Source: Actinoalloteichus fjordicus
GTDB taxonomy: Bacteria > Actinomycetota > Actinomycetes > Mycobacteriales > Pseudonocardiaceae
NCBI RefSeq assembly: GCF_001941625.1
Contig: NZ_CP016076.1
Coordinates: 992,001-1,056,000, forward strand
Reading direction: 5' to 3'
DNA length: 64,000 nucleotides
A program made the translations under genes and the position numbers. Each line of letters begins with the position of its first letter. Positions within the stretch are counted from its first letter, which is position 1. Positions 1 to 64,000 of the stretch are shown here, piece after piece. The notes under the pieces are model-generated. The model made no database searches, was not told the DNA's origin, and saw only the letters and a program-made list of their open reading frames with translations.

Positions 1-851
1 CCCGCGACCCGCTGTCGGGTCTGCAGCGCGATCGCGCCTGCCCGCTCGGCCACCTCGGCCGCCGCCTGCTGCGGTGTCGTCACCACCAGCAGTTCGGCGT
101 TCGGGACGAGCTGCGCGACGGAGATGGCGACGTCGCCGGTTCCGGGCGGGAGGTCGAGCAGCAGGACGTCCAGGTCTCCCCAGAACACGTCGGAGAGGAA
201 CTGCTGGAGCGCGCGGTGCAGCATGGGGCCGCGCCAGACCACCGGAGCGTTGCCGGGGGTGAACATGCCGATCGAGATGAGCTTCACGCCGTGGGACTGC
301 GGCGGCATGATCATCGACTCGACCTTCGTCGGCTTGCCGCCCGCGCCGAGCATCCGGGGGATCGAGTGACCGTAGATGTCCGCGTCCACCACGCCGACCG
401 ACAGACCGCGCTGCGCCATGGCCACCGCGAGGTTGACGGTGACGCTGGACTTGCCGACCCCGCCCTTTCCGGAGGCCACGCAGTAGACGCGGGTCATGGA
501 GCCGGGCTCGGCGAAGGGGATGCGCGGTTCGGCGGCGTCGCCTCGGAGCCCGCGACGGAGTTCCGCGCGCTGCTCGTCGTTCATCACGTCGAGTTCGACA
601 AGGACCTCGCGGACACCGGGGACGGCACTGACGGCCGTGGTGACGTCCTTGGTGATCCGGTCGCGCATGGGACAGCCCGCGACGGTCAGGTAGATCGCGA
701 CGGACACGACGCCGTCCGCCGCGATGGAGACGTCTTTGACCATCCCCAGCTCGGTGATGGGCCGGTGGATCTCCGGGTCCTCGACCCGGCCGAGCGCCTC
801 GTGCACCGATGCGGACGAGGGGGTGGTGTCTGCGGGCTGCACAGTGGTCAC
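1..851 (-). CDS. mrp: Mrp/NBP35 family ATP-binding Fe-S cluster carrier (partial, C-terminus off the window)
   Basis: Reading the minus strand from a GTG at 851 gives 283 codons that leave the window without a stop. Residues 1-100 look like the MIP18/DUF59 domain (motif DPEIHRPITELG near residue 25). A deviant Walker A, SGKGGVGKS, lies at about 127-135, followed by the MRP-type stretches DADIYGHSIPRMLG and DLPPGTGD. The family is a cytosolic P-loop ATPase that carries or assembles Fe-S clusters (ApbC/Mrp). An AG-rich stretch lies about 13 bases before the GTG. The conserved carrier CxxC pair would lie beyond the window edge and cannot be checked. Confidence 0.9.
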   Translation of the reverse strand, partial: MTTVQPADTTPSSASVHEALGRVEDPEIHRPITELGMVKDVSIAADGVVSVAIYLTVAGCPMRDRITKDVTTAVSAVPGVREVLVELDVMNDEQRAELRRGLRGDAAEPRIPFAEPGSMTRVYCVASGKGGVGKSSVTVNLAVAMAQRGLSVGVVDADIYGHSIPRMLGAGGKPTKVESMIMPPQSHGVKLISIGMFTPGNAPVVWRGPMLHRALQQFLSDVFWGDLDVLLLDLPPGTGDVAISVAQLVPNAELLVVTTPQQAAAEVAERAGAIALQTRQRVA

Positions 852-1056
852 TGCTGAGCACCGACCTTCCGGTACGGGATTCGCGTCTCTCACCCCGGCC
901 TCGGGCAGCTCTCCTGCCTCCGGCCTGGGGTCGGGCGTCGCCCCTGGACAGGGGTCGAGCCGCTCAGCCCCATGCTACGGGCTGGCCCGACGGCTCCTCG
1001 TCGCCCTCTCGGCGATCTTTCTCGTCGATATCGTGCATCCGACTGGACGCGGTGAG

Positions 1057-1062
1057 TAACAT
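1057..1062 (+). promoter_or_regulatory. -10 hexamer for a leaderless marR transcript
   Basis: TAACAT lies 8 bases before the GTG start of the MarR gene, the spacing expected if transcription starts at or next to the start codon. No convincing -35 is visible and no Shine-Dalgarno lies before the GTG. Confidence 0.4.
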
Positions 1063-1070
1063 CGACTTCT

Positions 1071-1589
1071 GTGGCGGATACCGGTCTTGCCCGATTACCG
1101 ACGGACGAAGAGATGGCTGCGTGGCGTGCCTTCCTGCGCGCGCATGCGAGGGTCACCCGTTCGTTGGAAGCGGATTTGATAGCGGAGCAACGACTCTCGC
1201 TGGCTGCCTACGAAGTACTACTCCAACTGGCGGAATCCTCGGATTGCCGGCTTCGGATGACGGAGTTGGCCGATGCCGTGCTGCTTTCCAGATCGGGTGT
1301 CACCAGGCTGGTTGACCGGCTGGAACGTGCCGGACTCGTCCGTCGGAGTCGAGTCGACACGGATGGCAGGGGCGTGCTGGCGGTCCTCACCAGCCATGGC
1401 CTGGAAAGGCTGCGGACGGCCACCGAAACGCATCTGACGGGAGTGGTCCGATATTTCAGCTCGCAGCTCGCCCGCTATCAGTTGAACGTGCTGGGTGATA
1501 CCTGCATGAAATTGGCAGAGGGAAAAATTCCTTCGCCGGCAGGCGAGGTGGACCCCACGACGATCACCGCTGCTGACAGCGGTGGGTAA
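1071..1589 (+). CDS. MarR family transcriptional regulator
   Basis: This 172-residue protein has the size and layout of a MarR dimer: an N-terminal helix pair (about 10-50), a winged helix-turn-helix (about 60-110, with RMTELADAVLLSRSGVTRLV as helix-turn-recognition helix and a DGRG wing near 118) and C-terminal dimerisation helices. MarR proteins are usually ligand- or redox-responsive repressors of adjacent genes. The GTG at 1071 has no ribosome site but follows a -10-like hexamer by 8 bases, so the mRNA may be leaderless. The lyase gene downstream is 137 bases away on the same strand; whether it is a target is unknown. Confidence 0.85.
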   Translation: MADTGLARLPTDEEMAAWRAFLRAHARVTRSLEADLIAEQRLSLAAYEVLLQLAESSDCRLRMTELADAVLLSRSGVTRLVDRLERAGLVRRSRVDTDGRGVLAVLTSHGLERLRTATETHLTGVVRYFSSQLARYQLNVLGDTCMKLAEGKIPSPAGEVDPTTITAADSGG

Positions 1590-1726
1590 CCACCAGGTCA
1601 GCTGCGGGCCCTCCAGGGCGGCGCGGGCGGGTCCGGCTCCGCACCGAAGCCTGACCGCGCCGCGCCCGCTGCGGTCCTCCTAACATTCGCCGGGACGAGT
1701 CAGCCCCGAGGAGAGCGAGGATCACC

Positions 1727-2683
1727 GTGGTCGAGCGCATGCGCCCCCGTCGTTCATGCCTGGCCGTCCCCGGTTCGAGCCTGAAGATGATCGACAAGGC
1801 CAGGGGTCTGCCGGTCGACGAGTTCTTCCTGGATCTGGAGGACGCCTGCGCGCCCCCGGCCAAGGCGCAGGCACGACGCAACGCCGTCGAGTCGCTGACC
1901 GAGGGCGGCTGGGGCGGTCGCACCAGAGTGGTGCGGATCAACGGCCTGAGCACCGAGTGGGCCTACCGGGATGTGATCGAGGTGGTCGAGGGGGCAGGCG
2001 CCGATCTCGACTGTCTGCTGCTGCCCAAGGCGGAGTCCGCAGAGCAGGTCCGGTGGCTCGACGTGCTGCTGACTCAGATCGAGCTGGCGAACGGCCTCGA
2101 GGTCGGACGGATCGGCATCGAGGCGCAGATCGAGAGCGCGGGCGGCCTGGTGGCGGCCGACGAGCTGGCCCGGTCCTCGCCTCGGCTCGAGGCACTGGTG
2201 TTCGGGCCCGCGGACTTCATGGCCTCTCTCAACATGCGAAGTCTCGTGGTGGGGGAGCAGCCGCCGGGATATGACCGGGGCGATGCCTACCACTACGTGT
2301 TGATGCGGCTGCTCGTCGCGGCCAGGGCGGCAGGCATCCAGGCGGTGGACGGCCCGTATCTCCAGATCCGGGACGTCGACGGCCTGCGGCGGGTGGCCGC
2401 GAGTTCGGCCGCACTCGGCTTCGACGGCAAGTGGGTGCTGCACCCCGGCCAGGTCGACGCGGTCAACGAGGTGTTCTCCCCGAGCCAGGCGGACTACGAC
2501 CACGCCGAGAACATCCTGGACGCCTACGCCTGGCACACCTCGGCGGCGGGCGGCGCCCGAGGCGCCGTGCTGCTGGGCGAGGAGATGATCGACGAGGCCT
2601 CGCGGAAGATGGCACTGGTGATCGCGGCGAAGGGGCGGGCGGCCGGACTCGTGCGTCGGGAGCCGTGGCGGCCCGAGGACTGA
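1727..2683 (+). CDS. HpcH/HpaI aldolase / citrate-lyase beta-like CoA-ester lyase
   Basis: The protein has 318 residues, the usual length for CitE-like C-C lyases. It starts with RRSCLAVPGSS, the family's N-terminal strand, then FLDLEDACAPPAK near residue 35 carrying the acidic Mg2+ site, a VRINGL motif near 68, IEAQIESAGGL near 128 with a metal-binding Glu, and GFDGKWVLHPGQVD near 230. Relatives cleave or form malyl-, methylmalyl- or citramalyl-CoA in acyl-CoA metabolism. The exact substrate cannot be read from sequence. The start is GTG with GAGGAGAG a little upstream. Confidence 0.85.
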   Translation: MVERMRPRRSCLAVPGSSLKMIDKARGLPVDEFFLDLEDACAPPAKAQARRNAVESLTEGGWGGRTRVVRINGLSTEWAYRDVIEVVEGAGADLDCLLLPKAESAEQVRWLDVLLTQIELANGLEVGRIGIEAQIESAGGLVAADELARSSPRLEALVFGPADFMASLNMRSLVVGEQPPGYDRGDAYHYVLMRLLVAARAAGIQAVDGPYLQIRDVDGLRRVAASSAALGFDGKWVLHPGQVDAVNEVFSPSQADYDHAENILDAYAWHTSAAGGARGAVLLGEEMIDEASRKMALVIAAKGRAAGLVRREPWRPED

Positions 2684-3156
2684 TCGGACGGCTCGGCGTC
2701 GACGGCGGACGGCCGAACCGGGCCGGGCGATGACGGGCTCGGGGGCACCAGGTGGGGCGGGCGCAGGACGTCCGCTCGCCGGGCACCGGTGACGGCGGCT
2801 CCTCCTGAACCGACCCCGATGTGCACGGGCGACGGCGGGTCACGTGCGATGCGGTCGGGGGCCGCGAGCGCGCGGCGGCGAGTGTCCGGAGCACCCCGTC
2901 AGGGCCGAGACGACCCGCGTGGTCCCGCCTGCGCCACGCGGGTCCGGCGTCCGCCGCTGCGAACCCGAGAGTGCGTGCTCTGCCTGCCCTTTCGGGCGGC
3001 AATACGTCACATCGGGGGACGCCGTCGGGCGGAGTGGTCGCCCCCGCGAGCAGCATGGATCATGGGTATGTCTGATTCGTCGTTCTGTCGGGGGCGGAAC
3101 TGTCAGGCGTGCCGATCGTTGGCAGGATGCAGGTTCTCACGTTCATGAGGGGAGAC
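2684..3156. other. Intergenic stretch without a supported gene
   Basis: This 473-base region between the lyase and the stress-type protein has short high-GC open frames on both strands, but none has a ribosome site, a recognisable domain or a convincing start. I see no clear hairpin terminator. Confidence 0.5.
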
Positions 3157-3687
3157 ATGGTGACAAGTCCGTTCGGCGGTACCGGTGGCGGCTCGCCGGG
3201 AGCGCCCAGGCTGCCCACGCCCCCCACCGGGTGGCCTATCGGGTCCTACGCCACCTACGAGGAGGCGCAGCGGGCGGTGGATCACCTCGCCGACGGTGAC
3301 TTCCCCGTCCAGGAGGTCACGATCGTCGGCGTCGACCTGATGCTGGTGGAGCGCGTGACGGGCAAGCTGTCCTGGGGGAAGGTCCTCGGCGGCGGCGCGG
3401 CCTCCGGCGCGTGGTTCGGCCTCTTCGTCGGTGTGCTGCTGAGTCTGTTCGGCAGCCCGGACGGCTTCATACTCGGCCCGATCCTCGTCGGCCTGGCCAC
3501 CGGTGTGCTGTTCGGCGTCCTCTTCGCGGCGGCGACCTATGCCTCCGCCAGGGGACGGCGTGACTTCATGTCGGCCAGCCAGCTCGTGGCCGGTCGCTAC
3601 GACGTGCTCTGCCAGCCGAGGCACGCGGAACAGGGGCGGGACATCCTGGCCAGGCTGGCGATGGGCCCCCGACGCACCACTTCCTGA
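3157..3687 (+). CDS. General-stress-protein-17M-like membrane protein
   Basis: The ATG at 3157 is preceded by GAGGGG at 5-base spacing, which supports it over upstream in-frame codons and gives 176 residues. Residues 25-75 (GSYATYEEAQRAVDHLAD through VTIVGVDL) match the small alpha/beta domain of YflT/GSP17M-type proteins. Two hydrophobic segments at about 88-107 and 114-133 form a glycine-rich membrane hairpin, and the C-terminus is a cytosolic DVLCQP tail. Actinobacteria carry many such proteins; the molecular role is unknown. The N-terminal 20 residues are Gly/Pro/Ser-rich. Confidence 0.75.
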   Translation: MVTSPFGGTGGGSPGAPRLPTPPTGWPIGSYATYEEAQRAVDHLADGDFPVQEVTIVGVDLMLVERVTGKLSWGKVLGGGAASGAWFGLFVGVLLSLFGSPDGFILGPILVGLATGVLFGVLFAAATYASARGRRDFMSASQLVAGRYDVLCQPRHAEQGRDILARLAMGPRRTTS

Positions 3688-3762
3688 TCGACCCTCTCTC
3701 CGGACCTACGGCCCCGTTTGATAACAGGCTGGTGGCAGCCGCAGGCAATCCGCCCGGGGTTG

Positions 3763-3791
3763 TTGCGAGCCGTGATCTTCGGGCCTAGGTT
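3763..3791 (+). promoter_or_regulatory. Vegetative-type promoter of the lpqY-sugABC-like operon
   Basis: TTGCGA at 3763-3768 and TAGGTT at 3786-3791 are separated by exactly 17 bases, a good match to an actinobacterial SigA/HrdB promoter. It predicts a leader of about 165 nt before the ATG at 3961. That leader contains a small hairpin at 3843-3856 (ACCCC/GGGGT arms, 4-base loop). I do not recognise a known riboswitch in it. Confidence 0.55.
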
Positions 3792-3960
3792 TTACCCACC
3801 GTTCCCGAGGTGTGCGGGTTTTCACACTTCGTTCCTGGTTCTACCCCCGAAGGGGTGAGCCGCGGGATGGGCACAGTGAGGTGCCGGCCGTGTGTGGTGG
3901 TCCGGGTCGTCGATGACCACCCGGTTCGACTTCCCTCGGTGCGGCGGGAAGGAGACAGGG

Positions 3961-5244
3961 ATGAACGGTCCCGCGACTCGGTCGCGGTCTGGGAGGGCGA
4001 AGGGGCGAAAGGCGGCCGTCGCCGCCACGGCTCTGCTCGTCGCACCGCTGGCGGGTTGTGCCGCCGGCGCGGACGACGGAATCACGATCAACCTGTATTA
4101 CGCCCCGGAGCAGAACTTTCAGACCGTCGTCGACAACTGCAACGAGGAGGCCGACGGGCGCTACCGCATCGCCTACAACATCCTGCCGCGCGGCGCGGAT
4201 GATCAGCGCACCCAGATGGCTCGGCGACTCGCCGCCGAGGACACCAGCATGGACATCCTCGGACTGGACATCACCTGGACCCAGGAGTTCGCGGGTGCGG
4301 GCTGGACACTGGAGTGGACGGGCGAGCACCGAGCCGAGGTGGAGGACGGCACCCTGGAGGGGCCGCTGGAGTCCGCCCGCTACGAGGACCGCCTCTACGC
4401 TGCGCCGAAGAACACCAACGTCCAACTGCTCTGGTACCGCACCGACCTGGTCGACTCGCCCCCGGAGACCTGGGGCGAGATGATCGAGCTGTCGCAGGAG
4501 CTGCGGGACGCGGGCGAGACCTACCAGGTCAACGCCACCGGCGCTCAGTACGAGGGCCTGGTCGTCATCTACAACAGCATCGTCGCCTCCGCAGGCGGCT
4601 CGATCCTCTCCGAGGACGGGACCCAGGCGGTCTTCGACGAGGGCGCGGTGCGCGGCCTCGAGGTGTTGCAGGACTTCGCCTCGGCGGGCGTCACCGACCA
4701 GTCCTTCACCAATGCGATGGAGGACGAGGCGCGGCTGGCCTTCCAGTCCGGCAACGGTGCGTTCCAGCTGAACTGGCCGTACGTCTACCCGGCCATGCAG
4801 TCCGAGGCCCCGGAGCTGGCGGAGAACGTGAGCTGGGCGCGGTATCCGGGTGTCGAGCCCGGCGTGCCGTCGCGGGTCTCCATCGGCGGCTTCAACCTCG
4901 GCATCAGCCGGTACACCGAGCATCCCGACGAGGCGTTCGAGGCCGCGTTGTGCCTGCGCAACGCGGAGAACCAGCAGTACTCCGCGATCAACGACGGCGT
5001 GCCGCCGACCATCGAGAGCGTCTACGACGAGCCCGAGATGGAAGACGCATACCCGATGAAGGACGTCATCCTGGAGGAGTTGCAGGATGCGGCGAACCGG
5101 CCGTTGACCCCGGCCTACCAGAACGTCTCGACGGTGCTGGCCGCCACGCTCTCGCCGCCGGGGAACATCGTTCCCGAGGCCACGGCCGAGGAACTGCGGC
5201 AGTCCGTTCAGGACGCCCTGGAGTCGAAGGGGGTCCTGCCGTGA
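3961..5244 (+). CDS. lpqY: ABC transporter sugar-binding lipoprotein, LpqY-like
   Basis: The ATG at 3961 follows GGGAAGGAGA at good spacing and gives 427 residues. The signal peptide has an Arg/Lys-rich n-region, a short hydrophobic core and the lipobox LAGC with the lipidated Cys at residue 33. The rest is a family-1 extracellular solute-binding protein (YAPEQNFQTVVDNCN near 45; WTQEFAGAGW near 105; YAAPKNTNVQLLWYRTDL near 145). The order binding protein-permease-permease-ATPase matches the mycobacterial trehalose importer LpqY-SugA-SugB-SugC. Trehalose specificity is inferred from this order only. The stop overlaps the next start (GTGA). Confidence 0.85.
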   Translation: MNGPATRSRSGRAKGRKAAVAATALLVAPLAGCAAGADDGITINLYYAPEQNFQTVVDNCNEEADGRYRIAYNILPRGADDQRTQMARRLAAEDTSMDILGLDITWTQEFAGAGWTLEWTGEHRAEVEDGTLEGPLESARYEDRLYAAPKNTNVQLLWYRTDLVDSPPETWGEMIELSQELRDAGETYQVNATGAQYEGLVVIYNSIVASAGGSILSEDGTQAVFDEGAVRGLEVLQDFASAGVTDQSFTNAMEDEARLAFQSGNGAFQLNWPYVYPAMQSEAPELAENVSWARYPGVEPGVPSRVSIGGFNLGISRYTEHPDEAFEAALCLRNAENQQYSAINDGVPPTIESVYDEPEMEDAYPMKDVILEELQDAANRPLTPAYQNVSTVLAATLSPPGNIVPEATAEELRQSVQDALESKGVLP

Positions 5245-6209
5245 GTGAGCCGACCGGTACCGCCGATCCGCAGCCCGCAGTCGCCGCACCCGGCGCGGTC
5301 ACGACGTCCCGCCGCCGCAAGGCGCCGTTGTCGGAGGGCCGCAAGGCCGAGCGAAGGCTGGGCTGGCTCCTCTGTGCGCCTGCCGCGCTGGTGATGGTGC
5401 TCGTCACAGCCTGGCCGATCATCTACTCGGTGTGGCTGTCGTTGCAGCGCTTCGACCTGAAGTTCCCGGATGAGCGTGAGTTCATCTGGTTCGAGAACTA
5501 CGTCACGGTGCTGACCAACGGCTACTGGTGGGGTGCCTTCGGCGTCACCGTGCTGATCACCCTGGTCTCGGTGGCGATCGAGCTGGTCCTGGGCATGGCC
5601 CTGGCCCTGGTGATGCACCGGACCATCGTCGGACGCGGCCTGGTGCGGACCTCGGCGCTGATCCCGTACGGCATCGTCACCGTCGTCGCCGCCTTCTCCT
5701 GGCGGTACGCGTGGACGCCGGAGACCGGCTATCTGGCGAACCTCTTCGGCGGGGGAGCCCCGTTGACCGAGCAGGCCAGCGCGCTGGGCGTCATCATCCT
5801 GGCCGAGGTCTGGAAGACCACGCCCTTCATGGCCCTGCTGCTGATGGCGGGCCTGGCACTGGTGCCGAACGACCTGCTCAAGGCGGCGGCCATCGACGGT
5901 GCAGGCGGCTGGCAGCGCTTCACCAAGGTCATCATCCCGGTGATGAAGCCCGCGATCCTGGTCGCCCTGCTGTTCCGCACCCTCGACGCGTTCCGCGTCT
6001 TCGACAACATCTACGTGCTCACCTCCGGAGCACAGGACACCTCCTCGGTGTCGATGCTGGCGCAGACGAACCTGATCAAGGGGCTGAACCTCGGCATCGG
6101 CTCCACGATGTCAGTGCTGATCTTCATCGCGGTGGCGATCATCGCGTTCATCTTTATCAAGCTGTTCGGCACCTCCGCGCCGGGCAGCGACAACGAGGGG
6201 AGGCGCTGA
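5241..6209 (+). CDS. sugA: ABC sugar transporter permease, SugA-like
   Basis: The GTG at 5241 overlaps the stop of the binding-protein gene by four bases, implying translational coupling, and gives 322 residues. After a charged cytosolic N-terminus (to about 33) there are about six membrane segments, beginning with [20 protein letters not shown]. The EAA loop that docks on the ATPase is seen as [20 protein letters not shown] near residue 215. It pairs with the following permease to form the membrane channel. The last base of its TGA is the first base of the next ATG. Confidence 0.85.
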
Positions 6210-7054
6210 TGGCCGCCTTCGGCGCGACCGCCACCAGGAACCGCAAGCTCGGCTGGACGCTGATCAACGCCGTCGTCGTGGTGTACGCCCTGGTGCCGGT
6301 GCTGTGGATCGCCTCGCTCTCGTTCAAGACCCCCGGCACGATCACCGACGGGAACTTCATCCCCCGCGAATGGACGCTGGAGAACTACGCGTCGATCTTC
6401 AGCACCGGACAGTTCATCCGTGCGCTGGGCAACTCCATCGGCATCGCACTCATCGCGACGCTGATCGCCGTGGTGCTCGGCACGATGGCGGCCTACGCCA
6501 TCGCCAGGCTGACCTTCCCCGGCAAACGGCTGCTGGTCGGGGTGTCGCTGCTCATCGCGATGTTCCCGCAGATCTCCCTGGTGTCGCCGCTGTTCGAGAT
6601 CGAGCGGGCCCTCGGGCTCTTCGACACCTGGCTGGGACTGATCCTGCCGTACATCACCTTCTCGCTGCCGCTGGCGATCTACACGCTGTCGGCCTTCTTC
6701 CGGGAGATCCCCTGGGAGCTGGAGAAGGCGGCGAAGATGGACGGCGCCACGCCCGCACAGGCCTTCCGGCGGGTCATCGCCCCGCTGGCGGCGCCGGGCG
6801 TGTTCACCACGGCCATCCTGGTGTTCATCTTCTGCTGGAACGACTTCCTGTTCGCGTTGACGCTCACCTCGACGGAGTCGTCGCGGACGGTGCCGGTGGC
6901 ACTGTCGTTCTTCACCGGAGACTCGCAGTTCGAGGATCCGACCGGGTCGATCTCCGCGGCAGCCGTGGTGATCACGATCCCGATCATTCTGTTCGTGTTG
7001 TTCTTCCAACGCCGCATCGTCGCCGGGCTGACCTCCGGCGCTGTGAAGGGATGA
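6209..7054 (+). CDS. sugB: ABC sugar transporter permease, SugB-like
   Basis: The ATG at 6209 lies in a TGATG overlap with the upstream permease stop, with GAGGGGAGG as a ribosome site inside the upstream gene. The 281-residue product has six predicted membrane helices and the EAA loop [20 protein letters not shown] near residue 178. This is the usual MalG-side permease of carbohydrate ABC importers. The ATPase gene begins 8 bases after its stop. Confidence 0.85.
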
Positions 7055-7062
7055 GGTGACCA

Positions 7063-8241
7063 GTGGCTGAGATCGTCCTGGACAAGGTGACCAAGCAGTA
7101 TCCCGACGGCGCGGTCGCGGTGAAGGATGTGGACATCGAGATCGCCGACGGCGAGTTCGTCATCCTGGTCGGCCCGTCCGGCTGCGGGAAGTCCACCACG
7201 CTGAACATGATCGCCGGGCTGGAGGACATCAGCGCGGGCGAGCTGCGGATCGCGGGCGAGCGGGTCAACGACCGCGCGCCCAAGGATCGGGACATCGCGA
7301 TGGTGTTCCAGTCCTACGCGCTCTACCCGCACATGACGGTGCGAGAGAACATGGCCTTCCCGCTGCGGCTGGCCAAGGTCGACGACGCGACGGTGAACAG
7401 CAAGGTCGCCGAGGCGGCCAAGACGCTGGACCTCACCGCACATCTCGATCGCAAGCCCGCGAACCTCTCCGGCGGGCAGCGGCAGCGGGTCGCGATGGGG
7501 CGGGCGATCGTCCGCAGCCCCAAGGCGTTCCTGATGGACGAGCCGCTGTCCAACCTCGACGCCAAGCTGCGCGTGCAGATGCGGACGTCGGTGTCCAAGC
7601 TGCAGAAGAAGCTGGGCACCACGATGGTCTACGTCACCCACGACCAGACCGAGGCCATGACCCTCGGCGATCGCGTCGTGGTGATGCGGGGCGGTGCGGT
7701 GCAGCAGATCGGCTCGCCGCAGTTCCTCTACGACCACCCGGCGAACCTGTTCGTCGCCGGGTTCATCGGCTCGCCCGCGATGAACTTCCTGGCAGGCGAG
7801 ATCGCCGACGACACACTGCGCACGCCGTTGGGCTCGGTGCACATCACCGACCGGACCCGGCGGCTCCTCGAGGCGTCGAAGGCGCCGCGCGAGGTCATCC
7901 TCGGCGTCCGTCCGGAGCACTTCGAGGACGCGGCTCTGATCGAGGAGTCGGTGCGGAGCAAGGGCGGGCTGTTCACCGCCGAGGTCGACGTGGTCGAGTC
8001 GATGGGTTCGGACAAGTACGTCTACCTGGCGGTCGAGGAGCGGGCGAGTTCCGCGGAACTGGACGAGCTGGCAGCCGACGCGGGGACCTCGGACGTCCCC
8101 TCGTCGGAGGGCCACCTCGTGACCAGGCTCTCCTCGACCTCGACGGCCAGGGAGGGCGCGACGCACGAGGTCTGGTTCGACGCGGACAAGATCCAACTGT
8201 TCGACCCGGCCGACGGTCGCAACCTGACCCGCGAGGCCTGA
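7063..8241 (+). CDS. sugC: ABC transporter ATPase, SugC/MsmK/UgpC-like
   Basis: The 392-residue protein has a full ABC ATPase set: Walker A GPSGCGKST at 37-45, Q-loop MVFQSYALYPH near 80, signature LSGGQRQR near 134, Walker B FLMDEPLSNLD near 155 and H-loop VTHDQTEA near 188. The C-terminal 150 residues form the OB/TOBE regulatory domain typical of sugar-importer ATPases (GVRPEHFED near 284). An acidic, Ser-rich insertion lies near 325-350. It should energise the two permeases just upstream. The start is GTG, 8 bases after the sugB-like stop. Confidence 0.88.
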   Translation: MAEIVLDKVTKQYPDGAVAVKDVDIEIADGEFVILVGPSGCGKSTTLNMIAGLEDISAGELRIAGERVNDRAPKDRDIAMVFQSYALYPHMTVRENMAFPLRLAKVDDATVNSKVAEAAKTLDLTAHLDRKPANLSGGQRQRVAMGRAIVRSPKAFLMDEPLSNLDAKLRVQMRTSVSKLQKKLGTTMVYVTHDQTEAMTLGDRVVVMRGGAVQQIGSPQFLYDHPANLFVAGFIGSPAMNFLAGEIADDTLRTPLGSVHITDRTRRLLEASKAPREVILGVRPEHFEDAALIEESVRSKGGLFTAEVDVVESMGSDKYVYLAVEERASSAELDELAADAGTSDVPSSEGHLVTRLSSTSTAREGATHEVWFDADKIQLFDPADGRNLTREA

Positions 8242-8306
8242 ACCGCTGATCGGCCCATGCCGAGGTGACGGCGACGGGCGTCGTTCGACGACCAGCTCTG
8301 GTCGGT

Positions 8307-8340
8307 CGGGCGAGGCCCGTCGCCTGAGCGGCTCGCCCGC
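8307..8340. terminator. Candidate bidirectional hairpin between convergent genes
   Basis: GGGCGAG and CTCGCCC arms separated by about 18 bases lie between the ends of the convergent sugC-like and ParB-like genes. There is no U-tract, as is common for actinomycete terminators. The loop is long, so confidence is modest. Confidence 0.35.
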
Positions 8341-8348
8341 CGCCGCTG

Positions 8349-9197
8349 TCAGCGTCGCGCGACGCTGCTGCGGACGGCCGCGATCACCTCGTCGTCCCAT
8401 CGATGGGTCCGCATCAGCCGGTAGCGTTCCTCCCCCACCGCGAGGTAGGCCTCGGCCTCGGTGCGGTCGCCGATCAGGTCGGCCTGCCGCAGCATCGCGA
8501 TAACGGGGATGAACTCCTCCTCGTACCAGCGCAGCGCCACCGCCTGGCGGTCGAGGAACCGTCCCTCGTCCTGCATGACCCGGAAACCCCAGGCCTCGAC
8601 GGTCTCGCTCAACTCCGTGTACCGCCAGGCGTCGGGGAGGGAGATCGCCGCCCTGGCCTCGCCCCGCAGCGGCACTCGTTCGAGGAACAGCCTGCGGTCG
8701 TTCTTCACCATCAGGTCACCCCGGAAGCGGATGTCGCCCGCGTGCAGCATGGTGACGACCTCGGTGACATAGGCGTCGATCGTCTCCAGGCCCTGCGCCA
8801 GCGCCACCGACACCCGGTGGTGGCCGTCCTTGACGAAGTGCAGGTCGCCGATCCGGTAGACGTCGATCGGCGGCACCGACTCGCCGCGTCGCCGAGCCAG
8901 CGCCAGCCGTTCCCATCGCTCCCGGACTCGAGCCGAGGTCGGGCGGAAACGCCGGTCGAAGTCCCGCGTCCGGTCCACGCTGCCGACGATGGAGTCCAGC
9001 CGCAGCACCCGGAGGCCGATCCTGCGCTGCCCGCGCTGGCCGAGGGCGGACAGGACCTCGTCGAAGGGCAGCATCACGTTCACGTCGTCGGGCTCGCGGC
9101 GCAGCCACATGGCGAGCCGGGCCAACACCTGCCTGCGGCGGACGCGCAGGAAGTCGTACTCCGCGTCGGCTCTGGGGAATCCGGTGTCACGACGCAT
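8349..9197 (-). CDS. ParB-like (sulfiredoxin-fold) protein
   Basis: The ATG at 9197 has an excellent GAGGAG ribosome site at 7-base spacing and gives 282 residues. Residues 40-140 contain a ParB/Srx-like segment, with PPIDVYRIGDLHFVKDGHHR near 110-130 as the characteristic box, then a VSVALA helix. Homologues in actinobacteria are often labelled 'chromosome partitioning protein ParB', but there is no helix-turn-helix or parS partner here, so a segregation role is doubtful. The same frame is open upstream into the metallophosphoesterase frame, so a fused product is also possible. Confidence 0.7.
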   Translation of the reverse strand: MRRDTGFPRADAEYDFLRVRRRQVLARLAMWLRREPDDVNVMLPFDEVLSALGQRGQRRIGLRVLRLDSIVGSVDRTRDFDRRFRPTSARVRERWERLALARRRGESVPPIDVYRIGDLHFVKDGHHRVSVALAQGLETIDAYVTEVVTMLHAGDIRFRGDLMVKNDRRLFLERVPLRGEARAAISLPDAWRYTELSETVEAWGFRVMQDEGRFLDRQAVALRWYEEEFIPVIAMLRQADLIGDRTEAEAYLAVGEERYRLMRTHRWDDEVIAAVRSSVARR

Positions 9198-9873
9198 CGG
9201 GCTGCTCCTCACCACGGGCCGACCTGGCACGTCCAGCATGCGATAGCCGACCGCGTTGACCACTCGGGTGCCGTGCAGTTCCCGATCGCCCACCGGCTCA
9301 CCGAACGGATGGATATGGCCGTGGATCAACAGTCCGGGACGAAGCCGCCGGACGGTGGAGTGCAGGCTGCGGAAGCCCCGGTGCGGCGGGTCCCCCCGGT
9401 CGCCGCAGCCTCGGGGCGGGGCGTGGGTGAGCAGGACGTCGACTCCGCCGCCGTCTCGGAGCCTGCGCAGGGCGACGCGCCGGGACAGTCTTCTGCCCCG
9501 GCGCGCCTGTTCTCGCTCGGTCCACTGATCGGGACCCGGTCGGTAGCGGATCGAGCCGCCGAGCCCGGCGATCCGGAGCCCGGCCACGTCCACCACCCGG
9601 CCGTCGGCGTTGACCGCACCCGGCGGGCCGGGCCACGTGACGGGCATCCCGGCGCGCAGCCACAGTCCGCGCTGCCGCCGATAGCCGGTGAGATCCCGAT
9701 CATGATTGCCCGGCACGAAGACGCACGGAACTTCCAGCCGATCGCTGAGAGAGGCCAGGTAGTCGAACTCCGAGATCGCCCGCGCCCAGGATCAACTCCG
9801 CACCCAGTCTGCGGAGGTCGGTGGACCAGAACCGTTCCACCACCTCGTCGGCCACCGCCAGCACCCCGGCCAT
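9198..9873 (-). pseudogene. Metallophosphoesterase with a one-base frameshift, open into the ParB-like gene
   Basis: From ATG 9873 the minus strand encodes MAGVLAVADEVVERF...LILGAGDL, a typical N-terminus of actinobacterial calcineurin-like phosphoesterases. Around 9770-9771 one extra G:C pair shifts the frame. In the next frame the family pattern resumes with EFDYLASLSDRLEVPCVFV and the metal motifs GNHDRD, THAPP and GHIHPFG. The downstream frame then has no stop of its own and continues into the ParB-like gene. This may be a sequencing error, a recent disruption, or a real shift. Without the shift correction the protein lacks its first strand. Confidence 0.65.
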
Positions 9874-9913
9874 GTGGCTGAGACTACGGGCGATCCGGGG
9901 CGGGTGGTGGTGA

Positions 9914-11038
9914 TCAGTCGCCGAACCAGCCGCCTGCGGGCTCCTCGAGGAAGATCAGCTCCTCCGCGAAGCGGACCATGCTTTCCTGGCCGCCGATCTC
10001 ACGACCCTCCTCCGAATTCTCGTGATCCTGGAACGTCGTCTCCAGCCAACGTCCATCCGAGAGTTGGACCTGCAACACCGCGGACAGCGGCCCTTCGCTC
10101 GTGTCGCGGGCAGGCCAGAACGTGCCGTCGCGGTCACCCACCCGGACCGGTGTACCCGCGCCGTGCTCGGGAAGTCGATCCGGACTATCGGCGACGCGGG
10201 TCCACAGCGACAGGCTGGGCGACATGGGGTGGGCGTCCGGGGGGGTCAGGGAGAGGGTTGCCCCCCAGGCATCGTCCAGCCGCATGACGCCGCTACCGCT
10301 GACCGTCAGGGTAGGCGGGAGCCAGCCCGGTTCCAGCGCGGCGTGGAACGGCGACTCCCCGCCAGGGCGGACGGATTCCGCCACCCGGTAGGCCACGTCC
10401 TCGGTGTCGGCGCCGGGGATGTCGCCGACCCTCACCGTCAGCACGGTCGAGTCGTCGGGCATCCACACCAGGTTGCTGCTGTGTCCTGGTGCGGAGTCCA
10501 GCATCGCGGGGGAGCCGTTGACGGTCGGGTCCCCACTCTCGGCGAGGTCCTCGGCCACGGTGTCCCAGTTGATCTCGTCCGGATCATATGCCGTGAACCG
10601 CACCACGTTCTCGATCAAGTCCTCCGGATCTCCCTGTTCGATCCCCTCCAGCGGCGCCCACCTCTGCGTCTGGGGAAACCCGCCCTCGACGTCGACGTTG
10701 CGGGAGACCTCGACGAAATCGTCCGGCAGCCAGCCCACCGTGTATCGCATGGGGATCGGCGGCGGGCCGGGCGGCTCGGCGACACGGGATTCCACGGTCT
10801 GTCCCGCAGGCGGTGCAGGCGCGGCAGCGGGTGGGAAGGCGCGCAGGGCGGTGGGTACGGCCAGCGCCCCGACCACTGCCACTACGGCGAGTCCGGTCAG
10901 GGCCCTTCTGCGCCGCCGTCGAGACCGCAGGGCAGGCAACCGCGCGGCCACCGGCTCCGCAGACGGAGCCTCCTCCGCCTGCCGTTCGAATGCCGCCTCG
11001 ATCAGATGCTCGGTCCGTGAACCTTCCATGTCCGTCAC
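9914..11038 (-). CDS. Single-pass membrane protein, likely anti-sigma partner of the SigE-family factor
   Basis: The ATG at 11038 overlaps the sigma-factor stop in ATGA, so the two genes are translationally coupled. The 374-residue protein has a short charged cytosolic region (1-40), an RRRRRR stretch, one membrane segment at about 47-68 (ALTGLAVVAVVGALAVPTAL) and a long Pro-rich then folded extracytoplasmic domain with Trp-rich strands. I see no zinc HxxxCxxC anti-sigma motif. The anti-sigma role rests on gene order only. Its stop lies 40 bases from the metallophosphoesterase start. Confidence 0.7.
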   Translation of the reverse strand: MTDMEGSRTEHLIEAAFERQAEEAPSAEPVAARLPALRSRRRRRRALTGLAVVAVVGALAVPTALRAFPPAAAPAPPAGQTVESRVAEPPGPPPIPMRYTVGWLPDDFVEVSRNVDVEGGFPQTQRWAPLEGIEQGDPEDLIENVVRFTAYDPDEINWDTVAEDLAESGDPTVNGSPAMLDSAPGHSSNLVWMPDDSTVLTVRVGDIPGADTEDVAYRVAESVRPGGESPFHAALEPGWLPPTLTVSGSGVMRLDDAWGATLSLTPPDAHPMSPSLSLWTRVADSPDRLPEHGAGTPVRVGDRDGTFWPARDTSEGPLSAVLQVQLSDGRWLETTFQDHENSEEGREIGGQESMVRFAEELIFLEEPAGGWFGD

Positions 11039-11553
11039 CGCTCCTTCCCGCCGATTCGAGTGGAAATGGGTGCTGCCGATTCCGTCCCGCTGCGCAGCGT
11101 GGCCAGCGCGCGGGAGATGTTGCTGCGTGCCGTGCCCTCGGAGCAGCGCATGATCGACGCGATCTCCGCATGGGCGAGACCCTCGTAGTAGCGGAGCACC
11201 AGCGCGGCCCGCTGCCTCGGCGGCAGCCGCGCGATGCGGGTCAGCATCGCGTCGCGCTCGTCAAAGACCACGATCGGATCGTGGCCGGTCTCGACGAGTC
11301 CGCTGAATGATTCCGGCGGGACGCTGACGTCCCGCGTGGCGCGTCTGCGACGCCAGGACAGGAACTCGTTGGTCACCATCCGACGCACGTAGTGCAACGG
11401 CGAGTCCAGCGCCCCGATCCGTCGCCAGCGACTCTGGGCGCGGATCAGCACCTCTTGGACGATGTCCTCCGCGAGATGCGGATCGCAGGACAGCACCGTC
11501 GCATAGCGCAGCAGATCGCGAAGTCGGGTGGCGACGAAGTCATCGAACGTCAC
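11035..11553 (-). CDS. ECF RNA polymerase sigma factor, SigE family
   Basis: The GTG at 11553 has GGAAGG at 7-base spacing and gives 172 residues, the usual size. Region 2 spans about 1-75 (FVATRLRDLLRYATVLSCDP, AEDIVQEVLIRAQSRW, YVRRMVTNEFLSWRRRR). Region 4 spans about 110-165 (LPPRQRAALVLRYYEGLAHA, EIASIMRCSEGTARSNISRA). The FDDFVATRLRDLLRYA opening is characteristic of the actinobacterial SigE (TIGR02983) subfamily. The gene overlaps its membrane partner by four bases and is divergent from the DUF2332 gene across about 130 bases. Confidence 0.9.
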   Translation of the reverse strand: MTFDDFVATRLRDLLRYATVLSCDPHLAEDIVQEVLIRAQSRWRRIGALDSPLHYVRRMVTNEFLSWRRRRATRDVSVPPESFSGLVETGHDPIVVFDERDAMLTRIARLPPRQRAALVLRYYEGLAHAEIASIMRCSEGTARSNISRALATLRSGTESAAPISTRIGGKER

Positions 11554-11675
11554 ATGCCTGCCTTCCTGTTCCGGTCGCCCCTCACACGCGGGCAGCCGCC
11601 GGAACGTTGAACCGGACAGCCGAACTTCCTCGCCCGAGGCGTTGTCGGATGCGGAGCGTGACGCCCACGTACGGC

Positions 11676-11681
11676 TAGGGT
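11676..11681 (+). promoter_or_regulatory. -10 hexamer for a leaderless DUF2332 transcript
   Basis: TAGGGT is followed by exactly 7 bases and then ATG at 11689. The identical hexamer and spacing recur before the ferritin-like gene at 24053. No Shine-Dalgarno precedes this ATG. Confidence 0.5.
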
Positions 11682-11688
11682 GATGGCC

Positions 11689-12768
11689 ATGCTGGTCGAG
11701 CTGTTCCGTGACGCGGCCCGTGCCTGTCTGCCCGCCAGCCCCCTGACCAACCTGCTGCTCGACTCCGTCGCCGACGACCTCGCCGAGAGCGGGCCGATGA
11801 CCTCGGTGGTGTGCGGCCTGGAGCTGGGCGGGGCGGGCAGCGTCCCCGGACTGCGCTTCGCCGCAGCGGTGCACCACCTGGTGTTGTCGGGCCGGGCTCC
11901 GAAGCTGGCTCGCCACTACCCGACCGCGGGCGGTCGACTGGACCCGGCGACGTTCTGGCCCGCCGCCAGGGCGGCGATCCTCGCGGGATCCGACGGCGTC
12001 CGCGAGCGCGCCACGGCCACGGCGGTGCAGACCAACGAACCGGGCAGGATGGCGCCCTGCCTCGGCGGCCTCCAGGTGGCTGCGCAGGAGGCCGCCCGCC
12101 GGGTCGGCCGGTCGACTCCCTTCCCGATCCGGCTGTTGGAGATCGGGGCCAGTGGTGGGCTCAACCTCCGGCCGGACCGGGTGGCCCTCGAACTCGACGG
12201 CACCGTGGTCGGGGACGAGACCAGTCCGCTGCGGCTGGACCCGGCGTGGACGGGCAGGCCGTCCGCCGACCTGAGCGCGGAGCTGCGCATCGTCGAGCGA
12301 GCGGGCTGCGACCTGCACCCCTCCGACCCGAACACCGAGGAGGGCAGGCTGCATCTGTCGTCCTTCGTCTGGCCCGACAGCCTCGAGCGCTGGGATCGGC
12401 TGCAGGCCGCGCTGCGCCTGGCCTCGACGGACCCGATCACGGTGGATCGGGCCGCCGGACCGGAGTGGCTGGCGGACCGGCTCGCTGATCTCCCCGCCGA
12501 CGTCCTCACCGTGGTGTGGCATTCGGTCGTCTGGCAGTACGTCTCGGCACGGGACCGGGCCCGAGGTCGCGAGATCCTGGCCGAGGCGGCAGCCCGGGCG
12601 ACCGATCGCGCGCCGCTGGCCCTGCTGGTCTACGAGTCTCGTCGCATGCCGCCGGGCGCGCCGATGCCTTATCGCTTCGATCTGCTGCTGCGGCTGTGGC
12701 CGTCGGGACTGGCCGGACGACTCGGCACGGGCGGCGGCCACGGCATCCCGTTCACCTGGCTCGGCTGA
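11689..12768 (+). CDS. DUF2332 family protein (first copy)
   Basis: From ATG 11689 the product has 359 residues; GTG 11680 and ATG 11683 are in-frame alternatives but overlap or abut the -10 element. It has the DUF2332 landmarks: PKLARHYPTAGG near 85, TNEPGRMAPCL near 120, LLEIGASGGLNL near 152 (a Rossmann-like glycine turn), VVWHSVVWQYV near 275 and a C-terminal GHGIPFTWLG. The family is common in actinobacteria and uncharacterised; the fold suggests a nucleotide-binding or methyltransferase-like domain. A second, divergent copy lies at 14465. Confidence 0.8.
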   Translation: MLVELFRDAARACLPASPLTNLLLDSVADDLAESGPMTSVVCGLELGGAGSVPGLRFAAAVHHLVLSGRAPKLARHYPTAGGRLDPATFWPAARAAILAGSDGVRERATATAVQTNEPGRMAPCLGGLQVAAQEAARRVGRSTPFPIRLLEIGASGGLNLRPDRVALELDGTVVGDETSPLRLDPAWTGRPSADLSAELRIVERAGCDLHPSDPNTEEGRLHLSSFVWPDSLERWDRLQAALRLASTDPITVDRAAGPEWLADRLADLPADVLTVVWHSVVWQYVSARDRARGREILAEAAARATDRAPLALLVYESRRMPPGAPMPYRFDLLLRLWPSGLAGRLGTGGGHGIPFTWLG

Positions 12769-12884
12769 TCGGCCGGGCGCGGCGCCTCCCGGGGGCGAGG
12801 TCGATCACGCGATGGGCGGCGGCGCCGTCGGGATCGAGCCGCCCGACCGAGCGCACTCGCCACCGGCGACGGTGCGAGGCCTGG

Positions 12885-12995
12885 TCAGCCCCAGTCGGGT
12901 ACCCCGTCGACCGCGATCAGCACGGTCACGGCGGTGATCCAGAGCAGGATGCCGGCCAGGGCCCAGAAGCGAAGGCTGCCGATGAGACGGATCAC
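12885..12995 (-). CDS. Putative 36-residue membrane peptide downstream of corA
   Basis: A GTG at 12995, with GAGAGGA about 10 bases upstream, opens a frame encoding a basic start (VIRLIGSLRFW), one hydrophobic helix (ALAGILLWITAVTVLIAV) and an acidic end (DGVPDWG). The stop is TGA at 12885-12887. It lies 49 bases after the corA stop on the same strand and could be co-transcribed. I do not recognise a family. The evidence is the clean single-helix layout and codon use, so it remains tentative. Confidence 0.35.
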   Translation of the reverse strand: MIRLIGSLRFWALAGILLWITAVTVLIAVDGVPDWG

Positions 12996-13043
12996 CGTGT
13001 CACCGTCCTCTCTCTCGTGGTCTCGGGTGCGCTCGACGGCGGT

Positions 13044-14129
13044 CTACAGCCAGCCGTTGCGGCGGAAGGTGCGGTACAGGGTCAGACAGCTGGTGAGGAT
13101 GACCAGCAGGACGACCGGATAGCTGTACTGAAAGTGCAGCTCGGGCATGTAGTCGAAGTTCATGCCGTAGATGCCCGCGATCATGGTGGGAACGGAGATG
13201 ATCGCCGCCCACGAGGTGATCTTGCGCATGTCGCTGCTCTGGCGAAGCGTGATCTTGGCCAGCGCGGCGTCCACCAGCGTGGTGAGCAGCTCGTCGAAAC
13301 CCGCGACCTGCTCGGACACCTTCGTCAGGTGGTCCTCGACATTGCGGAAGTAGGAGCGGACCTCCTCCGGCACCAACGGGGTGTACCCGTCCGCGAGTCG
13401 ACGCAGCGGCGTGCCCAGGGGCTTCACCGCGCGACGAAGCTCCATGACCTCGCGCTTGAGCAGGTAGATCTGCTCGGCGTCGACCGTGGTCTTCGGGGCG
13501 AAGACCTTCGTCTCCATCTCGTCGATGGCGGACTCCATGACGGCGCCGACGGCGAGATAGCTGTCGACGACCTGGTCCGCGATCGCGTGCAGCACGACGG
13601 CGGGCCCCGAGGCCAGGTGCTCGGGGTCGGCTTCGAGTGCTCGCCGCATCCCGGCCAGCCCGGAGTGACTGCCGTGCCGGACGGTGACCACGAAGTCGCG
13701 ACCGAGGAAGACCATCATCTCGCCGCCCTCCACGACCTCGCCTGCCTGGCCTGCGGGCTCCGTCACATAGCGGACCGTCTTGAGCACCATGAAGAGCGTG
13801 TCGTCGTAACGCTCCAGCTTGGGACGCTGATGCGCGTGGACGGCGTCCTCCACGGCCAGCTCGTGCAGCTCGAAGGTCTCGGCGACGCCCTTGATGTCGT
13901 CTTCGGTGGGTTCGTGCAGCCCGATCCAGACGAACCCCGCTCCACGCCTGCGGACCTCCGCGACGGCCTCACCGTGGGTCCATCGACCGGGCAGCCGGCT
14001 GCCGTCCACGTAGACGGCGCAGTCGACCACCGAGTTCAGCCCGGCGGGTTCGGGCGAGGGCAGCCTGCGAGCAGCGGGAGAGCGCGTGCTGCGACCGCGC
14101 AGGACGAGCGAGGGGAGAACTGCCATCAT
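13044..14129 (-). CDS. corA: CorA-type Mg2+/Co2+ channel
   Basis: The 361-residue protein has a cytosolic N-terminal alpha/beta domain (WIGLHEPTEDDIKGVAE near 78; FELHELAVEDAVHAHQRPK near 95), a long helix region and two C-terminal membrane segments. The diagnostic YGMNF motif near 318 follows the first of these (ISVPTMIAGIYGMNF), with the acidic MPEL outer loop just after. This gives selective uptake of Mg2+ (or Co2+/Ni2+) as a homopentamer. The C-terminus is basic (RTFRRNGWL). CGGAGG lies just before tandem ATGs at 14129 and 14126. Confidence 0.93.
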   Translation of the reverse strand: MMAVLPSLVLRGRSTRSPAARRLPSPEPAGLNSVVDCAVYVDGSRLPGRWTHGEAVAEVRRRGAGFVWIGLHEPTEDDIKGVAETFELHELAVEDAVHAHQRPKLERYDDTLFMVLKTVRYVTEPAGQAGEVVEGGEMMVFLGRDFVVTVRHGSHSGLAGMRRALEADPEHLASGPAVVLHAIADQVVDSYLAVGAVMESAIDEMETKVFAPKTTVDAEQIYLLKREVMELRRAVKPLGTPLRRLADGYTPLVPEEVRSYFRNVEDHLTKVSEQVAGFDELLTTLVDAALAKITLRQSSDMRKITSWAAIISVPTMIAGIYGMNFDYMPELHFQYSYPVVLLVILTSCLTLYRTFRRNGWL

Positions 14130-14464
14130 GACCTCCGGTGCACCAGGGGAGGAGCCTTCTCGACTGCTCGGAATCGAGCGGTGGAACGAGAGGCGCCCCT
14201 GCCGGTGACCGGGAAGTCAGCGCTGGCTGCGAGTCTTCGAGGACAGGGACGCGGGTGTACTGCTGGGCGACGGACTATCGGCGCTGCTCAACGATCCCCA
14301 CCTCCTTGCGCTCGGCCGTCGTCCTGGACGGCAGGTCAGCTCTGGTCGCCCGCCCAGCGTACTCGGGTGCCGGGCAGACTGGGGCGGCCCGGTAGGCAAG
14401 GCCGAATCCCGCCTCGGGCTCACCCGAGGAGCTGCCCGTCGTTCGGGCCCGTCAAAGGAGACGT
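14130..14464. other. Divergent intergenic region between corA and second DUF2332 gene
   Basis: This 335-base spacer must hold both promoters. I see no clear -35/-10 pair and no supported gene. Mg2+-responsive leader structures were considered, but nothing recognisable is present. Confidence 0.4.
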
Positions 14465-15580
14465 ATGCACGGTACGGAACTGGAACTGGTCCGGCGCAGA
14501 CTCCGGGACTTCGCCGAGTCCGACCGGACCGCCGCCTCGCCGCTCTATCGGCACCTGGCCGCGCACGCCGCCGCCGACCCCGAGGTCTCCAGTCTCCTGG
14601 CGACGGCTCCGCCGCAGTCCGCCGTTCCGCCACTGCTGCTCGCGGCGGCGCATCGGCTGATCCAGGCCGAGCCGTGGCTGACCCTGTCCAACTACTACCC
14701 GACGCTCGGCGGGACCTTCGGCGTCGATCAGCAGACCTGGGGCCTGTTCCGCGACTTCCTGCTCGAACGGTCGGACCGGGCGACCCGGCTCATCTCCACC
14801 CGCACCGTGTGCGACGAGGAGGTGGGCCGGGCGGTGCTGATCTATCCGGCGCTGGCGATGATCGCCAAGCAGGCCCGCGCCCCGCTGGGACTGCTCGCCG
14901 TGGGCTCCGGCTCCGGGCTGCTGCTCAACCCGCACCGCTACGGCTATCGGTACCAGGGGGCGGGCGTCGGCGAGGTGGTGTCGGGGCCGAAGAAGACGCC
15001 CCTGGTGCTCAGCGCCGCCCTGCGGACGGCCGACGGAGTCTCCCTGCCGCCGTTGCCCGCGAAGCTCGCCGTCGCGGCCCGGGTCGCCCTCGATCGGGTC
15101 ACGATGGACCTGGCCGATCCCGACGACGTCGCCTGGATGGAGGCCTGTGTCTGGGCTGATCAACCTGATCGGCTCCGCCGCTTGGAACTCGCTGTGTCCA
15201 TTCAGCGCCAATCGCCCCCCGAACTGGTGATCGGAGACCCGGTCGAAGGATTGGCCGACGCGGCCGCCCGAGTTCCTCGCGAGGTGCCGCTGGTGATCAT
15301 CCAGGGGCGCAGTCTCGCGGGCGAGTCCGCCGAGCGGCGCGCGGACTACGCCAGGCGGCTCGCGGAACTCGGCGCCGGTCGTCCACTCTGGTGGGTCGGC
15401 GTCGAGCCGGACTTCTCGACGCTGCGGGCGATTGCTCCGTCCCTCGCGCCTGTCGAGGCGCAGGCGCCGGGAGTCGATCATCTGTTGGCGGTGGTTCGGT
15501 GGCGGGACCGGGTGCCCGAAGCGACCGTCCTTGCCCGAACGGATGCACACGGTCGGCGCATGGACTGGGGGCTGATCTGA
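14465..15580 (+). CDS. DUF2332 family protein (second copy)
   Basis: The ATG at 14465 has AAAGGAGA at good spacing. The 371-residue product shares the DUF2332 plan with the gene at 11689: EPWLTLSNYYPTLGG near 77 corresponds to the other copy's HYPTAGG region, and PLGLLAVGSGSGLLLNPHRY near 140 to its LEIGASGGLNL turn. WLTLSNYYPTLGG and ADQPDRLRRLELAV help define this subgroup. Function is unknown. The two copies flank corA but are strongly diverged, so this looks like an old duplication or separate recruitment. Confidence 0.78.
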   Translation: MHGTELELVRRRLRDFAESDRTAASPLYRHLAAHAAADPEVSSLLATAPPQSAVPPLLLAAAHRLIQAEPWLTLSNYYPTLGGTFGVDQQTWGLFRDFLLERSDRATRLISTRTVCDEEVGRAVLIYPALAMIAKQARAPLGLLAVGSGSGLLLNPHRYGYRYQGAGVGEVVSGPKKTPLVLSAALRTADGVSLPPLPAKLAVAARVALDRVTMDLADPDDVAWMEACVWADQPDRLRRLELAVSIQRQSPPELVIGDPVEGLADAAARVPREVPLVIIQGRSLAGESAERRADYARRLAELGAGRPLWWVGVEPDFSTLRAIAPSLAPVEAQAPGVDHLLAVVRWRDRVPEATVLARTDAHGRRMDWGLI

Positions 15581-16194
15581 CTTTGGGTAGTCGAATCCGC
15601 CTCGCTCGCCAGTTGTTCGCCGGTCAGTTAATCAATTCAGCCCAGAGGTGGCTGCGGTGAGTGTTCTTGTCCGCGCCGGAGCGGCTCCGGGACGCCCCCG
15701 AGGTGTGTCGAAGATCGCATTTCGGCGGACGTCGGAGCCTTTCCGGTGCTTCGACCTGGACTTTCGTCGATCGAAGCGGACAATGTGGACGAATGCCCAA
15801 GATTCACTCCGTCGGGGCGCCGGCGGCGGGCTCGTCGCGGGCAGGCGCGGTGCCCCTGGCGGCCGGACGGGCCGTCTCACCTGGACTCGCGTCTGGTCTA
15901 AGGGGTTCGATCAAGATCACTTAGGGCGACCGTCGGGTGATCGACTGATCGAGTGATCGCGGCTTCGGGGACGATCTCCGCGACGGTTGCTGACCGGCGG
16001 TGGATCACCCGAGTGACAGATCGTCCGTATAGTTCACCCGGATCGCCCATTGGCACGGAGCGTAATCAGGTTCAGGCTGGTGTGCGAAATCCCGACCCGA
16101 GCGCGGGACATGTCTGCCGGCGGGCGGCAGAGTGCGGTACAACGGATCAGCAGGGCGCCTGCAGTGGTGCAGCTAGCAGACGGGGATGGTCGTC
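15581..16194. other. Long intergenic region with GATC-rich inverted motifs
   Basis: About 610 bases with no convincing gene. Around 15930-16012 there are repeated TGATC/GATCA words, including CGGGTGATC and GGATCACCCG, which form an inverted pair about 70 bases apart. TATAGT near 16032 could be a -10 element for the downstream small membrane peptide. Short open frames here lack ribosome sites and domains. Confidence 0.4.
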
Positions 16195-16353
16195 GTGAAC
16201 CTCAAGAAGATCCTCATGTTCGCTGGGATCGCGTTGCTCCTCTTTCTCCTGATCACCCAGCCCAACGAGTCCGCCAACATGGTCCAAGGCATCCTCGCCA
16301 CGCTCCAGGGCGCAGCCGAGGCGATCATCACGTTCGTTCAGAATCTGTTCTGA
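16195..16353 (+). CDS. Small single-pass membrane protein (52 aa)
   Basis: GTG 16195 has GGGG nine bases upstream; the in-frame ATG at 16186 lacks a ribosome site, so the product is MNLKKILMFAG... of 52 residues. It has a Lys-rich start, one hydrophobic helix (ILMFAGIALLLFLLI), a polar TQPNESAN turn and an amphipathic C-terminal helix (GAAEAIITFVQNLF). It lies 60 bases before the PH-domain gene on the same strand. I recognise it only as a type of small actinobacterial protein seen beside PH-domain genes. Function is unknown. Confidence 0.6.
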   Translation: MNLKKILMFAGIALLLFLLITQPNESANMVQGILATLQGAAEAIITFVQNLF

Positions 16354-16413
16354 GCAGGTCGGCGCACCGGCTCCCGGGGCCGGTGCCGACCTGGAGCGAG
16401 GAGTCGTGGCACT

Positions 16414-16983
16414 GTGCTTGCACCCAGAGATCCAGACGAGTACCTGCTTGAGAGCGAGCGACGCGTCATCAGAGTGCGCAGGCACTGGGCGAGCATGCTC
16501 TGGGACATCTTCGAGGCCACGGCGCTGCTCGTCGGCTTGATGCTGATCTCGGGCCTGATGCCGCCCGGCACCGCGCTCATCCAGAACATCCTCTGGTACG
16601 CGGGCCTGCTCGTGGTGCTCCGCTTCTCCTACTACGTGATCGAGTGGTGGGTGGAGCGGATCGTCGTCACCGACAAGCGGTTCATGCTGACCACCGGCGT
16701 CTTCGAGACCAACGTGGCCATGATGCCCGTCACCAAGGTCACCGACCTGACGTTCCGCCGCACCCTCATGGGTCGCTTCTTCGGGTACGGCACGCTGGTG
16801 ATCGAGTCGGCGGGCCAGATCCAGGCCTTGAACAAGGTCGAGTACTGCCCCAACCCCGAGGAGATCAACGACGCGATCTCCGAGCTGGTCTTCGGGGACA
16901 AGAAGGCTCAGTCCGAGCGCTTCTCGATGATGAAGGCCCGTCGCGCCGCGCTGGGCCGACGTCGGGTCGGCGCCCGGCGGTGA
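16414..16983 (+). CDS. PH-domain (bPH2/DUF304) membrane protein
   Basis: The 189-residue product starts at GTG 16414 with GAGGAG about 10 bases upstream. After a cytosolic start (DPDEYLLESERRVIRVRRHW) two membrane helices at about 28-50 and 56-76 are followed by a bacterial PH domain: RIVVTDKRFMLTTGVF near 84, then VAMMPVTKVTDLTFRRTLMGRFFGYGTLVIESAGQ near 100-135. The tail is basic. Such proteins are thought to be membrane scaffolds; the target is unknown. Confidence 0.82.
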   Translation: MLAPRDPDEYLLESERRVIRVRRHWASMLWDIFEATALLVGLMLISGLMPPGTALIQNILWYAGLLVVLRFSYYVIEWWVERIVVTDKRFMLTTGVFETNVAMMPVTKVTDLTFRRTLMGRFFGYGTLVIESAGQIQALNKVEYCPNPEEINDAISELVFGDKKAQSERFSMMKARRAALGRRRVGARR

Positions 16984-16984
16984 C

Positions 16985-17001
16985 CGCCCCGGATCGGGGC
17001 G
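16985..17001 (+). terminator. Compact hairpin after the PH-domain gene
   Basis: CGCCCCG and CGGGGCG form a 7-bp stem with a 3-base loop two bases after the stop. It is a strong GC hairpin without a U-run and could separate the PH gene from the PHP gene 40 bases on. Confidence 0.5.
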
Positions 17002-17041
17002 TCGTTCACCCCGGCGAATCCCGCTGAACGACACTGTCCGG

Positions 17042-17911
17042 GTGCGCATCGATCTGCATACCCATTCGACGGCGTCGGACGGCAGCGACGCTCCCGAGGA
17101 ACTGGTCCGCCTTGCGGCACTGGCCGGCCTCGACGTCGTGGCGTTGACCGACCACGACACGACCGCAGGCTGGGACCGGGCCACCGCCGCCCTGCCCGCC
17201 GGACTGCGGCTCGTTCCCGGTGCCGAGCTCTCCTGCGCGGCCCGCGACGAGACCGGCGGACCCGTCACGGTCCACCTGCTCGCCTACCTCTTCGACCCCA
17301 CCGCATCGGAGATCGTCGAGGAGCAGGCCCGGCTGCGCGCGGAGCGCCGGACCAGGCTGCGGCTGATGGCGGAGCGGATGGTGGAACAGGGACACCCCAT
17401 CGACGTCCCCGCGCTCTTCGCCGCTCTCCCGCCCGATGCGCCTGCGGGCCGACCTCATCTCGCCAGGGCGCTGATGCAGGCAGGCGTGGTCGAGAGCGTG
17501 GACGAGGCGTTCCGGCGTTTCCTGGGCACCGGCGGACGATTTCACCTCGGCCGCACCGACACTCCGGTGCTGCGGGCCGTGGAGATGATCCGCCGTGCAG
17601 GCGGGGCGACCGTGTTGGCGCACCCCTTCGCGAGGAGCCGAGGCCCGGTGGTCGATGCGCAGACCATCGCGGAGCTGGCGGAGGCCGGTCTCGCGGGCGT
17701 CGAGGTCGACCACCCGGATCACGATCTGCCGACCAGGCGAGAACTGCGCGGCCTCGCGGGCGAACTGGGCCTGTTGACCACCGGTTCCAGCGATTATCAC
17801 GGGACGAACAAGACCCTCAGCCTCGGCGAGGAGACCACCGACCCGGCGCAGTTCGAGGCTCTGGTTGCACAGACCAGCGGCACCGAGGTGCGGGTCGGTC
17901 TCGGACGGTGA
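17042..17911 (+). CDS. PHP-domain phosphoesterase (RNase AM / nucleoside bisphosphate phosphatase-like)
   Basis: This 289-residue protein has an intact PHP metal site: DLHTHSTASDGS at 4-15, LTDHDT near 35, GAELS near 60, LAHPF near 195 and SSDYHG near 258. The length and order match YciV/TrpH-type enzymes, which remove phosphate from 3',5'-bisphosphates or trim RNA 5' ends. The start is GTG at 17042. The next gene begins 46 bases downstream on the same strand. Confidence 0.88.
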   Translation: MRIDLHTHSTASDGSDAPEELVRLAALAGLDVVALTDHDTTAGWDRATAALPAGLRLVPGAELSCAARDETGGPVTVHLLAYLFDPTASEIVEEQARLRAERRTRLRLMAERMVEQGHPIDVPALFAALPPDAPAGRPHLARALMQAGVVESVDEAFRRFLGTGGRFHLGRTDTPVLRAVEMIRRAGGATVLAHPFARSRGPVVDAQTIAELAEAGLAGVEVDHPDHDLPTRRELRGLAGELGLLTTGSSDYHGTNKTLSLGEETTDPAQFEALVAQTSGTEVRVGLGR

Positions 17912-17945
17912 CGATCCCGCCGATGTCCACACCCGCGCTGCCGGC

Positions 17946-17951
17946 TACGGT
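17946..17951 (+). promoter_or_regulatory. -10 hexamer for a leaderless nuclease transcript
   Basis: TACGGT followed by 6 bases and GTG at 17958. It supports that GTG as the start over the ATG at 17979, whose GGAGGG would be only 2-3 bases away. Confidence 0.45.
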
Positions 17952-17957
17952 GTCCTG

Positions 17958-18785
17958 GTGCAGTTGGGCCTGGAGGGAATGCCGAGCAGACTGGTACGGG
18001 TGACCCCGGCCAGGCTGGCCCGCTGGGCGGACTGCCCTCGTCGCTATCGGCTGACCTATCTGGACCGCCCGGCGCCTGCCAGAGGCGGCGCCTGGGCACA
18101 CAGCACCCTCGGCGCCGTCGTGCACAACGCCTTGCGCGCGATCTTCGCGATGCCTGGTCGAGGCCGGACGCTCGCGGCTGCGTCGGCGGAGATCCGACGA
18201 CACTGGAAGAGCGACGGCTTCCGGGACGCGGCGCAGGCCGCCGACTACCGCGAGCGGGCGGAGAACTGGGTCTCGGACTACGTCGAGGACGCCGACCCCG
18301 ATCTGGAACCCGTCGCCCTGGAGCGCTGGGTCTCCGCGTCTGCCGGGACGATCGTGGCGGAGGGGCGCGTCGATCGCATCGACGCCCGCGGCGGCGAACT
18401 CGTCGTCGTCGACTACAAGACCGGCAGGCACGGCGTCACCGTGGACGATGCCAGGGACTCCCAGGCACTGGCCCTGTACGCGTTGGCGGCGCGACGGACC
18501 CTGCGCAGACCGTGCAGGCGGGTGGAACTCCACCACCTGCCCACCGGTTCGGTGCAGTCCTGGGAGCACGACGAGTCCTCGATGGACGAGCATCTGAATC
18601 GGGCCTCGGCGACGGCCGAGCAGTTGCAGTCGGCCTCGGACGATCTGAGCGCGGGCGGCGACGCGGACCGGCTGTTTCCGACGAGGGCAGGCCGTCGATG
18701 CTCCTGGTGCGAGTTCCGGAACTCCTGTGCGGACGGCCGCGCCGCCGCGCCGCCGCTGGACTCGTGGGCGCTGCTCCGACCGTGA
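17958..18785 (+). CDS. RecB-family PD-(D/E)XK nuclease with FeS-type cysteines
   Basis: The 275-residue product carries a Cas4/AddB-like arrangement: a first Cys in WADCPRRYRL near 26, nuclease motifs GRVDRID and VVDYKTG near 135-155, and a C-terminal CSWCEFRNSC cluster near 252. Together these give the four cysteines expected for a [4Fe-4S] cluster stapling the nuclease fold. LGAVVHNALRAIF near 52 is the family's helix with the conserved His. It should act on single-stranded DNA ends. No helicase partner is adjacent, though AdnAB is encoded 18 kb away with the same architecture. Confidence 0.85.
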   Translation: MQLGLEGMPSRLVRVTPARLARWADCPRRYRLTYLDRPAPARGGAWAHSTLGAVVHNALRAIFAMPGRGRTLAAASAEIRRHWKSDGFRDAAQAADYRERAENWVSDYVEDADPDLEPVALERWVSASAGTIVAEGRVDRIDARGGELVVVDYKTGRHGVTVDDARDSQALALYALAARRTLRRPCRRVELHHLPTGSVQSWEHDESSMDEHLNRASATAEQLQSASDDLSAGGDADRLFPTRAGRRCSWCEFRNSCADGRAAAPPLDSWALLRP

Positions 18786-18789
18786 GCAG

Positions 18790-19119
18790 ATGATCATGGC
18801 GATGACTTCGGGTTCGAAGACGGTGAGAATGACCGAGCAGGCGAGCATGGCGGGCAGGCTGTTGCGCGGGGTGAGCGGCGCGATCACTGCGGGGCTCGTG
18901 ATCCTGGCGCTGACGATGATCATCGCCCAGCTGGTGGCGACGAGAGCCAGCTATCCGGGACCGGGGTGGGCGGTGGTTGTCGTGCACCTGCTGTTCGCGA
19001 TCGGTGCCGTGCTGCTGCAACGCGCCTCGGACCGGCGACGGACCGCGGTTCGCTGGTGGGGCCCGCTGATCGTCCTGGTCCTGGCAGGCGCGCTGCTGTG
19101 GTTCTGGTGGTGGCAGTGA
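18790..19119 (+). CDS. Small actinobacterial membrane protein, unknown function
   Basis: Starting at ATG 18790 (ATGs at 18796 and 18802 are alternatives) the product has 109 residues: a short cytosolic part with MTEQASMAGRLLRG, then three hydrophobic segments at about 30-50, 60-76 and 86-108, ending in WFWWWQ. It begins 4 bases after the nuclease stop and is probably co-transcribed. No catalytic residues are seen. Confidence 0.6.
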   Translation: MIMAMTSGSKTVRMTEQASMAGRLLRGVSGAITAGLVILALTMIIAQLVATRASYPGPGWAVVVVHLLFAIGAVLLQRASDRRRTAVRWWGPLIVLVLAGALLWFWWWQ

Positions 19120-19738
19120 CCGCTCTCGCGGTGCTCTGACCCGTGAGGGCGTGGCCGACGCCGCGGGTGTGCCGTCGTCGCGGATCGGACAGCTCTCCCG
19201 GCGGCAGTGCCGGGGTGGCGTGTTTCGAAGAGGGTGGGATCGGGCGAACCGTTCATGTTCGGCCGGACCGTGCGTGGGGCACCGCCGGCTTCTCCCGCCG
19301 TCTCGTCGTCGAAGGACGTCGATCGGTGCCTGGTGACGAGCGGCTCTGGTCGGTCGGCGATGCGACCGCGCCTCGGCTGCGATCGGGACGACGGCCGAGC
19401 CGTGCGCGGCAGACGGACATCGGTGTCGAGACTCGCCCGGCGCTGCGCTGATCGAGGCGGACCCCGGCGGTACCGGGTCTCGATGTCCCGGATGCACCGG
19501 AGAGCATCGCGCGCCGCCGAGCATCGTGTCGCGCCGAGCAGGCGAACTCTTGATCGGATCGCGCGCCGCCGACCCGCGACGATGCCGATGCGCGCGAGTC
19601 CTGTCCGGATGAGCGTGGCCGGTGAGAGGTGCGTGGCAGGCAGCCCACTCGGCGTGACCAACGGCCCGCCTGCCGCGGATCTGCGGAGCTGTGCATCGAG
19701 CGGTGACGCTGCGTCGACACTCGAGGGTGGTCCCGCCG
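19120..19738. other. Intergenic region between convergent genes
   Basis: About 620 bases. A small ACCGC/GCGGT hairpin follows the membrane-protein stop. Open frames on both strands are Arg/Ser-rich, lack starts with ribosome sites and look like GC artefacts. I see no gene. Confidence 0.45.
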
Positions 19739-20626
19739 TCAGGCGATCCAACGCCGCCAAGTGGACAGCAGCACCGCCAGCAGGCCCGCCGGGTTCTCCG
19801 TGTTCGGACTGTGCCCGGCGGAGTCGATCAGGACGAACTCGCCGTCGAGACGCCGGGCCATGTCTCGCTGGGTGTCGATCGACCAGGCATCGTCGTCCAC
19901 ACCGGACGACACCAGGACGGGGGTCCCGGCCCTCGTGAGCGCGGTCGCCAGCTCGGCGACGCGGTCGGGTTCGTGTCGCAGTCCGTCGGCCATGCCGAGC
20001 AGGCTCGCGGGCGACGAGGCCAGGAAGCGCCTCCGCAGGTACGCCCGCAGCTCGGCGGGCTGTGCCTGGCGGGCGGGCGACGCGGTGTCCTGTGCGTCGC
20101 GCAGACGCTCGGCGGCCTCGATGCCGTGTTCGACCAGGATGGGCTCGCCCAGGTCCAGGGTCTGTCGCCGAGGTCCGGGCGGCAGGGCGCCCGGACCGGT
20201 GTCGAGCAGCACCAGGCCGTCGACCGGTGCGCCCGCCAGGACCGCTCCCCGTGCGACCAGTCCGCCGTAGGAGTGGCCCAGCAGGATCAGCGGCCGTCCC
20301 GCTACCCGCAGATCCTCGATGAGCTTCGCGACCACCTCGCCGAGCGGCAGGGGCAGATGGTCGGCTCGATCCGGCAGGGCCTGCGATTCGAACTGGCCGG
20401 GCAGGTCCACCGCCACCGTGTCGAAGCCCGCCTCGGCCAGCGGGTCCAGCAGCGGCGCGAAGTCCTCCTTGGCGCCCGTGTAACCGGGCACCAGCACGAT
20501 GGTCGCCTTCGGCGTCCGGCCGGTGGCCGGGCGGGCGCGCAGCGCGGCCAGTTCGCCGGGCCCGCCGGGCAGCCTGACGTGCTCGGCGTGGTGCGGGGAG
20601 ATCTGGGAGGCACGAAGGACGGTCAC
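19739..20626 (-). CDS. Alpha/beta-hydrolase fold protein
   Basis: The 295-residue protein has the hydrolase signature: an oxyanion-side motif LVPGYTGAKEDF near 45, the nucleophile elbow GHSYGGL near 118, an acid near 245 (SSGVDDDAWS) and a terminal His in DSAGHSPNTENP near 270. A helical cap lies at about 150-215. The substrate cannot be deduced. The start is GTG at 20626, 97 bases after the stop of the beta-propeller gene on the same strand, so the two may form a unit. Confidence 0.82.
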   Translation of the reverse strand: MTVLRASQISPHHAEHVRLPGGPGELAALRARPATGRTPKATIVLVPGYTGAKEDFAPLLDPLAEAGFDTVAVDLPGQFESQALPDRADHLPLPLGEVVAKLIEDLRVAGRPLILLGHSYGGLVARGAVLAGAPVDGLVLLDTGPGALPPGPRRQTLDLGEPILVEHGIEAAERLRDAQDTASPARQAQPAELRAYLRRRFLASSPASLLGMADGLRHEPDRVAELATALTRAGTPVLVSSGVDDDAWSIDTQRDMARRLDGEFVLIDSAGHSPNTENPAGLLAVLLSTWRRWIA

Positions 20627-20723
20627 GCATTCGAGTCTGCCGCATCGACTCGGCGATCGGGAGAGGTGTTCGCCTGCCCCGAGCCGCCGCGTCGCGACGC
20701 GGCATCGAACGGCCTAGCCCGCC

Positions 20724-21932
20724 TCAGCGCAGCGCGACGAGCGTGTCACCGCGTTGTTCGAGCAGGATCGGACCGATCGAGTCCATGACGATCGGCCCGT
20801 CGTGGTCGCCGCGATCGACGGGGAAGTCACCGAGCCGTTCGCCGGTGGCCGGGTCCAGCACGGCGAGGCCGTCGGGGACCGGGACGAGCAGGACTCCCGC
20901 GAACGACGTGCCTGCGCCCATGGTTTCCGACATCGTCCAGAGCAGGCGGCCGTCTTCGGCGGACAGCGCCGCGGTCGAGCCGCCCGCATGCCAGAAGACG
21001 TGCTCGTCGGTGATCGTCGTGAGCGGCACCGACGACGTGGACTCGGCGAACTGCTCCCCGGTGAACGGCAGCGGGAAGTGGTCGGTCCGGAGGCCCTCGG
21101 AGTCGTAGACGGTCAGGGTGGGCGGGCTCGGCGTGGCGATGACGGTGAACACGTCGGAGGTCGCGACCAGCGCCGCGTCCGCCTCGTCCAGCGGGACGCT
21201 GAAGTCCTCCTCCGGCTCGTCGTTGTCCTCCGGCCTGGCCGACAGCACCGTGAGCCGCTCGTTGGCGTCCTCGGCGCAGCGCTCGATGACGGCGAGTCGG
21301 GCCTCGCCCGCGGCGAAGGCACGGTGTTCGCAGTCGACTCTCGGCTGCCGGTCGGGATTGACCAGCGCGGGAACTCGGCCGTACTGGAGGGTCCGTACGA
21401 GGTTGGAGCCCCACACCTCGGTGATGTGCCTGCCGGTCGCGGTCAGGTAGGTGCCGTCGCCGAGCAGCGAGGTGCCCGGCTCGGCGTCGGTGTTGCGCTG
21501 GGGGCCGCGCTCCCCGGTGTCACCCTCCAGCGAGGTGACCTCGCTGCAGTTGCGCGATTTCCGATAGACCGCGACGGCGCGGTCCCACTGCGCACCCACC
21601 GTGCACAGGGGCAGGTCTCGTTCGTAGCTCCACCGCTCCTCGCCGCTGAACGGATCGAGTCCTCGAACGGCGCTGCCCGCACCGACGACGACCGAGGGGC
21701 CCGCCACCGCAGGTCGATCGGTGGCAGGACTCGGTGCGCTCCACACCTCCGCGAGGGAGGGGGGAAGGCCGGTGGGCGGGGCGGGAACCTCGGCGGGCTC
21801 CGACGCCGTCCGCAGCGTGGTCGCCCGCAGGTCTCCGGTGTGCCACGACACAGCCCCCACCACGAGGGCGGTGACGACGATCAGCCCGACGACCAGCACG
21901 TCGACCTTCGTTCGTCGTTCTGGTCGAACCAT
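20724..21932 (-). CDS. Membrane-anchored PQQ-like beta-propeller protein (Rv3212-like)
   Basis: The 402-residue product has one N-terminal membrane anchor (VDVLVVGLIVVTALVVGAVSW, about 10-30) and an extracytoplasmic propeller. Blades carry the repeated motif GLDPFSGEERWSYE, ALSAEDGRLLWTM and VLDPATGERLGDF. Two cysteine pairs (CTVGAQ/NCSEV and DCEHRAF/RCAEDA) may form disulfides. It lies 54 bases after rhlE on the same strand, the neighbour relation I recall for M. tuberculosis Rv3211/Rv3212. Its function is unknown; a scaffold or sensor role is a guess. Confidence 0.75.
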   Translation of the reverse strand: MVRPERRTKVDVLVVGLIVVTALVVGAVSWHTGDLRATTLRTASEPAEVPAPPTGLPPSLAEVWSAPSPATDRPAVAGPSVVVGAGSAVRGLDPFSGEERWSYERDLPLCTVGAQWDRAVAVYRKSRNCSEVTSLEGDTGERGPQRNTDAEPGTSLLGDGTYLTATGRHITEVWGSNLVRTLQYGRVPALVNPDRQPRVDCEHRAFAAGEARLAVIERCAEDANERLTVLSARPEDNDEPEEDFSVPLDEADAALVATSDVFTVIATPSPPTLTVYDSEGLRTDHFPLPFTGEQFAESTSSVPLTTITDEHVFWHAGGSTAALSAEDGRLLWTMSETMGAGTSFAGVLLVPVPDGLAVLDPATGERLGDFPVDRGDHDGPIVMDSIGPILLEQRGDTLVALR

Positions 21933-21986
21933 CTCCCACCCCGGCTGTCCTCGCCGCGAGGGTCCTCATCGCCCCGCGCTCGACGT

Positions 21987-23747
21987 TCAGTCTGCCGGTC
22001 GCTCCGCCGAGGCCTCGGTGCCGGTGTCACCCGCGCCGTCGGTCTGCCCGCCCCGACGTCGCCGCCTGCGCCTGCGCGACCGCTCCGGGGAGGACGACTC
22101 CGGTCCGGAGTTGTCCGGCGACCGGGTCTCGCCACCGTGCTCCTGCGACTCGTCCACCGAGACGCCGCCACGCGTGCGGCGCCGGGACCGGCTCCGCCGG
22201 GGCGAGCTGCGGGGGATCTCCTCATCCGCTGCCGCCGGGGTCTCCGAGGGCCGGTCTTCGGCGGATCGGGTGCCCTCGCCTGCGCCGCCTCGGCTCGGCT
22301 TGCGCCCACTGCGCTGCCTGTTGCGTCGCCCGCCGGAGCTCAGCTCCTCGACCGGCTCGGCGTCCAGGCCCTCCCTGGTCCGCTTGCCCAACGGCAGCCT
22401 GCCGCTGACGGACTCGGGGATGTTGATGTCGGTGAAGAGGTGCTCGGAGGTGGAGTAGGTCTCCACCGGCGCGGGGATGCCCAGCTTCAGCGCCTCGTCG
22501 ATGAGCTTCCAGCGCGGTTCCTCGTCCCAGTCCACCAGCGTGACCGCGACGCCCTCGCGCCCGGCCCGTCCGGTTCGACCGATCCGGTGCACGTAGGTCT
22601 TCTCGTCATCGGGACACTGGTAGTTGATGACGTGCGTGACGCCCGCGACGTCGATGCCTCGTGCGGCGACGTCGGTGGCGACCAGGATGTCGACCTTGCC
22701 CGCTCGGAAGGCGCGCAGCGCCTGCTCGCGGGCGCCCTGGCCCAGATCGCCGTGCACGGCGGCGGCGGCGAATCCGCGTTCGCTCAGCTCGTCGGAGATC
22801 TTCTGCGCCGTCCGCTTGGTGCGGGTGAAGATCATGCTGAGCCCGCGGTCGGCTGCCTGCATGACGCGCGCGAGCAGCTCCACCTTGTCCAGCGCGTGTG
22901 CCCGATAGACGAACTGCCGGGTGCGCTCGTGGATCGCGCCCGCGTCGACCTCCTCGGCCCTGATGTGGGTCGGCTGAGTGAGGAAGGTCCTGGCCAGGGT
23001 GATGATCGGACCGGGCATCGTGGCGGAGAAGAGCATCGTCTGCCGCTCGTCCGGCACCATGCGCAGGATGCGCTCGATGTCCGGCAGGAATCCCAGGTCG
23101 AGCATCTCGTCCGCCTCGTCCAGGACGAGGTTGCGGATCTTGCCCAGCACCAGGTGACGCTGTTCCGCGAGGTCGAGGAGCCTGCCCGGCGTGCCGATCA
23201 CGATGTCGACGCCGGTGCGCAGCGCCTGGATCTGCGGCTCGTAGGGCCTGCCGCCATAGACGGCGAGGGTGCGGACGCCGAGGTGGCGGCCCGCGTCGTT
23301 GATGTCGCGCGTGACCTGGAGACACAGCTCGCGGGTCGGCACGACCACCAGTGCCTGCGGCGTCCCGTCGCCGGGCAGCTCGGCGCGCTGCAACAGTGGG
23401 ATGCCGAAGCCCAACGTCTTGCCGGTGCCGGTGCGGGCCTGCCCGATGACGTCCTCGCCCTGCAGGGCGAGGGGCAGGGTCAGTTCCTGAATGGCGAACG
23501 CACGTTCGATCCCCGCCTCGGCGAGGGCTCGGACGATGTCCGGGTGGACGCCCAACTCCGCGAAGGTGGACGCTTGTACGGGCGTCTCGGCCGCGGGTTG
23601 CAGCGGATGGGACGGGTCTCCCTCGGGGAGGCCGGTCTGGCTGTGATCCAGCCTTCTCAGGTCGGTGTCATCGTTTTCGTCGATGTCCGGGCGCTCATTC
23701 TCTGTGCGGATGGTCAGGGGGATCGCCTCTCTCGTACCAGCGCGCAC
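21987..23747 (-). CDS. rhlE: DEAD-box RNA helicase RhlE-like
   Basis: The helicase core shows a Q-motif (FAIQELTLPLAL), Walker A ARTGTGKT, PTREL, DEAD (LVLDEADEML), SAT, ARGIDVAGV and HRIGRTGRAGR. The tail after about residue 420 is disordered and rich in Arg, Ser and Glu, ending in an RRRRRRRRGG stretch, typical of RNA-chaperone tails. Start choice is open: GTG 23747 has a poor ribosome site, whereas CTG 23717 follows AGAGAGG at 8-base spacing. Either precedes the conserved TFAELGVHPD. It is divergent from the ferritin-like gene. Role: RNA unwinding in ribosome assembly or decay (family knowledge). Confidence 0.88.
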   Translation of the reverse strand: MRAGTREAIPLTIRTENERPDIDENDDTDLRRLDHSQTGLPEGDPSHPLQPAAETPVQASTFAELGVHPDIVRALAEAGIERAFAIQELTLPLALQGEDVIGQARTGTGKTLGFGIPLLQRAELPGDGTPQALVVVPTRELCLQVTRDINDAGRHLGVRTLAVYGGRPYEPQIQALRTGVDIVIGTPGRLLDLAEQRHLVLGKIRNLVLDEADEMLDLGFLPDIERILRMVPDERQTMLFSATMPGPIITLARTFLTQPTHIRAEEVDAGAIHERTRQFVYRAHALDKVELLARVMQAADRGLSMIFTRTKRTAQKISDELSERGFAAAAVHGDLGQGAREQALRAFRAGKVDILVATDVAARGIDVAGVTHVINYQCPDDEKTYVHRIGRTGRAGREGVAVTLVDWDEEPRWKLIDEALKLGIPAPVETYSTSEHLFTDINIPESVSGRLPLGKRTREGLDAEPVEELSSGGRRNRQRSGRKPSRGGAGEGTRSAEDRPSETPAAADEEIPRSSPRRSRSRRRTRGGVSVDESQEHGGETRSPDNSGPESSSPERSRRRRRRRRGGQTDGAGDTGTEASAERPAD

Positions 23748-24052
23748 GGCCCTGGTGAAGCCGCTCGACCGTCGTCGGCACATTCGAGAGTCTCGTGTGC
23801 CGGGCGCGGGAGGGCCGAGACGACAGTGCGCGCGCCCTTTCGCGTGACGGTTGACCGCCACCGCTTGTTCCTGCACGACCGCTCGCTGCCGCTCTCGCGA
23901 CGCCCGACCCATCCGATGGGCCGACCCGTGGCGCGGCGAACTGCCTCTGCATCGCAACCCAGCCTACCTGGACATCCCATGCCGATGAAGCATCAGCTGC
24001 GCTCGGGTCTCGCAGGTGTGACGCAAGCCCTCCGATGGCTAGGGTGCTAGGC
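23748..24052. other. Divergent promoter region rhlE / ferritin-like gene
   Basis: About 305 bases. For the rightward gene, GTGACG (24018-24023), a 16-base spacer and TAGGGT (24040-24045) lie 7 bases before the ATG, indicating a leaderless transcript. For rhlE no promoter stands out. Confidence 0.5.
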
Positions 24053-24739
24053 ATGACCGAGGCTGATCAACAGGCGGTGTCCGGAAGCTCACCGGGCGAG
24101 GCCATTCCCGAGGGCGCCATCGACCTGCTCGGGGTCATCGCGTACGGCGAGCTGTCCGCCTTCGACCGACTCGCAGAGGACTCCAGGATCGCGCCGACGC
24201 TGGAAGGGCGAGCCGCGCTGGCCAGCATGGCGGCGGCCGAGATCGGTCACTATCGGACTCTCGACGAGTACCTGGCGGGTCGGGGGCACTCGCTGCCCGT
24301 CGCCATGCGGCCCTTCATCGCGCCGATCGACCGGTTCCATGCCTCCACCGCCCCGAAGACCTGGCTGGAGTCGCTGGTCAAGGCGTATGTCGGCGACGGG
24401 CTGGCCGCCGACTTCTATCGGGAGATCGGCAACCTGCTCGATTCGCCGCTCAAGGAACTCGTGCAGGAGGTGCTGGCCGACACCGGGCACTCGGCCTTCG
24501 CCGAGCGGGAGGTCCAGGCGGCGTGTGCGGCGGATCGGACCGTGCGAGACCGGCTCACACTGTGGGGCAGGCGACTGCTCGGCGAGGCCGTCACGCAGGC
24601 TCAGTACGTGGCCGCCGAGCGAGACGGTCTCACCGAGCTGATCATCCGGGGCAGCGGTGACCTGGCAGGCATCGGGGCACTGCTGCGCAGGCTCCAGAAC
24701 AGCCACACGAAGCGGATGGCGGCGCTGGGCTTGGGCTGA
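24053..24739 (+). CDS. Ferritin-like diiron-domain protein (Rv3210c-like)
   Basis: From ATG 24053, the leaderless start 7 bases after TAGGGT, the product has 228 residues. It is all-helical with paired acidic/His metal motifs of a four-helix bundle: [11 protein letters not shown] near 31, an ExxH pair in [14 protein letters not shown] near 62, [13 protein letters not shown] near 112 and [12 protein letters not shown] near 142. Such domains bind two iron atoms and include tRNA-modifying hydroxylases (MiaE). Substrate is not evident. The neighbour relation to rhlE is as I recall in mycobacteria. Confidence 0.75.
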
Positions 24740-25143
24740 GGTGCCCGCGGGCGTGGCGGGCCCCGGCCGGGGTGCACGAGTTCTTCGTGTCTGCGGCGAC
24801 CGACGAGTCGGGCGTGTCTCGTCGGGATCGGGGAGTCGGCCGGGACAGACGGTGCGGCTGGGACAGACGGTGCCGGGGTTTCCCGTCAGACGCCGTCTCG
24901 ACGTGTCGGGGCTCGCTCAGGACGCCGCCGCAGGTGATCGATCGAATCGGCGATCCCTCGAACGCGGCTGATCGGGCAGGGCCTGCCGGGACTGCGGACG
25001 GCAGCCTGCCTGCGCGTCACCCGCCGGTCGTCGTGACGGCTGCCGGGCGGACCGCCTTGACGGTGTCTGGGGCTGCGCGTCGCCCGCGCCGTGCTGGACT
25101 AGCCTGGCCGGGAAACCGTGCAGTTCGACGACCGGAGGTCGGC
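24740..25143. other. Intergenic region with a short direct repeat
   Basis: About 400 bases. The word GGGACAGACGGTGC occurs twice in tandem near 24841-24875. TAGCCT at 25100-25105 may be the -10 element of the DUF3107 gene. I see no supported gene. Confidence 0.4.
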
Positions 25144-25374
25144 GTGGAGGTAAAGATCGGCGTCGCGGACAGCTCTCGGGAGCTAGTCCTGACCAGCTCG
25201 CAGTCGCCGGATGAGGTGGAGACGCTCATCACCGATGCACTGGGTGACAAGCAGGGTCTGCTCACCCTGGTGGATGACAAGGGCAGGCGGTACGTGGTCC
25301 CGACCGGGCGGATCGCCTATATCGAGATCGGCCCGAGCGAAGCGCGACGGGTCGGCTTCGCCGTCAACGGCTGA
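25144..25374 (+). CDS. DUF3107 family protein (TB9.4-like)
   Basis: GTG 25144 has CCGGAGG at 5-base spacing and gives 76 residues, the family's normal size. The sequence VEVKIGVADSSRELVL, the central SPDEVETLI helix and the C-terminal YIEIGPSEARRVGF match the mycobacterial Rv3208A/TB9.4 family. The domain is small, alpha/beta and cytosolic. Its role is unknown, although in mycobacteria it neighbours the same TetR regulator found here. Confidence 0.85.
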   Translation: MEVKIGVADSSRELVLTSSQSPDEVETLITDALGDKQGLLTLVDDKGRRYVVPTGRIAYIEIGPSEARRVGFAVNG

Positions 25375-26050
25375 GCAGGCAGGTGACGGCCGCGACGGCA
25401 GGTTCTGCCATGCCGCGCGGTCCTCACCGGCTCAGGCCGCCGCAGGCGGGTCGCATGACCCGACCGGGGTGGTCCGCAGCCTCGGCAGCCACCGGGTGCT
25501 GCGCTCGGCCTCGGCGCACCCGGCAGCGTCGGCCGCACGGCCCGGCGTCGGCTGAGACGCCGCAGGCGGGCACCGCACACCACGCGCCGCGGCCAGGACA
25601 CGTTCTGCCCGCCGCAGCACGCCTCAGGCGGGCGCCGCAGTATCTCTCGCCGCCGGCCTTCCCACTCGGTTCTCGCCCGCAGACCGGCACTGTGTTCCGG
25701 CAGCGGCTCGCCGCTGTGTTCTCCGCAAGCAGCTCAGCCTGCGGTGTCGCGCTCGGCGGCTCGCCGCTGTGCCGCCTTCGGCGGGATCGCCACTGAGTAT
25801 CTTCTCGGCGGCGCACTGCTGACGGTTCCTCGGGCGGCCGGCCGCTGAGGTCGTCTCTGGGCGGCTCGCCGCTGCTGATGTCTCGTGGGCGGCTCGCCGC
25901 TGCTGGAGTCTCGTGGGCGGCTCGCCGCCGTCGCTCGCCGTGGAGACGACCGGCGCCTGCCCATGGCGGGCCTGGTGACGTCGACTTCGCCGCAGGGGAC
26001 GGGGCGGGCGGTACCGGCTCGCGACGCTGCGAGCCAGCTCCCGGCGCCGG
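25375..26050. other. Repeat-rich intergenic region between DUF3107 and tetR
   Basis: About 675 bases without a supported gene. It contains several GCAGGCGGG-type words between 25440 and 25640 and, further on, a 27/28-base tandem repeat (separate entry). The open frames across it are Arg/Ala/Pro-rich and repeat-driven. Confidence 0.5.
25832..25942 (+). repeat. Degenerate 27/28-bp tandem repeat, four copies
   Basis: Units begin at 25832, 25859, 25887 and 25915, each starting GGGCGGC and continuing TCGCCGCTGCTG. Copies two and three differ at only two positions over 28 bases. A weaker related unit may precede them from about 25804. The repeat lies downstream of both flanking genes' stops (DUF3107 plus strand; tetR minus strand), so it is not in a promoter. 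Confidence 0.7.
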
Positions 26051-26683
26051 TCAGCCCGACTGGAGCGGGAAGCCCCCGATGCCCCGCCAGGCGAGGCCCG
26101 CGATCAGCGCGACGGCGTCGTCCTGGGGCAGCGCACGGCCGTCGTTCAGCCAGTAGCGAGCCGTCACCTGGCTGAGGCCTGCGAGGCCGACCGCGAGCAG
26201 TCTGGCCCGTTCCTCGTCCAGTCCGGCGTCTGCGGTCACCGCGCGGGTGATCGTCTCGACGCATTGGGACGTCGCGTTCTCGATGGCCTGCTCCACGGCG
26301 GGCTCGCCACGCAGGTCCGACTCGAACACCAGCCGATAGGCGTGTCCCTCGCCGTTGACGAAGTCGAAGTAGGCGGCCACCGCCGCGTGCACGCGCAGCT
26401 TGTTGTCCGTGGTCGACTCGATGGCCGCGTCCAGCCTGCGCACGAGCTCGTCGGCCTGGGTCTCCAGCAGTGCCAGATACAGGTCGAGCTTGCCGGGGAA
26501 GTGCTGGTAGAGGACGGGCTTGCTGACGCCCGCGCGATCGGCGATCTCGTCCATCGCCGCGGCGTGGTACCCGTTCGCGACGAACACGTGTTGGGCGGCG
26601 CTGAGGAGCTGTGCGCGCCGTGCGGTGCGCGGCAGCCGCACTCCGCGTGCGGTGTGTTCCGTCTCCGGCGCCGTCTCGGTCAT
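26051..26683 (-). CDS. TetR family transcriptional regulator (Rv3208-like)
   Basis: ATG 26683 has GGGAGG at 5-base spacing and gives 210 residues. The N-terminal helix-turn-helix is clear: AQHVFVANGYHAAAMDEIAD, RAGVSKPVLYQHFPGKLDLY at about 28-68. The C-terminal ligand domain holds DLRGEPAVEQAIENAT and NDGRALPQDDAVALI. The gene is divergent from an alpha/beta hydrolase, with a 9-bp-arm inverted repeat between them that may be its operator. Position next to DUF3107 parallels mycobacteria. Confidence 0.88.
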   Translation of the reverse strand: MTETAPETEHTARGVRLPRTARRAQLLSAAQHVFVANGYHAAAMDEIADRAGVSKPVLYQHFPGKLDLYLALLETQADELVRRLDAAIESTTDNKLRVHAAVAAYFDFVNGEGHAYRLVFESDLRGEPAVEQAIENATSQCVETITRAVTADAGLDEERARLLAVGLAGLSQVTARYWLNDGRALPQDDAVALIAGLAWRGIGGFPLQSG

Positions 26684-26821
26684 CTGTGCCTCCCGACAAG
26701 TTCTTCCCCCGGCAGTGGCAGTCTGACTGACTCGACCGGGTGGTCGTGCCCACTTCGGCGGTGACACGGGGCTGTCATTCGCCGACCGGTGGAGCCCCAC
26801 GACCGTACTCGTCGGTAGGTC

Positions 26822-26844
26822 ACCACGCGTAGTGCACGCGTGGT
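26822..26844. promoter_or_regulatory. Perfect inverted repeat in the tetR/hydrolase divergent region
   Basis: ACCACGCGT and ACGCGTGGT flank a 5-base centre (AGTGC). It lies about 140 bases before tetR and 60 bases before the hydrolase start, a typical location for a TetR-family operator. No protein-DNA evidence is available. Confidence 0.5.
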
Positions 26845-26903
26845 CTGAGTGGTCCTCGCGGCTTCGGGATGAATCGGTGGCCGTCGTCCAGCATCCTGAA
26901 GAC

Positions 26904-28166
26904 GTGACGCCTCCACAGCCGCAGCACCCGCCGCCGCGATTCGGCCAGGAGTCCCGGCCTCGACGAGCGAGCCGGTCCGCAGGCGAATCCCCCACACCGG
27001 GCGCCGGGCCGGGAACCTCGTCGGGGCCGACGGCGGAGAGCACGGCGAAGGCGAGGTCCGGATTCCGGCTGCCGAACTGGGCCGCCCGACGGGCGACGCA
27101 CCGGCCGGACCTCACCTGGGTCCCCTTGTCGGACGTGGAGCTGCCGCCGCTCGATCTGACCCGACGTCCCTGGCCGGGCCGCACGTTGGAGGTGGCGGGC
27201 ACCCGGCTGCACGTCAGGGAGACCCCCGCCGAGACGCCGGACGCGCCGACCGCCGTCTACCTGCATGGACTCGCGGGCTCGGCGTCCAACTGGACCGACC
27301 TGGCAGGCCTGCTGCGGGTGCGGCTGAACGGCATCTCGGTCGATCTGCCCGGCTTCGGCCGCTCGGCGCCGCCCGACGGATTCCTCTACACGCCTGCGGC
27401 ACATGTGCGGATGGTGGTCCGGCTGCTGGAGAGTCGCAGGGCCGAGCCGGTCCACCTGCTGGGGAACTCCTTCGGCGGCCTGGTCGCGGCGATCGTCGCG
27501 GCCACCAGACCAGACCTGGTGGCCACCCTGACCTTGATCTCGCCTGCGGTGCCCGACCTGCGGCCGAGTCCGGACCGGCTGTCCGATCCGCGCTTCCCGC
27601 TGACCTACCTGCCGCTGGTCGGAAAGCCGGTCCGGCGGGCACTGGCCGCGATGACCCCGTTGGCGCGGGCCGAGCAGATGATGCGGGTGTGCTTCGCCCG
27701 ACCCGACCTGGTGCCGCGTCACCGGCTCGAGGAGTTCGCCGCCGAGATGGCCAGGCTGAGCCGCACCTCGTGGGCCGGGCCCGCCCTCGGCCGTACGACG
27801 ATGGCGATGATCCGGTTCTGGCTGGCCAGAGGAGACCGTTCGCTGTGGCGGGTGCTGCCGAGGGTGTCGGCGCCCACGTTGGTGATCTGGGGCACAGAGG
27901 ATCGCCTGATGAGCGCCCGCAAGGCGGTCCGCACCGCGACCGCGCTCCCGCACGGCAGGCTGCTGATGCTGCCCTACACCGGCCACGTCGCCCAGATGGA
28001 GCAGCCCGAACTGGTGGCGAAGGCGGTGCTGGGGATGGTCACCGCACCCTGGTTGCCCGAGACGGTGAGCTCGGAGGCCTCGACGCGGATCGTTCCGGAG
28101 CCGCTGACCGACACGCCCGTCCTCGGCGGTGATGAATGGGGTCGTTCCGGAGGTATGGCAGTCTGA
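26904..28166 (+). CDS. Alpha/beta-hydrolase with Pro-rich N-terminal extension
   Basis: Starting at GTG 26904 the protein has 420 residues; GTG 26880 and 26832 are alternatives. The first 80 residues are Pro/Arg-rich and probably disordered. The hydrolase domain has YLHGLAGSASNW (oxyanion), LLGNSFGGLVA (nucleophile Ser in G-N-S-F-G), WGTEDRLM (acid) and PYTGHVAQME (His). The Asn before the nucleophile is a minor variant. It is divergent from tetR, so repression by that regulator is plausible. The substrate is unknown. Confidence 0.8.
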   Translation: MTPPQPQHPPPRFGQESRPRRASRSAGESPTPGAGPGTSSGPTAESTAKARSGFRLPNWAARRATHRPDLTWVPLSDVELPPLDLTRRPWPGRTLEVAGTRLHVRETPAETPDAPTAVYLHGLAGSASNWTDLAGLLRVRLNGISVDLPGFGRSAPPDGFLYTPAAHVRMVVRLLESRRAEPVHLLGNSFGGLVAAIVAATRPDLVATLTLISPAVPDLRPSPDRLSDPRFPLTYLPLVGKPVRRALAAMTPLARAEQMMRVCFARPDLVPRHRLEEFAAEMARLSRTSWAGPALGRTTMAMIRFWLARGDRSLWRVLPRVSAPTLVIWGTEDRLMSARKAVRTATALPHGRLLMLPYTGHVAQMEQPELVAKAVLGMVTAPWLPETVSSEASTRIVPEPLTDTPVLGGDEWGRSGGMAV

Positions 28167-28170
28167 TTTC

Positions 28171-29271
28171 GTGCCGCCGACCACGCAGGGATCACGTCGC
28201 GACGCCGACCCTCGTGGCAGGTCGCGCGTCCAGAACTCCACCGAACCGCGACGGCGGAACGGCCCGTCGAGCGACGAGGACGACGACGCGGGCTCCTTCG
28301 ACGGACCCGCCGAACTCGAGCCCCTGGCGGCCTCCTGGCAGCCGGTGCCTGCCGACGAGCGGCCGTCGGCCGTGGAGCAGGACGACGCGCGCGGCCTGCG
28401 GTCGATTCACCGCCGCTTCGGCTGGCGGCTCTACGCGGTTCCCCTGCTCGTGGTGTTGACCGTCGTCGTCGTGCTCGATGTCCTTCGCACCCCCGCCGAC
28501 TCCGCGTCGGCGCCTAGCGACGTGGCGACGCAGGAGCCCGGCGGCGCGGGCGGCCCGACGGCCGGGTCCGGCGAGGAGCCGAGCCCGTTGGAACCGGTGG
28601 ACGTGGAGATCGCGAACGCCGAACTGCCCGACGGCGAGGCGTTCGCGACGACGGGTTCCGGAGACTTCCGACTGTTGGCGGGCACGACCGACGTCCTGGG
28701 CGAGGCGGGCGACCTGCACACCTACACGGTCGAGGTCGAGGAGGGTCTCGACGTGGCGGCGGACGAGGACGCCTTCTCCCTGATGGTGGACCAGACGCTC
28801 GTCGATCCGCGCAGCTGGCCGGGGATGGGCGAGGTGACGATGCAGCGGGTGGACGATCCTGCGGCCGTCCCCGACGTCAGGATCACCCTGGTCTCCCAGC
28901 AGACCGCGGCGGCGGCCTGCGGCGAGGTGCTGCCCTTCGAGGTCTCCTGTCTGGTCACCGAGGACGGCGGCGACCGGGCCTACCTGAACGCGGCCCGCTG
29001 GACTCGCGGTGCACACTCTTACGAGTCGAACCTGGCCGACTTCCGCCATTACATGGTGAATCACGAGGTCGGCCACCACCTCGGCCTGCGGCATGTCGCC
29101 TGTGGCACCGACGGCGATCTGGCCAGGGTGATGATGGACCAGGCGGTCAGCCTCGCCGACGAGGACCTGAGCCTGCTGGGCGAGGCGGGCGGAATCGAGG
29201 GCTCCGGGCCCGACGGCAGCGCGGTGTGCAGGCCGAACGCGTGGCCGAATCCGGTGATCGACGCAAACTAG
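28171..29271 (+). CDS. DUF3152 metzincin-like membrane-anchored protein (first of tandem pair)
   Basis: The start is taken as GTG 28171, just after the hydrolase stop, giving 366 residues. A disordered acidic cytosolic N-terminus (1-90) precedes one membrane helix (YAVPLLVVLTVVVVLDVL) and an extracytoplasmic domain with the zinc motif HEVGHHLGLRH near 301-311, a canonical HExxHxxGxxH. A downstream VMMDQ turn fits a metzincin Met-turn. The family (Rv3207c-like) is predicted to be a zinc metalloprotease but has not been characterised as far as I know. A second copy follows directly. Confidence 0.82.
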   Translation: MPPTTQGSRRDADPRGRSRVQNSTEPRRRNGPSSDEDDDAGSFDGPAELEPLAASWQPVPADERPSAVEQDDARGLRSIHRRFGWRLYAVPLLVVLTVVVVLDVLRTPADSASAPSDVATQEPGGAGGPTAGSGEEPSPLEPVDVEIANAELPDGEAFATTGSGDFRLLAGTTDVLGEAGDLHTYTVEVEEGLDVAADEDAFSLMVDQTLVDPRSWPGMGEVTMQRVDDPAAVPDVRITLVSQQTAAAACGEVLPFEVSCLVTEDGGDRAYLNAARWTRGAHSYESNLADFRHYMVNHEVGHHLGLRHVACGTDGDLARVMMDQAVSLADEDLSLLGEAGGIEGSGPDGSAVCRPNAWPNPVIDAN

Positions 29272-29335
29272 GGCAGTGTGGCAGCGTGTCGTCAGGGTCG
29301 GGGGACCGTGCACGCTCGACGAGAGAGAGGAAGCC

Positions 29336-30409
29336 GTGACCTCGACTCATCGACGGCCCGCCGGACGTCGTGATCAGCGTGGCAGGCGTCGAACGGCGGC
29401 CGAGCCGCTTGCGGCGGACTGGAGCCCCGCCACGAGCCGGTCGGCGCGGGCGGGCGATGCCGACCGTGATCAGCCCGACCGATCCGACGGCGGCGCAGGC
29501 GGCTCACGGCGGGTGAAACGCGGTCTGCTCTCCGTCTACGGCTGGCGGCTCTATGCACTCCCGCTGCTGCTGGTGCTCTCGTTGTTCATCGTGCTCGACG
29601 TCGCCCGCGAACCGGATCAGTCGGGCGGCGGTCCAGTGGCCATCGGCAGCGCGGGCCAGGGCAGGCCGGAGCCGACGGACGAGTCCGGGGAGGCGGGGGA
29701 GGCCGCGCCGCAGGCCCCCGAGATCGGCGAAGAGGTCCCCGGCGCTCGATTCGACCCCTCGATCGTCGCCGCCGAGCTGCCGGGCGGCGGCCCGTTCCCC
29801 ACCGTCGGCAGCGGAACCTTCCGTGTGCTGCCGGGGACGACGGAGCTGCTGGGATCGTCGGCCGGGCTCGTCTACGACTACACGGTCGAGATCGAGACGG
29901 GCCTGGACGTCCCCGTCGACGAGGACGGCTACTCGACCATGGTGCAGGACACCCTGTCGGACGAGCGGAGCTGGATCGGCAATCGCCACCCCGGCCTGAC
30001 CCAACCGGTCGGGCTTCGGCGGATCGACGATGAGAACTCCGTCCCGGACTTCCGGGTGATCCTGGTCTCGCAGTCCCTGGCGCAGGAGCGGTGCGGCGGC
30101 GCCGTCGAGTACGAGGCCTCCTGCCGGGTCGAGGAGTACGTCTATCTCAACGCCGCGCGATGGGTGCGGGGGGCGCGGGACTTCCAGGGCGAGACGACGC
30201 GGTACCGGCAGTACCTGATCAACCACGAGGTCGGGCACGCACTCGGGCTGGGTGTGCACGTGCCCTGCGACGTGCACGGCGGGCCCGCGCCGATCATGAT
30301 GCAGCAGAGCTGGAGCCTGTCCAACGACGTCCTCCACAGCCTCTCGCCGCAGGGCGGCTACGTCGCCGACGGCAAGGTCTGCGAGCCGAACGGCTGGCCG
30401 AGCCCCTAG
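29336..30409 (+). CDS. DUF3152 protein with altered zinc motif (second of tandem pair)
   Basis: GTG 29336 has GAGAGAGG at 5-base spacing, giving 357 residues. The layout repeats the upstream copy: disordered N-terminus, membrane helix (LYALPLLLVLSLFIVLDVA), then the DUF3152 domain (VGSGTFRVLPGTTELLG; YVYLNAARWVRGA). The zinc motif reads HEVGHALGLGVH, one residue longer between the Gly and third His than HExxHxxGxxH. The Met-turn IMMQQS is intact and matches the mycobacterial form more closely than the first copy does. Either the third ligand shifts or the site is impaired. Confidence 0.82.
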   Translation: MTSTHRRPAGRRDQRGRRRTAAEPLAADWSPATSRSARAGDADRDQPDRSDGGAGGSRRVKRGLLSVYGWRLYALPLLLVLSLFIVLDVAREPDQSGGGPVAIGSAGQGRPEPTDESGEAGEAAPQAPEIGEEVPGARFDPSIVAAELPGGGPFPTVGSGTFRVLPGTTELLGSSAGLVYDYTVEIETGLDVPVDEDGYSTMVQDTLSDERSWIGNRHPGLTQPVGLRRIDDENSVPDFRVILVSQSLAQERCGGAVEYEASCRVEEYVYLNAARWVRGARDFQGETTRYRQYLINHEVGHALGLGVHVPCDVHGGPAPIMMQQSWSLSNDVLHSLSPQGGYVADGKVCEPNGWPSP

Positions 30410-30638
30410 CGCGGCTCGGTCGTCTTCCGGTCCTTCTCGCGCACGTCGCCTGCTGAGGGCGTCGTTCGCACCGTGAGCCTTCACTCGCCGCCGAGGTGCC
30501 CCGGTGACGTGCTGCGCCGACGCGGACGCGGCGGCATAGGGAGGCGTGCGCCACAGCCGCAGCGCCGTCCTGTCGACCTCCCCGCGACGCCGTCCTAGAT
30601 GGTGGGAGCGGAATGTCGGATGCCTCCCGCCGCGTTGT

Positions 30639-30700
30639 ATAAGCACAGACGGCGGCGAGCCGCCGAAAAGAGCACGGTGCGTGTGCTTACGTGTGCTTAT
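30639..30700 (+). promoter_or_regulatory. Repeated TGTGCTTA elements before moeZ
   Basis: ATAAGCACA (30639-30647) is inverted relative to TGTGCTTAT (30692-30700), and GTGTGCTTA occurs twice in direct tandem (30681-30700). A GGCGGC/GCCGCC hairpin (30651-30664) lies between. TATAAG near 30638 could be a -10. The arrangement looks like an operator or a structured leader, ending just before the GAGGAGGA ribosome site. Confidence 0.45.
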
Positions 30701-30716
30701 CCGAGGAGGACCGCTG

Positions 30717-31886
30717 ATGCCAGGGCCGTCACTACCCCCGCTGGTCGAACCTGCGGAGGAGCTGACCAAGGAAGAGGTCGCCCGCTACAGCAGGCACCTG
30801 ATCATCCCCGACGTGGGGGTGACCGGGCAGAAGCGGCTGAAGAACGCGAAGGTGCTCGTGGTCGGCGCGGGCGGGCTGGGCAGCCCGGCGCTGCTCTACC
30901 TCGCCGCCGCAGGCGTCGGCACGCTGGGCATCGTCGACTTCGACGACGTCGACGAGTCCAACCTGCATCGGCAGGTGATCCACGGGCAGTCCGACCTGGG
31001 CAGGCCCAAGGCCGAGTCGGCGAAGGACTCCATCGCGGAGATCAACCCGTTCGTACAGGTCAATCTGCACAAGGTTCGGTTGGAGTCGTCCAATGCGTTG
31101 GACATCTTCCGGGACTACGACCTGATCCTGGACGGCACCGACAACTTTGCCACCAGGTATCTGGTGAACGACGCGGCCGTGCTGCTGGGCAAGCCGTACG
31201 TGTGGGGCTCGATCTTCCGGTTCGAAGGCCAGGCGAGCGTCTTCTGGGCCGAGCACGGCCCGCAGTACCGCGACCTCTACCCCGAGCCCCCGCCGCCCGG
31301 GATGGTGCCCTCGTGCGCCGAGGGCGGTGTTCTGGGCGTCTTGTGCGCCTCGATCGGCTCCATCATGGTCAACGAGGCCATCAAGCTGATCGTCGGCATC
31401 GGGGAGACCCTGCTCGGCAGGCTGATGGTCTACGACGCCCTGGACATGAGCTACCGCACGATCAAGATCCGCAAGGACCCGGCGGCGGAGCCGATCACCG
31501 AATTGATCGACTACGACGTCTTCTGCGGGGTGGTCTCCGACGACGCCCAGCAGGCCGCCGCCCGCCACACCATCACGCCGAAGGAACTGAAGGAGCGTTT
31601 CGACGAGGGCGCGGACTTCACACTCGTCGACGTCCGCGAGCCGCACGAGTTCGAGATCGTGCGCATCCCCGGCTCGGTGTTGATCCCCAAGGACCGCATC
31701 CTCTCCGGGGACGCCCTCGCGGAGCTGCCGCAGGACCGGCCGATCGTGTTGCACTGCAAGTCCGGCGTGCGCTCGGCGGAGGCGCTGGCCGCGCTGCATC
31801 GGGCGGGGTTCGCCGACGCGGTCCACGTCGGCGGCGGTGTGCTCGGGTGGGCGCGGGAGGTCGATCCGAGCCTGCCCACTTACTGA
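30717..31886 (+). CDS. moeZ: MoeZ-type adenylyltransferase/sulfurtransferase (MoeB-rhodanese fusion)
   Basis: The ATG at 30717 has GAGGAGGA at 6-base spacing. The 389-residue product has an E1-like domain (1-270) with VVGAGGLGS near 45, NLHRQ arginine finger near 82, DGTDNFATRY near 138 and PSCAEGGVLG near 200, then a C-terminal rhodanese domain with active loop HCKSGVRSA near 346. In actinobacteria MoeZ adenylates and thiocarboxylates ubiquitin-like sulfur carriers for molybdopterin, thiamine, cysteine and natural-product pathways. A strong hairpin follows the stop. Confidence 0.93.
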   Translation: MPGPSLPPLVEPAEELTKEEVARYSRHLIIPDVGVTGQKRLKNAKVLVVGAGGLGSPALLYLAAAGVGTLGIVDFDDVDESNLHRQVIHGQSDLGRPKAESAKDSIAEINPFVQVNLHKVRLESSNALDIFRDYDLILDGTDNFATRYLVNDAAVLLGKPYVWGSIFRFEGQASVFWAEHGPQYRDLYPEPPPPGMVPSCAEGGVLGVLCASIGSIMVNEAIKLIVGIGETLLGRLMVYDALDMSYRTIKIRKDPAAEPITELIDYDVFCGVVSDDAQQAAARHTITPKELKERFDEGADFTLVDVREPHEFEIVRIPGSVLIPKDRILSGDALAELPQDRPIVLHCKSGVRSAEALAALHRAGFADAVHVGGGVLGWAREVDPSLPTY

Positions 31887-31914
31887 TCCACGTGCGATCC
31901 CCTCGGTGATCGTC

Positions 31915-31950
31915 ATGTCGGGGCCGTCGAGTGATCGGCGGCCCCGACGT
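31915..31950 (+). terminator. Hairpin terminator after moeZ
   Basis: GTCGGGGCCG (31917-31926) pairs perfectly with CGGCCCCGAC (31939-31948) around a 12-base loop, about 28 bases after the stop. There is no U-run, as expected for an actinomycete I-shaped terminator. Confidence 0.65.
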
Positions 31951-32005
31951 GTGTTCGCCGACGGACGCGACACGTCTCGACCCGAGCCCGGTAGCGTCCC
32001 CCTTT

Positions 32006-32803
32006 GTGATGAGAAGACCGGACCCCCCGCCGACTCATGTTCGAGCGGCGTTCGGTGCCCGTGACGAGGAGCCGGAACCGCTGGACTCCTCTGGTGTGTG
32101 GCAGTGCGGCGAGATCATCCTCAAGCCGGTGGCCAACACGGCGGAGGCCGCGTGGGTGGCCAAGACGCTGGACGGCCTGCAACCGGAGAACATCCGGCTG
32201 GCCAAGCCGCTGCGCTCCACCGACGGCCGCTGGGTGGTGTCCGGCTGGACCGCGACCCGCGTGCTGGCGGGTGCGCCGGAGGCACGGCACGACGAGGTGA
32301 TCGCGGTCTCGCTGCGGCTGCACCGGGCGACGGCGCGGCTGCCGAGGCCTCGCTTCGTCGACGAGCGCCGGGACGTCTTCTCCGTGGCTGATCGGATGGC
32401 CTGGGGTGAAGAGGAGCCGCAGCTCGACCTCGATCGTGGCGGCCGACTGTTCGAGGTCCTGTTGACCTCCCGCAGGCACACCGGCCTGCGGCCGCAGGTG
32501 GTGCACGGCGACCTCTTCGGCAACGTGCTGTTCGCAGGCGACGGCCCGCCCGCCGTGCTGGACTTCACGCCGTACTGGCGACCGGTGGAGTGGGCGGCGG
32601 CGGTCGTGGTGGTCGACGGGCTGGCCTGGGGCGGCGCCGATCCCGGGCTGATCCATCGCTGGGCGCATCTGCCGGAGTGGCCGCAGGCGTTATTGCACGC
32701 ACTGCTGTTCCGGCTGGCGGTCAACGCGCTGCATCCTCGGTCCACACCGGAGTCGCTGGCGGGGCTGGAGCGGGCCGCGCAGTTCATCCTCGAGGTGTTG
32801 TGA
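32006..32803 (+). CDS. TIGR02569 family protein (Rv3205c-like)
   Basis: TAGCGT (31992-31997) lies 8 bases before GTG 32006, suggesting a leaderless start and a 265-residue product. Sequence blocks VRAAFGAR, GEIILKPVANTAEAAWVA, VHGDLFGNVLFAGDGPPAVLDFTPYWRP match an actinobacterial family with a phosphotransferase-like fold: HGDLFGNVLF resembles the HGDxxxxN catalytic loop and LDFTPYWRP the metal-binding D-F segment. Substrate is unknown. It follows moeZ directly, the same order as in mycobacteria as I recall. Confidence 0.8.
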   Translation: MMRRPDPPPTHVRAAFGARDEEPEPLDSSGVWQCGEIILKPVANTAEAAWVAKTLDGLQPENIRLAKPLRSTDGRWVVSGWTATRVLAGAPEARHDEVIAVSLRLHRATARLPRPRFVDERRDVFSVADRMAWGEEEPQLDLDRGGRLFEVLLTSRRHTGLRPQVVHGDLFGNVLFAGDGPPAVLDFTPYWRPVEWAAAVVVVDGLAWGGADPGLIHRWAHLPEWPQALLHALLFRLAVNALHPRSTPESLAGLERAAQFILEVL

Positions 32804-33140
32804 GCCGTGCGTCGCCCGGGTGAGGGCGTGCCTGTCGTCCCGCTGAGACGGGCCTGCCGGGCTCCGGGATGAAGATCATCGCCGGGGTGCTTCCCGGCCG
32901 CCGTCGGCGAACACAGCCGCAGGCAGGCGCCGCAGGCGGGCGCGTCCGCCTGGCGATCCGGTCTGCGGCCTCGGCCGGCCGCCGTCGACCGTCCACAGTG
33001 TCCGCCCGTCGAGCGGCCGCGCATCCACATCGGATGCGTCGAGATCGCTGCGGGGCCCGCCGGACCCGTCGCCGACTGGTCCCGCTGTCACCGCCCCGGC
33101 AGGCGGCGGCCGTGCGGTGGCGACGGTCGAGGCAGGTCGG
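32804..33140. other. Intergenic region between convergent genes
   Basis: About 340 bases, with GCAGGCAGG and CGCAGGCGGG words near 32921-32941 like those in the 25.4-25.6 kb gap. No supported gene. Confidence 0.4.
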
Positions 33141-33977
33141 TCAGGATCGCCGTCGGGCGCGGCGGCGGGGCAGCTCCTCGACGATCGTGCGCACCAGCGC
33201 TCCGGTCCTGGCCCGATCCGGCATCAGACAGGGCAGTCCGGCCGTCTCCAGTGGTGCCGCCGTCACCGGGCCGACGCAGGCGAGTACGAGCTGATCCAGC
33301 GCCGCCTGACGGAACGCCGCCTCCTGTCCGGTGCGGGCCGCGCGCGACAGCAGGTTGGCGGCGGCGGGAGCGCTGGTGAAGGTCACGGCGTCCAGTCCGC
33401 CCGTCGCGGCGGCCGCGATCAATGCGTCCAACGGGGCCGGATCGACGGGATCACTCCAGCGGTAGACGGCGACCGGCAGCACCTCGGCGCCCCCGGCGCG
33501 CAATGCGTCCAGCAGCTCCGGCATCGGCTCGCCGTGGATCTGCACCACGACCCGACGGCCCGCCACCCCGATCTCGTGCAGGCGGTCGGTCACCTCGGCG
33601 ACGGTCTCACTCGGCGCCGTCCACGGATCGGGCAGCCCGGCACCGCGCATCGCGCCCCTGGCCTTGGGGCCTCGGGCCAGCAGTTCGGCCGAGCGGAGAT
33701 GATCGAGCAGGCGGTCCGCGACGCCCTGGCGCTGGGCATGGTCGATCCAGCCGCGGAATCCCACCCCGGTCACGGCCACGACGACGTCGACCGGTGCCGC
33801 GAGCACCTGCGTCGTCGCCTCGACGAGCAGTGGATCGTCGTCGAGCCCGATCGTGTGGATCGCGGGTCCGGATCGGACCTCGGCGCCCTTGCGTTCGAGT
33901 AGACCGACGAGTTCGGCCGCCCGCCGCTGCGCGGTCACCCCGATGCGGAAACCGGCCAGCGGCTGTTCCTCAGTCAC
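33141..33977 (-). CDS. Uroporphyrinogen-III synthase (HemD)-like protein
   Basis: GTG 33977 gives 278 residues (VTEEQPLAGFRIGVTAQRR...). The two-domain HemD fold is recognisable: GFRIGVTAQRRAAELVGLLE, VVVAVTGVGFRGW near 85, VQIHGEPMPELLDALRAGGAEVLPVAVYRW near 165-195, and the HemD block VTFTSAPAAANLL near 220. HemD closes hydroxymethylbilane to uroporphyrinogen III. No other haem gene is near, so it may be an accessory paralogue; a mycobacterial relative is fused to a regulator domain, which is absent here. Confidence 0.75.
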   Translation of the reverse strand: MTEEQPLAGFRIGVTAQRRAAELVGLLERKGAEVRSGPAIHTIGLDDDPLLVEATTQVLAAPVDVVVAVTGVGFRGWIDHAQRQGVADRLLDHLRSAELLARGPKARGAMRGAGLPDPWTAPSETVAEVTDRLHEIGVAGRRVVVQIHGEPMPELLDALRAGGAEVLPVAVYRWSDPVDPAPLDALIAAAATGGLDAVTFTSAPAAANLLSRAARTGQEAAFRQAALDQLVLACVGPVTAAPLETAGLPCLMPDRARTGALVRTIVEELPRRRARRRS

Positions 33978-34358
33978 TCGTTCAGGATGGCACCTCGACA
34001 GCGCCGAGACGCCGTCGACACCGATGCCGATCACCTCGCCGGACCTGATGCGGCCACGTCGGTCGCGGACCGACTGGCCGAGTCGGTCGGTCGATCGAGC
34101 CTGCGGCGGGCGTGCGGGTCCGCCAAGGTCGATGGCCGACCGGAGCGGCCGGACGATCGACGTCGGTGTGCGGCGCCTCGCCGCACGGCTGGTCAACCCG
34201 ATGTCGAGCCTGCTTCGGAGTGCGGCCGTCCGCCGCACCTCGTCCTCGTGGCCGGGCCACTGCGTAACTCTCACATATCGAAATTTTCAAATCGCTTTTC
34301 TCACCTTTAGGATCGCCGGGACTTTGCGACCCTCAACGGACACGGGACTGGCGGGTGC
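33978..34358. other. Divergent intergenic region with an AT-rich island
   Basis: About 380 bases. Bases 34265-34313 are markedly AT-rich (AAATTTTCAAA and TTTT runs), unusual in this genome, and contain TTTCAA (34285-34290), a 17-base spacer and TAGGAT (34308-34313), a plausible promoter for the methyltransferase gene. Confidence 0.5.
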
Positions 34359-35150
34359 GTGATGAAGAAGCCGGGGATGGACCTCACCGGGCTCGACCTC
34401 ACCCAGCCCAACGCCGCTCGCGTCTACGACTACTTCCTCGGCGGCGCCCACAATTTCGAGGTCGACCGGCAGGCTGCGGAGAAGATCCTCCGCGTCAATC
34501 CCTGGCTGGCCGACGCGATCCGCGAGAACCGGCACTTTTTGCGGCGCGTCGTGCGACGTCTCACCTCGTCGGGAGTCCGGCAGTTCCTCGACATCGGCTC
34601 GGGCATCCCGACTGCGGGCAACGTTCACGAGATCGCCCGGCAGACCGCCCCGGACGCCACCGTCGTCTACGTCGACATCGATCCGCTCGCCGTCGCCCAC
34701 AGCCAGGAACTGCTCACCGGCAGCGATGGGGTGAGCGCCATCCTCGGCGACGTCCGGGAACCGGGCCGCATCCTCGCCGACCCCACTGTCAGGGCCCTGC
34801 TGGACTTCGACCGACCCGTCGGGGTGCTCCTCGGCGGCGTCCTGCACTTCGTTCCCGGTGACGTCGACGCGATCCTCGATCCACTCCGCACCGTGCTGAC
34901 CGAGAGCAGTCACCTGGTGATCACCCATGCCGCGACGACGAGCACGGTGAAGACGAGCGGCCGCTTCACGATGGACGGTGCGGGCCTCACGCTGCGCGAT
35001 CCCGACGAGATCCGGGCGATGTTCGACGGCCTCACCCTGCTGAGACCCGGCGTGGTCGCCGTGCCCGAATGGCTGCCGGAGGGGGCGGGCGGGACCGATC
35101 CGGCGCCGGTCGACTCGCTGTCCTTCGCCGGAGTGGGTCGGAAGGACTGA
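34359..35150 (+). CDS. SAM-dependent methyltransferase, DUF574/Methyltransf_19 family
   Basis: The 263-residue product (GTG 34359, or ATG 34362) opens with the family's hallmark DLTQPNAARVYDYFLGGAHNF near 11-31 and has FLDIGSGIPT near 87 as SAM-binding motif I, VVYVDIDPLAVAHSQELL near 112 as motif II and GVLLGGVLHFVPGD near 157. Actinobacteria encode many such proteins; most are of unknown substrate. The AT-rich promoter upstream suggests regulated expression. Confidence 0.85.
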   Translation: MMKKPGMDLTGLDLTQPNAARVYDYFLGGAHNFEVDRQAAEKILRVNPWLADAIRENRHFLRRVVRRLTSSGVRQFLDIGSGIPTAGNVHEIARQTAPDATVVYVDIDPLAVAHSQELLTGSDGVSAILGDVREPGRILADPTVRALLDFDRPVGVLLGGVLHFVPGDVDAILDPLRTVLTESSHLVITHAATTSTVKTSGRFTMDGAGLTLRDPDEIRAMFDGLTLLRPGVVAVPEWLPEGAGGTDPAPVDSLSFAGVGRKD

Positions 35151-35491
35151 TTCAGCTCGCGGAGCAGCAGGCCGTCGGTGCTGGGCTGGTTCGGCGGACG
35201 GCAGCGGCAGGAGCGCGGCTCGGCCGGGGTGCTGATTCTGTGCGGGTGGGCCGCAGAGAAGTTTGCGCGGCTCGCCGCGGACGTGTTCGCGCGTTCGGAC
35301 TCCCGACAGGCCCGCGCACCCCCGCCCGTCCGGGACACGCGACGATGAACGCCCTCCGAGCGACGAAGAGCGGTCTCGGCCTGCGGTACCTCGAATGCGG
35401 GCAGGACGACCCGGCATGACGGTTCCACACCGTTCGCGGCTGATCTTCGTCATGGGGTCGGCTGTGCGGTCACGGGTATTCGGGAGTGCTG
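35151..35491. other. Intergenic region, nothing recognised
   Basis: About 340 bases with no gene, hairpin or repeat I can support. Confidence 0.4.
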
Positions 35492-35821
35492 ATGAGCGAC
35501 GAGGAATGGACCGAGCGGGTGCGCGAGGTGGTGGCGAGCATCCCGGCGGGACGGGTGCTGGCCTACGGAGAGGTGGGCGCCATCGCCGGGGCGCCCTCGC
35601 CGCGCTTCGTCGGCGCGGTGCTGTCCGAGGACGGCGCGGATCTGCCATGGCATCGGGTGTTGCGCGCCAACGGCACGGTGGCCTCACACCTGGCACACCG
35701 TCAGCTCGAACTATTGCGTGCCGAGGGGGTGCTCGCCGAGGACGGCCGCGTCGACATGGCTCGATACCGCTGGACCGAAGGGCTCGCCACGGCACCCGCC
35801 AAGGAGGAGGGACTCTGGTGA
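35492..35821 (+). CDS. Alkyltransferase-like (ATL) protein of the MGMT family
   Basis: ATG 35492 follows CGGGAG at 5-base spacing and gives 109 residues, the compact size of ATL proteins that lack the MGMT N-terminal domain. The helix-turn-helix VREVVASIPAGRVLAYGEVG and the active-site loop LPWHRVLRANG are clear. Trp replaces the alkyl-acceptor Cys of PCHRV, so it should bind O6-alkylguanine and flag it for nucleotide-excision repair rather than transfer the group. Its place before adnAB matches mycobacterial Rv3204. Confidence 0.9.
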   Translation: MSDEEWTERVREVVASIPAGRVLAYGEVGAIAGAPSPRFVGAVLSEDGADLPWHRVLRANGTVASHLAHRQLELLRAEGVLAEDGRVDMARYRWTEGLATAPAKEEGLW

Positions 35822-36207
35822 ATCGGCGTGCGGGGGCGCGTCGGCCGCGCACCGCGCCGGGTCTGGTCGGGTCGGGTCGGGTCGGGTTGGGTCGGACCAC
35901 GCTGATCAGTCGAGTACACCGGCGTGCGAGAGCCCCGGCGGCGGATCGGCTGCTGCTACGGCCGTGCCGCCTGCCCGCGCCGGGTCGGGCCGGTCGCGAC
36001 GTAGCCGCCTGCGACGGGCTGCCTGCGAAGTGCTGCCTGAGCCGGGCGGCCGCCTGCGACGGGGTCGCCCGGCGACGGAGCCGGCGAGACCGTGCGGCCG
36101 GAGTCGTCGAATGTCCATCGTCGACCGGGTGAAGTCGAGGCGCACCGCCGCCGCCGAGGCGTGCGCCAGACCTCATGATCACGACACGCCCCATGCCGCG
36201 CGCGATG
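35822..36207. other. Spacer before adnA with a G-rich pentamer repeat
   Basis: About 385 bases. Bases 35866-35895 repeat GGGTC with five GGG tracts separated by 2-base loops, a strong G-quadruplex-type sequence on the coding strand. The rest is GC-rich (several CCTGCGACGGG words near 36000-36065) without a supported gene. Confidence 0.5.
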
Positions 36208-39200
36208 ATGTCCGCCGAGCATGGTTGCATCCTCCGAGTGGAACGGACTTCGCCGTCACTGGTGCGGCGCCGGTGGACGTCCCGCCGGCAGACCGACTGG
36301 GATGCCATGGGCCGCCGGGTGCTCGATCACCCCGGCGGCCTGCTCCGCGTGCTCGGCGGGCCGGGCACCGGGAAGACCACGCTGATCGCCGAGACCGTCG
36401 CCGACCGGATTCGCGGCGGTGTCGATCCCGAGTTTGTGCTGGTGTTGACGGCAGGCCGGCCGGCGGCTCAGGCGCTGCGCAGCCGGATCGCGGCGCTGCT
36501 CACCGGGCCCGACCCGGAGAGCGGGCTGCCGAGGATCGCCCGCGAGCCGATGGTCCGCACCCTGCACTCCTACGCCTTCGCCGTGCTGCGCGCCCACGCC
36601 GGACTCGTGGGCCTGCCGCAGCCGAGGCTGCTGCCCGTCCCGGATCAGGACGCGATGATCCGCGAGCTGCTCCGGGGCGACGTCGAGGACGGTGCCTCGG
36701 ACTGGCCCGCCGCCCTGCGCCCGGCGCTGCTGCTCCCCGACTTCGCCGCCGAACTGCGTGATCTCCTGCTGCGGACGGCCGAACGCGGCCTCGGCCCGGA
36801 ACACCTCGTCGCGCTCGGGGAACGGCACGGTCGCCCGGAATGGGTGGCCGCAGGCCGATTCGGCCAGGTGTACGAGGAGGTGGCGCAGCTCGGCGCGGCC
36901 AATCCCGGTGCGGATCACGAGTCGGCACCCTCGCTGGACGCCGCCGAGCTGGTCTCGCAGGCCCTGCTGACCCTGGAGACCGAGGAGGACCTGCTCGCCG
37001 CCGAGCACGCCAGGGTCCGCCATCTGATCGTCGACGACGCCCAGCACCTCGATCCGCAGCAGTATCGGCTCATCCGGCTGCTGGGCGATCAGGCGAAGGA
37101 GCTGATCCTGGCGGGCGACCCGGATCAGTCGGTGTTCTCCTTCCGGGGCGCCGATCCGCGCTGTCTGCTCGACGCGGACTCCGACGGCGACCGCACGGTG
37201 GTGCTCACCGTCGATCACCGGATGTCGCCCGCCGTCCGGGGTGCCGTGCGGCGGCTGATCACCCGGCTGCCGGGCACGGGGCCGCAGCGCGAACTCGTCG
37301 CCCCTGCCGCGCCGGAGCCGCTCGTCGAGGAACCTCCTCCGGGGTTCCTCGACGAGGAGAGCCCGCCGGAGGTGCTCGACGACGAACTGCCGCCGGACCC
37401 TTTCGAGGAGGACCTGCCGCCGGACCCCTTCGACGACGAGCCGCCGCCGGACGACGTCGAGAACGCCCCGCCGTCGGATCGCGAGACCTCGGTCTTCGGC
37501 CGCCCGGCCGAGGACAGGGAGCCGTCGGACCCGCGCCTGCCGCTGGCCGCCGACGGGGTCGTGCAGGTGCGCCTGCTGGCCTCGGCCGCCCAGGAGGCCA
37601 CCTGGGTGGCCGATCAGCTGCGTCGGGCTCGCCTGCTGCACGGCGTCCCGTGGTCCGAGATGGCCGTGGTCGTCCGATCCGCCGCCCACTCGCTCCCGGT
37701 ACTGCGCAGGGCGCTGCTCGCGGCAGGGGTGCCGATGACGGTGCCGCTGGACGAGGTGCCGCTGGCGCAGCAGCCCGCCGTCCGCCCGCTGCTCCATCTG
37801 CTGCTCTGCGCCGATCAGCCGGAGCGGCTGGAACCCGACGGCGCCGCGATGCTGCTCGGCTCCCCGCTCGGCGGCGCCGACACCCTCGCGCAGCGCCGAG
37901 TCCGCCGGGAGCTGCGCAGGCTGGCGGTGGCCGCAGGCGTCGAGAAGGGCAGCGGCGAACTGCTCGTGGAGGTGATGAACGAACCCGATCGACTCGCCGG
38001 GATGAAGCCGGAGGCCGCCGCCCCGGTGCAGACGATCGCCGGACTGCTGGCCGTGGCCAGGGCCGCGATCGCCGACGGCCACGGTGTGGAGCAGGTGCTC
38101 TGGCAGGTCTGGCAGGCCAGCGGCCTGGAACGACACTGGGTGAGCCAGACCGAGCGTCGTGGCCCCGCCGCAGCCCAGGCCGATCGGGATCTCGACGCCG
38201 TCCTGGCCCTCTTCGACTCCGCCGCCCGCCATGTCGAGCGGCGGCCGGGACTCAGCGTCGCGGGATTCGTCGAGCGGCTGATGGTGCACCAGGTCCCCGG
38301 CGACTCGCTGGCCCCCCGCGCGCCGCAGGGCGAGTCGGTGGCCGTGCTCACCGCCCACGCCGCCGCGGGTCGCGAGTGGACCGTGGTGGCCGTGCCCGGT
38401 GTGCAGGAGGGCCGCTGGCCGGACCTGCGGCTGCGCGGCTCGCTGCTCGGAGTGGAACGGCTGGTCGACGTCCTGACCGGTGTGCCGCACGAGACCGTGT
38501 CGGCCACGGCTCCGCTGCTGGCCGAGGAACGCAGACTGCTGGTGGTGGCCGCCAGCCGGGCCCGACACACGTTGCTGGTCAGTGCTGTGCGTGGCGAGGA
38601 CGAGCAGCCGTCCCGGTTCCTCGACGAGCTGGACGACGCCACGACGGACGCCGAGGCCGAGGCGCGGCCGCTGTTCCGGCCGCCTCGCGGCCTGTCGCTG
38701 CCCGAACTGGTCGGGGAACTGCGCCGGGTGGTCTGTGATCCGTCGACCGAGCCCGCCCGCCGCGATCGAGCCGCGCGGGCGCTGGCGCGGCTGGCCGCCG
38801 AACGCGTTCCCGGCAGCGACCCGGCCTCCTGGTACGGACTCGCGGACCCCTCCACCGAGGCGCCGCTCTGGGTCGACGGCGATCAGGTGCGGGTGTCGCC
38901 GTCCACGGTGGACGTGCTGACGAAGTGCCCGACGCGCTGGGTGGTCGAACGACACGGCGGTCAGGACCAGGCCGAGCTCGCCTCGGTGACCGGGACCCTG
39001 GTGCACGCCCTGGTACAGGCTGCGGGCGAGGGCGCCGATCGGGAGACGCTGCGGCGCAGTCTCGACGAGGCGTGGGCGGCGGTCGACGCCGGAGCGCCGT
39101 GGTTCTCCCGCCGGGAGCGGCAGCGGGTCGAGGCGATGCTCGACTCCTTCCTCGGCTGGTACGCCACGAGCCGCTCCGAGCTGAGCCAGCTCGCGGTGGA

Positions 39201-39669
39201 GCACGACATGGACGTCTCGCTGCCCGCCGACCCCGAGGGGCTCTGGCTGCGGATTCGTGGTCGAGTGGACCGGCTCGACTCCGATGCCGACGGCAGGCCG
39301 GTGGTGATCGACGTGAAGACCAGTCGGGGAGCGGTGTCGGCGAAGGACGCCGTGGACCACCCGCAGCTCGCGGTCTATCAGCTCGCGGCCTCCCTCGGCG
39401 CGTTCCGCGATCTCGGTGCCGATGTCGAGCCGGGCGGTGCGCGGCTGCTGTACGTCGCCAAGCCGGACGGCCGAACCGGTGCGGCCACCGAACGGGTTCA
39501 GCCGCCGCTGGATGCCGAGGGCGTCGCCCGGTGGCGGCTGACCCTGGCCGAGGCGGCGTCGTCCAGCCGGGGGCCGCGCTACGCGGCGACGGAGAATGCG
39601 GACTGCTCGCGCTGCCCGGTGCGCACGAGCTGCCCGCTGCATCCCTCCGGAAGGCAGGTGAGCGAGTGA
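36208..39669 (+). CDS. adnA: AdnA-type helicase-nuclease subunit
   Basis: From ATG 36208 (GTG 36238 and ATGs 36175/36205 are alternatives) the product has 1153 residues. The UvrD/RecB-like motor has Walker A GGPGTGKT near 50 and a Walker B reading LIVDDAQHL near 273, with Asp-Asp instead of the usual Asp-Glu. The C-terminal RecB-type nuclease has RGRVDRLD and VVIDVKTSRG plus four cysteines (TKCPTRW; CSRCPVRTSC) for a [4Fe-4S] cluster. AdnAB resects double-strand breaks in mycobacteria. A Pro/Asp/Glu repeat insertion lies at about 370-423. The stop overlaps adnB (GTGA). Confidence 0.9.
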   Translation: MSAEHGCILRVERTSPSLVRRRWTSRRQTDWDAMGRRVLDHPGGLLRVLGGPGTGKTTLIAETVADRIRGGVDPEFVLVLTAGRPAAQALRSRIAALLTGPDPESGLPRIAREPMVRTLHSYAFAVLRAHAGLVGLPQPRLLPVPDQDAMIRELLRGDVEDGASDWPAALRPALLLPDFAAELRDLLLRTAERGLGPEHLVALGERHGRPEWVAAGRFGQVYEEVAQLGAANPGADHESAPSLDAAELVSQALLTLETEEDLLAAEHARVRHLIVDDAQHLDPQQYRLIRLLGDQAKELILAGDPDQSVFSFRGADPRCLLDADSDGDRTVVLTVDHRMSPAVRGAVRRLITRLPGTGPQRELVAPAAPEPLVEEPPPGFLDEESPPEVLDDELPPDPFEEDLPPDPFDDEPPPDDVENAPPSDRETSVFGRPAEDREPSDPRLPLAADGVVQVRLLASAAQEATWVADQLRRARLLHGVPWSEMAVVVRSAAHSLPVLRRALLAAGVPMTVPLDEVPLAQQPAVRPLLHLLLCADQPERLEPDGAAMLLGSPLGGADTLAQRRVRRELRRLAVAAGVEKGSGELLVEVMNEPDRLAGMKPEAAAPVQTIAGLLAVARAAIADGHGVEQVLWQVWQASGLERHWVSQTERRGPAAAQADRDLDAVLALFDSAARHVERRPGLSVAGFVERLMVHQVPGDSLAPRAPQGESVAVLTAHAAAGREWTVVAVPGVQEGRWPDLRLRGSLLGVERLVDVLTGVPHETVSATAPLLAEERRLLVVAASRARHTLLVSAVRGEDEQPSRFLDELDDATTDAEAEARPLFRPPRGLSLPELVGELRRVVCDPSTEPARRDRAARALARLAAERVPGSDPASWYGLADPSTEAPLWVDGDQVRVSPSTVDVLTKCPTRWVVERHGGQDQAELASVTGTLVHALVQAAGEGADRETLRRSLDEAWAAVDAGAPWFSRRERQRVEAMLDSFLGWYATSRSELSQLAVEHDMDVSLPADPEGLWLRIRGRVDRLDSDADGRPVVIDVKTSRGAVSAKDAVDHPQLAVYQLAASLGAFRDLGADVEPGGARLLYVAKPDGRTGAATERVQPPLDAEGVARWRLTLAEAASSSRGPRYAATENADCSRCPVRTSCPLHPSGRQVSE
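37315..37476 (+). repeat. Acidic/proline coding repeat inside adnA
   Basis: Imperfect 21-27-base units encode variants of PPDPFDDE and PPEVLDDE within the AdnA motor domain. The two units around 37387-37440 (CTGCCGCCGGACCC words) are nearly identical at DNA level, a sign of recent repeat turnover. Confidence 0.65.
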
Positions 39670-42600
39670 TCGGCAGCCGAGCGATCGGTGACCGGGGCAC
39701 GGTCACCCCTGCCGAACTCGCCGAGGCGCTCGGTCTTCCGGTGCCCACTGAGGAACAGGCCAGGGTGATCGCCGCGCCCGGCGAACCCGCCCTGGTGATC
39801 GCGGGTGCGGGTGCGGGCAAGACCGAGACGATGGCGGCCAGGGTCGTCTGGCTGGTGGCCAACGGCCTGGTCGCCCCGGAGCGGGTCCTCGGCCTGACCT
39901 TCACCAGGAAGGCAGCGCGTCAGCTCGCCGACCGCGTCCGGGCCCGGCTGCGGCGGCTGGTGGGCTCCGGGCTGCTCGACCGGCTCGATCCGGGCGGCGG
40001 CCGCACCTCGGCGGTGCTCGCGGGCGAGCCGACCGTCCTGACCTATCACGCGTATGCGGGCAGGCTGGTCGCCGAGCACGGGCTCCGGCTGCCCGCCGAG
40101 CCCGGCGCGCGACTGCTCAGCGAGACCGCCGCCTGGCAGCTCGCGCACCGCGTGGTGTCCACCTGGACGGAGGACATCGACACGGACAAGGTCCCGGCCA
40201 CCGTCACCGGCTACCTGCTCGGACTGGCGGGCGAACTCGCCGAGCATCTGGTCACCCCCGAACAGCTGCGCGCCCACGCGGCGGACTTCTGCCGTGTCGT
40301 GGAGGAGGCTCCTCGGGTCGCCAGGCAGCGGATGGCGTTGCCGCAGGAACTCCGCGACAAGCTGGCCGTCCAGCGCCTCCGGGTGGCGCTGCTGCCGCTG
40401 CTGGACGACTACACGGCGCGGAAACGCCGCGAGGGGGTGCTCGACTTCGCCGATCAGATGTCGGCCGCCGCGCGACTGGCCGACGAGCATCCGGAGGTCG
40501 CGGCGGGCGAGCAGGCCCGGTTCGGCGCGGTGCTGTTGGACGAGTATCAGGACACCGGACACGCGCAGCGCGTCCTGCTGCGGGCCCTCTTCGGGGACGG
40601 CGACCGACTGCCGGTGACGGCGGTGGGCGACCCGGCACAGGCGATCTACGGCTGGCGCGGCGCCAGCGCGGCGAACCTGCCTCGATTCCGCACCGACTTC
40701 CCCCGCGTCGACGCGCACGGCGAACCGGCCCCTGCTCGCGGTTACGGGCTGCTGACCAGCTTCCGCAATCCGCCGGAGGTGCTGACGCTGGCCAATGCGG
40801 TGTCCGCCCCGTTGCGGGCCGCCGGACTGGAGGTCGAAGAGCTGCGGCCGAAGCCGGGTGCGGAGCAGGGCGACGTGCACTGCGCCCTACTGTCCGACGT
40901 CCGACTCGAACGCGCCTGGCTGGCCTCGGCCGTGGCGACCCGGTGGCGGGCCGTGGTGGCGGAGACCGGCAGTCCACCGACCGCTGCCGTGCTGGTGCGG
41001 CGCCGGGCGGACATGGCCGAGCTGGCGGAGGCGCTCCGGGCCGAGGGACTCCCGGTCGAGGTCGTGGGGCTCGGCGGCCTGCTGGACGAGCCGGAAGTGC
41101 GTGATCTGGTCAGCGCCCTGCGGATGCTGGTCGATCCGTTGGCGGGGACGGCGGCGGCTCGGCTGCTCACCGGGGCGCGCTGGCGGTTGGGCATCGCAGA
41201 CCTGGCCGCGTTGTGGGCCAGGGCGGGTCGGCTCGCCGACAGCGGTGATCGGAGGGAGTCGAGCGGATCACCGGTGGACGCACTGCCCGGTGAACATGCC
41301 GAGCAGGCCGGGCTGATCGACGCGTTGGAGGACCCCGGCCCCGCCACCGACTATTCGCCTGCGGGCTTCCGCCGGATCCAACGGCTGGCCAGGGAACTGG
41401 CGATGCTGCGACGGCGACTCGATCAGCCGCTGCCCGAGCTGGTCGCCGACGTCGAGCGGACCCTGCTCCTCACGGTGGAGAGCCTCGCCCGTCCCGGCAG
41501 CGTCGGCCGTGCTCATCTCGACGCCTTCGCCGACGTCGTCGCGGACTTCGCAGCCGCCAGCCCGGTCGCGGGCCTGCCCGCCCTGCTGGACTACCTGCGG
41601 GTGGCGGAGCGGGCCGAGGACGGCCTGGAGCCTGGCGAGGTGGAGGTCGCCGAGGACCGGGTGCAGGTGTTGACCATGCACGCCGCCAAGGGCCTGGAAT
41701 GGGAGGTCGTCGCCGTCCCGCACGTGGTGGAGAAGGTGTTCCCCGGCGGGCGGCGCTCGGCGGACTGGCTCGGCTCGGTGGTCCAGCTCCCCGCCGAGCT
41801 GCGGGGCGATGCCGTCGACCTGCCCGAGCTGCGGATACCTGCGGGCGCCGACCGCAAGGTCGTCATCGAGTCGCTCGCGCAGCACTCGGAGGACTTCGAG
41901 CAGCGGCGGCTGCTGGAGGAGCGCAGGCTCTGTTACGTGGCGCTGACCAGGTCGGAGCGAACGCTGCTCGTGTCCGGACACTGGTGGGGCGAGACGGGGA
42001 AGAGCCCACGCGGGCCGTCCGACTTCCTGAAGCAGGTCAAAGAGGTGCTCACCGCCCGGCCCGAGGTCGGGACGGTCGATCGCTGGGCGGCGCCCCCGGA
42101 ACCCGACGAGGAGAACCCGCTGGCGTCGACGGTCAATTCGGCGGAATGGCCGAAGGACCCGTTGGGCTCGCGGCGCGCCGACGTGCTCGCGGGCGCCGCG
42201 CTGGTGCGGGGCGAGCTGCGGGCTCTGCTGGACGAGCACCGGCTCGACCGGGCGGACGAGGACCGGCCTGCCGATGTCGGAGTCGCAGGCGGGCCTGCGG
42301 TCGCGGCCGGGCCCATGGTCGACTCCGGGGCGGGAACCGTGGCCGACCACGCGGGCGCCGACTCGGCTGCGGAGCCGGTGCTCGATGAGGACGATCCCGA
42401 GGGATGGCAGCGAGACGTCTCGGTGCTGCTCGCCGAACGGGCCTCGGCGGCGAACGCGGCCGATCAGGTTCTGCTTCCCGCACAGTTCTCGGTGAGCAGG
42501 CTCGTGGAACTGGCCGCCGACCCGGAGGGCCTGGCGCGCAGACTGCGCAGGCCGCTGCCGTATCCGCCCAGCCAGGCGGCTCGACGCGGCACCGCGTTCC

Positions 42601-43082
42601 ATGCCTGGCTGGAGCGGCGCTTCTCGGTCACCCGGTTGCTCGACGTCGACGACCTTCCCGGCGCGGCGGACGACGACGAGGACGAGCCGATCGCGGCGTT
42701 GGCCGATCTCCAGGAGGCGTTCCTGGCGGGTTCCTGGGCGGACCGGACGCCCCACGCGGTGGAGGTCTCCTTCGAGACCGAGATCGAGGGGGTGGCGCTG
42801 CGGGGCCGGATGGACGCCGTGTTCGCCGATGCCGACGGCGGCTGGACCGTGGTCGACTGGAAGACCGGGGCACCGCCTCCTTCGGACCGGCTGCCCGCGC
42901 TCGCCGTGCAGCTCGCGGCCTACCGGCTGGCATGGGCGGCGCTCTCCCGCACGCCGCTGATCCAGGTGCGCGCGGCCTTCCACTACGTGCGCGCCGACCG
43001 GACCGTGCAGCCCGCCGACCTGCTCGATGCCGAGGGCATCCGGGCACTGCTACGAAAGATCCCCGATGCGGGTGACCCCTGA
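39666..43082 (+). CDS. adnB: AdnB-type helicase-nuclease subunit
   Basis: GTG 39666 overlaps the adnA stop by four bases, giving 1138 residues. The motor domain has the Q-motif region PTEEQARVIAAPG, Walker A AGAGAGKTE near 44, LTFTRKAARQLADR, Walker B LLDEYQDTGH near 294, VGDPAQAIYGWRG and [13 protein letters not shown]. After an Ala/Glu-rich linker (about 870-920) the nuclease domain has GTAFHAWLE, GRMDAVFAD and VVDWKTG near 1060. It lacks the cysteine cluster of AdnA, the expected asymmetry. It should be the partner of AdnA in end resection. Confidence 0.92.
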   Translation: MIGSRAIGDRGTVTPAELAEALGLPVPTEEQARVIAAPGEPALVIAGAGAGKTETMAARVVWLVANGLVAPERVLGLTFTRKAARQLADRVRARLRRLVGSGLLDRLDPGGGRTSAVLAGEPTVLTYHAYAGRLVAEHGLRLPAEPGARLLSETAAWQLAHRVVSTWTEDIDTDKVPATVTGYLLGLAGELAEHLVTPEQLRAHAADFCRVVEEAPRVARQRMALPQELRDKLAVQRLRVALLPLLDDYTARKRREGVLDFADQMSAAARLADEHPEVAAGEQARFGAVLLDEYQDTGHAQRVLLRALFGDGDRLPVTAVGDPAQAIYGWRGASAANLPRFRTDFPRVDAHGEPAPARGYGLLTSFRNPPEVLTLANAVSAPLRAAGLEVEELRPKPGAEQGDVHCALLSDVRLERAWLASAVATRWRAVVAETGSPPTAAVLVRRRADMAELAEALRAEGLPVEVVGLGGLLDEPEVRDLVSALRMLVDPLAGTAAARLLTGARWRLGIADLAALWARAGRLADSGDRRESSGSPVDALPGEHAEQAGLIDALEDPGPATDYSPAGFRRIQRLARELAMLRRRLDQPLPELVADVERTLLLTVESLARPGSVGRAHLDAFADVVADFAAASPVAGLPALLDYLRVAERAEDGLEPGEVEVAEDRVQVLTMHAAKGLEWEVVAVPHVVEKVFPGGRRSADWLGSVVQLPAELRGDAVDLPELRIPAGADRKVVIESLAQHSEDFEQRRLLEERRLCYVALTRSERTLLVSGHWWGETGKSPRGPSDFLKQVKEVLTARPEVGTVDRWAAPPEPDEENPLASTVNSAEWPKDPLGSRRADVLAGAALVRGELRALLDEHRLDRADEDRPADVGVAGGPAVAAGPMVDSGAGTVADHAGADSAAEPVLDEDDPEGWQRDVSVLLAERASAANAADQVLLPAQFSVSRLVELAADPEGLARRLRRPLPYPPSQAARRGTAFHAWLERRFSVTRLLDVDDLPGAADDDEDEPIAALADLQEAFLAGSWADRTPHAVEVSFETEIEGVALRGRMDAVFADADGGWTVVDWKTGAPPPSDRLPALAVQLAAYRLAWAALSRTPLIQVRAAFHYVRADRTVQPADLLDAEGIRALLRKIPDAGDP

Positions 43083-43134
43083 TCGGGTGGACGAGCTTGT
43101 TGCGGCCTCGGTTGCTTAGGAACGATCTCGGGCG

Positions 43135-43755
43135 ATGTCCGAGAACTTGTACTGGAAGCTGACCACGTCGCCCACGACGGAGGTTCAGGTCGCAGAAGAT
43201 GTCGTGGCGCTGCGTGCGCCGCTGGTCCGGGTGGCTCGGAACGAGGACGGTGTGTGGTCCTTCTTCGGCCCTGGCGAGACAGACGGCCCCACCAGGGCCA
43301 CCACCCTGGGCGGAGTCGTGGACGCGTGGCCGCATGTCGCGGGCCTCAGCGATCTCCGCACCGGCACGACCGCCGTCTGGCATTGGGGCCAGCACGGCTG
43401 GGCGGTGGGCGGCGGCTGCACCTGCGGCCAGTGCGGCGAGCCGCAGGCCGCCGACATCGACCGGCAGGTCTGGCCGGACGACGTCCCCCCGAACCGCCCG
43501 GTGCTGGTCGAGAAGTCCGTGCTGTCCGGACAGACGCCGCTCACCGATCTCCGAGGCGAGAGCGGCAACACGATCGTCCTGGGGCCGGGTGAGCAGCAGC
43601 GGCAGGCCGACGAGATGGTCGCGATCGCCATCGTCGACGTGGTCCGTCGGTGGCCGCACACTCTCCACGCCCTGCGCGCCCTCCAGGAAGGCCGGGGCAT
43701 GGAATGGAATGCCGAGGCACTGAACTGGCAGGAGTACGAATTGGTGCCCGCCTGA
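43135..43755 (+). CDS. Uncharacterised protein with CxCxxC motif
   Basis: The 206-residue protein starts at ATG 43135, 52 bases after adnB. I do not recognise the family. It is soluble and Trp-rich (VWSFFGPGE, VWHWGQHGWAVGGG), with CTCGQCG near 97, a possible metal or disulfide site, and a C-terminal helical part (EMVAIAIVDVVRRWPHTLHA). No signal peptide or membrane segment is seen. Base composition matches its neighbours. Its stop codon is the site of a small terminal-inverted-repeat element. Confidence 0.6.
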   Translation: MSENLYWKLTTSPTTEVQVAEDVVALRAPLVRVARNEDGVWSFFGPGETDGPTRATTLGGVVDAWPHVAGLSDLRTGTTAVWHWGQHGWAVGGGCTCGQCGEPQAADIDRQVWPDDVPPNRPVLVEKSVLSGQTPLTDLRGESGNTIVLGPGEQQRQADEMVAIAIVDVVRRWPHTLHALRALQEGRGMEWNAEALNWQEYELVPA

Positions 43756-43916
43756 GAGCCTGTCTTCGATCCCCCACCGTCGTGAGCGGGGATCAGCGTG
43801 GCTGAGCTGCCAGGCGGAGGAAAGAGACATAACGGAGTTATGTCGACTGGCGACAACGCCGCAGATCGCCGCGCTGGCCCCGCGCAACAGGAAAAGTGGG
43901 GATTAAAGACAGGCTC
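43756..43916 (+). mobile_element. 161-bp MITE-like element, copy A
   Basis: GAGCCTGTC at the left end is inverted as GACAGGCTC at the right end, with longer imperfect inversion (TCTTYGATCC against GGATTAAAGA). It is flanked on both sides by TGA; the left TGA is the stop of the preceding gene. The interior has a CATAAC/GTTATG hairpin and no transposase. It is about 94% identical to copy B at 45937. A 3-bp TNA duplication would fit an IS5-superfamily (IS1031/IS427-like) mobiliser, which is not in the window. Confidence 0.75.
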
Positions 43917-44109
43917 TGAGTCGAGCATCTGGTGTGTGACGTCTGCGCTGTCGATCTGATCGACGGCGCAGACGCCTTCTCCGGGTGATCTCGGCACCCG
44001 GTTCTCCGGAATCCTTTTACGCTGTTCGAACAGAACCGCGATTCTCTGGCGGCGGAGTCGTTTCCGCCGAGTCCGTCCGAGTCCGGCGCAGCCTCCGCCG
44101 GACCGCCGC

Positions 44110-44634
44110 TCACCTCGGCGAGGTCAGCACCTCGGTGACGACGCGGTGGTAGAGCAGCTCCAGCAGCCAGCGGCCGAACAGCGAGCCGCCGAACTCCGAC
44201 GAGCGGTCCTCCGGCCGGATCGACACAGCGGGCTCGTGATCGATGCCGACGGCCACCACGCCGATGCCGTAGTAGTCCAGCTCCGCCAGCGGCCACGGAT
44301 CGCTGGTCTGAGCTGCGGGAAGCACGACCGCGCACGGTGCGAGGGTCATCAGCGTCCCGCAGGAGCGCAGCGCCCGGCCCGCCTTCGACTCGGTGACCAG
44401 GACGCCGATGAGATCGACGGCGGGCACCGGGATCTGGTCGTAGTACGTGGGCTCGAACCAGGAACGGAACCACGACGGGTTCGGCTCCGGGGGCCAGCCG
44501 TTCTCCACACGCCAACGATGCACGTCGGCGCGTAATCCCACGACCGCGGACACCTGCTGGCCGAGCACGGTGACATCGGCGACGACATGACCGTGCCAAC
44601 CGAGCGCCTGAGCTGCCTGCTGGAGTGACGGCAC
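44110..44634 (-). CDS. Uncharacterised 174-residue protein
   Basis: The start is GTG 44634. The product is soluble, with an N-terminal helix (PSLQQAAQALGWHGHVVAD), a WRVENGWPPEPNPSWFRSWF segment and alternating strands (VDLIGVLVTESKAGRALRSC; ALAPCAVVLPAA-like region). I do not recognise a family. It lies alone on the minus strand between MITE copy A and the K+ channel gene. Confidence 0.5.
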   Translation of the reverse strand: MPSLQQAAQALGWHGHVVADVTVLGQQVSAVVGLRADVHRWRVENGWPPEPNPSWFRSWFEPTYYDQIPVPAVDLIGVLVTESKAGRALRSCGTLMTLAPCAVVLPAAQTSDPWPLAELDYYGIGVVAVGIDHEPAVSIRPEDRSSEFGGSLFGRWLLELLYHRVVTEVLTSPR

Positions 44635-44859
44635 GGACGCATCTTAATCCCCTCGGAAGGCGGGTGGTCGCCGACGCGGCTCAATCTTGACCGAGCCGAG
44701 TCGGTGACATTCCGCATCGGAGTGTTCGGCTCGACGTGGTTCGGCCGGGCCGTTTACGCTCGGAGCCGTGCGGGCCGCAAGCCGATGTGCCCTCGACAGG
44801 CGACGGGTGGCGGTGACGGGTGTGACGGGCAGCAGAGCAATCGTCCAGGCCTCGGCCTG

Positions 44860-45936
44860 ATGGGACTTCGCAGAGCCGCGATCGAACGAGACTTCGATCT
44901 TCGGCCCGATCACACGCTGGTGGGCGTCGTCCACATTCCCAGCGGCGGGGTCGGCCCGGTGCAGGCCATCGCCCAGCGCGTCATCGGTGCGCTGCTGGCG
45001 CTGCTGGCGACGGTGATCATCGTCTACCTGGATCGCGAGGGCTATCGCGACACCGCCGACGACTCGGTGTCGCTGTTGGACGCCTTCTACTATGCGACCG
45101 TCTCGTTGTCGACCACCGGATACGGCGACATCACCCCGGTCTCGGACTCGGCTCGCCTGATCAACATCCTGGTGATCACGCCGCTGCGGGTGCTCTTCCT
45201 GATCGTCCTGGTCGGGACCACGCTGGAAGTGCTCACCGAGCGGTCCCGGCAAGCCCTGAAGATCCAACGTTGGAGGTCGAAGGTGCGTGACCACGTAGTC
45301 GTCATCGGCTACGGGACGAAGGGCAGGTCGGCGATCAGATCGCTGCTCGGCGACGACGTGGACCCCTCGAACCTGGTGGTGGTCGACTCGGATCAGACGA
45401 TGCTCGACGCCGCCGCCGCGCTGGGACTGGTGACCGTGCGCGGCTCCGGGACCAGATCCGACGTGCTGCGGGTTGCGGGCGTCCAGCGGGCCAGGGCCGT
45501 CGTGGTGGCCACCAACCGGGACGACACCGCCGTCCTGGTCACGCTGACGGCCAGGGAGCTGGCCCCGAAGGCCGCCATCGTCGCGGCGGTTCGCGAGGCG
45601 GAGAACGTCCATCTGCTGCGCCAGTCCGGCGCGGACTCGGTGGTCGTCTCCAGCGAGACGGCGGGCAGGCTGCTCGGGATGGCCACCACCACGCCCTCGG
45701 TGGTCGAGATCTTCGAGGACCTGCTCACCACCGACGAGGGACTGGCGATGGGGGAGCGCCCGGTCGATCCGGCCGAGGTGGGCGGTTCTCCACGTCACCT
45801 GACCGACATCGTCCTCGGCGTGGTGCGGCGCGGCACCCTGTACCGGATCGACGCACCGCAGGCCGATGCCCTCGAGATCGGCGATCGACTGATCTACGTG
45901 CGCAAGGTCACGCCGCCCGACGGCAAGGCCGACTGA
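44860..45936 (+). CDS. Two-helix K+ channel with RCK (TrkA-N) domain
   Basis: ATG 44860 gives 358 residues. Two membrane helices at about 45-65 and 100-125 flank the pore loop with selectivity filter STTGYGDITP near 83-92. The cytosolic RCK/TrkA-N domain begins VVVIGYGTKGRSAI near 147, with the Rossmann glycine turn and VVDSDQTMLDAAAALG. A TrkA-C-like end follows. It is a ligand-gated potassium channel and matches mycobacterial Rv3200c next to adnB. Its stop codon also hosts a MITE. Confidence 0.88.
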   Translation: MGLRRAAIERDFDLRPDHTLVGVVHIPSGGVGPVQAIAQRVIGALLALLATVIIVYLDREGYRDTADDSVSLLDAFYYATVSLSTTGYGDITPVSDSARLINILVITPLRVLFLIVLVGTTLEVLTERSRQALKIQRWRSKVRDHVVVIGYGTKGRSAIRSLLGDDVDPSNLVVVDSDQTMLDAAAALGLVTVRGSGTRSDVLRVAGVQRARAVVVATNRDDTAVLVTLTARELAPKAAIVAAVREAENVHLLRQSGADSVVVSSETAGRLLGMATTTPSVVEIFEDLLTTDEGLAMGERPVDPAEVGGSPRHLTDIVLGVVRRGTLYRIDAPQADALEIGDRLIYVRKVTPPDGKAD

Positions 45937-46096
45937 GAGCCTGTCTTTGATCCTCCTCCGTCGTGAGCGGGGATCAGCGTGGCTGAGCTGCCAGGCGGAG
46001 GAAGGAGGCATAACGGAGTTATGTTGACTGACGACAACGCCGCAGATCGCCGCGCTGGCCCCGCGCAACAGGAAAGCGGGGATTAAAGACAGGCTC
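45937..46096 (+). mobile_element. 160-bp MITE-like element, copy B
   Basis: Same ends and interior as copy A, with about nine substitutions and one indel. TGA flanks both sides; the left TGA is the stop of the channel gene. The interior hairpin CATAAC/GTTATG is retained. Confidence 0.75.
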
Positions 46097-46334
46097 TGAG
46101 CCGTTCGGCGGGCAGGCCGTTCCGGGGCGAGATGACCACGTCGATCACCGCGCGGTGTGGCGGGACCGGGGTCGCCTCCCGCGCCGCCGTGACGGTGCGT
46201 GTTGAGCGGCTCCGGCCGGAACTCGGCGCTGCCGAGTCGACCCGGTAGGCCGATCGGCCGCCCTGGGTGACCGAGTCCTCGCCGTGCGCGGTCCGCCGCA
46301 CGGCCCGACTCGCGCGTCTGCCACGATCTTCGCC

Positions 46335-47126
46335 GTGGCGGTTCGACAGGGACCTGGCAGGTCGGTGCTGACGATCATGGTCCTCGCCGTGCTCGGCATC
46401 GGCGTTCTCGTGGCGACGGGACGACTGCTCCCGTTCCAGGGCGCCTCCACCGACGACGTCCGGGCCGCGACCGCCGTCGTGATCCGGACTGCCGACTGCG
46501 GCGTCGCGGGTGCGCGAGACCGCGTCGAGGTCCAGCTCGACGCCGAGTTCCTGGAGGCGGACCTGGTGGCCTGCGGGCACACCGAGGGAGCGCGGCTGGA
46601 GGTCGACGTGATCGAGGCCGATCTCGAGTCGGACGAGGAGATCGAGGTATGGCTCGCGGGCACCGCGACCGGCGGGCCGGACCCCGGCGAGCGGATGTCG
46701 GCCGTGCTGTTGGCCGTCGCGGGGTTGGCCGGGGCGGCGCTGGCCGTCCTGATCGGCCGTCCGCGCAGGCGGTCGTCCCGCCCGGCTGCGGCAGGCGCTG
46801 TGGCCCCCGCACCGGCGGCGTCGGGCGCCACGACGCCTGATCCGGGAGTACCCGACCCCACCGAAGTCGATCCCACCGGAGCCCACCCCACCGGCTCCGA
46901 GCCCGCTGCCGCCTACGGCGCCGCCGCGTATGACACTCCGGGTGATGACCCTGCCGGGTACGCCGCTGCGGGGCACGAGCCCGCCGGATACGGCACTGGC
47001 ACGTACGGCCCTGCGGTGCCCGATCTCGGCGTGTCTGATCTCTATGCGTCCGACTCCTCGACGACCGGACGTCTGCCGGTCCTGGATCAGTCGGTTCCGC
47101 CGCTGACCCGACAGCCGGAGCCGTGA
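46335..47126 (+). CDS. Two-pass membrane protein with Pro/Gly/Ala-rich tail
   Basis: GTG 46335 gives 263 residues. A first hydrophobic segment (SVLTIMVLAVLGIGVLVAT) could be an anchor; an extracytoplasmic domain with two cysteines (ADCGVAG; VACGHTEG, possibly a disulfide) follows, then a second membrane segment (SAVLLAVAGLAGAALAVLIG) near 120 and a long disordered tail with repeated DPTG, AAYG and PAGY words. I do not recognise the family. Its 3' end converges on the metallopeptidase gene. Confidence 0.55.
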   Translation: MAVRQGPGRSVLTIMVLAVLGIGVLVATGRLLPFQGASTDDVRAATAVVIRTADCGVAGARDRVEVQLDAEFLEADLVACGHTEGARLEVDVIEADLESDEEIEVWLAGTATGGPDPGERMSAVLLAVAGLAGAALAVLIGRPRRRSSRPAAAGAVAPAPAASGATTPDPGVPDPTEVDPTGAHPTGSEPAAAYGAAAYDTPGDDPAGYAAAGHEPAGYGTGTYGPAVPDLGVSDLYASDSSTTGRLPVLDQSVPPLTRQPEP

Positions 47127-47151
47127 TCGTCCCGCCTCCCGCGCGAGCGGT

Positions 47152-48648
47152 TCAGCGGACGTCGGCAGGCGTGGCCAGCCAGGTGTTGCACTGCTGAGTG
47201 TTGTTGTTGTAGTAGCCCTGTTCCATCCAGCCGCCGTTGATCTCCGGCGCTCCGTGATCCGGCGGCGCGCCCCGATCCGGCCAGTCCCCACGATTTCGCG
47301 CGTCACGTAACGCGATCGACATCGTGTCGAGGTCGACGACTCCGGTGCGGGTGGTCGCGGCCAACAGCATTCCGCCGTAGCAGGTCGCCTGGAGTTCCAG
47401 CCTGCGCGAGATCTCCAGCCCCTCCGGGCTGTTCGGGCCCACCGCATAGCGTTCGTCCCAGGCCGCCTGCATGATGCCCGCCAGTCCCTGGACGTGGTGG
47501 CCGTACTCATGGAAGAGCACGCTCAGGTATGGGCCGGGGTGATCGCCCAGCTGCTCCTGATCGGCGTGTACCGAGGCGGACATGTACAGCGTGTGGTTCC
47601 CGCTGCAGTAATAGGAGGAGTTCGCCGTGCCGCACGGCGTCTCGACCGGGCCCGAGACGGTGATCAGCTCGGGCGGGGTGGCAGGCAGGTTGTTCGACTC
47701 CAGCGCGTAGCGCCACGCGTCCACCATGCACGGCAGCGCCGACTGGTAGAGGGCGTCCTGTCCGGCGTGATCACGGGAGAAGGGCGCGAGCGTGCAGGCG
47801 GTGGTGTCGGAGGCGTACATGCCGTCGGCGTTGATCGGGTGATCACCGAGCAGGTAGACCGGCTGCGGACTGCCCACCGGCTCCTCGTAGGTCGGCTCGG
47901 GCTCCTCGGTCTCGACCTCGGTGGTGGTGGGCGTGGTCGGCGGCTGCGGAGTGTTCTGGGCGGGGGGTGGTTCGGCGGTCGGCGCCGCCCTGGTGGGGCC
48001 TGCGGTCTGCCTCGAGGCGTCCAACGCCGAGTTGGCCATCGCGCCGATGACGCCGACCAGCGCGAGTCCTGCGACTCCGAGGCCCAGCGTGATCAGCAGC
48101 CCCGGCGCGCGAGACTGCTGCGGCACGGGACCTGCGATGCCGTCGGCGTTCCGCTGGTATCCGGTGTGAGTCTGTGCCCTGGATCGGGGGATCGGCTGCG
48201 GCGCGGTGGCAGGCTCCTCCGCCCGACTGCGGGGTGGCGGCAGCGGCAGCCGGATGGGCCCGGTCATCCCGGTGGTGCGTGATTCCGACGAGGTTCCGGC
48301 CGTCCCGGCCCGCTGCGTGCGGTGGCCGGGCCGGTGAGTCGACGGGGTGCCCGCCGCTGCCTCGCCGGACAGGCGGCCCCTCGGACCCGGCGCCGGGCCC
48401 GGCCCCGGTGCCCGTCGGGGAACCCGTGTCTCCGGGGAGTCCGGTGCCCCGGCGCCTCGGCCTGCCTGCGGGTCGGGCAGGGGCGACGGACCCTGGACCG
48501 GTGTCGGGCCTCTCGTGGCGGGCCGGGCAGCCGGCCGGATGGGGCGAGCGGCGGGCGGTGGTGCCACCGGTCGGGGTGGCGGGCGATGCCGTGATCCGTC
48601 GCCGCCCGGCCTGGGCCCGTCGCTGTATGGCGGTCTGAACTGCGACAT
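47152..48648 (-). CDS. Neutral zinc metallopeptidase (YpfJ/pfam04228 family), membrane-anchored
   Basis: The 498-residue protein has a long Pro/Arg-rich cytosolic region (1-180), one membrane helix (APGLLITLGLGVAGLALVGVIG), a Pro/Thr/Glu linker and an extracytoplasmic zinc domain with FHEYGHHVQG near 390, the family motif, and a later LELQATCYGG helix carrying the acidic ligand. Cysteines in TTACTL, LPCMVD, TPCGTA and SYYCSG likely form disulfides. It is divergent from the DUF2207 gene. Substrates of this family are unknown. Confidence 0.85.
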   Translation of the reverse strand: MSQFRPPYSDGPRPGGDGSRHRPPPRPVAPPPAARPIRPAARPATRGPTPVQGPSPLPDPQAGRGAGAPDSPETRVPRRAPGPGPAPGPRGRLSGEAAAGTPSTHRPGHRTQRAGTAGTSSESRTTGMTGPIRLPLPPPRSRAEEPATAPQPIPRSRAQTHTGYQRNADGIAGPVPQQSRAPGLLITLGLGVAGLALVGVIGAMANSALDASRQTAGPTRAAPTAEPPPAQNTPQPPTTPTTTEVETEEPEPTYEEPVGSPQPVYLLGDHPINADGMYASDTTACTLAPFSRDHAGQDALYQSALPCMVDAWRYALESNNLPATPPELITVSGPVETPCGTANSSYYCSGNHTLYMSASVHADQEQLGDHPGPYLSVLFHEYGHHVQGLAGIMQAAWDERYAVGPNSPEGLEISRRLELQATCYGGMLLAATTRTGVVDLDTMSIALRDARNRGDWPDRGAPPDHGAPEINGGWMEQGYYNNNTQQCNTWLATPADVR

Positions 48649-48862
48649 CGGTACTGCGTCTCTCCCTCAACACCCGGCCGAGGAAGCGAACCGCCGATCG
48701 GCTCGGTCATCCGGCGCGGTGGCCTTCGCCGTGCGACCCGGCGTCTCCATCGGACTCCCTCCCGCGAAGTCCTACCAGCATTCGCCCAGATCGTGGTGCA
48801 GATCCGCGCCGTCGGCGCTCGTCGATCACGAGCATAAGGCGACTCCGCTATCCTCCGCAGCC

Positions 48863-50563
48863 GTGTTCTCTGTCCGGGGTCCTCTCGCCCTCATGACCGT
48901 CGTCACCCTCCTCGCCGCAGGCTCGCCCGCCGCGGCTCAGGAGTCGGATCAGCCGACCGCTGACGGCTCGTCGGTCGTGGTCGAGCTGCGCCTGGAACCG
49001 GACGGGACGCTGAGCGTCGAGGAACAGATCACCGTCCTGGGCGAGGAGGCGATCAGGCGCGAGTCCCCACTGCGGGAACTCGCCGGGGTGGACGTGGATC
49101 GCGTCTACGAGGTGCGCGACGTCGAGACGGACGGACCCGTCGAGGCCGAGGTCACCGGGCGGGCGTTCATCGTCACCGCGAACCAGGGGACCAGCACGCT
49201 GCGGTATCAGGTCGACGGGGCCGTCGCGGATCTCGCCGCGAGCCAGGAGTTCCGGTGGCAGGTCACGGGCGACTGGGACGCCGACCTCAGCCTGATCCGG
49301 GTGGCCTTCGTGTCGCCCTCGGCTCCACAGTCGATCACCTGCCTCGCGGGCGCGCCGTCCTCGAACACCACCTGCACCGTCTCGCAGATCGACGCGGGGC
49401 AGCTCGCCACCGCGCAGCAGACCGGACTCGACGCGGGCGACCGGCTCGCGGTCAGCGTCGGACTGCCCGCCGACGCGGTGCCCGCCACCGCGCGGTACGA
49501 CGAGAACTTCAGCATCGCCAGGGCGTTCTCCCTCACCCCGTCGACCGCTGTGGTCCTCGGCGTCCTGTTCCTCCTGCTGCTCGTGGCCTTGGCGGTGCCT
49601 GCCCGGCGCAGGCGTCAGGACCGGGCGGCCCTGCGGTCCGAGATCGGCCCGGTGGACGTGCTGCTGACGGAGCCGGACGGCTCGGTCGCCTTCGCCTCCC
49701 CGGACGGGGTGCTGCCCGGCCAGGTCGGCACGGTGGTCGACGAGCACGTCGACGTGGTGGACATCACCTCCACCATCGTGGACCTGGCCGTCCGCAACTA
49801 CCTGTGGATCGAGGAGCTGCACGTCGATCAGGACGTGCTGGACTGGCGCATCGTCCGCCGCAACCCGCCGGACGAGGCCCTGCACGACTACGAGCGCGTC
49901 CTCTACGCGTGCTTACTCGGCCCGGACACCGGGCCGGACCGCCGCGAGGAAGTCCTGGTCTCCGAGCTGTCAGGCGATGACGCACTCGACCTCGCCGCCG
50001 TCCAGAACGCGTTGTACGCCGACGTCGTCGAACGTCGCTGGTTCTCCGTCCGGCCCGATCAGGCCAGGAACCGCTGGTGGTGGGCGGGTCTCGGCGTCAC
50101 CTCGCTCGGCGCGGTGCTCACCGTCCTGTTCGCCGCGCTGGGCGGCTCGGCCCTGATCGGACTCGGACTCGTCGTGATCGGACTGGTGATGGCGCTGGAT
50201 GCGCGTCGGCTGCCTGCGCGGACCGTCCGGGGCAGCAGACTCGTCGCCCAGGTGCGCGGCCTGCGCGACTACCTCGACACGGCGTCCTGCATCGACATCC
50301 CCGCCGACGACCGGGAGATGGTGTTCTCCCGCTCGCTGCCGTACGCGGTCGTCCTCGGCGAGACACGGCGTTGGATGGGGGAGTTCGCCGGGATCGACGG
50401 CGGTGCTGACGGGACGCCCGGGCTCTACTGGTACGGCGAGGACCGGGGCGGCACCGCGTCGGCCAGCCCGGATCTGCGGCGGTTCGCCGTCCACTTCCCG
50501 AGTTTTCTTGCCGAGCTGGACGGGGTGCTGGCCGAAGCGGGCCACCTTCGTTCGCTGCGCTGA
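48863..50563 (+). CDS. DUF2207 membrane protein
   Basis: TATCCT (48849-48854) 8 bases before GTG 48863 suggests a leaderless start and a 566-residue product. A signal peptide (LALMTVVTLLAAGSPAAAQ) is followed by the DUF2207 beta-domain (VELRLEPDGTLSVEEQITV), membrane segments at about 225-247 and 415-450, and a cytosolic domain between them (VDVVDITSTIVDLAVRNYLW). The C-terminal GGADGTPGLYWYGE is unusual for the family's Gly/Ser-rich tail. Its role is unknown. Confidence 0.8.
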   Translation: MFSVRGPLALMTVVTLLAAGSPAAAQESDQPTADGSSVVVELRLEPDGTLSVEEQITVLGEEAIRRESPLRELAGVDVDRVYEVRDVETDGPVEAEVTGRAFIVTANQGTSTLRYQVDGAVADLAASQEFRWQVTGDWDADLSLIRVAFVSPSAPQSITCLAGAPSSNTTCTVSQIDAGQLATAQQTGLDAGDRLAVSVGLPADAVPATARYDENFSIARAFSLTPSTAVVLGVLFLLLLVALAVPARRRRQDRAALRSEIGPVDVLLTEPDGSVAFASPDGVLPGQVGTVVDEHVDVVDITSTIVDLAVRNYLWIEELHVDQDVLDWRIVRRNPPDEALHDYERVLYACLLGPDTGPDRREEVLVSELSGDDALDLAAVQNALYADVVERRWFSVRPDQARNRWWWAGLGVTSLGAVLTVLFAALGGSALIGLGLVVIGLVMALDARRLPARTVRGSRLVAQVRGLRDYLDTASCIDIPADDREMVFSRSLPYAVVLGETRRWMGEFAGIDGGADGTPGLYWYGEDRGGTASASPDLRRFAVHFPSFLAELDGVLAEAGHLRSLR

Positions 50564-50653
50564 TTCGCCCGTCCGGCGGTGTCGACGACGCCGTCCGCCG
50601 GACATCGCGAGTCGCTCCACGGCATCACTCCACGGGGTCGCGTGTGCACGTCG

Positions 50654-50659
50654 TAGGCT
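50654..50659 (+). promoter_or_regulatory. -10 hexamer for a leaderless M16-M16-nudC operon
   Basis: TAGGCT followed by 6 bases and ATG 50666; no ribosome site is seen before this ATG. Confidence 0.45.
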
Positions 50660-50665
50660 GCCGGA

Positions 50666-51958
50666 ATGGTCGACCACCAGCTCCACAGATTCACCCTGCC
50701 CAACGGCCTGCGGGTGGTCCTCGCGCCGGATGACACGGCGCCCGTCGTCGCGGTGAGCGTGCACTACGACGTCGGGTTCCGCTCCGAGCCGGAGGGCCGC
50801 ACCGGCTTCGCGCACCTGTTCGAGCATCTGATGTTCCAGGGCAGCGAGAGCCTGGGGAAGTTGGCGCACTTCCGCCACGTGCAGGGCTCCGGCGGGACCT
50901 TCAACGGGTCCACTCATCAGGACTACACCGACTACTTCGAGATGCTGCCCTCTGCCGCGTTGGAACGGGCGCTGTTCCTCGAGGCCGACCGGATGCGCGC
51001 GCCGAAGCTGACCGAGGAGAACCTGCGCAACCAGGTGGACGTCGTGAAGGAGGAGATCCGGCTCAACGTCCTCAACCGCCCCTACGGCGGCTTCCCCTGG
51101 ATCCTGCTGCCGCCGGTGCTGTTCGACACCTTCCCCAACGCCCACAACGGCTACGGCGACTTCACGGACCTCGAACAGGCCTCGGTCGACGACTGCGCGG
51201 CCTTCTTCGACACCTATTACGCGCCGAGCAACGCCGTCCTCACGGTGGCGGGACACCTCGACGTCGCCAAGACCACCGACCTGGTGCACCGGCACTTCGG
51301 CGACGTCCCAGCCCGGCCGACTCCGGTGCGACCCTCCTTCGCCGAGCCGGTGCCCACCACCGAGCTGCGGGGCACCCACGTCGACGCGCACGCGCCGCTG
51401 CCCGGTATCGCGCTCGGCTACCGGGTTCCCGACCCGGTCACCGATCTCGACGCCTACCTGGCCTATGTGGTGTTGTCCCAGGTCCTCTCCGACGGCGACT
51501 CCTCGCGCCTGCCGCATCGGCTGGTGCACGGCGAGGCGCTCGCCATCGAGGTCGGCGCGGGCTGCGGTCTGTTCCAGCCGCTGGACACCAGGGACCCGGA
51601 CGCCTTCGTCGCGACGATCATCCACTCCTCGGACGTGGAGCAGGCCAGGGTGCTGGCCGCCTTCGACGACGAGCTGGAGATCCTCGCGTCCGAGGGCCCG
51701 CACGTCGACGAGCTGGCCAGGGTGACCGCGCGGTGGACCTCGGCCCTGCACGGCGAGCACGACCGGCTCATCTCGCGGACGCTGGCCTACGGTGCCTTCG
51801 AACTGCTGCACGGGCGGGCCGAGCTGAGTTCCGAGCTGCCCGAGCTGATCGGCCGGGTGACTGTCGAGCACGTCGCCGCCGCTGCCAAGGCACTGCGCCC
51901 CGACGCACGCGCCGTGCTGACCGTCGAGCCCGCCGCTTCCGCTGGAGACGCCCTGTGA
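50666..51958 (+). CDS. M16-family zinc peptidase, catalytic subunit
   Basis: The 430-residue protein has the inverted zinc motif HLFEHLMFQG (HxxEH) near 50 and the distal Glu in VVKEEIRLN near 125, so the active site is intact. The C-terminal half-domain has the usual substrate-clamping block (PGIALGYRVPD). No signal peptide is visible, suggesting a cytosolic enzyme. The stop overlaps the next start (GTGA). With the following inactive subunit it should form a PqqF/MPP-type heterodimer. Confidence 0.88.
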   Translation: MVDHQLHRFTLPNGLRVVLAPDDTAPVVAVSVHYDVGFRSEPEGRTGFAHLFEHLMFQGSESLGKLAHFRHVQGSGGTFNGSTHQDYTDYFEMLPSAALERALFLEADRMRAPKLTEENLRNQVDVVKEEIRLNVLNRPYGGFPWILLPPVLFDTFPNAHNGYGDFTDLEQASVDDCAAFFDTYYAPSNAVLTVAGHLDVAKTTDLVHRHFGDVPARPTPVRPSFAEPVPTTELRGTHVDAHAPLPGIALGYRVPDPVTDLDAYLAYVVLSQVLSDGDSSRLPHRLVHGEALAIEVGAGCGLFQPLDTRDPDAFVATIIHSSDVEQARVLAAFDDELEILASEGPHVDELARVTARWTSALHGEHDRLISRTLAYGAFELLHGRAELSSELPELIGRVTVEHVAAAAKALRPDARAVLTVEPAASAGDAL

Positions 51959-53325
51959 ACACCACCACGCACCGCACCGCCGAGCAGATCGGCCGCACCG
52001 AGGCGGGTCCCCGCCCGCTCCCCGAGTTGGGGGTGGCCAGGCTGGACGATCCGCCCGTGCGGCTGGACGTCGTCCTGGAGAACGGGCTGCGCCTCATCGC
52101 CGTCCGGCAGCCCTCCGTGCCTATGGTCGAGATGCGAATGAGCATCCCGTTCGCGGGCGAGGCAGAACAGCACTCCGCCGTCGCGGAGCTGCTGGCGACC
52201 GCCATGCTGACCGGCACCGAACGGCGGGACCGTGTCCTGATGGACACCGACCTGGCAGCCGTCGGCGCCGACCTGCGCACCGTCGTCGACCCGGAGCGGC
52301 TGCGCGTGTCGGGATCGACGCTGGCCAGCGGGCTGGACATCTTCCTCGACGTGGTCAGCGACGCGCTCACCAGCGCGGCCTACCGCGAGGCCGAGGTGTT
52401 GGGCGAACGCGATCGGCTCGCCGAGCGGATCAACGTCGCACGATCCCAGCCCAGGGTGATCGCCAGGGAGGCCCTGCAGCGTCGGCGCTTTGGCGACCAC
52501 CCCTACACGCGGGAGATGCCGCGCGCCGCCGACGTCCTCGCGGTGGAGCCCGCCGAGGTCCGGCTGCTGCACGGGGCCGCCGTCGTGCCGCGCGGCGCGA
52601 CGATGGTCCTGGTCGGCGACATCGACCTCGACCGGATCGCCGACACGGTGTCTCGGGCGTTGGCGGACTGGCACAGCGACCGCAGCGCCTCGGTGCTTCC
52701 CCAGCTGCCGCTGGTCTCCGGCGGCGATCTGCTGCTGGTGGACCGGCCGGGTGCCGTGCAGTCCCAGATCCGGCTGTCGGCGCAGGCCATCACCCGGCTC
52801 GACCCGCGTTTCCCCTCGCTGCAGCTGGCCAACGTGGTGTTCGGCGGCTACTTCTCCTCGCGGTTGGTCGAGAACATCCGGGAGGACAAGGGCTACACCT
52901 ACAGCGCCAGCTCGTCGTTCGAGTACACGCCGCAGGGCGCCGTCCTCGACGTCGACGCCGACACCGCCAGCGAGGTGACGGCCGCGGCCGTGCTGGAGAT
53001 GCGGTACGAGCTGGGCAGGCTGGGGGTGGTGCCGCCGACGAAGGAGGAGCTGGACTCGGCGCGCGAATACCTGATCGGCTCGCTGCTGATCTCCACGGCC
53101 TCGCAGGGCGGCCTGGCAGGCACCCTGTCGGGACTGGCGTCGATCGGCGTGCCGCTGGACTGGCTCCAGGCGCATCCGGACCGGCTTCGTGCGGTGACGC
53201 CGGAACAGGTGGGCGACGCGGCCCGTGAGTTCTTCACGCCCACCGCGTTCACGGGCGTCGTGGTCGGCGACGCCGAGACCCTGGCCGTCTCGCTGCGTGC
53301 GCTGGGAGGCGTCTCCCTCCCGTGA
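51955..53325 (+). CDS. M16-family subunit lacking the zinc motif
   Basis: GTG 51955 in a GTGA overlap gives 456 residues. The fold matches M16 (ENGLRLIAVRQPSVPMVEMRMS; LIGSLLISTASQGG), but the HxxEH segment is replaced by AVAELLATAMLTG, so it cannot bind zinc. It retains the VDRPGAVQSQIRLSA and EDKGYTYSASSSFEY blocks of non-catalytic M16 partners. It should pair with the upstream catalytic subunit. The stop overlaps nudC (GTGA). Confidence 0.86.
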   Translation: MNTTTHRTAEQIGRTEAGPRPLPELGVARLDDPPVRLDVVLENGLRLIAVRQPSVPMVEMRMSIPFAGEAEQHSAVAELLATAMLTGTERRDRVLMDTDLAAVGADLRTVVDPERLRVSGSTLASGLDIFLDVVSDALTSAAYREAEVLGERDRLAERINVARSQPRVIAREALQRRRFGDHPYTREMPRAADVLAVEPAEVRLLHGAAVVPRGATMVLVGDIDLDRIADTVSRALADWHSDRSASVLPQLPLVSGGDLLLVDRPGAVQSQIRLSAQAITRLDPRFPSLQLANVVFGGYFSSRLVENIREDKGYTYSASSSFEYTPQGAVLDVDADTASEVTAAAVLEMRYELGRLGVVPPTKEELDSAREYLIGSLLISTASQGGLAGTLSGLASIGVPLDWLQAHPDRLRAVTPEQVGDAAREFFTPTAFTGVVVGDAETLAVSLRALGGVSLP

Positions 53326-54281
53326 ATCGCCAGGCAGATCCCTTCGTCACATCGGGCGTGGCCGAGCACTTCGCGTTGCTCGGCCCGCCCGCGCTCTCCC
53401 GGTCGACGGTGGATCGGCGCGAGCCGGTGCGAGGCGACGACGCCGCGCTGGATCGCCTCTGGGCGTCCGGTCGGCTGATCGACGTCGATCAGCAAGGGCG
53501 GGCGTCGGTGAGTCCGTCCGGCACCGTGCTGACCTCGGCGACGCCGCGCGATGAGCCTCGCCCCGAGGGCGCGGTGCTGCTCGGCGCCGAGGACGAGGTG
53601 GGCTACTGGGCCCGGCGGGTGGTCGTCGAGGCGGACGGGCCGGAGGAGATCGGGCCCCAGGAGATCGGGCCCCGGTGGCAGGACCTTCGCCAGGCAGGCC
53701 CTCTACTGACCGACACCGACGCAGGTCTGCTCACCACCGCCGTCGGCCTGCTGGCCTGGCACGACCAGTCCGGGTTCTGCCCGTTCTGCGGGACGAGGAC
53801 GCACGCGGTGCGGGCCGGGTGGACGCGGCACTGCGACGAGTGTCGACAGGAGCACTACCCGAGGACCGACCCGGCGGTGATCTGTCTGGTGCACGACGGC
53901 GCCGACCAGGTGGTGCTGGCCCGCCAGCCCACCTGGCCGCCGGGCCGGTACTCGGTGCTCGCGGGCTTCGTCGAGATGGGCGAGTCGCTGGAGGCCTGTG
54001 TGGCCAGGGAGATCGCCGAGGAGATCGGCGTGTCGATCTCCGACATCCGCTATCTGGGCAGCCAGCCCTGGCCGTTTCCCCGCTCGTTGATGGTGGGGTT
54101 CGCCGCCGTCGCCGATCCCTCTGACGAGCTGATCCCGGCGGACGGCGAGATCGAGGCGGCGCACTGGGTGTCGAGGCATCAGGTGCGGGACGCGCTGGCC
54201 GAGGGCGGGACCGCGCACGGCTTCACGCTGCCGGGAGCGGCGTCCATCGCACATCGGATGCTGGAGGCCTGGGCGTCCTGA
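53322..54281 (+). CDS. nudC: NAD+ diphosphatase / NAD-RNA decapping Nudix hydrolase
   Basis: GTG 53322 overlaps the M16 stop by four bases. The 319-residue protein has a zinc site CPFCG...HCDEC near 150-170, the Nudix box GFVEMGESLEACVAREIAEE near 213 and the NudC marker SQPWPFPRSLM near 247. NudC cleaves NADH to NMNH and AMP and removes NAD caps from RNA. A short tandem EEIGPQEIGP duplication lies near 110. It is the third gene of a tightly coupled operon with the two M16 genes. Confidence 0.92.
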   Translation: MNRQADPFVTSGVAEHFALLGPPALSRSTVDRREPVRGDDAALDRLWASGRLIDVDQQGRASVSPSGTVLTSATPRDEPRPEGAVLLGAEDEVGYWARRVVVEADGPEEIGPQEIGPRWQDLRQAGPLLTDTDAGLLTTAVGLLAWHDQSGFCPFCGTRTHAVRAGWTRHCDECRQEHYPRTDPAVICLVHDGADQVVLARQPTWPPGRYSVLAGFVEMGESLEACVAREIAEEIGVSISDIRYLGSQPWPFPRSLMVGFAAVADPSDELIPADGEIEAAHWVSRHQVRDALAEGGTAHGFTLPGAASIAHRMLEAWAS

Positions 54282-54549
54282 CGGCTGGGCGCGTCGGCCG
54301 ATCCTGATGTGTCGGACCGGGATCGGCTTGCGGCCCCGATCGCGAGGCTGTGGGGTGTGCAGGCGGCCCGCCCGGTCGCCGGGGCGGTCTGCCCGCGAAT
54401 CCGCCCGGTCGAGCGCGCTCGGCGGTCGGGCGCGTCGCCCGGCGACCCCGCCGCCTGTCGTGGCGAGCGGCCCGTCGAGACGGGCGGCCCGCTCCGCTGT
54501 CCGGCGGGTTTGTGACTTTCGGCGGAGGCGACCCGGCATGGGCCCCGCC

Positions 54550-54555
54550 TAACGT
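54550..54555 (+). promoter_or_regulatory. -10 hexamer for a leaderless DUF418 transcript
   Basis: TAACGT followed by exactly 7 bases and GTG 54563; no Shine-Dalgarno. Confidence 0.45.
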
Positions 54556-54562
54556 CCTCGCC

Positions 54563-55573
54563 GTGTCTGACACTTCGATCGCCACCGGCCGCCCGGCAGC
54601 CAGGACGGCTCGAGTCTCCACGGTCGACGCCGTTCGGGGGCTGGCCCTCTGCGGCATCCTCGTCACCAACATCCCGCAGATCATCCTGATGCCGAGAATG
54701 GTCGACGGCGAGCCGCTGCCGATCCCGACGGTGCTGGAGTTGACCGCCCACCAGCGGTTCTTCCCGATCTTCGCCTTCCTGTTCGGACTGAGCTTCGCGC
54801 TCTTCCTCGACAGTGCGGAGCGTCGAACCGAAGGCGGGCGCCGCCTGCTGCCGACGGTCCGGCGGCTGATCGCCCTGGCCGTGCTCGGCCTCGTGCACCA
54901 GCAGTTCCAGCCCGGCGAGGCGCTGCTGACCTACGCGATCGTGGGCGCGGTGGTGCTGGTGCCCGCGAGCCTGCTGCCGAGGCCGCTGGTCCTCGTCGGC
55001 GGACTTGCGGGCACGCTGCTCCCCGTGTCGATCTTCGGCGGGGGCGTCCTGCTCGTTCCCGGACTCTTCCTCCTCGGTATGGCCACCGCTCGCTACGGCA
55101 TCGTGCACACCCTGGCGCGGCGCGGTCGTGCGCTTGCGGTGCTCTGCCTCGGCGCGGCGATCGTGGCGGCGGTGGCGCTGCCGATCCAGGCGGGCGATCT
55201 GATGAACAGCGGCTTCAACGCCTCGTCCGGCATCGCAGGCGTCGCGTTGGCCGTGGTGTACGTGACCGGCCTGCTCCTGTTGCTGCGGACGCCGCTCGGC
55301 GCGGGACTGTCGGCGGTCTTCACACCGCTCGGTCGGATGGCGTTGACCAACTACCTGTCCGCGACGGCGCTGATCCTGCTCGCCGCCGGGCCGCTCGACC
55401 TGTCGAACTCGACCCGCTGGGGCGTCATGCTGCTGCTGGCCCTGGGCATCCTGGTGGTGCAGTGCGCGGCGAGCAGCTGGTGGCTGCGCCGCTTCGCCTA
55501 CGGGCCCCTCGAGTGGATCTGGCGCTGCGTCACCTGGTGGGAGATCGTGCCGAACCGGCGCGTCGCAGGCTGA
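54563..55573 (+). CDS. DUF418 multi-pass membrane protein
   Basis: GTG 54563 gives 336 residues with about eight hydrophobic segments. DAVRGLALCGILVTNIP near 23 is the family's opening and FPIFAFLFGLSFALFLD near 68 its second helix; GRMALTNYLSATALILL and RRFAYGPLEWIWRCVTWWE near the end are the DUF418 hallmark. It is presumed to be a transporter or acyltransferase-like membrane protein. Its stop codon carries the third MITE-like element. Confidence 0.85.
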   Translation: MSDTSIATGRPAARTARVSTVDAVRGLALCGILVTNIPQIILMPRMVDGEPLPIPTVLELTAHQRFFPIFAFLFGLSFALFLDSAERRTEGGRRLLPTVRRLIALAVLGLVHQQFQPGEALLTYAIVGAVVLVPASLLPRPLVLVGGLAGTLLPVSIFGGGVLLVPGLFLLGMATARYGIVHTLARRGRALAVLCLGAAIVAAVALPIQAGDLMNSGFNASSGIAGVALAVVYVTGLLLLLRTPLGAGLSAVFTPLGRMALTNYLSATALILLAAGPLDLSNSTRWGVMLLLALGILVVQCAASSWWLRRFAYGPLEWIWRCVTWWEIVPNRRVAG

Positions 55574-55639
55574 GAGCCTGTCTTTAATCCCGCCTGTCCT
55601 GTTGCGCGCAGCAGGACAGCAGGAATCGAAGATCGGCTC
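55574..55639 (-). mobile_element. 66-bp degenerate MITE-like element, copy C
   Basis: GAGCCTGTCTTTAATCC starts directly after a TGA stop codon; it equals the reverse complement of the right end of copies A and B, and CCTGTTGCGCG inside equals the reverse complement of their CGCGCAACAGG. The far end GATCGGCTC is a decayed inverse. The middle (CTGTCCTG...CAGGACAG) forms a nearly perfect hairpin. It is shorter and in opposite orientation. Confidence 0.6.
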
Positions 55640-55710
55640 CGAGGTGTTCGACCGCTTCGTGCGGCCGAGGTCGCGCGGAGCCCGACCGCCGCCGATGCGA
55701 GGATGCCGGG

Positions 55711-57789
55711 ATGGGCGGGCAGCAGGAACCGGCGTCGGGACTCGATCCGGAGCAGCGAGCGGCGGTCCTGGCTCCGCGCGGCCCGGTCTGTGTGCTGGCG
55801 GGCGCCGGGACCGGGAAGACCCGCACGATCACCCGCCGGATCGCGTACCTGGTCCGGCAGGGGCACGTCGCACCGGGCCAGGTGCTCGCGGTCACCTTCA
55901 CCAAACGGGCGGCCGCCGAGATGCGCACCCGGCTGCGGGCGCTGGACGCCACGGGGGTGCAGGCACTCACCTTCCACGCTGCGGCGCTGCGGCAGCTGCG
56001 GTACTTCTGGCCGAGGGTGATCGGCGACGACCAGTGGCGGCTGCTGGACAGCAAGCTGCCGGTGGTCGCGCAGGCGGCCAGGCGCGCGGGTGCAGGCACC
56101 GATCGCGAGACGCTACGCGACCTGGCGAGCGAGATCGAGTGGAGCAAGGCCTCGCTCATCACCCCGGAGGACTACCCCGCCGCCGTCGCGCGGGTGCACC
56201 GGGCCACGCCTGCCCCCGCCGAACAGGTCGTCGCCGTCTACGCGACCTATGAGCGGCTCAAGAACGAGGCGAGCGCACTGGACTTCGATGACCTCCTGCT
56301 GCACACGGCGGCCGTCATGGAGGAGCACGGCGACGTCGCCGAGGAGTTCCGTGATCGCTATCGCAGCTTCGTGGTCGACGAGTATCAGGACGTCACGCCG
56401 CTGCAGCAGCGGGTGTTGAACGCGTGGCTTGGCGAACGAGACGACCTGACGGTGGTCGGCGATGCGAACCAGACGATCTACTCCTTCGCGGGCGCTTCGG
56501 CGCGTCCGCTGCTCGACTTTCCGCGTCGCTTCCCCGAGGCTGCGGTGATCCGGCTGGAACGCGACTACCGCTCGACGCCGGAGATCGTGTCGCTGGCCAA
56601 TCGGGTGATCGAGATGGCGCGGAACCGGCCTGCCGGGTCGCGGCTGCGGCTGATCGGTCAGCGCCCGTCCGGTCCGCCGCCCGCCTTCACCGAGCACGAC
56701 GACGAGTCGGCCGAGGCGGCTGCGGTGGCCAGACGGATCAAGAACCTCCTCGCGGCGGGCACCTCGGCGGGCGAGATCGCGATCCTGTTCCGGGTGAATG
56801 CGCAGTCGGAGGTCTACGAACAGGCCCTGAGCGAGGCCGACATCCCGTATCAGGTGCGCGGTGGTGAGCGCTTCTTCGCCAGGCCGGAGGTCCGGCAGGC
56901 GATGGCGGCCCTGCGCACCGACGGCGCGCTGTCGGAGGATCGGCCGCTTCCGGTGCGGGTGCGGGCGGTGCTGGCGCGGCTCGGCCTCGGGGAGCAGCCG
57001 CCGGAGGGCGGCGCGGCGCGGGAGCGCTGGGAATCGTTGCGGGCACTGGCGGAGCTGGCCGAGGAGACCGCGAGCATCGCACCGGAGACCGACCTCGCGC
57101 GGTTCGTCATCGAGCTGGACATGCGTGCCGAGGCCCGGCATCCCCCTGCGATGGAGGGCGTCACGCTGGCGTCGCTGCATGCCGCGAAGGGCCTGGAGTG
57201 GGATGCGGTGTTCCTGGTCGGGCTGGCCGAGGGCACGCTGCCGATTCACCAGGCCGACGGGGACGACGCCGCAGTGGAGGAGGAGCGCAGGCTCTTCTAC
57301 GTCGGCGTCACCCGAGCGCGGCACCATCTGTCGCTGTCGTGGGCACTGGCCAGGGCGGAGGGCGGCAGGCGCTATCGGCGGCGTAGCCGTTTCCTGTACG
57401 GGCTGGTTCCGGAGGATCATCCGTCGTCTTCGATCGGCAGGGCGAGTGCGGGCCGGGTGTCCTCGCGTGCCGAGGCGGCCCGGTGTCGGGTCTGCGCCTC
57501 GGCGTTGACGGCGACCATGGCGATCAAGCTGGGCCGGTGCGAACACTGCCCGGCCGATCTCGATCAGGATCTGCTGGATCGGCTGCGTGCCTGGCGCGGC
57601 GATCGAGCGCGGAAGCTGGGCGTTCCGGGCTTCGTGGTGCTCACCGACGCGACGCTGACGGCCATCGCCGAGCAGCGTCCCTCCGACGTCGCCGCGCTGG
57701 TGCGGATTCCCGGGATCGGCGCCACCAAGCTCGATCGCTTCGGCGGTGAGGTGATCTCCCTGGTGCTCGGTGCGGGTGCCGGCTCCTGA
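55711..57789 (+). CDS. uvrD2: UvrD2-type superfamily 1 DNA helicase with HRDC domain
   Basis: The 692-residue product has Walker [10 protein letters not shown] near 30, [28 protein letters not shown] near 227, [39 protein letters not shown] and [13 protein letters not shown]-terminal tetracysteine (CRVCAS near 592; CEHC near 612) links to an HRDC domain ([16 protein letters not shown] through [13 protein letters not shown]). This arrangement is specific to actinobacterial UvrD2. It lies between nudC and whiB7 as in mycobacteria, with a DUF418 gene inserted. Confidence 0.93.
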
Positions 57790-57980
57790 TGATGTCACCT
57801 GATCGGACTAGTGGCGGGTGGGCGTCCTGCGGCGTCGACTCACCGCGTCCGACGTGAGCCTTCGGCGCCGAGCTGTACCGGGTCGCGAACGGTCTCGGTG
57901 CCGTCACCTGCGGAGATGTCGAGGGACTGCCGGGTGATCGGATGAATTCAAGATCATCAAGAAAACCCTCGGAAAATAAG

Positions 57981-58010
57981 TTGCGCGCGTCCGTGCGCGC
58001 CCCATAACCT
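57981..58010 (+). promoter_or_regulatory. WhiB7-type autoregulated promoter
   Basis: TTGCGC (57981-57986), an 18-base spacer and TAACCT (58005-58010) form a vegetative promoter. Immediately upstream of the -35 is GGAAAATAAG, the AT-tract position where WhiB7's AT-hook binds in its known regulon. It predicts a leader of about 410 nt before whiB7. Confidence 0.7.
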
Positions 58011-58071
58011 GCATCAGGCAGGCCGAGAAGGCCTGGTGACGTTCTTCGATCCCCGGAAGGAGGCGGCCGAG

Positions 58072-58302
58072 ATGAGGCAGCTCAACATCCCAGTGACCCC
58101 CGGCCGTCGGCTGTCCGGGGTTACTGCCGTGTTCTGGGGAGACGGTCGCGCGCGTCGCGTTCACGATCAGGTGGCAATGGCCATCTCTGGGTGGGCGCTG
58201 TCTTCGCGCGTTGCCAAGCAGGACACACGGCCGAACGGCGTGAGCCCGTTCGCCATCGAACGAACCCATCCTGTCCGCGCAGGAGCGCAGTCTCTGACCT
58301 AG
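58072..58302 (+). CDS. Upstream open reading frame (76 codons) in the whiB7 leader
   Basis: ATG 58072 has GGAAGGAGG at 8-base spacing, one of the best ribosome sites in the window, and the frame stops with TAG at 58300. The peptide is basic and lacks a recognised domain (MRQLNIPVTPGRR... to ...AGAQSLT). The stop lies 20 bases before the intrinsic terminator. In mycobacteria and Streptomyces a leader uORF couples ribosome inhibition to whiB7 readthrough; this fits that role. It may act through translation rather than through its product. Confidence 0.65.
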   Translation: MRQLNIPVTPGRRLSGVTAVFWGDGRARRVHDQVAMAISGWALSSRVAKQDTRPNGVSPFAIERTHPVRAGAQSLT

Positions 58303-58322
58303 TCAGGTAAGACTGATCGATC

Positions 58323-58360
58323 AGGCCGCGGACTCCAATCGGAATCCGCGGCCTTCTTGT
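58323..58360 (+). terminator. whiB7 leader attenuator (intrinsic terminator)
   Basis: AGGCCGCGGA (58323-58332) pairs with TCCGCGGCCT (58345-58354); after one mismatch three more pairs close an AATC loop. The following TCTTGT is moderately U-rich. It lies between the uORF stop and the whiB7 ATG, where it would stop transcription unless antiterminated. A small ACCT/AGGT hairpin at 58297-58308 overlaps the uORF stop. Confidence 0.75.
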
Positions 58361-58426
58361 CGTCTTCGGACGACTTGGGCTGTCGCGGGCCCGATGAGAA
58401 TTCGATGAAGATCAGAAGGAGAACGC

Positions 58427-58798
58427 ATGTCTACCGCGACCGTCTCTCTGGCGCGAGACGTTCTGCCGGGACCGAGGGAATCCGACTCCAGCGTGGTCGG
58501 TATGGGCGACCTGCTGGTCGCCGTTCCCGACGACGAGACCGAGCTGCCCTGCCGTGTTCAGGACCCCGACCTGTGGTTTGCGGAGAACCCGGCCGAGCTT
58601 GCGCGGGCCAAGCAGCTCTGCGAGACCTGCCCGATCATGGCCGCGTGTCTGGCCGGTGCGCTTGCCCGGCGGGAGCCGTGGGGCGTATGGGGCGGTGAGA
58701 TCTTCGAGAGGGGATCGGTCATCGCCAAGAAGCGGCCTCGGGGCAGGCCGAGGAAGGCCGACAGCCCGATCATCACCGGAAAGGGGGCAGCGGCATGA
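58427..58798 (+). CDS. whiB7: WhiB7 transcriptional activator
   Basis: ATG 58427 has AGAAGGAGA at good spacing; the product has 123 residues. It has the four [4Fe-4S] cysteines (PCRVQD near 42; CETCPIMAAC at about 65-74), the WhiB turn GVWGGE near 87 and the AT-hook RGRPRK near 105 that defines WhiB7. WhiB7 binds SigA region 4 and activates ribosome-protection, efflux and antibiotic-resistance genes. The stop overlaps the start of a small downstream gene (ATGA). Confidence 0.95.
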   Translation: MSTATVSLARDVLPGPRESDSSVVGMGDLLVAVPDDETELPCRVQDPDLWFAENPAELARAKQLCETCPIMAACLAGALARREPWGVWGGEIFERGSVIAKKRPRGRPRKADSPIITGKGAAA

Positions 58799-59016
58799 AC
58801 GACACCGCCTACCTGCGTGCTCGCACGGTCCACGTCCCCGGCGCCGACGTCATGACGCATCTGCCGGATGCGCTCACCCGCGCTCGAATACGAGAGTTGG
58901 AAGACGAGATACATCGATGTCGAATAGCGGCTCGATTTCGACGGCGCGGCCGATGGCGCAGGCTGTCGGCGTTCATCGCGAAGCGAGTCGCTGCCGCCGA
59001 TCGCTCCTTGAGCTGA
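58795..59016 (+). CDS. Small basic protein translationally coupled to WhiB7
   Basis: ATG 58795 lies in an ATGA overlap with the whiB7 stop, giving 73 residues. The N-terminal part is short and neutral; residues 27-60 form an amphipathic, strongly basic helix (RIRELEDEIHRCRIAARFRR, then RGRWRRLSAF). No known domain. Coupling implies equimolar production with WhiB7 under drug or translation stress. A G/C-rich hairpin follows its stop. Confidence 0.6.
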   Translation: MNDTAYLRARTVHVPGADVMTHLPDALTRARIRELEDEIHRCRIAARFRRRGRWRRLSAFIAKRVAAADRSLS

Positions 59017-59030
59017 GTCGGTGAACCAGG

Positions 59031-59070
59031 CCGGGCGGGCCGTCGATCCGAGGATCGGCGGCCCGCCCGG
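59031..59070 (+). terminator. Hairpin terminator after the whiB7 operon
   Basis: CCGGGCGGGC...and...GCCCGCCCGG arms enclose about 20 bases that themselves pair partly (CGATCC/GGATCG), giving a long stable hairpin 15 bases after the small gene's stop. Confidence 0.65.
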
Positions 59071-59086
59071 CTTCGTCGTCTCCGGG

Positions 59087-59347
59087 GTGCGCACGGTGTG
59101 TTCGGTGACCGTCGGCGGGCCTCGGGCGCCGACCGACGGCGGGCGGGGCGTCGTCGCTCTGGTCCGGGCCAAGGTCCTCGACGGTCCCGATCGCGACGCC
59201 TTGTCCTCAGTGGAGTGGCAACAGCGCCATGACCAGTGCCGACGGCGCCTGGAAGCGATGAACCCGGCCGATCGGCAGGTTTGGACGGTCGACTGGCTGC
59301 CCCGTCGCGAACAGCTTCGGGAGGCGACGATGCGCGTGGTGACCTGA
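59087..59347 (+). CDS. Possible small protein downstream of the whiB7 operon
   Basis: An open frame from GTG 59087 (start uncertain) ends at 59347. The last 55 codons have good GC3 bias and encode a helical basic segment (SSVEWQQRHDQCRRRLEAMN ... WLPRREQLREATMRV). No ribosome site is clear and the first part is Gly/Pro-rich. I do not recognise it and it may be spurious. Confidence 0.25.
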   Translation: MRTVCSVTVGGPRAPTDGGRGVVALVRAKVLDGPDRDALSSVEWQQRHDQCRRRLEAMNPADRQVWTVDWLPRREQLREATMRVVT

Positions 59348-59425
59348 TCCAGTCCGACCCCAGGCGGCCGGGTCGGTGGGGCCCGTTCCGGGGTGGGGGC
59401 GCTCCACCCGCAGGCGATGATTACA

Positions 59426-59441
59426 ATGAACATATGTTCAT
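59426..59441. promoter_or_regulatory. Perfect palindromic operator of the tetR-GNAT pair
   Basis: ATGAACATATGTTCAT is a perfect 16-bp palindrome, 28 bases before the tetR start, in an AT-rich patch that must contain the promoter. This is the classic layout of a TetR autoregulatory operator. Confidence 0.7.
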
Positions 59442-59469
59442 TTAAAAATCGAGCCGAGTGAAGGTGTCA

Positions 59470-60066
59470 GTGCCCAGAACCAAGGAGCAGTACGAGGCCC
59501 TGCGGGTCGCCAGTCTGGAGAAGGTGCAGGCCGCTGCGGTCAGCCTCTTCGCCCGCCGGGGGTTCGCCGCCACGAGCATGCGGGACATCGCGCGGGTGGC
59601 AGGCATCAGCACGGGCTTGATCTACCGGCACTACGAGACGAAGGAGGAACTCTTCGGCGCGCTGGTCGACGTCGCGGCGGTCGGTCTGCACCGCGTCGTC
59701 GAGCAGTTCGACAGCGATGACTCGCCCGCCGAGCTTCTCGCCGAGTTCACCCGACTCTTCCTCGCCGACCTCACCGGAGACGGTGCCTTCGCCGAGTTCT
59801 TCCTGATCATGAACCAGGCGTTCGTGACGCAGGATGAATCGCCCCAGCTCCGACGGCTCCGCGCGGAGCACGTCCTGATGGTCGACGCCGTCATCGCGCT
59901 AATCGGCCGGGGCCAAGACCTCGGCGAGTTCACGAGCGGCGACCCGGCGGAGCTGGCGAGCTGCTACCTGGCCGCGCTCAGCGGACTGACGACGATGCGG
60001 CTCGTGCCGGGCACTCCGCTCGTCGTGCCCACCCCGTCGACCCTACTGAGCCTTCTGATCCGATAG
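59470..60066 (+). CDS. TetR family transcriptional regulator
   Basis: GTG 59470 is chosen over 59458 because GAAGG lies 5 bases before it; the product is VPRTKEQYEALR... of 198 residues. The helix-turn-helix is VSLFARRGFAATSMRDIARV then AGISTGLIYRHYETKEELFG. The C-terminal domain is helical with no clue to the ligand. A perfect 16-bp palindrome lies just upstream, and a GNAT acetyltransferase begins 7 bases after its stop, so both are probably under its own control. Confidence 0.88.
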   Translation: MPRTKEQYEALRVASLEKVQAAAVSLFARRGFAATSMRDIARVAGISTGLIYRHYETKEELFGALVDVAAVGLHRVVEQFDSDDSPAELLAEFTRLFLADLTGDGAFAEFFLIMNQAFVTQDESPQLRRLRAEHVLMVDAVIALIGRGQDLGEFTSGDPAELASCYLAALSGLTTMRLVPGTPLVVPTPSTLLSLLIR

Positions 60067-60073
60067 GACGACC

Positions 60074-60664
60074 ATGATCGAGGTAATACCGGCAGTCGAA
60101 CTCGGCCAGAACAGTCGACGGACGATCGCCGAGATCTATTCCGACGCCTTTCGCGACGACTTCGCCTATTTCAGCAAGGACCTCGGGGTCCTCGCGGATG
60201 CCTTCGAGCACATGATGGTCCCGGAGCTCTTCTACGTCGCTCTGATCGACGGGACCCCGGCAGGAATCACCGCGTGCACGGACGGCAGACAGCAGTGCGT
60301 CACGCTGGACGGACGGCAACTGCGCAGGCACTTCGGGCTGGTCAAGGGATCGATCGCCTCCGCAGTGTTCGCGCGGGAGTTCTCCACCGCCGTGCCGAAC
60401 ATGACGCCCTCCAGCGCGTCGCTCGAATTCGTCGGGACGGCGGCGGCGTATCGGGGACGGGGCGTGGCGAAGGCGATCCTGCATCATCTGCTCGCCCTGC
60501 CGCAGTACGACGACTACCGACTCGAATACATCTCAGACATTAATGCGCCCGCCCTGGGCCTGTATACGAAGCTGGGATTTACCGAATACCGGCGGAAGAA
60601 GGTCCGACACACCAGGATGACCGGCATCAACCACTACATCTCCATGAAGCTTGTGCAGAGCTGA
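60074..60664 (+). CDS. GNAT family N-acetyltransferase
   Basis: The 196-residue product is in an operon with the TetR gene. The GNAT core is visible: LFYVALIDGTPAGITACTD near 55 (beta strands), SLEFVGTAAAYRGRGVAKAI near 115-135 with the acetyl-CoA loop R-G-R-G-V-A, and DINAPALGLYTKLGFTEYRR near 157 with the late helix. The substrate is unknown; TetR pairing suggests induced modification of a small toxic molecule, which is inference. Confidence 0.85.
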   Translation: MIEVIPAVELGQNSRRTIAEIYSDAFRDDFAYFSKDLGVLADAFEHMMVPELFYVALIDGTPAGITACTDGRQQCVTLDGRQLRRHFGLVKGSIASAVFAREFSTAVPNMTPSSASLEFVGTAAAYRGRGVAKAILHHLLALPQYDDYRLEYISDINAPALGLYTKLGFTEYRRKKVRHTRMTGINHYISMKLVQS

Positions 60665-61051
60665 CCTCGGTGACTGCCTGCCGAGGCCGGGCGCCGGGCG
60701 ATCTCCGGCATCGACGGGCTCGTGGGGCCTCGTGGTTGTCGGACGCCTCCTTTGACGGTGCCTCCTCCGACGGTGCCTCCTCCGACGACGGCGATCGACA
60801 CCGGTCGTCGTCGGCGGGCGGCTCCCGGCCTCGGAGAATCGCGGGACTGCGGAGTGCTGGGCATTCGGCAGGGATCGCGTCGACGGAGAAGGCGCCGCCA
60901 CCGAGCCGCAGGGCGGGGATCGACTGGTCGGGCACCGCCGGAGGCCGCCCGCGAGTGCGCCGTCTCCGGCGGTCGGCGTCACTCCCGGGCGGGCGGCTCG
61001 AGTCGGGCGTCGCGCCGACGGCCTGTCCGAGTGTTCGGCAGGCGAGAAGGA
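60665..61051. other. Intergenic region between convergent genes with a 15-bp tandem repeat
   Basis: About 385 bases. GACGGTGCCTCCTCC is repeated in tandem twice plus a partial copy near 60753-60788. No supported gene or clear terminator. Confidence 0.45.
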
Positions 61052-62368
61052 TCAGGACTGCTCGGCGAAGCCGGGCTGCCAGGCGGTGACGATCTGCCGG
61101 GCGGGCACCCTGGCACCCAGTTGGCAGAGGATGCCGGTCGCGCCCAGCGTCACGCGGTGGGTGATGAGGTAGTCGGGCGGCAGGTTCAACGACCGGCCGG
61201 TGCGGAAGTCGCTGCCCTGGAGGTTGCTCACCCGCTCGGCCTGCTTCTGCAGCCATGGCCGGGTGAAATGGAAGACCTCGCTGGTCAGCGGCTCGACGAA
61301 GGGTGCGAGATAGGCCAGCACGTCCTCCGCGAGCAGCTCACGATCGGGCTGAACGAAGTTCTCCGCACGCAGCAGGTCCAGCAGATCGTCCGATCGCTGC
61401 TCCAGCGCGAGCCGGACCATCCGGCCCAACGTCCTGGGCAGCCCGTCGGGCAGCCTGGCCACCGCCCCGAAGTCGAGCACGCAGATCCTGCCGTCCGCCT
61501 GGAGCATGAAGTTGCCGGGATGCGGGTCGCCGTGCAGGAGACCGGTTCGCGCCGGGGAGGAGAAGTGGAAGAGCGACAGCATCTGCCCGGCCTGGTCGCG
61601 ATCCTTCTGGCTGCCGTCGCGAATGATCGACGCGAACGGGGTGCCCTCCACCCATTCCGACACCACCACCTTCGGCGCGCTGGCGATGACGTGGGGGATC
61701 AGCACATGCTCGTCGTCCTCGAATCCCGCCGCGAAGCGACGCTGATTGTCGGCCTCGCCCCGGTAGTCCAGCTCCTCCGCCATCCGCGCCTGAAGCTCGG
61801 CCAGCAACGGTTTGACCTCGGTGCCGGGGACGAGCATCTGGAACAGCCTGCTGAACCGCTGCAGCTGACGAAGATCGGCGAGCAGGGCCTCGTCGGCGCC
61901 GGGGTACTGCACCTTCACCGCGACCTCGCGGCCGTCGTGCCAGGTGGCCCTGTGCACCTGTCCGATGCTCGCCGCGGCGGCCGCCTCGTCGTCGAACTCG
62001 GCGAATCGGGTGGACCACCGACTGCCGAGCTGCTCGGCGAGCACGCGGTGCACGCTCTTGGCAGGCATCGGCGGCGCTGCGGACTGAAGCTTGGTCAACG
62101 CCTCCCGATAGGGCTCGGCCATCTCATCGGGAACGGCGGCCTCGAAGACGCTCAGCGCCTGGCCGAACTTCATCGCGCCGCCCTTGAGCTGGCCGAGGAC
62201 GGCGAAGATCTGTTCCGCCGTCTTCGCGGTGACGTCGGCGTTGACTTCCTCGGCACTACGGCCCGCCAGCCGTCGTCCCCAGCCCGCCGCGACACGTCCT
62301 GCGGCGTTGAGCGGCAGGCTGGCGAGCTTCGCAGTGCGCTGTACGGTCCGACGTGGGAGGTCGTTCAC
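61052..62368 (-). CDS. ABC1/UbiB-family atypical kinase (AarF-like)
   Basis: The 438-residue protein has the UbiB signatures: the KxGQ motif in LKGGAMKFGQ near 63, the Ala-rich loop AAAAASIGQVH near 131, VAVKVQYPG with the catalytic Lys near 150, EELDYRGEADNQRRF near 200, HGDPHPGNFML catalytic loop near 280 and VLDFGAVAR near 298. Such kinases act in isoprenoid-quinone biology; substrate here is unknown. It begins 4 bases after the stop of the E1-like gene upstream on the same strand, so the two form an operon. Confidence 0.88.
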   Translation of the reverse strand: MNDLPRRTVQRTAKLASLPLNAAGRVAAGWGRRLAGRSAEEVNADVTAKTAEQIFAVLGQLKGGAMKFGQALSVFEAAVPDEMAEPYREALTKLQSAAPPMPAKSVHRVLAEQLGSRWSTRFAEFDDEAAAAASIGQVHRATWHDGREVAVKVQYPGADEALLADLRQLQRFSRLFQMLVPGTEVKPLLAELQARMAEELDYRGEADNQRRFAAGFEDDEHVLIPHVIASAPKVVVSEWVEGTPFASIIRDGSQKDRDQAGQMLSLFHFSSPARTGLLHGDPHPGNFMLQADGRICVLDFGAVARLPDGLPRTLGRMVRLALEQRSDDLLDLLRAENFVQPDRELLAEDVLAYLAPFVEPLTSEVFHFTRPWLQKQAERVSNLQGSDFRTGRSLNLPPDYLITHRVTLGATGILCQLGARVPARQIVTAWQPGFAEQS

Positions 62369-62372
62369 GGCT

Positions 62373-63503
62373 TCATTCTCTCGCGATCTCCGGGGTGAAC
62401 GCAGCTCTTCTCGGCGGCTGATTCGGAAAGCGATCGATCCGGACGCCCGGGCAGCGGTCGGTGAACCCCCTCGCGCCGCAGGGACAGTCGGGATGCGGCG
62501 GCCGAGGATGCCTGCGCAGACGTGCGGAGAACGGGTCGATCTCCACCGCCGCGTTCCACACCGACGGCGGGGCGGCGGCCGTCCGGCCGTGCAGGAAGAG
62601 CAGACTCTGTGCCACCGCCAGTGCCGCGACCGCCGAGGTGCCCGCAGCGTCCGTTCGCTGGGTGCGGCCCGCGAGCTGCGTCGCCAGTACGGGCCATTGT
62701 GGATCGGCTACGCAACGATGCCGGTCGGCGCACTCGAGGCAGCTCGATCGGCCGGGCACGACGAGCGGTCCGACCATGCCGCCCTCGGCGACCGTGACGA
62801 GCAGGTGCGGGGTCCGCTCGACGACCAGTTCGGCCACCACGGCCGGGTCCGGTACGAGCGAGTCGGTCAGCAGCACGAGGTCGGGCCTGCGACGGGCGGT
62901 CAGCGCAGTGGTCCTGGTTCCCGCCGCGAGTCGTTCGACCATGGTTCGGGCGGTCTCGGCGCGGTCCCTGCCCACGGTGTCCTCGGTGAGCGGGAGGCCG
63001 ATGTCCTCGGGCGTGACCTGCCCGGACGGCTGGGGTCGTACCCAGCCGACGCCGGAGACGGCGAAAAGAGCCGTGACGGCGAGGGCCAGTCGACCGGAGC
63101 CGACGACGGCGACCGCGCTGTCCTGCCTGCGAAGACCACCCCGCTCCAGTTCGCCGCCGTCTCGTCGCCAGGCGGCGTCCTCGGTGCTGAGGCGTCGGGA
63201 GTCGGGACGGTGGCGCGTCGCGTCGTCCAGGACTCCCGCGGCGGCGAGCTGGCCGAGCAGGGCCAGGAAGGCGGTCGGATGTCCGCCCGAGGCGATGCAC
63301 TCCCGCAGGAGCTCTTCGGTGGTGAACTCCCCGTCCAGCCGCTCTACTCTGGCGGCCAGCGTCGGCGCCACCCCGTCGACCAGCACGGCTCGCCGGGTGT
63401 CGGTGCCGAACTGCAGGCACTGGTCGTCGCGGCGGAGGGGGTCGAATCCCGGAACCAGCCGGGGGCGCTCGGGCAGCAGGCCGTCGGCGCGGAGCGTGCT
63501 CAT
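62373..63503 (-). CDS. Orphan E1-like / TOMM cyclodehydratase (leader-binding) protein
   Basis: The 376-residue protein resembles the E1-like partner of YcaO cyclodehydratases (TIGR03882). The N-terminal winged-helix/RRE part (1-110) contains PTLAARVERLDGEFTTEELL and HPTAFLALLGQLAAAGVLDD; the Rossmann part begins VAVVGSGRLALAV near 131, where the third Gly of GxGxxG is replaced by Ala. Cysteines CLEC near 259 and HRCVADP, and CPCGA near 347, may form the structural zinc site. No YcaO, oxidase or precursor peptide is nearby. It is operonic with the ABC1 kinase. Confidence 0.7.
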   Translation of the reverse strand: MSTLRADGLLPERPRLVPGFDPLRRDDQCLQFGTDTRRAVLVDGVAPTLAARVERLDGEFTTEELLRECIASGGHPTAFLALLGQLAAAGVLDDATRHRPDSRRLSTEDAAWRRDGGELERGGLRRQDSAVAVVGSGRLALAVTALFAVSGVGWVRPQPSGQVTPEDIGLPLTEDTVGRDRAETARTMVERLAAGTRTTALTARRRPDLVLLTDSLVPDPAVVAELVVERTPHLLVTVAEGGMVGPLVVPGRSSCLECADRHRCVADPQWPVLATQLAGRTQRTDAAGTSAVAALAVAQSLLFLHGRTAAAPPSVWNAAVEIDPFSARLRRHPRPPHPDCPCGARGFTDRCPGVRIDRFPNQPPRRAAFTPEIARE

Positions 63504-63654
63504 GGACTTAACGATTAGCAGCGGGACGGGGCCCGGTGGTAACGGCTGTCCACAGGCCTCGGCGCTGCCGAGCCGCCGACGGAGGGCCTGCCGTCGACAG
63601 AGAACGTCGGGAGGAGCGGACGCAGGGCGGCGCCCCTCCCGACCGGCGGCCGGG

Positions 63655-63807
63655 TCAGGCTGCCTTCCCGAGGATTCTGGTCATCTTCGTACCGCAGACC
63701 GGGCAGATGCCCTTGGCCATGCGTCGGTTGTTGGACTCCTCGACCCTGCCCTCGAAGTCGCGCTTCGCGCGGCATTTGACGCAGTAGCCGTTGTAGGTCT
63801 CGGCCAC
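63655..63807 (-). CDS. DUF5679 zinc-ribbon protein (50 aa)
   Basis: GTG 63807 has GGGAGG at 5-base spacing. The 50-residue product is MAETYNGYCVKCRAKRDFEG ... with a second CPVCG pair near 35-38, so the two CxxC knuckles make a zinc ribbon with basic C-terminus (TKMTRILGKAA). It matches the small DUF5679 family next to the E1-like gene, as in mycobacteria. Nucleic-acid or protein binding is plausible; function is unknown. Confidence 0.85.
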   Translation of the reverse strand: MAETYNGYCVKCRAKRDFEGRVEESNNRRMAKGICPVCGTKMTRILGKAA

Positions 63808-64000
63808 GATTGCCTCCCTTGCTCGCTGTGCCCGTGCACGCGGTGCCCGCCGCGTGCCTGCGCCTGGTGCGGCGTCGGGCGAGAACCAGGCGCCACGCTA
63901 CCTGTGCGTGGATGCTCAACCGCGCATGTGGGGTGTCGCGTGTCAAGTTTGAGCAGGTCACAAGGGCCGTGACCAAACAAGCATTCGGTCGAATGTCACA
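63808..64000. other. Right-edge intergenic sequence
   Basis: It holds the upstream region of the DUF5679 gene and possibly the end of a further gene. No complete gene can be read. Confidence 0.35.

Follow-up and report, generated by a model that had tools for sequence, protein, structure and literature searches.

We analysed the region upstream of a whiB7 gene in a 64,000-nucleotide stretch of DNA (the window), which covers positions 992001-1056000 of a 7.12-Mb single-contig genome. The genome probably belongs to Pseudonocardiaceae, in that loci from genomes of its family are identical to Amycolatopsis, Pseudonocardia, Prauserella and Labedaea records. In actinomycetes, whiB7 is a switch for intrinsic resistance against drugs that target the ribosome. 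The gene codes for a protein of 123 amino acids that has a Whib domain, recognized above the Pfam cut-off (1.2e-15), a WGVWGGE turn and an AT-hook-like stretch, KKRPRGRPRK, whose Pfam AT_hook score lies below the cut-off; the WhiB domain together with the AT-hook marks it as a whiB7 ortholog. The gene upstream of it (55711-57789) encodes a helicase of the UvrD type that carries an HRDC domain. The whiB7 leader, of about 410 nt, contains a promoter, an upstream open reading frame (uORF) with a Shine-Dalgarno sequence, and an intrinsic terminator, in that order. These parts could be read directly at the positions given in the original prediction, including the end of the uORF at 58302 and the 10-bp stem that starts at 58323. 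The features are as follows.

57971-57980, + strand: A/T tract GGAAAATAAG, directly 5′ of the -35 element (from sequence)
57981-58010, + strand: promoter, with -35 TTGCGC (57981-57986), an 18-nt spacer and -10 TAACCT (58005-58010) (from sequence and conservation)
58019-58035, + strand: small hairpin CAGGCC-GAGAA-GGCCTG, near the predicted 5′ end of the transcript (from sequence and fold)
58055-58063, + strand: Shine-Dalgarno sequence GGAAGGAGG for the uORF, separated from the ATG by 8 nt (from sequence)
58072-58302, + strand: uORF of 76 codons, MRQLNIPVTPGRRLSG...PVRAGAQSLT, an open frame from ATG at 58072 to TAG at 58300-58302
58273-58279, + strand: 5′ strand of the antiterminator, GTCCGCG (RNA GUCCGCG), inside the uORF tail (from folds and covariation)
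58288-58315, + strand: stop-codon hairpin CAGTCT CTGAC CTA GTCAG GTA AGACTG, nested in the antiterminator (from the fold)
58323-58360, + strand: intrinsic terminator, with a stem 58323-58332/58345-58354 of 10 bp, a C.A mismatch, 3 apical bp and the tail TCTTGT
58327-58333, + strand: 3′ strand of the antiterminator, CGCGGAC, part of the 5′ arm of the terminator (from folds and covariation)
58427-58798, + strand: whiB7

For comparison we assembled whiB7 loci from four sources: the best 80 named loci of a longer list, 3 loci of the same genus (the window's own included), 27 more found by searching 200 Pseudonocardiaceae genomes, and 80 stretches hand-picked for spread over genera. In the family genomes searched, whiB7 was matched at E≤1e-15 in 198 of 200, with one match in 195 of these and two in 3. 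The 190 loci yielded 189 with one whiB7 (L027, with two WhiB motifs, was excluded) and 176 distinct leaders. Some terminator was called in 175 of the distinct leaders, and 173 had one of -19 kcal/mol or better; L052, L059 and L067, which had no strong terminator call, were excluded from this set of 173. The set comprises 110 leaders with a genus label of the family and 63 others, Mycobacterium and Rhodococcus among them.

A simple consensus scanner detected neither the promoter nor the terminator of the leader, because the -35 and -10 elements and the T-run are non-consensus; support for both, therefore, comes from conservation and not from consensus. The pattern TTGC..17/18..TANNNT is present in 140 of the 173 leaders. 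TAACCT is the commonest -10 element among those 140 (84 leaders), and in 126 of them at least 8 of the 14 nt that precede the -35 are A/T. Sequence and conservation thus both give the predicted promoter an A/T-rich element at its -35, and the transcript would start near 58017. In mycobacteria, WhiB7 binds at the A/T tract by the -35; by analogy, the tract at 57971-57980 is expected to be a WhiB7 autoregulation element. G/C hairpins like that at 58019-58035 are visible by eye in other leaders, and this hairpin could stabilize the 5′ end of the transcript.

We then asked what relatives keep of the leader, the original prediction having staked itself on conservation of the uORF and the stem. Both are kept: besides the strong terminator, a frame ending near it was found in all 173 leaders. 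A search of this kind yields some open frame in most GC-rich sequence, so the informative features are the Shine-Dalgarno sequence and the distance from the stop to the terminator. Shine-Dalgarno-like sequences lie 5′ of the uORF in most relatives inspected, and the spacing from stop to terminator has a median of 26 nt (10-90% range, 22-32; 173 leaders). Over the same leaders the median uORF has 77 codons, and starts are ATG in 98 and GTG in 75, four of these starts (in the g28 leaders) being wrong. In the window, the predicted uORF with its Shine-Dalgarno sequence lies between the predicted start site and the terminator, and both other genomes of the genus have the same frame and stop.

The predicted terminator directly follows the uORF and has a fold energy of -25.3 kcal/mol, its T-run TCTTGT being weak. 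Under a stricter rule for the tail a terminator was found in 73 of 83 leaders. The original prediction had allowed that the uORF peptide and the terminator might both differ from described cases. This holds for the peptide, which varies from genus to genus, but not for the terminator, whose core GGCCGCGGA is nearly invariant across 67 aligned family leaders. Among class-level leaders, the terminator call was usable, as judged by eye, in 27 of 29; the calls at L192 and L198 were judged wrong by eye and are outside the 27.

Folding and covariation both point to an antiterminator composed of sequences from the uORF and from the terminator. When transcripts ending at 58334-58345 are folded, the strand 58273-58279 in the uORF tail pairs with 58327-58333 in the 5′ arm of the terminator. 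In the window fold, the probability of this antiterminator is 0.71-0.90 for transcripts ending at 58334-58346; once the transcript reaches 58354 it is 0.0, and that of the terminator is 0.98. The sequence of the uORF tail follows that of the terminator. Leaders with CGGAC terminators carry GTCCG in the uORF tail in 85 of 100 cases and GTTCC in 4, whereas those with CGGAA terminators carry GTTCC in 65 of 67 and GTCCG in 10; the remaining 6 of the 173 leaders have CGGAU terminators and are outside this test. The association (85 and 4 versus 10 and 65) gives p=1.1e-29 with counts that are not phylogenetically independent. Two upstream control stretches showed no association with terminator type (p=1.0 and 0.37). 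We also tabulated the 110 family leaders by genus and type, giving 44 rows from 40 genera, of which 35 were informative. Here the CGGAC rows comprised 23 with GTCCG and 0 with GTTCC, and the CGGAA rows 0 with GTCCG and 12 with GTTCC (p=1.2e-9). The nine unused rows were four CGGAC rows with neither motif, three rows with both (two CGGAA, one CGGAC) and two CGGAU rows; with the both-motif rows counted against the association, p was 4e-7.

A gapless antiterminator helix with 5 or more consecutive pairs can be formed in 169 of the 173 leaders, and individual columns show exchanges of whole pairs (C-G/A-U/U-A at one column, G-C/A-U at another). Of the 100 CGGAC leaders, 15 lack GTCCG; among them L034 and L038 carry GTTCG, which pairs through G-U, and Actinopolyspora leaders have another complementary stretch. 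Swapping the terminator arm for one of the other type weakened the mean gain from -11.7 to -8.5 kcal/mol, and shuffling the tail weakened it to -7.5 kcal/mol. In 140 of 173 leaders the native arm outperformed the average over 5 other-type arms, and in 150 of 173 the native tail outperformed the average over 5 shuffled ones. Real folds contained at least 5 antiterminator pairs in 97% of cases, folds with shuffled tails in 71%.

The energy of the isolated tail/arm duplex was at or below the 5% level of shuffles in 25 of 173 leaders (mean z -0.53). This test does not discriminate, because GC-rich arms pair with anything, and it was replaced by the type-specific covariation, nested-fold and arm-swap controls. 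RNAalifold found no pairs when given 67 leaders aligned with MAFFT, which we ascribe to variable loops and to an antiterminator strand that is displaced by 7 nt between leaders; the covariation therefore rests on the register assignment made in this analysis. In a 28-leader alignment, two antiterminator registers cannot share one structure line, which precluded a covariance model. In the wider class, all 27 usable leaders fold at least 6 antiterminator pairs, a count made without a shuffle control. Some of these leaders have diverged terminators, which are matched by a complementary uORF tail, as in L196, L205 and L208.

The uORF tail is shared between genera as RNA and is translated differently. 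The string GTCCGCGCAGGAGCG..AGT..CTGAC encodes PSAxERSP/T followed by a TGA stop in several genera. In all three leaders of the window genus it encodes PVRAGAQSLT followed by TAG, and the four g28 leaders inspected give VRAxAQ... In the window the other frame is open from 58244 for 17 codons and has no start codon. Overall counts of the tail frame, 78/60/11 of 149 leaders, partly reflect the 7-nt shift between types, and for this reason we used the shared-string comparison alone. That the same 3′ RNA is read in differing frames indicates that it is the RNA, not the peptide, that is kept. Comparing the three species of the genus over codons 2-54 gives pN/pS of 0.15/0.22, 0.34/0.33 and 0.35/0.32 (about 0.7 to 1.1), and judging from these sequences the peptide over this stretch looks nearly free. 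The last 22 codons are near-frozen, and RNA pairing accounts for this at least as well as the peptide does.

These observations bear on the possibility that the leader works as an erm-like arrest peptide, that is, that a specific uORF peptide stalls the ribosome in the presence of drug and so sets the RNA structure. Such a mechanism would fit the conserved position of the uORF, the near identity of its last 22 codons in the genus with pN below pS (0.03 versus 0.19 for L082 versus L084), and the ERSP or similar ending of many relatives' uORFs. Codons 2-54, however, change almost freely, and the different frames of the shared 3′ RNA speak for conservation of the RNA. In a search of the window uORF peptide against 83 whiB7 leaders, strong hits were to the same genus only, and the next best had an E of 0.087; no conserved arrest-peptide motif of the erm kind was seen in the uORF. 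We thus consider the arrest-peptide mechanism unlikely. Leaders of the erm type depend on specific arrest peptides and mostly act on translation. The window leader would resemble them in that a drug-stalled ribosome on a short upstream frame alters RNA folding, and differs from them in its predicted transcription termination and in having no conserved peptide.

An amino-acid-specific attenuator, on the pattern of the response to alanine starvation reported for mycobacterial whiB7, also appears quite unlikely for the window. Ten mycobacterial uORFs contain 32.4% Ala, and passages of PMC10727445 and PMC11550727 cite induction by alanine starvation in mycobacteria. Those uORFs are short (median 49 codons), and the loci that carry short Ala-rich uORFs include Mycobacterium L022, L048, L057 and L074. 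By contrast, Ala makes up 11.8% of the window uORF and 12.1% of 106 Pseudonocardiaceae uORFs, which is no enrichment over the 12.5% in 35 long open frames of the window chosen by length alone. The difference between the mycobacterial and the Pseudonocardiaceae uORFs fits alanine sensing as a mycobacterial speciality. The leader may still sense starvation more generally, at whichever codon is hungry.

At the stop codon of the uORF, the original prediction had noted a small hairpin, 58297-58308, and proposed it as the competing antiterminator. The hairpin exists, but its extent was drawn too small: those positions form just the top of a longer stem-loop that spans 58288-58315. Sequence around the uORF stop folds more stably than its shuffled versions (mean z -1.23, median -0.97; for windows 69 nt upstream the mean is -0.26), and the stability profile around the uORF is lowest at the stop (144 leaders). 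Pairs enclosing the stop occur in 164 of 173 leaders versus 144.5 expected from shuffles, a count that alone is not telling. The commonest stems are variants of CCTGAC..GTCAGG, and 50 distinct stems of at least 5 bp occur among the 173 leaders. Where TGAC..GTCA is present (99 leaders), the next pair is standard in 93, versus 80 expected by independence. Within the genus, visual inspection shows the pair 58293/58310 as U-A in the window and G-C in G002, with a mismatch there in G001. A stop hairpin of at least 4 bp nested in an antiterminator of at least 5 pairs was found in 131 of 173 leaders versus 21% in shuffles (160 of 173 without a minimum stem), and the mean energy of the nested antiterminator and stop hairpin was 7.1 kcal/mol lower than that of shuffles.

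The hairpin, though real and conserved as a structure, shares no base with the terminator stem and folds alongside it, so it cannot compete with the terminator alone; both are present when the whole terminator is folded. Exclusion of the terminator comes from the helix 58273-58279/58327-58333, within which the hairpin is nested. That the small hairpin itself is the antiterminator is thus very improbable.

To follow the effect of translation we placed a ribosome on uORF codons in the folds, in a strict and a permissive version. With the ribosome on codons 1-64, the antiterminator probability in the strict version was 0.64-0.93 at 12 of 13 tested codons, the exception being codon 10 (0.09). In the permissive version it was 0.69-0.93 at 9 of the 13, the exceptions being codons 40, 61, 62 and 64 (0.42, 0.11, 0.04 and 0.27). 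At six tested codons within 65-74 it was 0 in both versions, and at codons 76 and 77 it was 0 in the strict version and 0.49 and 0.18 in the permissive one. According to these folds, therefore, a long stretch of the uORF can sense, and a ribosome near its end favours termination.

Taken together, the leader is very probably a uORF-controlled transcription attenuator of whiB7. RNA polymerase would start near 58017 and a ribosome would load on the uORF. On reaching the end of the uORF, the ribosome would cover or separate the antiterminator strands and open the stop-codon hairpin; with the antiterminator lost, the terminator (58323-58354) would form and transcription would end before whiB7. Were the ribosome to stall anywhere in about the first 64 codons, through a drug or a shortage of charged tRNA, 58273-58279 in the uORF tail would pair with the arm 58327-58333 around the stop-codon hairpin. 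The antiterminator would then block the terminator and whiB7 would be transcribed, after which WhiB7 may raise its own promoter. Alternatively, the hairpin could be a fixed terminator, or mark where uvrD2 transcription ends, with a constant share of read-through that the uORF does not control. This would suit the end of the helicase gene at 57789, about 530 nt upstream, but is most improbable, given that a conserved promoter and a translated-looking uORF intervene and that the covarying pairing between uORF tail and terminator would have no role.

Passages of PMC11550727, PMC10727445 and PMC4128351 present uORF-mediated attenuation as established for whiB7/wblC, and the window leader therefore belongs to a known kind of switch. 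In the published model, as given in passages of PMC11550727, PMC10727445, PMC9618640 and PMC13393426, translation of the uORF leads to the terminator and stalling leads to the antiterminator; our ribosome-position folds, as calculations, agree with it. They also agree with passages of PMC4128351 that describe attenuated reads from the 5′ UTR of whiB7 in M. marinum and in M. bovis. The whiB7 attenuator of the original prediction, composed of promoter, uORF and intrinsic terminator, is thus backed by anatomy, by conservation and by these passages.

The window leader resembles those of whiB7 in mycobacteria and wblC in Streptomyces, as described in parts of PMC10727445, PMC11550727 and PMC4128351, in its orthologous gene, its length, its uORF with a Shine-Dalgarno sequence and the terminator after the uORF. 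It also resembles them in having an antiterminator made of uORF and terminator sequence, a likeness that holds at the level of those descriptions. Compared with known whiB7/wblC uORFs, that of the window is longer (76 codons versus a median of 49 in 10 mycobacterial leaders), is not enriched in Ala, has no recognizable peptide similarity and carries its tail in a different frame. A further parallel is the ilvB1 leader of M. tuberculosis, where, according to a passage of PMC13236596, one strand of the antiterminator is masked by a ribosome that has arrived at the stop codon, giving the terminator, and stalling upstream gives read-through. The sensor of ilvB1 in the same passage consists of four regulatory codons, LVVI, whereas the stall-sensitive region of the window spans about 64 codons in the folding model; no ilvB1-like run of regulatory codons was seen in the window uORF. 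We found no prior description of the stop-codon hairpin or of the antiterminator covariation in those parts of the literature that were searched, a comparison that lay outside the primary accounts (Lee 2022 Mol Microbiol, Burian 2012, Poulton 2024).

The outcome is a known kind of switch with a corrected antiterminator and a comparative refinement. With the antiterminator placed by covariation and the stop-codon hairpin located inside it, a general outline gives way to defined base pairs, each of which is open to mutation. The results suggest that the sensor reads the position of the ribosome rather than the peptide, which would explain induction by chemically unrelated inhibitors; most likely, the whiB7 leader is a general sensor of stalled ribosomes. 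An Rfam scan of 57001-59400 gave no match inside the leader at E≤1, and scans of 6 whiB7 loci from several families gave none at the gathering score. More tentatively, the leaders may constitute one old RNA family of Actinomycetes, without an Rfam match in the scanned loci. In this family the antiterminator would be a helix of uORF tail and terminator arm that closes around the stop-codon hairpin, and the hairpin may act as an arrival detector, opened only when a ribosome gets as far as the stop. Selection would keep the RNA and not the peptide, and lineages could have changed frame without losing the switch.

Other structures and frames were observed in and near the leader. Early in the uORF, at 58091-58126, lies a strong hairpin (CAGUGACCCC..GGGGUUACUG; z about -4.2 in the window), kept in the genus by eye, which might pace the ribosome or the polymerase. 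We rejected it as a feature of the family, its mean z over 144 leaders being about -0.2. Downstream lies a 73-aa open frame (58795-59016, + strand) with a start codon that shares bases with the stop of whiB7 (ATGA); the two other genomes of the genus retain it, at 74% and 41% identity. A tblastn search with it gave 9 rows at E≤0.01, including 2 for copies from the window itself, and weaker similar frames occur at L043, L046, L080, L106 and L110. It had no Pfam or NCBIfam match above cut-off, and its product is possibly a small partner protein of WhiB7. At 59030-59071, 3′ of this frame, there were Rfam mir-341 hits below the gathering score; they fall on a long GC inverted repeat (20 bp with one G.U and a 2-nt loop, by eye), which is perhaps a terminator.
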